Virus record (IMG/VR): IMGVR_UViG_3300045996_001270
Coordinates: 1 to 21,284 of that record
Reading direction: 5' to 3' (one strand)
Origin: a virus
DNA length: 21,284 nucleotides
The position numbers were made by a program, and so were the translations under genes. Shown piece by piece: positions 1-21,284 of this stretch. The notes beneath the pieces are model-generated. The model was not told the origin of the DNA and ran no database searches. It was given only the letters and a program-made list of their open reading frames with translations. Position 1 is the stretch's first letter. Every line of letters starts with the position of its first letter.

Positions 1-417
1 CCGCATGTCCTTGTCGATCGCGACGATCACCTTCTTGCCCGGCACCAGCCGCGGGTGCGTGGCCAGGATGCCGAGGATGTCGTCGCCTTCGAGGGACGGC
101 TTGATGTAGGACCGGTAGGCGGACTGCACGTGGGCGCGGAGGTCGGCCCACATGATCGGCTTCTCGGCCGGGCGCAGGCCCTTGTAGGTGGGTAGGATGT
201 CCTTGCGGTAGTTGTGCTCCGGGTCGGTGAGCGCCATGATGACCTGGTCACCCTTGAGGCGCTCCTGAAGCAGCTCGACGTAGCTGTCGACCCGCTTGAC
301 CGCAGTGCTGAGGTCGGTGTGGCTCGACACCACACCGTTGCCCCAATCGAAGGACTTCTGCCCACCACACGCGAACCTGTAGACGACCGTATCGCCGTCG
401 ATCAGGAGTGTGATCAC
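1..417 (-). CDS. T7 gp6-like 5'-3' exonuclease (partial, N-terminal 139 codons)
   Basis: The first 139 codons of a flap/5'-3' exonuclease are visible; the rest lies beyond the left edge. The start is GTG at 417, overlapping the upstream stop as GTGA, which suggests translational coupling. Visible motifs fit T7 gp6: an N-terminal metal-binding LLIDGDTVVYRFA, a central ALTDPEHNYRKDILPTYKG segment (T7: AFTDSVNWRKEL...YKANRK), and LEGDDILGILATHP followed by VIVAIDKDM, the acidic helix-strand core of the FEN family. In T7 this enzyme removes RNA primers and degrades host DNA to supply nucleotides. Its position after the polymerase also matches T7. Family assignment is firm; completeness cannot be judged. 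Confidence 0.88.
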   Translation of the reverse strand, partial: MITLLIDGDTVVYRFACGGQKSFDWGNGVVSSHTDLSTAVKRVDSYVELLQERLKGDQVIMALTDPEHNYRKDILPTYKGLRPAEKPIMWADLRAHVQSAYRSYIKPSLEGDDILGILATHPRLVPGKKVIVAIDKDMR

Positions 418-671
418 GCTTTGCCCCCCGGAGCAGGGGTCTCAGGCGCAGGCGGGTTGGCCTTCCGGCCGACCTCCTGGGTGGTGAGGTCGCCCTCGAC
501 GACCACCGTCATGGTGAGCGCCCGGCCGCGGTTGTCGTCCGCCGTGATGGAGATCCGGCTGTTGGCCGGGAGCTGGGCGCCGGTCGTGGCCAGCAGGTAG
601 GCCGCGAAGGCGTCCTTCAGGTCCTCGTAGGTCAGGACGAAGGTCTGGTTCTGCTTGGTGGTGATCTTCAT
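414..671 (-). CDS. Hypothetical protein, 85 aa, between polymerase and exonuclease
   Basis: The protein begins MKITTKQNQTFVLTYEDLKDAF and ends in a Pro/Ala/Gly-rich tail. Start ATG overlaps the upstream gene's stop (ATGA) and its own stop overlaps the exonuclease GTG start, so it sits in a coupled three-gene run. The middle looks like a small alpha/beta fold (ISITADDNRG, LTMTVVVEGDL). I do not recognise a family. T7 has small genes of unknown role (5.3-5.9) in the same interval. The gene is supported by reading frame, coupling and codon use; the function is unknown. Confidence 0.7.
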   Translation of the reverse strand: MKITTKQNQTFVLTYEDLKDAFAAYLLATTGAQLPANSRISITADDNRGRALTMTVVVEGDLTTQEVGRKANPPAPETPAPGGKA

Positions 672-889
672 GCGAGGCTCCTGAGTTGCCAGAGCAGGGC
701 GAGCCCGGCGGGGGTGATCCGCCAGGACCGGCCGAAGGTGTCGCGGGTGTCCTGCACGGTGAGCAGCCCAGAGGATGCTGCGCAGGCGATCTCGTCGGCG
801 TTGGCTCGGGCGAAGTCGGACTTCGTGGTGAAGCCACCCGCCCAGGCCTCGTGCAGAACAGGCTCGAAGTTAAGCTCAGTGTGTTTCAG
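668..889 (-). CDS. Small winged-helix-like protein, start codon uncertain
   Basis: The frame ending at 668 encodes FTTKSDFARANADEIACAA, then a short turn, then WRITPAGLALL. This is a helix-turn-helix followed by a wing strand, as in small winged-helix DNA-binding proteins. There is no ATG, GTG or TTG near the end of the polymerase gene in this frame. The best-placed candidate is a CTG at 889 preceded by GGAAAG, giving about 73 aa and a 14-nt overlap with the polymerase. The frame stays open upstream to a GTG at 1075, directly after a copy of the 13-bp repeat, but that part reads like a shadow of the polymerase. Its stop overlaps the next start (ATGA). Confidence 0.5.
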   Translation of the reverse strand: MKHTELNFEPVLHEAWAGGFTTKSDFARANADEIACAASSGLLTVQDTRDTFGRSWRITPAGLALLWQLRSLA

Positions 890-2834
890 CCCAGTTCTTT
901 CCGACCTTGTATTCGCCGTCCAACGGGCATCGGAAACCAAGTCGTTCTCCGGCTCGTCTGATAGATTGGACGGCTGACATTCCAAGTTCATTTGCGAGGG
1001 CCTCCCGAGCCATGAGCTGTACTTCGTCGTGGACGTGAGCGGCCGGCCACCAATCCAGCGCGACAACCAAGCCACTGGTGGATAGGTCCTCGCGAAGAAG
1101 GACCGTCGCGGTCTTGAAGGCGATCGAGCCTGCCGACTGGAGCAGGGTGTTCAAGGCGCTGTGCTGCGAGCGCACCGGGACGGCGCGGCCGTCGATGCCC
1201 TTCAGCCAGTCGCGCCCCTGGAGGGCATGCGCCAGGTCACCCATGAGGGTGCCACGCTTGTTGGCGGTGCCGATGCCCAGCCCCTTACCGAGGCGCTCGC
1301 GGACGGCCTTGCCGAGCTTCTGCGGGTTGGTGCCGGGCGGGTTGAGGCCCAGCTTGGCGTAGTACTCCAGGACGATCGTGCCGAGCTTCTTGTCGCCCGC
1401 CCCGTAGAGCAGGGCGTACATCTCGGTCTTGGAGCAGTCACGGTTGGGGCTCAGCTCCTGGAGCGCATCCATGTTGACCTGGTGGATGTCGCCTTCGAGC
1501 AGCTCCTTCTGGAACCTGCCGTCGTCGTAGCGGTGCAGGTAGTGGGAGAGACAGCGCAGCTCCAAGCCGGACGCATCGGCGCCGACCTGGAGGTAGCCCT
1601 CGGGAGCGTGGAACAGGCTGCGGCATTCCCAGCCGAAGCCGCCCTCGATGCCCGTGAGGATGACCTTCTTGCCGTCGACCTTCGTGACCTGGACCTTGGG
1701 GACCTGGGTCACGTTCGGCTTGCGGTGGGTGCAGCGGTGGGTCGGCGTCCCGATCGAGATGACCTCGCCGTGGATGCGGCCGTTCTTCTTGACCGCCTTG
1801 AGCCAGCCCTCCTTGCCGTCTCCGAGCTGGCCCAGCCGCTTCGCCACCATGAGGTACTCCGCGAGCTGCGGCGCCTCCGGGTAGGGGAGCTGGCTGATCA
1901 CCACGTCGTCGACCTTGGGGTGGCCGTCCTTGGTGAACTCCTCGGGCTTCCACCCACGGAGCGTCTTCAGGCGGTCGGCGATGTGGTGCCGACTGCTCGG
2001 GTTGAACTCGGTCAGCTCGATCTGGCTGTAGGGGCCTTCGACGTGGTTCCAGTAGCCCTGCTCGCCGTCCTTGTCCTTGCGCCAGTCGGCGCCGTGCTCG
2101 GACGAGGTCCAGAAGCGCCGCGGCTTGGGCGGCTTGACGATGCCCTTGAAGGCGAACCAGGGCTGGTAGAGCCCCCGCAGGGAGGCCTCCAGCTTGGCCT
2201 TGAGGCCGGCCAGCTCGGCGTAGAGCTTCTCGGCCGCGGCCACGTTGAAGGGGTAGCCGTGGGTCTCCTGCTCGAACAGGTACTCGGCGAAGGCGTGCTC
2301 GATCTCGACCGCGGCGGGCGAGGGCTTGCGACCCATGAGGTGCTTGAACACCTTGAGGCCGAGCCTGCTGTCCTGCCTCATATACTCGTGCATGGTCGGG
2401 GACCAGGTCTCCCAGCCGCCGTTGTAGTCGCCCTTGTGATCCTTGAGGCGGTGGCCCCAGGACTTCAGGCTGTGGGCGCCGACCAGGAAGCTGGGCAGCT
2501 GGTCCGGGTTGCTCTTGCGGAGCGCGCTGTCGGCCCGCTTGATGTCAGGGTAGACGAGGCGGCTGAGGACGAGGGTGTCGATCACCCTGCCCTTCGGCTG
2601 CCAGTGTGGGTAGACCTTCTTGAGCGCCGGGACGTCGAACTTGATGGCGTTGTGGAACGCGATCATGTCGGCCTCAGCGGTCAGCGTCAGGAACTCGTCG
2701 ATGGGCCGATAGCCGGGCTGATCGGCGAAGTCGTGCAGCTCCCCGGTGTCGATATCCACCGCAACGGCGCAGTGGATCTTCGTCAGGTCAGGGAGGAGCC
2801 CATCGGTCTCGGTATCACAGACGTACCGGGCCAT
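876..2834 (-). CDS. T7 gp5-like family A DNA polymerase with 3'-5' exonuclease
   Basis: A 652-aa phage replicative polymerase. The proofreading domain is intact: Exo I CDTETDGL (D7, E9), Exo II FHNAIKFD (D67), Exo III YMRQD (Y151, D155). Polymerase motifs are intact: A VGADASGLELR (D420), B KTEMYALLYGAG (K469 to Y476 region), C HVHDEVQ (D603). The C-terminus resembles T7 gp5 (FRCPLDGEYKVGKNWAETH against FRCLLDTEGKMGPNWAICH), so the protein ends naturally. The ATG at 2834 has GAGGA about 10 nt upstream and a repeat copy just before it. Whether it uses host thioredoxin, as T7 does, cannot be told from the sequence. Confidence 0.97.
   Translation of the reverse strand: MARYVCDTETDGLLPDLTKIHCAVAVDIDTGELHDFADQPGYRPIDEFLTLTAEADMIAFHNAIKFDVPALKKVYPHWQPKGRVIDTLVLSRLVYPDIKRADSALRKSNPDQLPSFLVGAHSLKSWGHRLKDHKGDYNGGWETWSPTMHEYMRQDSRLGLKVFKHLMGRKPSPAAVEIEHAFAEYLFEQETHGYPFNVAAAEKLYAELAGLKAKLEASLRGLYQPWFAFKGIVKPPKPRRFWTSSEHGADWRKDKDGEQGYWNHVEGPYSQIELTEFNPSSRHHIADRLKTLRGWKPEEFTKDGHPKVDDVVISQLPYPEAPQLAEYLMVAKRLGQLGDGKEGWLKAVKKNGRIHGEVISIGTPTHRCTHRKPNVTQVPKVQVTKVDGKKVILTGIEGGFGWECRSLFHAPEGYLQVGADASGLELRCLSHYLHRYDDGRFQKELLEGDIHQVNMDALQELSPNRDCSKTEMYALLYGAGDKKLGTIVLEYYAKLGLNPPGTNPQKLGKAVRERLGKGLGIGTANKRGTLMGDLAHALQGRDWLKGIDGRAVPVRSQHSALNTLLQSAGSIAFKTATVLLREDLSTSGLVVALDWWPAAHVHDEVQLMAREALANELGMSAVQSIRRAGERLGFRCPLDGEYKVGKNWAETH
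1076..1088 (-). promoter_or_regulatory. 13-bp repeat copy, inside the DNA polymerase gene
   Basis: Coding-strand reading GACCTATCCACCA matches the consensus TGATCTATCCACC at 11 of 13 positions. It lies within the polymerase coding region, about 190 bp upstream of the winged-helix gene start. It has the same orientation as all other copies. Being in a gene, it could be chance. Confidence 0.4.
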
Positions 2835-2845
2835 GTGGTATCCTC

Positions 2846-2859
2846 AGGTGGATAAGTGG
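2846..2859 (-). promoter_or_regulatory. 13-bp repeat copy upstream of DNA polymerase
   Basis: Coding-strand CCACTTATCCACCT, 11 nt before the polymerase ATG and in the short gap after the preceding gene. The core TATCCACC is exact and the TGATC half is degraded. Also one mismatch from a DnaA box. Confidence 0.55.
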
Positions 2860-2879
2860 GGTCACCAGGAACGGCGGGG

Positions 2880-3044
2880 CTACTTCGCGATCTCCACCCG
2901 GATCGACGCGATCTCTGACCGCGGCAGATCGGGCAGGCCGTTGGAGGCGATGTCGCTTGCAATCGCCCAGGAGGCCGCCAGGCCGGAGACCTTCTGGACG
3001 CGCGGCTTCGAGCCGTCCCGAGGGACGACGATGACGTTCAGCAT
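2880..3044 (-). CDS. Hypothetical protein, 54 aa
   Basis: Starts MLNVIVVPRDGSKPRVQKVS and ends with IRVEIAK. It fills the space between a 62-aa gene (10 nt upstream) and the polymerase leader. Codon use matches the neighbouring genes, with G/C in most third positions. There are no recognisable motifs and no membrane segment. It was chosen over the opposite-strand frame because it keeps the operon packed. Confidence 0.6.
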   Translation of the reverse strand: MLNVIVVPRDGSKPRVQKVSGLAASWAIASDIASNGLPDLPRSEIASIRVEIAK

Positions 3045-3054
3045 GTTGGGGACC

Positions 3055-3243
3055 TCAGTGTGCGAAGACGACGTGGAGGCGCTCAGCGTCCTCGATCTCG
3101 ACAGCCATCACCTCGATGGCCTCGTCCATGGCCTCGTAGACGGCGGCGGTCACGCAGGGGACCGCAACCAGGGCCTCGGGGTTCAGGCGAGCACAGGCCA
3201 GGGCCAGGCTCATGGCGATGTGGGCCTTCTCCATGGGCTCCAT
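3055..3243 (-). CDS. Hypothetical protein, 62 aa
   Basis: Mostly alpha-helical and rich in Ala, Glu and Met (AMSLALACARLNPEALVAVP, then EAMDEAIEVMAVEIEDAE). Its ATG overlaps the previous stop by one base (TGATG), a common coupling arrangement repeated throughout this operon. A second in-frame ATG three codons downstream is an alternative start. Family not recognised. Confidence 0.6.
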   Translation of the reverse strand: MEPMEKAHIAMSLALACARLNPEALVAVPCVTAAVYEAMDEAIEVMAVEIEDAERLHVVFAH

Positions 3244-3461
3244 CAGGCCATCTCGCCCAGCTGGCCACCGATGCGCGCGGCGCTCCGGGCGATCTCGGTC
3301 AGGCCCACCTCAGGGGCGCGGTTGGCCAGGCTGGTGAAGCGCTGGTCGAGCTGAGACAGCACCGCCTTCAGGACCAGGTACTCGTGGGCCAGCTGCTGGC
3401 GGAGAGCCTCGCCCCAGGGCGTGAGCGGTGCGGTCTCCGGTGTGGTGTGAAGCTGTTCCAT
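3243..3461 (-). CDS. Hypothetical protein, 72 aa, coupled to primase-helicase
   Basis: Starts MEQLHTTPETAPLTPWGEAL and looks helical (LRQQLAHEYLVLKAVLSQLD). ATG overlaps the primase-helicase stop by one base (TGATG) and its stop overlaps the next ATG in the same way. The position just after gp4 matches small T7 genes of unknown role (4.1-4.7). No motif identified. Confidence 0.65.
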   Translation of the reverse strand: MEQLHTTPETAPLTPWGEALRQQLAHEYLVLKAVLSQLDQRFTSLANRAPEVGLTEIARSAARIGGQLGEMA

Positions 3462-5113
3462 CAGAAGGGGTTCTCCGGCTTGTCGTCGTTGGGGGTGTTG
3501 AAGGGGTTGTCGACGACCTCCTGGTAGAGGCCGGTCGCCGGGTCATACTTGATGAAGATGCAGCTGCCGGTGGAGCTGCCGCGGGGGCGGCACTTCAGGA
3601 TGCGGAGGGTGGCGGTCTGCCGCTCCTCCGGGTCGTCGGCCTGCTGGTTGCGCTCCAGGCCGAAGATCACGTGCGACCAGAAGCCGATCGAGCTGGAGCC
3701 CTTGAAGTTGCGGATGGTCACCCGGCCGCCTTCCTCATGGGACTTGCCTTCGGTCCGCGAGAGGTGGCTCACCACGTGGATGACGATGCGCAGCTCCTGC
3801 GCCAGCATCGCCATGTCGGCCATGAGCTTCTCGATCTCCCGCCGCTCGTCATCGGAGCGGGCGGAGAAGGCGGTGATGTGGTCGATGATGACCGAGGAGC
3901 AGTCCCAGGACTTGACCAGGTAGCGGACGTGGGTCTTGACTTCTTCCCAGTCCGTGGTGCCCCAGTTGTCGTAGACCATGAGACGGTTCTGGGCGTCCAT
4001 CCACTCCAAGCGCTGGCGCAGCTCGTCCTTGGTCCAATTGGCGCCGGGGTGGTTGTAGAGCTTGCCGTCGATCTTGCTGGCCACGTAGCGGGCCGTCTCG
4101 GCGGGGTCGTTCTCGAACATGAACAGGCCGACCTTGTCGGTGCCGCACTGCATGATGTGCGCCACCACCTGCATCAGCACGTCCGTCTTGCCGGCGCCCG
4201 TGCCTGCACCCCACGCGATCAGCTGACCGGGACGCATCCCGTAGGTCAGGTCGGTGAGGCGCTGCCAGGGGTACGACGAGCCGAACTCAGGCGCGGTCAG
4301 AGCCCGCTCGATGATGTCGCTGATCTTCAGCAGGCCATCGGGCCGGAACTCCTTGGCGCCCCACAGGCAGTTGATCAGCTCCTCGCCGCGGCCAGCGACC
4401 AGCATGTCGTTGGCGTCGTGGAGGGGGTAGCTCGCGATCTTCGCCTTGCCAGGGGAGAGGCACATGGCGGCAGCCTTGGCGCTGGCCCTGCCCTGCTCGT
4501 CCATGTCGAACGCGAAGATGACCTCGTCGAACTTCTCCAGCCACTTCACGTGCCGGCCGATGTACTTCGTGATCTTCGCCGTGTGCTCGGGCTTCGCTGC
4601 CCCACACCCGATCGAGACGACCGGCCACTTGTTGGACTGGAGCTGGCTGATCGAGAGGGCGTCGATCTCCCCCTCGGTGACGATCACCCGCCGGCCGCCG
4701 TCCCGCCAGAGGTGCTGGCCGAACATGACCGCCGCCTTGGCATCGCCGAGCCAGACGAACTCCTTGTTGGGGAACCGGATGTGCTGGGCTACCAGCGAGC
4801 CGTTCTCGTCGAAGTACGGCGCGATCTGCACCGTCTTGCCGCCGAGGGTGCCCACCGTGTAGCCGAACTTGGCGCACGTCTCTTGGCTGATCTCCCGCTT
4901 CTGGAGGGGTCGAACTTCACCGGCCGGGATCAGGTCCGACACGCGGGTCTCCCTTCCATGGGTGGATAGGTGAGGGCGAGAGGAAACCCCCTCGCCCTTC
5001 TCGTGGTGGCCGCAGCCGAAGCACCAGGCGTGCCCATCGGTGTACCGGCCCAGGTTGTCGCTGGACCCGCAGTTCGGGCAGGGCTCGTGGTGTAGGAACT
5101 CGCTCTCGGTCAT
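3461..5113 (-). CDS. T7 gp4-like DNA primase-helicase
   Basis: A 550-aa bifunctional enzyme. Residues 10-40 form a C4 zinc-binding domain (C12, C15, C31, C34) used for primer-site recognition. A TOPRIM primase core follows (VIVTEGEIDAL with E147; FAFDMDEQG with D203 and D205). The RecA-like ring helicase has Walker A WGAGTGAGKTD (302-311), Walker B SSVIIDH (D411) and a VVSHLSR segment. The end is acidic and terminates in Phe (NDDKPENPF), as in T7 gp4, where the C-terminal Phe contacts the polymerase and competes with gp2.5. Its start overlaps the stop of the preceding winged-helix gene (TGATG). An internal GTG start may give a short form. Confidence 0.97.
   Translation of the reverse strand: MTESEFLHHEPCPNCGSSDNLGRYTDGHAWCFGCGHHEKGEGVSSRPHLSTHGRETRVSDLIPAGEVRPLQKREISQETCAKFGYTVGTLGGKTVQIAPYFDENGSLVAQHIRFPNKEFVWLGDAKAAVMFGQHLWRDGGRRVIVTEGEIDALSISQLQSNKWPVVSIGCGAAKPEHTAKITKYIGRHVKWLEKFDEVIFAFDMDEQGRASAKAAAMCLSPGKAKIASYPLHDANDMLVAGRGEELINCLWGAKEFRPDGLLKISDIIERALTAPEFGSSYPWQRLTDLTYGMRPGQLIAWGAGTGAGKTDVLMQVVAHIMQCGTDKVGLFMFENDPAETARYVASKIDGKLYNHPGANWTKDELRQRLEWMDAQNRLMVYDNWGTTDWEEVKTHVRYLVKSWDCSSVIIDHITAFSARSDDERREIEKLMADMAMLAQELRIVIHVVSHLSRTEGKSHEEGGRVTIRNFKGSSSIGFWSHVIFGLERNQQADDPEERQTATLRILKCRPRGSSTGSCIFIKYDPATGLYQEVVDNPFNTPNDDKPENPF
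4940..4957 (-). promoter_or_regulatory. Internal ribosome-binding site and GTG start for a gp4B-like short helicase
   Basis: Codon 58 of the primase-helicase is GTG at 4942, preceded by GGAAGGGAG with six bases between. This is a stronger Shine-Dalgarno than the gene's own start appears to have. Translation here would yield 493 aa (3461-4942) lacking the zinc-binding domain. T7 makes the analogous 4B protein from Met64. A 13-bp repeat copy lies just upstream at 4960-4973. The signal is seen directly; its use is inferred. Confidence 0.5.
4960..4973 (-). promoter_or_regulatory. 13-bp repeat copy inside primase-helicase, before the internal start
   Basis: Coding-strand TCACCTATCCACCC, 17 nt upstream of the internal GTG at 4942. 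Same orientation as the other copies. The position relative to a translation start mirrors the intergenic copies, which argues against chance. Confidence 0.5.
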
Positions 5114-5367
5114 CAGCCGTTGATGTGGCTGGCGAGCGCGTAGCGGGTGTAGGCTCGGCCGGTGACGTCGACCTTGCGCTCGTCGGTGATCATGTAGCCG
5201 CGGTCCCGTAGCTCGCAGACGCGGGCGGCCAGCCGCTCGATGCGGTACAGGTCGCGGGCCTCGTGCTGGCTGAGGGTGCGCCGGGCGCCAGTCTTCGTGT
5301 CGCGCGAGCGCAGGTGGGTCAGGATCAGGTCGTGCTGGGTCGCGCCGTTGAACAGCTTGGTCGTCAT
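5113..5367 (-). CDS. Small winged-helix-like DNA-binding protein, 84 aa
   Basis: Sequence MTTKLFNGATQHDLILTHLR is followed by a basic loop, then IERLAARVCELRDRGYMITD, an amphipathic recognition-like helix, and a beta wing (VDVTGRAYTRYAL). This is the layout of short phage winged-helix proteins that start with a TQ-D-I--HL segment. It begins 74 nt after the lysozyme stop with AAAGG upstream, and its stop overlaps the primase-helicase ATG. Possible roles are a regulator or replication accessory factor; the sequence does not decide. Confidence 0.65.
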   Translation of the reverse strand: MTTKLFNGATQHDLILTHLRSRDTKTGARRTLSQHEARDLYRIERLAARVCELRDRGYMITDERKVDVTGRAYTRYALASHING

Positions 5368-5414
5368 GGGGATGACCTTTCTCGGTTGTCGAGTGCTGAT
5401 GGGAGCGGGAGGCG

Positions 5415-5428
5415 GCCCCCGAGGGGGC
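5415..5428 (-). other. GC-rich hairpin after the lysozyme gene
   Basis: GCCCCC and GGGGGC face each other with almost no loop, so GCCCC/GGGGC with a CGAG loop is the likely stem. It lies in the 74-nt gap between the lysozyme stop and the next ATG. There is no T-tract after it on the minus strand, so an RNA processing or stability element fits better than a terminator. Confidence 0.35.
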
Positions 5429-5441
5429 GCGCCGCGGTGGG

Positions 5442-6083
5442 CTAGGAGAGCAGGTCCCTGAGGAGGTTCAGGAAGCTCACCAGCTTGGAGGGCCGCTTGG
5501 TGGGCGGAGCTGGCAGCTCTTGGCCCGTGAGGATCAGGGAGCGCTGAGCATCGTCGACCGCGAACTCGGCGAGCCGGTTCATCCAGCCCTTGCGGAAGGC
5601 TTCCTGGCTGGGCTTGCGGGCGATCAGGTCGAGGTAGAACTGGCGGCGCCGCTCCACGAGAGCGCGCATGAAGTCGTCACCGACGTTCACGAGCAGCTCG
5701 GCGGCGCGAGAGGCGGTCGCCGGGCCGCACCTTCCGTCGACCTCCAGGGGCCTGGTGTCGCGCTGGGTGCAGACCTGTTGGACGAACCGGATGGCCTGGG
5801 CGGGGCCGTGGTTGACGGCACAGTCGAAGACGAATGACTGGATCTCGGCGGGGAGCAGGTTGATCCGCGGCGCGAAGTAGTAGTTCTGCGCGTAGATCGT
5901 CCGAGCTTCCTGCTTGGTCATCGTGCGGACGTCATCGGCTGAGCAGGATGCCAGCCCGCGGTAGGAGGCGAGAGTGGCGTGGGTGATGCCGAAGTTGGTC
6001 GGGCCTCCTCGATCGGCGGGGTGGTTCACGTAGCCACCCTCACGGCGGAGGATGTCGTCGATCATCTGGTCGACCGTCTTCAT
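5442..6083 (-). CDS. GH108-family peptidoglycan hydrolase (endolysin)
   Basis: A 213-aa muramidase-type endolysin. The N-terminal signature ILRREGGYVNHPADRGGPTN followed by FGIT is typical of glycoside hydrolase family 108, with the catalytic Glu in the EGGY segment (residue 16). The C-terminal half (VDGRCGPATASRAAELL onward) resembles the PG_binding_3 domain usual in this family. There is no signal peptide, so release through a holin is expected. ATG at 6083 overlaps the endonuclease stop (ATGA). The locus between gp3 and gp4 is where T7 has gp3.5, an unrelated amidase that also inhibits T7 RNA polymerase. Confidence 0.9.
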   Translation of the reverse strand: MKTVDQMIDDILRREGGYVNHPADRGGPTNFGITHATLASYRGLASCSADDVRTMTKQEARTIYAQNYYFAPRINLLPAEIQSFVFDCAVNHGPAQAIRFVQQVCTQRDTRPLEVDGRCGPATASRAAELLVNVGDDFMRALVERRRQFYLDLIARKPSQEAFRKGWMNRLAEFAVDDAQRSLILTGQELPAPPTKRPSKLVSFLNLLRDLLS

Positions 6084-6547
6084 GCCTTGCCCTTCTTGGT
6101 GGCGCCCGACATGCGGAACCGCTCGATCGCGGCCCACCGCCTCGGGCAGTTTGGTTCGGCCGCCCACTCCTCGGGCACCACCTTGTCGGCGAAGGGGATG
6201 TCGAGGTGGCGGCAGAAGTCGGCGTAAGTGGTCTGGCTCTGCTTGGAGATGCGGGCGCGGGAGTTGGAGAAGACGAGCCTGAGGTCCAGGTCGAGGTGCT
6301 GGGTTCGGATCAGCCGGATCTTCTGACGATCGGCGGTGACCCATCGGCCCTTCGTCTCGACGACGATACCGTTCTCCAGCACGAAGTCCGGGGTGTACCT
6401 GGCTCGCCGAGGCGGAACCTCGTACTCCCCGGTGACCTCCTCGTAGCTGAAGCCGACCCCTTTCGAGGTCAGCTCCTTCGCTACTCGCTCCTCCAGTCCC
6501 GAGCGCCAGCCGTACTTCAGGCCGGTGGCGCGCTGGGACGTGGACAT
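6080..6547 (-). CDS. T7 gp3-like endonuclease I (Holliday junction resolvase)
   Basis: A 155-aa protein closely resembling T7 endonuclease I (149 aa). Matching segments include WRSGLEERVAKEL, YTPDFVLENGIVVETKGRW, RLVFSNSRARISK and FADKVVPEEW. The catalytic set is present: Glu in SGLEE, Asp in TPDF, and Glu and Lys in VETKG. It resolves branched DNA during replication and packaging and, in T7, helps break host DNA. ATG at 6547 overlaps the SSB stop by one base, and its stop overlaps the lysozyme start. Confidence 0.96.
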   Translation of the reverse strand: MSTSQRATGLKYGWRSGLEERVAKELTSKGVGFSYEEVTGEYEVPPRRARYTPDFVLENGIVVETKGRWVTADRQKIRLIRTQHLDLDLRLVFSNSRARISKQSQTTYADFCRHLDIPFADKVVPEEWAAEPNCPRRWAAIERFRMSGATKKGKA

Positions 6548-7239
6548 CAGAACTCGTCCTCGTCCTCGGCGGCGCGGTTGCCACCCTCGAAGGCGTTGCC
6601 GGGGGCCACGTCCTCGTCGTCCTCGTAGCCTTCCTCCGTGCCGAAGCCGAAGTCAGACGCCGAGCGGCTGCTGGAGCTGACGAGCTTCAAGACCTGGACC
6701 GCCGAGATGTCGAGCCGGAGGCCGGCCTCCTTGTTGGCGGGCATCCAGGTGTTGCGGGTGGTGAAGGCGACCTTGATGATCGAGCCGGCGTAGACGGCGT
6801 CAGTGATCGGCTTGCCCTGCGCGTTGAACAGGGGGATCTTGACCTCGATGATCTGGCCGTCGCGGCGCTTGATCCGCGCGTTCTGCTTGAAGTTGATCAG
6901 AACGTTGCCGGTGTCTTCGCCCTCGTCGTCAACCTCGTCCTTGTAGGGGTAGGCCGTCTTGACGAGCTTCTTCTCCTTCGGGTGGTCGGTCTTGGCCTCC
7001 TCGACGGACCCATCGACCAGGTTGTCGAGGAATGCCTTGAAGGTCAGGCCGTCCCGGTAGGGGGCCGAGGTGAAGACGCTGGCCGGGACGCGGAGGCCGG
7101 TCTTGTAGACGCCGCCCCACTCCTCGGCGGTCATGCCGGCCGGGACGAACTTGGTGTCCGGGCGGTTCAGCCACGGATAGACGGCCACTCCCTCACAAGA
7201 GATGTAGCTCGGCTTGCGGGTCTTCTTCGGTGCAGCCAT
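6547..7239 (-). CDS. T7 gp2.5-like single-stranded DNA-binding protein
   Basis: A 230-aa protein, against 232 in T7 gp2.5. The centre carries beta-strand-rich segments expected of an OB fold (KIPLFNAQGKPITDAVYAGS, IIKVAFTTRNTW, GLRLDISAVQVLKL). The tail is strongly acidic and ends DEDEF. In T7 the acidic tail with terminal Phe contacts the polymerase and helicase and blocks the DNA-binding groove. The ATG at 7239 follows a repeat-like sequence and the gene opens the coupled run SSB, endonuclease, lysozyme. The overall similarity is lower than for the neighbouring enzymes, but position and tail agree. Confidence 0.9.
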   Translation of the reverse strand: MAAPKKTRKPSYISCEGVAVYPWLNRPDTKFVPAGMTAEEWGGVYKTGLRVPASVFTSAPYRDGLTFKAFLDNLVDGSVEEAKTDHPKEKKLVKTAYPYKDEVDDEGEDTGNVLINFKQNARIKRRDGQIIEVKIPLFNAQGKPITDAVYAGSIIKVAFTTRNTWMPANKEAGLRLDISAVQVLKLVSSSSRSASDFGFGTEEGYEDDEDVAPGNAFEGGNRAAEDEDEF

Positions 7240-7270
7240 TGTGGATTAGTTCCTCATGTGGATATATCAG
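7239..7270 (-). promoter_or_regulatory. 13-bp repeat copy plus a degenerate copy upstream of SSB
   Basis: The clearer copy at 7255-7270 reads CCTGATATATCCACAT on the coding strand and lies 15 nt before the SSB start. A weaker copy (GAACTAATCCACA) sits between it and the ATG. This is the only place with two near-adjacent copies. There is no gene in the 60 bp upstream of it. Confidence 0.55.
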
Positions 7271-7329
7271 GGCGTGCGGAAGGGCTGGCCGGCGGGCGGC
7301 TCAGCCAGTTCGGAGCAGTCGGGGGAGGT

Positions 7330-7458
7330 TCAGCTGTGGGCGGCTTCGAGTTCCGAGAAGTCGACGCCCGCCTCGACCAGCCGGAAGATCAGGTCGGTGG
7401 GCACCGGGCGGCCGGCCTCCAGGAGGGCGACGGCGCGGTCGATCAGGCGCTCGATCAT
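7330..7458 (-). CDS. Hypothetical peptide, 42 aa
   Basis: Starts MIERLIDRAVALLEAGRPVP and ends ELEAAHS. The ATG overlaps the previous stop (ATGA). It is amphipathic helical with balanced charge and no membrane segment. The frame after its stop stays open until the TGA inside the repeat at about 7268, but no start lies there. Real because of coupling; family unknown. Confidence 0.5.
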   Translation of the reverse strand: MIERLIDRAVALLEAGRPVPTDLIFRLVEAGVDFSELEAAHS

Positions 7459-7796
7459 GCGTCTTGTCCCGCGATGGAGAGGGTCTGCCAGGCCTGCCCC
7501 ACGGCGACCACGCAGGTCGGCCGCTTGGGGTAGGTCACGAGGATCGTCCAACTCCCCTCGGGGGAGACCAGGACTTCGAGGACGCCGCCATCGGCGGACA
7601 GCCCGAGCGCCTGCCGGGTCTCCTGGTGGCGCTCTTCGAGCCGCTTCAGGATTTCCTGGCGGTCGCCGCACACCGGGCGGCTCGCAGGAGCGGACGGCGC
7701 TGCTTCCTCGGCGAATGCGGGGGCCGAGGCGGTGCAGGTTGTGGCGAGCGAGGCGAGGCTCGTCGCGATCAGGGCGGAGAGGACGCGGCGGTTCAT
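7455..7796 (-). CDS. Exported hypothetical protein, 113 aa
   Basis: A clear Sec signal peptide (MNRRVLSALIATSLASLATT, cleavage probably after an Ala-x-Ala around residues 28-30, ...APAFA) precedes an Ala/Pro linker. A mature domain follows with VCGDRQEILKRLEERHQET and a beta-rich end containing a second Cys (PTCVVAVG). The two cysteines could form a disulfide in the periplasm. I chose ATG 7796 over GTG 7799 because GGGAG lies 8 nt upstream and the ATG overlaps the previous stop as TGATG. Possible roles in envelope modification or exclusion are not testable from sequence. Confidence 0.7.
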   Translation of the reverse strand: MNRRVLSALIATSLASLATTCTASAPAFAEEAAPSAPASRPVCGDRQEILKRLEERHQETRQALGLSADGGVLEVLVSPEGSWTILVTYPKRPTCVVAVGQAWQTLSIAGQDA

Positions 7797-8053
7797 CACA
7801 GCTCCCAGCGCATGTACTCGGACACGGCGGCGAACTCCGGCCGGCGGCCCGAGGCGTGGTTCATGAGGTTGCTGGTGGCGGACATCACGTCCTGGGCGTC
7901 GAGCCCGAAGCGCTCGGCGATCAGCACGAAGAGGGCGGCCGACGCGAGGACCTGAGCCTCACGGGGGAACCGCTGGATGGCGTCGAGCGCAGCCATCGTG
8001 GCCTCACCGGCGGTGGCGGTGGGCATCGAGTTCAGGCGGTCACGGTTGATCAT
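7796..8053 (-). CDS. Hypothetical helical protein, 85 aa
   Basis: Starts MINRDRLNSMPTATAGEATM and contains a hydrophobic helix (EAQVLASAALFVLIAERFGL) that could be membrane-associated or a packed helix pair. ATG 8053 is preferred because CGGAG precedes it; an upstream ATG at 8095 would add 14 residues with a poor ribosome site. It is the first gene after RNA polymerase and lies 67 nt beyond a repeat copy. No family recognised. Confidence 0.6.
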   Translation of the reverse strand: MINRDRLNSMPTATAGEATMAALDAIQRFPREAQVLASAALFVLIAERFGLDAQDVMSATSNLMNHASGRRPEFAAVSEYMRWEL

Positions 8054-8120
8054 GCGGAACTCCGTTTGGCATGGTGAAGGCAGGGGGTAATTCATCCCGC
8101 CACCGTAGCATCAGATGACG

Positions 8121-8136
8121 AGGTGGATTTGATCAG
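8121..8136 (-). promoter_or_regulatory. 13-bp repeat copy at the RNA polymerase stop codon
   Basis: Coding-strand CTGATCAAATCCACCT overlaps the RNA polymerase stop codon (TGA). It carries one extra A between TGATC and ATCCACC, so spacing is not fully fixed. The next gene starts 67 nt downstream. Confidence 0.5.
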
Positions 8137-10622
8137 ACGAAGAAAAAGTCGGACTGCTTGATCAGCTCAAGGTCCAGGGTGCCCATCGCCGGGGGCTCCG
8201 GGAGGGGCGCGCCGAGGGCGGCCTCGACGGTGGCCTTGAAGTCAGCCAGGACGTCGTTCTCCTGGTAGAGGTCGACGAACGCCTGGCGCAGGCACTGCCC
8301 GAGCATCTCAGCGTCCGCCGCCGGGCAGCCGTAGCTGTCGTGGACCATGGCGAACTCCTCGATGCCGTTGTCCGCCGCATAGCAGACCGAGAGCTGGAGG
8401 GCGGCGGCGTCCATCGAGTGGACGAAGTTGGGGGCCAGGCCGTTGGCCTGCTCCCTGGCGTTGATGGTCGGCAGGTACTCTTGGAGGACCGGCTTGATGA
8501 TCCTGTCTCCCAGGCGGGTGTCCACCTGGCGGGAGGTCACGTCGTAGCAGGCCTGGTGAACGGGGAACCCCACCGGGGTCACCCAGTCGAGAGGCAGCTG
8601 CTTCTTCGACGTGGCCTGGGCGACCTTCTTCAGCCAGTCCATCGCCTTCCGAGCAGCCACCACCACCTCCCCGATCGCGGTCCAGACGAGGCGCGTCAGG
8701 AAGAGGGTTGGCTCCAGCAGCTCACCCATCGGCCACGGCGAGACGTAGCTCGGGTCGCGCAGCTTGCGCGCCTCCACTTCCTCCTCGACGTAGGCCTGGA
8801 TGTACTGACGGCAGGAGTGGCGGGTGCCGCTGTAGGGCACCACCATGACCGGCCGCTTGGTGGTCTTGCGGGTCACCCCGAAGTCCAGCCACTGCTGCGC
8901 CAGCAGACGCTCGGCTTCCCCATCGGCATCAGTTGCCGGCGTGGATACGATACGGCGCAGCTTATGCAGCGTGACGTTGGCCACCTCCTGGTAGATGTCC
9001 GAGGGCTTGTCGGCCGGCACCAGGTTCACCGCCTTGCCACCCCTCGGGTCGCGCAGCATGGCGGAGTAGTGCTGGAGGCCGTTGCAGCTGCCGTCCAGGG
9101 AGACGGGCAGGGTCGAGACGAAGCCGTAGCCATGGGCCTGGAAGGCGGCCCACTCGAAGCAGAAGGCGAGGAACTGCCAGGGCTTGTCGGCCTCGGTCCA
9201 CCACCGCTCCGAGATGGGGTCGGAGGCGCAGGCGAGGATCTTCTGCTCGTGCTCCTGCACCCAGGCGATGCGCCCGTCCAGGCTCACCTTGTCGTAGCCG
9301 AAGATGCCGGCGCCGTGGATCATGAGCCAGCCCGCTGCGATCGGGTCGTTGATCGGCTTGCCCTTGGCGAAGGTCAGCAGCCCCTTGGCCAGGTCGTTGC
9401 CCTGCGGCGTCAGGAACAAGGGCATGGGGTACACCCGCCCGCGGAAGTCGAGCTGGTGCGGGAAGTAGATCGCCAGCTCGTCCTTGAACTTGTCGGCGAG
9501 CCAAAGGATCTTCCCAGCCTGGAGCCGCTTCGACCTGATCTTGGCGTTGTAGCCGTGGATGCGAGCGGCGTCCCGCTTCCAGGCCTTCTTGATCTCCTCG
9601 TCCCGGAGGTGCTCGTGGTCACCCTTAGGCTGCTGTCCGCAGAACGGGCAGGGAGGGAGCGCCACGTCATCCCGAGGCGGGAGCTTGCCGACCGTGATGC
9701 CGGCATCCCAATACCAGTGGGCCACAGCCAGCACGTCCTGCCGGATGCGCCAGCCAGTTCTGTCGATGCGCTCGACGGCCTCCCGCACGGTCGCCATGTC
9801 CTCCCATCGGTCCTTGATGGGCTTCAGGTGGGACGAGGAGGTCTTGACGAAGTGCCGGCGGACGAAGTGCGAGTAGTAGCCCCCATTGGTCGGGCTCGAC
9901 CAGGGCTTCGGCTCGACCAGCATCGGCAGGAGCATGGGGGAGAGCAGCTCGCAGCGAGAGACCTTCGAGTTGATCCAGTCGAGAGCCTTTGCGGTGGCCT
10001 GGAGGTAGAGGACGCTCTTCTTCGACCGGTCCCACACCATCTCCATGGACGCGAAGCCGGTCGTCTCGATCATCATGTCGAGACAGGCCATGCCGAGGTG
10101 CAGCCGCTCCTGGTGGGACAGGCTGTCGAACTCGGTGCCGTACTTGTTGGCGGCGTAGGTCATGACCTTCTCGCGGTAGCCCCGGTGCGAGGAGCGGCGG
10201 ACGTTCTCGGCCACCTTGTTGTAGAGCTTGGGCTGCTGCTGCTCGAAGGCCTGGTAGCGCAGCTCGTTCTCCAGCTGCCCGCCGATGGCGATGGCGACCT
10301 TGGTGACCGGCTGCGTGCGGGTGATCCCATCGAGCGTGACCTTCATGATGATGAAGGCCGCCACCTGAGGGTCGATCAGGGACAGGTGCTTGACTGCGCT
10401 GTGCCGGCGACCCCGGCCGCCACTCATGGCCTTCTCGACGAAGGCTTCGATCGCCTTGGCCAGCGGCTCGATCGCCTGGCTGACCATCTGCAAGCCGTAG
10501 GGGGTGGTGCTCTCCTCGTGGGTGTCTCGGGCTCGGGTGATGCGGGCTCGGAACTGCTCGGTCCCGAGACCCTGCATCTCTTCCTCAAGCTCGGCTTGGC
10601 GCTGCATCAGAGCGTCGTTCAT
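8133..10622 (-). CDS. T7-like single-subunit DNA-directed RNA polymerase
   Basis: 829 aa, against 883 in T7. Hallmarks are intact: LDFRGRVYPMPLFLTPQGND, SLDGSCNGLQHYSAML with catalytic D510 (T7 D537), GVTRKTTKRPVMVVPYSGT with K589 and Y597 (T7 K631, Y639), PNFVHSMDAAALQLS, and AMVHDSYG with D762 (T7 D812). The C-terminus SDFFFV parallels the T7 SDFAFA foot. The promoter-recognition loop (about 692-718) differs from T7, so it should read a different promoter. Residues 325-338 contain CPFC and HEH, a CxxC-x7-HxH pattern not present in T7 RNAP. The enzyme would transcribe the replication and structural genes. ATG 10622 lies 30 nt from a repeat copy. Confidence 0.98.
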   Translation of the reverse strand: MNDALMQRQAELEEEMQGLGTEQFRARITRARDTHEESTTPYGLQMVSQAIEPLAKAIEAFVEKAMSGGRGRRHSAVKHLSLIDPQVAAFIIMKVTLDGITRTQPVTKVAIAIGGQLENELRYQAFEQQQPKLYNKVAENVRRSSHRGYREKVMTYAANKYGTEFDSLSHQERLHLGMACLDMMIETTGFASMEMVWDRSKKSVLYLQATAKALDWINSKVSRCELLSPMLLPMLVEPKPWSSPTNGGYYSHFVRRHFVKTSSSHLKPIKDRWEDMATVREAVERIDRTGWRIRQDVLAVAHWYWDAGITVGKLPPRDDVALPPCPFCGQQPKGDHEHLRDEEIKKAWKRDAARIHGYNAKIRSKRLQAGKILWLADKFKDELAIYFPHQLDFRGRVYPMPLFLTPQGNDLAKGLLTFAKGKPINDPIAAGWLMIHGAGIFGYDKVSLDGRIAWVQEHEQKILACASDPISERWWTEADKPWQFLAFCFEWAAFQAHGYGFVSTLPVSLDGSCNGLQHYSAMLRDPRGGKAVNLVPADKPSDIYQEVANVTLHKLRRIVSTPATDADGEAERLLAQQWLDFGVTRKTTKRPVMVVPYSGTRHSCRQYIQAYVEEEVEARKLRDPSYVSPWPMGELLEPTLFLTRLVWTAIGEVVVAARKAMDWLKKVAQATSKKQLPLDWVTPVGFPVHQACYDVTSRQVDTRLGDRIIKPVLQEYLPTINAREQANGLAPNFVHSMDAAALQLSVCYAADNGIEEFAMVHDSYGCPAADAEMLGQCLRQAFVDLYQENDVLADFKATVEAALGAPLPEPPAMGTLDLELIKQSDFFFV

Positions 10623-10652
10623 GGGCGCCTCTCTGCGGTGGAAGTGATGTCT

Positions 10653-10669
10653 TGGTGGATAGATCAGGG
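10653..10669 (-). promoter_or_regulatory. 13-bp repeat copy upstream of RNA polymerase
   Basis: Coding-strand CCCTGATCTATCCACCA, the best match to the consensus, 30 nt before the RNA polymerase ATG. With the next copy it shares a longer context (TTCGTG, then CCTGA, then CTATCCACCA). Confidence 0.65.
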
Positions 10670-10682
10670 CACACGAATGGCG

Positions 10683-10901
10683 TTACGCCAGGTCGGCCGG
10701 CCGCGAGCGCAGGCAGCGGACCTTGGTGTAGTGCCCTTCGAGGAGCCGCTCGGGGTACTGCGCGGCGGAGAACTGCCCGTACTGGAGGCACACGGCCGGG
10801 CTCGGGGCGGGCTCGGCGTACCAGTAGTCGGTCGCCGTGTTAGGCGTGCAGTCACCCCCGAGGATGCCGAGGGCGCAGATCAGGACCTGGACGGTGAACA
10901 T
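10683..10901 (-). CDS. Small exported or membrane-anchored peptide, 72 aa
   Basis: ATG 10901 has GAGAGG upstream. The N-terminus MFTVQVLICALGILGGDC is hydrophobic without a basic n-region and ends in LGGDC, so it is either a weak signal or anchor. The rest is polar with four Cys in total (including TPNTATDYWYAEP then VCLQYGQ, and KVRCLRSRP). It lies between the winged-helix gene and RNA polymerase, in the slot where T7-like phages carry small host-takeover genes. No family recognised; competing frames in this interval read as shadows. Confidence 0.55.
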   Translation of the reverse strand: MFTVQVLICALGILGGDCTPNTATDYWYAEPAPSPAVCLQYGQFSAAQYPERLLEGHYTKVRCLRSRPADLA

Positions 10902-10930
10902 GAGACCTCTCGATGTTGGAAGAGATGGCG

Positions 10931-10946
10931 TGGTGGATAGGTCAGG
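10931..10946 (-). promoter_or_regulatory. 13-bp repeat copy after the winged-helix gene
   Basis: Coding-strand CCTGACCTATCCACCA includes the winged-helix gene's TGA stop and lies 29 nt before the next ATG at 10901. Context TTCGTGCGGCCTGA resembles that of the RNA polymerase copy. Confidence 0.65.
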
Positions 10947-11214
10947 CCGCACGAAATCCAGCCGCAGCAGCCAGCGTGCGGGCGCGGGCGCTGAGCTTCT
11001 CCGCCCGAGAGAGCAGTGACCGGTAGGCGCGGTCCAGTTCCTCGGCCGTCGCGGCGGCAACCAGCTTGTACCCTCGGCTCTGTCCGATGATCAGGTGGCC
11101 GTTCTCCTCAGCCAGCTGACGGATCTCGCGCGGGGTGATGCCGGTGCTGGCCTCGATCTCGGGAGCCGGATGCCACGCACCATCGGCTAGGCAGTCGAGC
11201 AGTGCCTCCTTCAT
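10942..11214 (-). CDS. Small winged-helix/helix-turn-helix protein, 90 aa
   Basis: MKEALLDCLADGAWHPAPEI is followed by EASTGITPREIRQLAEENGH, a helix-turn-helix with recognition helix TPREIRQLAEENG, then strand LIIGQSRGYKLV as the wing. The C-terminal part is helical and Ala/Arg-rich (SRAEKLSARARTLAAAAGF). ATG 11214 is chosen because AAGGAG lies 7 nt upstream. It is the gene nearest the tRNA/att region on the RNA polymerase side. A regulator of the early-to-middle switch, or a repressor acting on the 13-bp repeats, is possible but unproven. Confidence 0.75.
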   Translation of the reverse strand: MKEALLDCLADGAWHPAPEIEASTGITPREIRQLAEENGHLIIGQSRGYKLVAAATAEELDRAYRSLLSRAEKLSARARTLAAAAGFRAA

Positions 11215-11249
11215 GGGGCATCTCCTTGGGTGGGAACGGAGGGGGAACG

Positions 11250-11267
11250 CGCAACAAATCCGCAACA
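11250..11267. repeat. Two CGCAACA repeats left of tRNA-Leu (putative integrase arm sites)
   Basis: CGCAACA occurs at 11250-11256 and 11261-11267, both in plus orientation, 11 bp apart. The second is part of GCAACATCGCC (11262-11272), which recurs exactly at 11525-11535 on the other side of the tRNA. Confidence 0.45.
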
Positions 11268-11416
11268 TCGCCAATCCACCAATGCACTCTGTTGGCAAGG
11301 CGCATAGTAGCGGGCACGACGATGCGGCACCGGCTGGAGCCGGCGGAAAACCTACGTTAGGGGATCAGTTGGAGGGGTGCGTAGCTGGGCGCGACAGATT
11401 TTGAGGCTGTCGAGCG

Positions 11417-11503
11417 TGGTGCCGGGGACGGGAGTTGAACCCGTAAGCCCTTGCGGGCGCTGGATTTTGAGTCCAGTGCGTTTACCAGTTTCGCCACCCC
11501 GGC
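11417..11503 (-). tRNA. tRNA-Leu (anticodon CAA)
   Basis: 87 nt including an encoded CCA end. The acceptor stem GCCGGGG pairs perfectly with CCCCGGC, with discriminator A. The anticodon arm is CTGGA-CTCAAAA-TCCAG, giving anticodon CAA. There is a long variable arm, as in class II leucine tRNAs, and a T arm with GTTCAACTC. The D-arm segment AAACTGGTAAACGC differs from the AATTGGTAGACGC common in bacterial tRNA-Leu, suggesting a phage-evolved copy. tRNA-Leu genes are frequent integration targets of tyrosine integrases. Here phage genes lie on both sides. Confidence 0.93.
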
Positions 11504-11504
11504 C

Positions 11505-11549
11505 CGCAACATTCGCATCCGAATGCAACATCGCCGCAACAACGCAACA
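11505..11549. repeat. Four YGCAACA repeats right of tRNA-Leu (putative integrase arm sites)
   Basis: Copies begin at 11505, 11524, 11535 and 11543, all in plus orientation, matching the two copies on the other side of the tRNA. Direct-repeat arms on both sides of a tRNA-type core are how tyrosine-integrase attP sites are built. The rest of the interval to the PIN gene (11550-11681) shows no gene. Confidence 0.45.
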
Positions 11550-11681
11550 TGCCACGGCGGGGCAGCAGATCAAGTCTGTTCGCGGGTGGTGGCGAGTACC
11601 TCAGGAGACACTCGCCGCAATACATCGACAAGCGCATCGGGCATTTCCGGTCCCATGCGTCCCATCCGTCGCACCGGGCGC

Positions 11682-13061
11682 CTACGCTACAACGCTGTCG
11701 TGAACAGAGGCTCCTGATCCCGGTTCATCCTCCCACAGCCACGGGATCGGCCCTTGGACCGTCAGGTGCCAGTATCCTCGTTGCTCCAGATCGGAGAGGA
11801 GAGCCTTCCATGCCGCCAACCCCGGCACTCTACCTCTTATGGAGCGATCCGCCATCTTGCCATCTGACTCAGCAGAATAACGGAACTCAAACCCATGGCT
11901 AGCAACCAGCCTGCGCAACTCCGCACATTTTTCATCTCCTGGCCCCCCCATTTCAAAGATATCCACCGCGAACTCGTCACCATCGGTTCTGATATACTTG
12001 GCGACGCGGTCCTGAAACGGATAGCCGGCCCCCTCCGCCCATCTCGCCTCCAGCTCACTTAAAAAAACGTTCGTCACGTGCGAATTGTCTCTCATTCCTT
12101 CACCCCGGACCTTGAGAATACCAGGCCACTCGCTAGAGTGAAGCGTGCCCGACAAGCGGAACTGTAGTTCAAATGCGATCTGCATGTCATCAGGTGCCTC
12201 AGTTCGAAACACCCGTCCATCGATAAAGTGAGAAACCCAGAAAGAGGCTGATGGTCCGTCATAGTGCTCACGCACACAGCTGTTCAGCCACTGCTCTATT
12301 TGAGCAATCATGCCTTCACTTTCATCGTGAGACATCGCGGTCATGGCATTGAGCGCCTTCAAGCAGTCGACAAGAGTCGAGTAGGCCTTCAGATGATTGT
12401 TCGAGATGACTAATGTTTCCGAGAGTCTGGAAGCTAAAAGCTTTGCTCCGGCATGCGCCTCTTCGGAAAAGCTATCATCCACTAACTTTTCTGAAATTCT
12501 ATTGCTTCCATCATTCTTGTCAACAAAAAAGGCATCATCCCCCGTTACGAAATACACGTCATGATCTGCAAGAAGAGAAACGGCAGCTTCCCATATGAGG
12601 GTGTCTCGAAATTGTTCTATTTCCTTTCCGCTTCTCTTATCCTTGTGATGATTTGGTGGAATTCTCTCTACGACTTTCGTTATCGCAGCTCGAACTTGAT
12701 CCAGTGTGAGGGGGACCAAAAGTAAAACATCTTGCATCTCAGCCAAAGCGAAGCCAAAGCCTTGTTCTACGGTATGCTCGGATGGCAAACCGCCAGAAAT
12801 GTCCAAACCAGAGAAGTTTCTTAAATAGCGAGCATTGTCTCGAATGTGCTTTAAAGCAGTGCGTGCTTCTTTTTGCGCTTTTGCTCTTGTCTCTGCTTCG
12901 ACAACCTCCGGCAGTGCAAGCTGGAGGCGGTTGGATCGAAGATGATGCAACAGCGCGGCGCCCGGCCCCGACCGGAGTAAATGCTCTTTTCGCCAGACAC
13001 TGCTGTCTAGGACAACGACGGCCGACGATCGTGAGCCTGGTGCTGCCATGGCGGCTTTCAT
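11682..13061 (-). CDS. PIN-domain (DUF4935-like) putative ribonuclease, 459 aa
   Basis: The N-terminal third reads as a PIN nuclease of the DUF4935 type: VVVLDSSVWRKEHL (D19), LALPEVVEAE (E52/E55), FRDTLIWEAAVSLL (D153) and DVYFVTGDDAFF (D175/D176). These are the acidic residues expected to bind metal. The remaining 270 residues match no family I recognise and may sense or bind a partner. The gene is much richer in A/T than its neighbours (two 60-base lines hand-counted at 33% and 45% GC), pointing to recent transfer. It sits between the att/tRNA region and the integrase, a typical cargo site. A role in defence or superinfection exclusion is inferred. ATG 13061 and the internal ATG four codons later are both possible starts. 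Confidence 0.75.
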   Translation of the reverse strand: MKAAMAAPGSRSSAVVVLDSSVWRKEHLLRSGPGAALLHHLRSNRLQLALPEVVEAETRAKAQKEARTALKHIRDNARYLRNFSGLDISGGLPSEHTVEQGFGFALAEMQDVLLLVPLTLDQVRAAITKVVERIPPNHHKDKRSGKEIEQFRDTLIWEAAVSLLADHDVYFVTGDDAFFVDKNDGSNRISEKLVDDSFSEEAHAGAKLLASRLSETLVISNNHLKAYSTLVDCLKALNAMTAMSHDESEGMIAQIEQWLNSCVREHYDGPSASFWVSHFIDGRVFRTEAPDDMQIAFELQFRLSGTLHSSEWPGILKVRGEGMRDNSHVTNVFLSELEARWAEGAGYPFQDRVAKYIRTDGDEFAVDIFEMGGPGDEKCAELRRLVASHGFEFRYSAESDGKMADRSIRGRVPGLAAWKALLSDLEQRGYWHLTVQGPIPWLWEDEPGSGASVHDSVVA

Positions 13062-13138
13062 CTGCGGTTGCGCGGCTGAAGCTATCTAATACTTTGCGCA
13101 CCAGCTTGTCGAGCACCGGCGGCGGCGGCTGTCAGGGC

Positions 13139-13160
13139 AAAAAACCCGCCGGGTGGCGGG
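13139..13160 (-). terminator. Rho-independent terminator of the integrase operon
   Basis: On the minus strand CCCGCC-ACCC-GGCGGG is followed by TTTTTT. This is a textbook intrinsic terminator downstream of the integrase and its small companion gene. It should insulate them from the PIN gene, which starts 78 nt further on. Confidence 0.88.
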
Positions 13161-13188
13161 CTCGGGCAGGCGGGGAGGTGGGGAGGGA

Positions 13189-13257
13189 TCAGCGGGCGGC
13201 GGCGCGGCACTCCTGCCAATGCTTGCGGACGCTGGCGGGTGACGTGTTAGGAGCCAC
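13189..13257 (-). CDS. Possible 22-aa peptide with GTG start
   Basis: The frame from GTG 13257 reads VAPNTSPASVRKHWQECRAA and ends AR. It overlaps the preceding small gene by 11 nt and ends before the terminator. The basic, structured look suggests coding, but no clear ribosome site is present. It may be chance. Confidence 0.25.
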   Translation of the reverse strand: MAPNTSPASVRKHWQECRAAAR

Positions 13258-13363
13258 GTGCTGGCCCGAGCCTGGTAGACTTGCCCCATGGGGAGGGCTT
13301 CTCGATGTACCAGAGGAACAGCACCACGACGATTGCGGTCAGCAGGAAGTTGGTCGGGGTCAT
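13247..13363 (-). CDS. Single-pass membrane peptide, 38 aa, coupled to integrase
   Basis: MTPTNFLLTAIVVVLFLWYI is a transmembrane segment followed by a short basic tail (EKPSPWGKSTRLGPARGS). Its ATG overlaps the integrase stop (ATGA) and GGGAG lies just upstream. It is co-transcribed with the integrase and ends before the terminator. The function is unknown; a holin-like or exclusion peptide is conceivable. Confidence 0.6.
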   Translation of the reverse strand: MTPTNFLLTAIVVVLFLWYIEKPSPWGKSTRLGPARGS

Positions 13364-14391
13364 GCGTCTCCCTCAAGGGCCTGGACCGCAGCCAGCAGGT
13401 TGGCCGGCGCGAGGTGCGCGTAGCGCATGGTCACCTGGATGGTCTTATGGCCCATCCATTCCTGGACCACCTTCAGGGGCACGCTCCGCTGGACCAGCCG
13501 GCTGGCGCAGGTGTGGCGCAGGGAGTGGGGCACGAACTGCTTGTCCTCGCCGAGCCCCATCGTGACCTTGGCCCTGTCCCACGGGCGGCGCAGCCAGTCG
13601 TGGTCGTAGGGAAACAGGTTGGTGACCCCGGTGCCGGACGCCGAGTAGCTGACCATGTAGAGCCGGCGCTTGATCACCTCGGAGGCGCGCTTGGTCAGCG
13701 GCACCGAGCGGGGATGATCGGCCTTGTTCTCCCACACGTGCAGGAGCCGCTGCCGCTGGTCGACGTCCCGCACCGTGAGACGGAACAGCTCGCCGACTCG
13801 GAGCCCGGTGTCGATCAGAACGGTGACCGCATCGACGTGATCAGGCAGGGACCACTGCTCCAGCAGCCCGAGCAGGACGCGCTCCTCGTCCGCCGTGAGG
13901 TAGCGGATGCGACCGACCCCCTCCCGCAGGCGGGGCAGCTTGGGCTTGAAGGCTAGGCCTCGCCGCTCGACGGCCACGGTCAGCATCTTGGACAGGGCGG
14001 CCATCTTCCGGTTGATGGTGCCGTTGGCCAGCCCCTCGTCCTTGAGGTCCTGCACGTACTCGTCGAGCGCATCGGTGGTGATGTGATCGAGCCGGGTCTC
14101 GCGGCCGAAGTGGTCGAGCGCAGACTGCGCGTTGACCTGGGCGGTGTGTCCCCCTCGGGTGTCAGCCCAGGCAACACGCATGGTGGTGTCGAGCGCCCGC
14201 TGGAGGGTCCACACCTCGGCGGCCGGGGCCGAAGGCAGGCCAGCCTTCAGCTCCCGGTGCTTCGCGAGGGCCTCTTCGAGGGAGTGGCAGGTGGCGGTCT
14301 GGCGGGCTCCCCCTACCGAGACGTCGACAAGGAAGCTGTCTCCTCGGGCACGAATGCCACGGGGAAGTCGGAGGCCGGTGACGACAGCCAT
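13360..14391 (-). CDS. int: Tyrosine-family phage integrase, 343 aa
   Basis: A complete site-specific recombinase. Residues 1-50 resemble an arm-binding domain (RGIRARGDSFLVDVSVGG), 60-150 the SAM-like core-binding domain (LDEYVQDLKDEGLANGTINR), and 165-343 the catalytic domain. Catalytic residues are all visible: R198 (DTGLRVGELFRL), K223, H289-x-x-R292 (VPHSLRHTCASRL), H315 (WMGHKTIQVT) and Y324 (MRYAHL). ATG 14391 is chosen over longer frames because GAGGAG precedes it. It overlaps the upstream membrane gene by 79 nt. It would integrate and, with a directionality factor, excise the phage; the tRNA-Leu 1.9 kb away is the likely target. Confidence 0.96.
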   Translation of the reverse strand: MAVVTGLRLPRGIRARGDSFLVDVSVGGARQTATCHSLEEALAKHRELKAGLPSAPAAEVWTLQRALDTTMRVAWADTRGGHTAQVNAQSALDHFGRETRLDHITTDALDEYVQDLKDEGLANGTINRKMAALSKMLTVAVERRGLAFKPKLPRLREGVGRIRYLTADEERVLLGLLEQWSLPDHVDAVTVLIDTGLRVGELFRLTVRDVDQRQRLLHVWENKADHPRSVPLTKRASEVIKRRLYMVSYSASGTGVTNLFPYDHDWLRRPWDRAKVTMGLGEDKQFVPHSLRHTCASRLVQRSVPLKVVQEWMGHKTIQVTMRYAHLAPANLLAAVQALEGDA

Positions 14392-14759
14392 AGGGCGCTC
14401 TCCTCGACTGGTAGTGTGGTGTCCGCAAGGCTCTCGTCGGATACTGCCTCTACCGCGGCGGTCTGGACAGCGGCGAGGGCCACGAGGGCGGCGGCGGACG
14501 CCTTCGGCACGGAGGGGATCAGGCTCGTAAGGGACAGGCCCTCGAACCACAGGAAGCCGAGGGCGGCGGCGGCGGTGTTGAACCCTTTGCGCGTGATGCG
14601 CTTGGCACTGCTCGCGATCAGGTGCAGGCGACCGACCCACAGGAACAGTTCGCCGTTCTCCCGATAGGCCTCGATGAACTGCCTCCCCGGTTCAGTGGGG
14701 TATTCGGCGAATACAGCGCCTAGCTTGCGGATCTCCTTGTAGATCGAGAACATCTTCAT
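14313..14759 (-). CDS. Putative membrane protein in the lysogeny operon, 148 aa
   Basis: The N-terminal 60 residues are mixed alpha/beta (MKMFSIYKEIRKLGAVFAEY, LFLWVGRLHLIASSAKRITR). Two hydrophobic stretches follow (AAAALGFLWFEGLSLTSLI and SAAALVALAAVQTAAVEAV), then a Ser/Glu-rich tail. Its ATG overlaps the MarR-like stop (ATGA), and its last 79 nt overlap the start of the integrase. It could be a superinfection-exclusion or immunity protein, since it lies between regulator and integrase, but no family is recognised. Frame support: coupling plus sensible composition over most of its length. Confidence 0.6.
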   Translation of the reverse strand: MKMFSIYKEIRKLGAVFAEYPTEPGRQFIEAYRENGELFLWVGRLHLIASSAKRITRKGFNTAAAALGFLWFEGLSLTSLIPSVPKASAAALVALAAVQTAAVEAVSDESLADTTLPVEESALWLSSPASDFPVAFVPEETASLSTSR

Positions 14760-15106
14760 GCTTCCCCGTTTGCTATCGCCATCAGGCGATCTTTGAGTTG
14801 CCTGCCCCTCGGTGTCAGCGTCACGATCTTGCGGCGCCGCTCGTAGGGGTCCTCAGTTGCCTTCACCAAGTCCAGTCCAGGTCTGCGTAGTCGGTGTATC
14901 TTGCTCAGCGCCGAGACGTTTCTCGACATCGTCGACTGAGCAACACCGAGGGCATCGGCTATGTCCTTCATCGTGCAGCCCTCATGCACCACGATGTAGA
15001 GGAATGTGTTGACGGTCTGCGAGGGCAGCTCTTGGTCGAGCTTTCTGAACTCCTCGATGGCCTTGAACATATTCCAGATGGGGGCGGTCCCATTCGTCTT
15101 CGCCAT
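14756..15106 (-). CDS. MarR-like winged-helix transcriptional regulator, 116 aa
   Basis: The order of elements is that of MarR proteins: N-terminal dimer helix (MFKAIEEFRKLDQELPSQTV), helix TFLYIVVHEGCTMKDIADAL, recognition helix GVAQSTMSRNVSALSKI, and a wing ending in RRRKIVTLTPRGRQLKDRL. The wing sequence VTLTPRGR is characteristic of the family. ATG 15106 has GGAGG six nt upstream. As the first gene of the operon with a membrane protein and the integrase, it is the best candidate for the lysogeny regulator; no CI- or Cro-like gene is visible in the window. That role is inferred. Confidence 0.85.
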   Translation of the reverse strand: MAKTNGTAPIWNMFKAIEEFRKLDQELPSQTVNTFLYIVVHEGCTMKDIADALGVAQSTMSRNVSALSKIHRLRRPGLDLVKATEDPYERRRKIVTLTPRGRQLKDRLMAIANGEA

Positions 15107-15243
15107 GTTACCCTCCGGGGGTTGGGTGTCTCGCTCGTTCTGTCAGGTAGTCGGTCTGTCATCGGTTGGCAAGAGGCAATTCTTGATTTTCCGCAACAGG
15201 CCTCGCTGACGACGTTCGTTCTTACCCCGTACTCTCCCATTGG

Positions 15244-15276
15244 GGCCACCGCCAGGTGCTGTAAGCGGCAGTGGCC
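15244..15276. other. Imperfect inverted repeat upstream of the MarR-like operon
   Basis: GGCCACCGCC and GGCAGTGGCC pair at 9 of 10 positions around a 13-nt loop. It lies in the about 220-bp gap (15107-15328) between the 190-aa gene's stop and the MarR-like start. There is no T-tract on either side, so it may be an operator or a weak terminator. No gene is seen in this gap. Confidence 0.35.
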
Positions 15277-15328
15277 CTCTGTTCGAGCATCTATGTGCTC
15301 ATTCCTCGGGTACTGTTTTAGTGGTGCG

Positions 15329-15901
15329 TCAGGCTGCCGCACCTATCAGTCTGAGAAGCGCTCCGCGAGTAGGTTTCGGGGGTAACAGTTGACCTCCTGG
15401 ATGCCCTCCTCCTTGAGCCTGGATGCCCTCCTCCTTGAGGAAGCGAGGGGCCTCGACCTTGTGGACCGGCTGGCCGGCGCGCGCGCAGGCGTTCTTCAGC
15501 GCCCAGCCATCCCGCACCGTGGCCTCGGCGGTGAGGTCCATCAGGTCCAGGTGGTGCGGCAGGTGCGTCGCGAGGTAGCCGAGCACCGTGTCGTAGTTCT
15601 GGTAGGGGATGTCCGAGATGAAGTCCGAGACAGGGCGCCCGTAGATGGTGGGCGACCATCCCGGATCGGTCACGTCCTCGGCCTCCCGCTCGTCGCCCCA
15701 GTGCCCCTCGCCGTTGCCCATGTCGACCCACTCCGGGCCGAATGCGTCGGCCTCGGGCTCGATCCTCGGCTCGGGCGTGGCGGCGACCATCAGGTGGGTG
15801 ATGGCGATCGCCGACAGGGCGGCGGCCTTGTGGTAGTCGCCAGCCAGCGCAGCCTCGGTGGCCTGGGTCAGGCAGCGGGCGGCATTGACGCCGTGGGTCA
15901 T
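15329..15901 (-). CDS. Hypothetical protein, 190 aa, C-terminus altered by a tandem duplication
   Basis: MTHGVNAARCLTQATEAALA is a helical N-terminus, followed by an acidic segment (GPEWVDMGNGEGHWGDEREA) and a conserved-looking part with YGRPVSDFISDIPYQNYDTV. ATG 15901 has GGAGAG upstream and overlaps the previous stop (ATGA). Near the end a perfect 22-bp tandem duplication shifts the frame. With one copy removed the gene would read EEGIQEVNCYPRNLLAERF and stop at 15346, a more natural ending than the Gly/Pro-rich tail it now has. Function unknown. Confidence 0.65.
   Translation of the reverse strand: MTHGVNAARCLTQATEAALAGDYHKAAALSAIAITHLMVAATPEPRIEPEADAFGPEWVDMGNGEGHWGDEREAEDVTDPGWSPTIYGRPVSDFISDIPYQNYDTVLGYLATHLPHHLDLMDLTAEATVRDGWALKNACARAGQPVHKVEAPRFLKEEGIQAQGGGHPGGQLLPPKPTRGALLRLIGAAA
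15396..15439. repeat. Perfect 22-bp tandem duplication
   Basis: 15396-15417 and 15418-15439 are identical. The unit starts CCTGGATGCCC and ends TCCTTGAG in plus orientation. Because 22 is not a multiple of three it changes the C-terminal frame of the 190-aa gene. It looks like a recent slippage or assembly event. Confidence 0.9.
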
Positions 15902-16062
15902 GTGGGCTCTCCGATGGTGGTGGTCAGAACGGCGTTGGTGAGGGCTGCCTCAAGCGCAGCCTCGTGCTTGGCGAAGCAGCCGGGTGAGAGGCGCTCGGTG
16001 ACGTACCAGCCCTCCCCTTCCATCTTGTCGGCGTGGATCAGGCAGCGCTCATGCAGCTCCAT
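15898..16062 (-). CDS. Hypothetical protein, 54 aa
   Basis: Starts MELHERCLIHADKMEGEGWY and continues VTERLSPGCFAKHEAALEAA. The ATG at 16062 has GAGAGGATC upstream and the stop overlaps the next ATG (ATGA). A longer frame to 16140 exists but its extra part has poor composition. Small soluble protein of unknown role. Confidence 0.6.
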   Translation of the reverse strand: MELHERCLIHADKMEGEGWYVTERLSPGCFAKHEAALEAALTNAVLTTTIGEPT

Positions 16063-16267
16063 GGTCGGGGTGATCCTCTCGGCGTGGGTACAGGAGGTTG
16101 GCCGCCATGCTCTCCAGCCCGTGGCGGACCAGGAACTCAATCGCGATGGCGTTCTCTTCGATGCGCCTGCCGGTCGATCGCGCCAGCTGGCGGAGCTTGG
16201 CGGGCTTGCTCGGAGTCTGGCTCAGCAGGCGGACGAGCAGTGCCGGCAGGATGTCGGCGGCGGTCAC
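16049..16267 (-). CDS. Hypothetical protein, 72 aa, GTG start
   Basis: Reads TAADILPALLVRLLSQTPSK after the GTG, then a basic helical segment (LRQLARSTGRRIEENAIAIE). GTG 16267 overlaps an upstream TGA as GTGA, the same coupling used elsewhere in the operon. The last 14 nt overlap the following gene. No family recognised. Confidence 0.5.
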   Translation of the reverse strand: MTAADILPALLVRLLSQTPSKPAKLRQLARSTGRRIEENAIAIEFLVRHGLESMAANLLYPRREDHPDHGAA

Positions 16268-16437
16268 TCCCCGTACCGCTCGAAGGTGGCGGTCACCATG
16301 AGCCGACCGAGCACGAAGCTCGGCGAGAACGAGACCTTCTTGCCCGGCCCGTAGGACCGGCCGCACCCAGGCCTCGAACATTATGAAGCTCTGGAGCCAG
16401 CGGCGGGGCATCCAGGTCACGTGGACGGTCAGGACAT
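16264..16437 (-). pseudogene. Small gene with apparent compensating frameshifts
   Basis: ATG 16437 has GAGGAG at good spacing but its frame stops at once (ATG TCC TGA). The next frame immediately continues with protein-like LTVHVTWMPRRWLQSFIMFE and AWVRPVLRAG. The original frame then resumes with KKVSFSPSFVLGRLMVTATF and ERYGE, ending at 16264 in phase with ATG 16437. One base lost near codon 3 and one gained at GGGC near 16335 would restore a 57-residue protein. This could be real damage, sequencing error or a recoding signal. The GTGA overlap with the next gene supports the stop being genuine. Confidence 0.35.
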
Positions 16438-16439
16438 GG

Positions 16440-16648
16440 TCACTCCTCGGTCTCGTGGAGGGCGTAGGAACCTGCTCCAGACCTGGCGCCGCTCGGGCGA
16501 ACCGGGCGCCAGACCTTGGCGGCCCCCTGCCGGATCAGGACGTCTTCGCTGAGATCCTGCGCCGGATCGATCGCTTGCGAGGGCCGCCCATGGTAGCGGC
16601 CTGACCGGAGCAAACGATGGCGGTCGGAGCCGAGGGGAGGAGAACCAT
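16440..16648 (-). pseudogene. Possible small gene with a frame change at an ATCG repeat
   Basis: The frame from ATG 16648 reads MVLLPSAPTAIVCSGQAATM then GGPRKRSI and ends soon after. A different frame continues DPAQDLSEDVLIRQGAAKVW and runs to a stop at 16440, 2 nt before the next start. Adding one ATCG unit to the GCGATCGATCCG run would join them. Alternatively the downstream part begins at TTG 16613 (57 aa). Low certainty. The adjoining gap up to the plus-strand gene at 16824 shows no gene. Confidence 0.28.
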
Positions 16649-16823
16649 TCGCCGAAGGTTCGAGGAGCCCGCCAGGAGGACCTCAAGGTAGACCACGGAA
16701 ACGGCCTCTCGCCATCCACGCCCGCCCGTGATCCACCTCCGGCGGGATTTCCGGTTGACGAGCCTCCCTTTCAGGAGCATCGTTGATCCCGAAAGCGGAG
16801 GTCATGTCGGTGGAGATGAGACC

Positions 16824-17099
16824 ATGAGGCTCGTGCTCGTAACCTTCTCCTTGATTGTTCCTCTTGTTGCCGTCGCCACGGAAGCAAACGCTTTGTGCAA
16901 CCGCAAGGTTGGGAGCCAATGCGTAAGTGCCACCCTCTCTCGAGGATGGAACTCTGATTGCACTGCTCGCTGCATCGTCACCGTAGTTCCCATTGGGGAC
17001 AACGGAGAGGAGAAGGAAGTTCAAGTTATCTTCGATCCCGACGCTTCAGAAGCTGACATCCCAAATGAAATAGATCTTCGAAAGGAGAAGCAGGATTAG
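16824..17099 (+). CDS. Small exported Cys-rich protein, 91 aa (moron candidate)
   Basis: It lies on the opposite strand to the phage operons. A signal peptide (MRLVLVTFSLIVPLVAVATE, cleavage likely after ANA) precedes four cysteines (LCNRKVGSQC and SDCTARC), which would form two disulfides in the periplasm. A beta-rich end follows (CIVTVVPIGDN, KEVQVIFDPDASE). A GGAG lies 9 nt before the ATG. The base composition is lower in GC than in the minus-strand genes. Orientation and composition suggest lysogenic expression from its own promoter. No family recognised. Confidence 0.65.
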   Translation: MRLVLVTFSLIVPLVAVATEANALCNRKVGSQCVSATLSRGWNSDCTARCIVTVVPIGDNGEEKEVQVIFDPDASEADIPNEIDLRKEKQD

Positions 17100-17147
17100 C
17101 TTTGTATGAAAGGTAGGCGCAGCCACACCATTTCATAGAGCTAACGC

Positions 17148-17185
17148 GCCGAGCGGCGTGTAAGCAGTGTTATCCGCCGCTCGGC
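17148..17185 (+). promoter_or_regulatory. Perfect 11-bp stem-loop abutting a ribosome-binding site
   Basis: GCCGAGCGGCG (17148-17158) and CGCCGCTCGGC (17175-17185) are perfect complements with a 16-nt loop. AAGGAG of the next gene begins one base after the stem. There is no T-tract, so translational control, transcript protection or a repressor site fits better than termination. Confidence 0.55.
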
Positions 17186-17198
17186 AAGGAGACTCATC

Positions 17199-17432
17199 AT
17201 GCCCCAAGATGCTTTTGTTGAAAGCAAAGCGATAGGCAAAACGGACGAACCGGATAGCCCATTTCTGCTGAGTGGCAATCCTCCAGAAGAACCCGACCCA
17301 TCGTCCTGCACCTGCTCGTACCAGGGTCAGCTATATAGCTGTGGAGCGATCATCTGCAGACGGGACCGGAACATGGTTTATCAGTGTACGAATAGGGGCT
17401 GGGCAAATACCGGTAGAACGTGCGTGGACTAG
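17199..17432 (+). CDS. Small Cys-rich protein, 77 aa (moron candidate)
   Basis: ATG 17199 follows AAGGAG. The N-terminal half is acidic and polar (DEPDSPFLLSGNPPEEPDPS). The C-terminal half carries six cysteines (SCTCSYQGQLYSCGAIIC, then VYQCTNRGWANTGRTC). No signal peptide is visible, so a metal-binding or secreted-by-other-route protein is possible. It forms a plus-strand pair with the exported gene 99 bp upstream and ends facing the minus-strand early genes. Family not recognised. Confidence 0.6.
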   Translation: MPQDAFVESKAIGKTDEPDSPFLLSGNPPEEPDPSSCTCSYQGQLYSCGAIICRRDRNMVYQCTNRGWANTGRTCVD

Positions 17433-17460
17433 TGCGTTCGGAGGGTTCAGTTCCTCGAGG

Positions 17461-17491
17461 GTCTGTGCTATGCTGCGGGTATGGCACAGAC
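17461..17491. terminator. Inverted repeat between convergent genes
   Basis: GTCTGTGC and GCACAGAC pair perfectly around a 15-nt loop, overlapping the stop codon of the last early minus-strand gene and following the plus-strand gene. The position suits a bidirectional terminator, but there is no T-tract on either side. Confidence 0.3.
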
Positions 17492-17611
17492 GGTCCTTGC
17501 CCTGGTTTCGGCTGAGGATCGCGCGCGGTTGGCGGCGTGGGCCTCGAAGGATGGGCCCTCAGCGGCAATGCGCCGCTCCAGGTCGCGTATGAAGCCATAG
17601 CTGCCGATCAT
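17468..17611 (-). CDS. Hypothetical peptide, 47 aa
   Basis: MIGSYGFIRDLERRIAAEGP is followed by a basic Ala/Arg-rich end (SSAETRARTVCAIPAA). The start follows the previous stop as TGATCATG, the same spacing as in the next gene pair. It is the last gene of the early run before the opposite-strand morons. No family recognised. Confidence 0.5.
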   Translation of the reverse strand: MIGSYGFIRDLERRIAAEGPSFEAHAANRARSSAETRARTVCAIPAA

Positions 17612-17613
17612 GA

Positions 17614-17805
17614 TCAGGCCTCCGCGTTGAAGACGGTGCCGTTGTCGCGGACGCCGAGCCCGCACACGTCGAGCGCCTCGACCAGTTCCTCGCGGGTGTG
17701 GAACAGGCGCTTGCCGCGTTGGTAGCGGTCGAGCGCCAGGATGTCGGTGCCGCCGATGGTCACGCACCAGGCGTCATTGGCCGGCAGATAGCGGACGCGG
17801 ATCAT
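17614..17805 (-). CDS. Hypothetical protein, 63 aa
   Basis: MIRVRYLPANDAWCVTIGGT continues DILALDRYQRGKRLFHTREE with a helical LVEALDVCGLG. It looks like a compact alpha/beta domain. The arrangement TGATCATG links it to the gene before it. Frame and codon use support coding. Unknown role in the early region. Confidence 0.6.
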   Translation of the reverse strand: MIRVRYLPANDAWCVTIGGTDILALDRYQRGKRLFHTREELVEALDVCGLGVRDNGTVFNAEA

Positions 17806-17807
17806 GA

Positions 17808-17981
17808 TCAGACCTCCGGGACGTAGCGCAGCAGGTTGGGGCCGAGGTACGAGTTGGGATTGGCGAGCAGCGTCCAGACGATGCGCTCGCGGAACGCCGC
17901 CAGGTGTACCGAGTAGTTAAAGTCGTAGGTCTGCCGCTCAGCTGGCAGCGCGGTGACCGATGGGTTGTAGTCCGGTCCCAT
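17808..17981 (-). CDS. Hypothetical protein, 57 aa
   Basis: Begins MGPDYNPSVTALPAERQTYD and ends with NLLRYVPEV. The ATG overlaps the previous stop by one base (TGATG), with GGAGGG just upstream. There is no membrane segment. Unknown function. Confidence 0.6.
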   Translation of the reverse strand: MGPDYNPSVTALPAERQTYDFNYSVHLAAFRERIVWTLLANPNSYLGPNLLRYVPEV

Positions 17982-18268
17982 CAGTGAGCCCTCCGGCGGC
18001 GACCATGGGCGGTGCGCCACGTGCGGGCGCCCTCGGGGCGGTACTCCGGCGGGCGCTTCTCGGTGCCGCACATGCGGGCGACGATCTGCCCGATCGTGCC
18101 GGGGCCGGCGGCGAGCGCATCCCAGCGCGCCATGATCAGCTCGCCTGTGATCGCCTCGAATGACCGGTTGGTGGTCCCGAGCGGGTGGCCGGCGCGGCTC
18201 TCGCCCACGATGCGATCGGTCACGGTCTCGCGGATCAGCGTGGCGAAGGCGTTGGTGTAGGCGTCCAT
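17981..18268 (-). CDS. Hypothetical protein, 95 aa
   Basis: MDAYTNAFATLIRETVTDRI is followed by SFEAITGELIMARWDALAAG and a very basic end (HGRRRRAH). It is helical in the centre with a positively charged tail that could bind nucleic acid. It starts 16 nt after a 13-bp repeat copy, the first gene behind it. No family recognised. Confidence 0.6.
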   Translation of the reverse strand: MDAYTNAFATLIRETVTDRIVGESRAGHPLGTTNRSFEAITGELIMARWDALAAGPGTIGQIVARMCGTEKRPPEYRPEGARTWRTAHGRRRRAH

Positions 18269-18284
18269 GGTGGCAACTCATGAT

Positions 18285-18300
18285 ATGGTGGATTGATCAG
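18285..18300 (-). promoter_or_regulatory. 13-bp repeat copy after the Gp88-like gene
   Basis: Coding-strand CTGATCAATCCACCAT includes the TGA stop of the Gp88-like gene and lies 16 nt before the next ATG. One substitution from consensus. Confidence 0.6.
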
Positions 18301-19055
18301 CCGACGACGAAGCCCGAAGTGTCGGTCTTGGCGCGGCCCTTGGCCTTGAGCCCGACCACCACGCCGCGGTCATCCGCAAAGCGAAGGTCGCTCTCGTCGC
18401 CGTTGACCACAGGGTGGCCCATGAAGGTCTCGGGCAGGGCATTGCGGAACACGGCGGCGACATTCCAGCCCAAGGCGAGGGCTTCGGCCGACCGCTCGGC
18501 AGCGGCAGGATCGTCCGAGTAGCTGTAGGTCAGGCTGTAGTTGGCCGGCAGGTTCGCCCGCTTGGACGGGATGTGCTTGGTGTAGTCGTAGAACTGCACG
18601 TCCGGGAACAGCGCCATGATGTTCGGCAGTTCGTCGGTCGGACGGTAGGCGACCCGATTGACGCTGTGCGCGATCGGCGCGGGAACCTTGACGCGCTCCC
18701 ACACAATGTCAGACGTGCCGTTCAGCCGGACGACTGGCTCAAAGCCTTCGTCGCGCGCCTTGTTCACGAAGCGGGTGATCTCGCCGACCAGCTGAGCCAT
18801 GAAGGCCTCGCGGTTGCGGAAGTAGAACTGCGTCTTGGCAATGCGCGCCTTCTCGATCGACTTGAACACGCCAGCCCGGCCCGCAGTGTTCAGGCATGCC
18901 GCGGCGCAGCCCTTGCTGGCCATCGGGCAGACCTGGAAGCCCGACAACTTGACGGGCGCAAGGTACAGGATGGCCGTCTTGAAGCCCTTTTTCTGACCCT
19001 TCACCGTCTTGGCGTTGGCGTCGAGATTGAGCAGGCGGCCGGGATAGCGTTCCAT
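18297..19055 (-). CDS. Gp88-family phage protein, 252 aa
   Basis: Residues near 30-60 read TAILYLAPVKLSGFQVCPMA and SKGCAAACLNTAGRAG, the cysteine cluster typical of the Gp88 (gene product 88) domain found in actinophages and some proteobacterial phages. Later segments VRLNGTSDIVWERV, FPDVQFYDYTKHIPS and NYSLTYSYSDDP also fit that family. The CxxxxxxCxxxC pattern suggests metal or cluster binding; the biochemical role is not established. ATG 19055 has AAGGTG upstream and a repeat copy 16 nt away. The longer frame to 19331 is rejected because it runs over real upstream genes. Confidence 0.82.
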   Translation of the reverse strand: MERYPGRLLNLDANAKTVKGQKKGFKTAILYLAPVKLSGFQVCPMASKGCAAACLNTAGRAGVFKSIEKARIAKTQFYFRNREAFMAQLVGEITRFVNKARDEGFEPVVRLNGTSDIVWERVKVPAPIAHSVNRVAYRPTDELPNIMALFPDVQFYDYTKHIPSKRANLPANYSLTYSYSDDPAAAERSAEALALGWNVAAVFRNALPETFMGHPVVNGDESDLRFADDRGVVVGLKAKGRAKTDTSGFVVG

Positions 19056-19071
19056 TGTGGCACCTTGTGGC

Positions 19072-19087
19072 AGAGTGGATTGATCGG
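19072..19087 (-). promoter_or_regulatory. 13-bp repeat copy upstream of the Gp88-like gene
   Basis: Coding-strand CCGATCAATCCACTCT, 16 nt before the Gp88-like start, in the 82-bp gap after the preceding gene. Three or four positions differ from consensus. Confidence 0.5.
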
Positions 19088-19137
19088 CCCATAGTGGCCA
19101 TCGTGCGAGGCGCCGCGCGGGCGCCCCGAGGCGATGA

Positions 19138-19233
19138 TCACCCGAGGTAGGCGAGGATGGGCGCCCACAGGCAGACAGAGGCGAGCGCCCATGTGATTGG
19201 CGAGCCGGCGAGCCCGGCGAGGAGCTTACGCAT
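19138..19233 (-). CDS. Single-pass membrane peptide, 31 aa
   Basis: MRKLLAGLAGSPITWALASV followed by CLWAPILAYLG is almost entirely a membrane helix with a basic start, giving an N-in orientation. Its ATG lies within the end of the previous gene (ATGCGTAA overlap), so translation is coupled. Small membrane peptides are common in phage early regions. No homolog recognised. Confidence 0.5.
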   Translation of the reverse strand: MRKLLAGLAGSPITWALASVCLWAPILAYLG

Positions 19234-19378
19234 TGGCGGCGACCGGCCGCAGGATGCGACCGCGGAAGGCGGCGCGACGCTCGGCTTGCCGAAGCTCGGC
19301 AATGGCCAGCTGGCGGATTTCCTCGGCCCAAGCCTCGCGAGCGTTGGCGGTGGCGGTAGCGACGGGATGCTCATTCAT
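19226..19378 (-). CDS. Hypothetical helical protein, 50 aa
   Basis: MNEHPVATATANAREAWAEE continues IRQLAIAELRQAERRAAFRG, a long charged amphipathic helix that may form a coiled coil or bind nucleic acid. It starts 22 nt behind a 13-bp repeat copy. It was preferred to the competing frame from 19374, which is Ser/Pro-rich until it joins the membrane peptide. Confidence 0.6.
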   Translation of the reverse strand: MNEHPVATATANAREAWAEEIRQLAIAELRQAERRAAFRGRILRPVAANA

Positions 19379-19569
19379 TGGGGAACTCCAAGAGTTGGCG
19401 TGATGGATAGATTAGCCTCTGCTTTCGGCTTGGGCGCCGGCAAGGGCAGCGCAGCAATGGCCAGGGCGAGGCCCATGAGCGCAAGCTGGGTTGTCGGGCT
19501 GGAGAGGAAGCGCCAGAAGGCGCAGACGTTGCGCCAGCGGCGCGGCTGGATAGGTTCAGGGCAGAACAT
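19375..19569 (-). CDS. Possible small membrane protein, up to 64 aa
   Basis: The frame from ATG 19569 contains a hydrophobic helix (TTQLALMGLALAIAALPLP). An internal ATG at 19476 would give 33 aa and place the repeat copy at 19544 in front of the gene, as elsewhere. The end of the frame runs through the next repeat copy and overlaps the following gene by 4 nt. No good ribosome site. Low certainty. Confidence 0.33.
   Translation of the reverse strand: MFCPEPIQPRRWRNVCAFWRFLSSPTTQLALMGLALAIAALPLPAPKPKAEANLSITPTLGVPQ
19401..19417 (-). promoter_or_regulatory. 13-bp repeat copy upstream of the 50-aa gene
   Basis: Coding-strand GGCTAATCTATCCATCA, 22 nt before the ATG at 19378. Two substitutions from consensus (TAATCTATCCATC). 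Confidence 0.5.
19544..19561 (-). promoter_or_regulatory. 13-bp repeat copy, most upstream in the early region
   Basis: Coding-strand CCCTGAACCTATCCAGCC, with one extra base in the TGA-C spacing and one change in the core. It lies at the head of the early gene run. Confidence 0.45.
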
Positions 19570-19582
19570 TGAGGTTGTCCGT

Positions 19583-19701
19583 AAGGTTGGCTCAATCTGG
19601 CCACCAATGGTGAGCTTGACGCGCTCGCGCTTCGATGCCCGCTACTGTGCCGGGGTAGACGCGGCTATTTGCGGCACTGATGACCAGATTGAGACAACCT
19701 T
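19583..19701. repeat. 18-bp inverted repeat with one mismatch
   Basis: AAGGTTGGCTCAATCTGG (19583-19600) and CCAGATTGAGACAACCTT (19684-19701) are complementary except at one position, 83 bp apart. A third related piece, ATTGAGGTTGTC, lies at 19568-19579. The set suggests a protein-binding site or DNA-end structure just ahead of the early genes. Confidence 0.6.
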
Positions 19702-20183
19702 GCGGCACCACTTCACGCTGGCATGGTGGCGAGGCCTTCGCGCCCCGTTGCAGGGCATAGCGGCGTGCCAATTGGCGAGCGTTCGGTGGTGCCGTAGGGT
19801 GTCTGTTTGCTAGGTGCCCGGATCATGCGGACCACAGGCCTATCCCTGCGGCAAATCCGGTGTCTCCGACGTCGCTACTCGGCCCATGGGATGGCGCCTT
19901 TCGCGATGGCCTAGTGCGCCCCTAGCGGCGCACGTCCGGTTAAGCTGGGCAAGCCTGCCAATGCGCATCGGTTCCGACCGATCCCCTGCCAACCTGCTGG
20001 CTGGCTACAGAGCACGCGCAGAGCGTTTTCTTGCACCGGAGCGCCATCGCACGGCGCCCACTGGCGTGGACCACATCGCGACCCCTTGCGGGCTTGTCGG
20101 CAGGCTCTAGCCTGTTGGGTGGTCCCCGGCGGCCCGGTTCTCTTCCCGGTCCGGTCAACCGCGTCTCGTTGTTGACGACGTGG

Positions 20184-20212
20184 AATGTATGCCTGCATGG
20201 ATTGCCACGCAA
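20184..20212 (-). promoter_or_regulatory. Candidate host sigma70-type early promoter
   Basis: On the minus strand TTGCGT and TACATT are separated by exactly 17 bp, with a run of seven A about 4 bp upstream that could act as an UP element. It lies in the only AT-richer patch of the noncoding region and points toward the early genes. The hexamers match the E. coli consensus only partly (3/6 and 4/6). Confidence 0.3.
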
Positions 20213-20223
20213 CAGCTTTTTTT

Positions 20224-20289
20224 GGGTGCGACACTTTTCTGTTTTTAGCCACGGTTTCTGCGGGTTTGACGTTGACCGTTGTCGCACCC
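20224..20289. repeat. Perfect 10-bp inverted repeat
   Basis: GGGTGCGACA (20224-20233) and TGTCGCACCC (20280-20289) are exact complements 46 bp apart, next to the A/T run. They flank the AT-richer patch and could bind a regulator. Confidence 0.55.
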
Positions 20290-20880
20290 TGTCGCAGCCT
20301 CGGCACATCGTCACCGCGGGCGCGTGGGACGCGTGCCTACGTGCATGCGTGCGCGTGCGGCTTGGCCTCGACGCGGGCGCGCGGGCGGTGCGCGTGGCGC
20401 GGGCTCGACCAGCGTTCCCTTGTGGGCAAGTGCGCGCCGTGGCCACGGTGTCAAGCCCCTTGACGTGACCCCTTGCCGTTGCCTTGTGGTCGGCTTGCGG
20501 CTTGGCCTCGCGCGTGCGCGGGTGGCGTGCGGCCGGGCTTGCGGTCAACGTCGGGTGGCAACGTCGGGTGGCAAGCCTTCCGAACACAGATACAGGGGAT
20601 CAAACGGTCAGCTGCCCAGCATCGCGCGTGCGTGTGGTGCGCCCGAGGCGTGCGTGCGTGGCGCTGGCGCGTGCGCTCGTGCGGTGTCGGCAGATCTCTT
20701 GTCTGTCGGAACCCAAGGCTTTCTGCGGCTTGCGGCTGGCGTGTTGCGGCACGTGTTGCAGGCGTTGCGCGCGGGCGGGGGCCAGGCGCGGTTTTCTACG
20801 CGTGCGCGGGCGGGCGCCCCCACGGGGGGAAACGCCGACCGATGCCTTTGCGGATGCCCACTCTGGTCAGCGACCCAAAT

Positions 20881-21145
20881 CATTCCGGGTGGGAGGAGGG
20901 CCAGGAGGGAGGAGGACTGAGGAGGGGGATCAGTAGAGGGTGGGGAGCCAGGAGGACCACACTAAGGGCAGGGAGGAGGCTGGATGGAAACCTCACGCTA
21001 CTACGAGAGGTACCCCCGTGGAGGTACCCCCCATGTCTGACCTCTGGGCTACGTCAGGGGTACATCGAGGGGAGACCCCTCTACCTAGCTTGGAGACTAG
21101 GACCTATAGGGACTGACCCTGGGGAGGGGTTAAGGCAGGGGTTAA
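20881..21145. repeat. Purine-rich and short-repeat region near the right end
   Basis: 20885-20990 is dominated by GGAGG/AGGAGG units on the plus strand. It is followed by GAGGTACCCCC twice with 14-bp period (21007, 21021), a GAGGGG-AGA-CCCCTC hairpin (21067-21081), and AGGGGTTAA twice with 12-bp period (21125, 21137). No gene is supported. Short direct repeats beside a terminal repeat are known in T7; this could be the phage left end, though the terminal repeat itself cannot be recognised here. Confidence 0.45.
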
Positions 21146-21284
21146 ATCGCAGCCACGCTAGTGGTCGAAATCTGACGGATGGTACCCGGCCCGCATCCCC
21201 CGCTGCCGAACAAACGGAGCGGCCGGTCGTGACCCGATTCGGACATCACGGCAAGGCAGGATGAGGCGACGGTCGCCCGCCGGT

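Follow-up and report, generated by a model that had tools for sequence, protein, structure and literature searches.

A candidate single-gene PIN_12 defence in a prophage cargo slot of a temperate T7-like phage

The DNA analysed here, hereafter the window, was the 21,284-base IMG/VR virus record IMGVR_UViG_3300045996_001270, a fragment of a T7-like phage. On its minus strand, a MarR-like regulator (14756–15106; phrog_9665, 3.6e-35; MarR_2, 5.5e-06, just under the cut-off) lies upstream of a tyrosine integrase (13360–14640, with the homologous part from about 14397; PF00589, 5.7e-27). These are followed by a 459-aa gene with an ATG start (11682–13061), a complete tRNA-Leu(CAA) identified by ARAGORN (11417–11503), and a T7-like RNA polymerase (8133–10622; phrog_414, 4.6e-266). 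Profile searches also detected a T7-type primase-helicase, a family A DNA polymerase, a gp2.5-like single-strand binding protein and a GH108 endolysin. A T7-like RNA polymerase combined with an integrase and tRNA-Leu module is of the temperate Autographiviridae type, and the set of integrase, MarR-like regulator and tRNA-Leu is that seen in LUZ100, Pasto and other temperate T7-like phages (PMC10134795). Among named phages, the closest RNA polymerases shared just 38–41% identity, approximately, and belonged mainly to phages of Roseobacter, Rhizobium, and Pseudomonas. No prophage copy of the phage was found when genome contigs were queried with the RNA polymerase.

The window was compared with three sister phages (L002, L003, and L004), with RNA polymerase identities of 83–86% and integrase identities of 85–88%. 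In all three blastn comparisons, homology ended at 13365–13373, the 3′ end of the integrase, and restarted at 11584–11593, just ahead of the tRNA-Leu. The sequence between these breakpoints (11586–13364, not assigned to a strand) is missing from the three sisters and thus forms a variable segment, or cargo slot, whose place is fixed in genomes that are collinear elsewhere. A second variable interval was observed between the tRNA-Leu and the RNA polymerase gene (10682–11220 in the window and 8750–9658 in L004, where it holds a Bro-N antirepressor-like gene). Conservation among the sisters was also weak at 16000–17800, which includes an AT-rich part (17001–17500, 52.8% GC) and is probably another accessory region.

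The tRNA-Leu(CAA), presumed to be the attP core, is found at the same place in L002, L003, and L004. Five CGCAACA repeats surround it on the plus strand (11250, 11261, 11505, 11535, and 11543, spanning 11250–11549). This heptamer occurs 9 times in the contig vs. 3.2 expected, with 5 copies within 300 bases at the tRNA and 4 in the other 21 kb, and the repeats look like integrase arm sites. From this arrangement, we infer an attP at the tRNA-Leu(CAA) with the CGCAACA repeats on its flanks. The tRNA-Leu(CAA) of L003 (9710–9797) differs from those of the other phages in its anticodon stem and variable arm, so L003 may depend on a different host or a different tRNA allele.

Between the integrase and the 459-aa gene, an intrinsic terminator was found at 13139–13163 (minus strand), with the sequence CCCGCC-ACCC-GGCGGG-TTTTTT and a folding energy of −16.9 kcal/mol (z = −2.37; 6 of 200 shuffled sequences folded equally well). 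This hairpin was not listed by a consensus terminator scanner. The hairpin with its T-run agrees with the original prediction that the gene is set apart by the integrase terminator. A 38-aa ORF predicted to have a single transmembrane stretch (13247–13363, minus strand) overlaps the integrase stop codon (ATGA). Small membrane ORFs right after the integrase were also observed in L003 (57 aa, 9459–9632) and Pasto (37 aa), and the same scan showed none in L002 and L004.

The 459-aa gene is the only plausible coding gene of any size in the slot. Its product matched PF16289 (PIN_12, DUF4935) over the full profile at residues 16–178 (12528–13016, minus strand), with an E-value of 8e-13 and a score of 49.6 bits, above the curated cut-off of 32, and the match was recovered again in a genome search. 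The assignment to a DUF4935-like PIN family, proposed earlier from the sequence, thus holds. The low GC content noted at the same time was also confirmed, being 51.8% in the gene vs. 64.8% in the contig. At third codon positions, GC was 0.52 vs. 0.72–0.93 in the core genes of the phage, which indicates that the PIN_12 gene is a recent arrival. No model in PADLOC or NCBIfam matched the protein and no PHROG match was significant; the full-length protein had no close homolog in viral contigs, bacterial genome contigs or phage records, and no match in a PDB sequence search. The PIN_12/DUF4935 family is itself largely unstudied, with one passing mention found in a partial search of the literature.

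Alignment of 13 family members showed three conserved acids, which are the predicted metal ligands. These are D19 (codon at 13005–13007), E57 (12891–12893), and D153 in an RDTLIW motif (12603–12605), all on the minus strand. The last two were present in 13/13 homologs and D19 in 12/13, the sole exception being a homolog whose annotated ORF starts late. Of the acids originally proposed, D19 and D153 were retained, and E52/E55 gave way to E57, as the position of E52 is acidic in 8 of the 13 members and that of E55 in one. At position 175, five of the 13 members have D and most of the others N, and D176 is not conserved. The predicted metal site has three acids kept in 12 to 13 of 13 members, with a fourth position that varies between D and N.

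The C-terminal region (residues 196–459, 264 residues; 11685–12476, minus strand) had no detectable relative among the 12 other family members by phmmer and hhalign and no plasmid match by tblastn, consistent with its earlier description as a long uncharacterised part. By comparison, the PIN parts of family members aligned at 6e-8 to 4e-11, and in hhalign that of the window aligned with plasmid homologs at 3.8e-11 across residues 15–196. AlphaFold models of the full-length protein and the PIN part had pLDDT values of 38 and 48, respectively, too poor for use. With these models, Foldseek returned nothing at E ≤ 0.001, and the returned list was meaningless. A HEPN-like string in the C-terminal part, RLVASH, was dropped because a polar residue, usual at the second position, is missing.

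Homologs of the PIN_12 gene were detected by tblastn on plasmids of Rhodococcus, Mycobacterium, Nocardia, Arthrobacter, Curtobacterium, Streptomyces, and Escherichia albertii, with approximately 25–30% identity over the PIN part. All inspected homologs were solo genes, mostly of 360–480 aa, and no constant neighbour gene was present beside the 11 plasmid homologs inspected. The PIN domain is common to these relatives, which for the most part show no relationship in their C-terminal parts. When viral contigs were scanned for PIN_12 motifs, two matches proved to be true relatives (L032 and L033), and three other matches (L031, L035, and L036) had no PIN gene at the matched site. In E. coli genomes, nothing resembled two of the homolog genes at the DNA level. 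The homolog in L033 (5998–7353) has a C-terminal RNATLHG, which by eye only resembles the HEPN RxxxxH motif, and is possibly a two-nuclease protein. Near other homologs were a type I restriction-modification (R-M) system (L018), AbiEi/AbiEii directly upstream (L025), AbiU (L027), and, in the viral contig L032, a pair of KAP NTPases matching the PADLOC candidate PDC-S49. These defence neighbours are raw observations, given without a chance rate for plasmid genes. Confinement to housekeeping contexts, which would have spoken against a defence role, was not seen among the homologs sampled, all of which came from plasmids and mobile contigs.

Known defence systems were found at the same place in relatives of the phage. 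The slot of L002 holds Vsr, a C5-methyltransferase and a 396-aa gene that matches no family and presumably encodes the restriction enzyme, which may be an undescribed one. In L004, the slot combines Vsr with an HTH-C5-methyltransferase and a third gene that matches REase_II weakly (1.6e-4). The two sets occupying this one slot (L002, 6010–8987; L004, 5709–8437) look unrelated, and each includes a Vsr gene of its own. The slot of L003 is empty, having just about 340 bases. In the distant Mesorhizobium phage Lo5R7ANS, a BglII restriction endonuclease (PF09195, 3.2e-50) and an MT-A70 methylase lie between the integrase and the tRNA-Leu. Other occupants were an SPFH membrane protein in Pasto, KilA-N in S-SRP02, and a CI-like repressor in ProddE; R-M systems were therefore present in 3 of the 6 other filled slots. 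LUZ100, BB8, RHEph01, RHEph21, TRX32-1, YIMV22061, HTVC200P, L013, and L017 had no sizeable slot gene, and a PIN gene was absent from the slot in all named temperate T7-like phages compared. Since the same slot holds R-M systems in relatives, the proposal that the gene is defence cargo beside the presumed attP is well supported by position, with shared breakpoints and R-M systems in two sisters and Lo5R7ANS. In Lo5R7ANS (L037), a gene annotated as putative RtcB, an RNA ligase, was also observed between the tRNA-Leu and the RNA polymerase gene (5398–6051); repair of RNA would naturally offset a defence that cuts it.

Most likely, this single foreign gene protects the infected bacterium from other phages. 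More specifically, we consider the PIN_12 gene to be horizontally acquired anti-phage cargo encoding an autoinhibited, infection-triggered nuclease of a temperate T7-like phage, with a probability of roughly 0.55. The gene would occupy a slot of exchangeable content, bounded by the integrase on one side and the tRNA-Leu attachment site on the other, and would lie at the extreme end of the integrated element in the prophage state. As the terminator insulates it from the integrase transcript, it likely has its own promoter, with the lytic genes silent, and would be active in the lysogen. The N-terminal PIN domain is the putative effector, a nuclease predicted to depend on Mg/Mn bound by D19, E57, and D153; its substrate is most likely RNA, a preference over DNA that is predicted from the PIN superfamily in general. 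The C-terminal 264 residues, a candidate sensor or autoinhibitory part, may hold the nuclease off and may sense an invading phage through one of its components or effects, upon which RNA cleavage would halt growth or phage replication. Superinfection exclusion and abortive infection are both conceivable outcomes, and nuclease activity is itself a prediction. Solo genes on mobile elements in which the nuclease stays constant and the C-terminal part changes are compatible with an effector whose sensor can be replaced. Points against the defence reading are that the protein belongs to no PADLOC, NCBIfam or PHROG family, that the slot of some other phages holds genes that are non-defence or unclear, and that neither a whole-protein homolog nor a usable structure is available.

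Several other explanations are possible for the gene. The best-known PIN domains are those of VapC toxins, and homologs are frequent on plasmids, one of them directly after an AbiEi/AbiEii pair that is itself of the toxin-antitoxin kind; the protein might thus be a solo VapC-like toxin serving addiction or prophage maintenance, with an antitoxin that is unlinked or acts in cis, perhaps as the C-terminal part. We regard this as unlikely, because no small antitoxin gene lies in the slot, the plasmid homologs share no constant neighbour, and proteins of such length with long C-terminal parts are unlike VapC. The R-M systems in the slot of the sisters would also be left unexplained, although R-M systems are addictive too.

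The gene could alternatively serve the phage during the lytic cycle, by host mRNA shut-off or counter-defence, rather than protect the lysogen. It shares its orientation with the lytic genes, and its place after the early MarR-integrase unit and before the RNA polymerase gene could allow early expression by read-through; LUZ100 does show read-through past its integrase terminator (PMC10134795). However, the gene is missing from sisters with core genes of 83–86% identity, which have R-M systems there instead, its composition is foreign and host-like, and a terminator stands between it and the integrase unit; such a role is accordingly quite improbable. A degenerate or neutral passenger, picked up by chance in imprecise excision next to attP, appears the least probable explanation. 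Host DNA can enter slots next to attP and no close homolog testifies to selection, but the ORF is full-length (459 codons) with its catalytic acids intact, and R-M systems in three independent slot occupants are not expected of random host DNA.

Anti-phage cargo being the preferred reading of this gene, it is possible, though rather doubtful at this stage, that PIN_12 forms an undescribed modular one-gene defence family with a constant nuclease and a rapidly exchanged C-terminal sensor, and that the integrase/tRNA-Leu slot of temperate T7-like phages is a general, likewise undescribed, reservoir of systems of this kind. T7-like phages have long been regarded as strictly lytic, and no description of a defence slot in temperate T7-like phages was found in a partial literature search. 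Should the slot prove general, a survey of what it contains in temperate autographiviruses would be a direct route to new anti-phage genes, and a slot common to temperate T7-like phages may be a more useful find than the gene. For PIN_12/DUF4935, a candidate function open to testing is provided.

LUZ100, Pasto, and Lo5R7ANS resemble this phage in having a MarR-like regulator, integrase, tRNA-Leu, and RNA polymerase in the same neighbourhood. LUZ100, RHEph01, RHEph21, and BB8 differ in having no cargo in the slot, and LUZ100 and TRX32-1 in having the tRNA on the other side of the integrase. The defence hotspots of P2 and P4 (PMC9122126) likewise have interchangeable anti-phage genes at one set position, there in a temperate phage or a satellite; those hotspots adjoin cos in another phage family, whereas the slot here adjoins the attachment site. 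The actinobacterial plasmid PIN_12 proteins, such as WP_157180218.1 of Rhodococcus pDK4, share the N-terminal PIN_12 domain, the invariant E57 and D153, the solo arrangement and a long C-terminal part, but identity is about 25% in the PIN domain only and the C-terminal parts are not detectably related. VapC toxins are PIN proteins with an acidic metal site, as is predicted here, but they are short and have a VapB partner, and no VapB-like antitoxin is adjacent here. The nearest tested analogue, compared by description and not by sequence, is DS-3 from DefensePredictor, a one-protein PIN system that protects against phage, requires its catalytic residues and has no antitoxin (PMC13092281). Both are single proteins with a PIN domain and no cognate antitoxin, and autoinhibition is proposed for both. 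The PIN domain of DS-3 is split between the N- and C-terminus, whereas PF16289 here is continuous over residues 16–178, and membership in DS-3 is therefore not claimed. Position and company support defence cargo, and the PIN_12 gene is a candidate for a single-gene PIN defence in a prophage slot.
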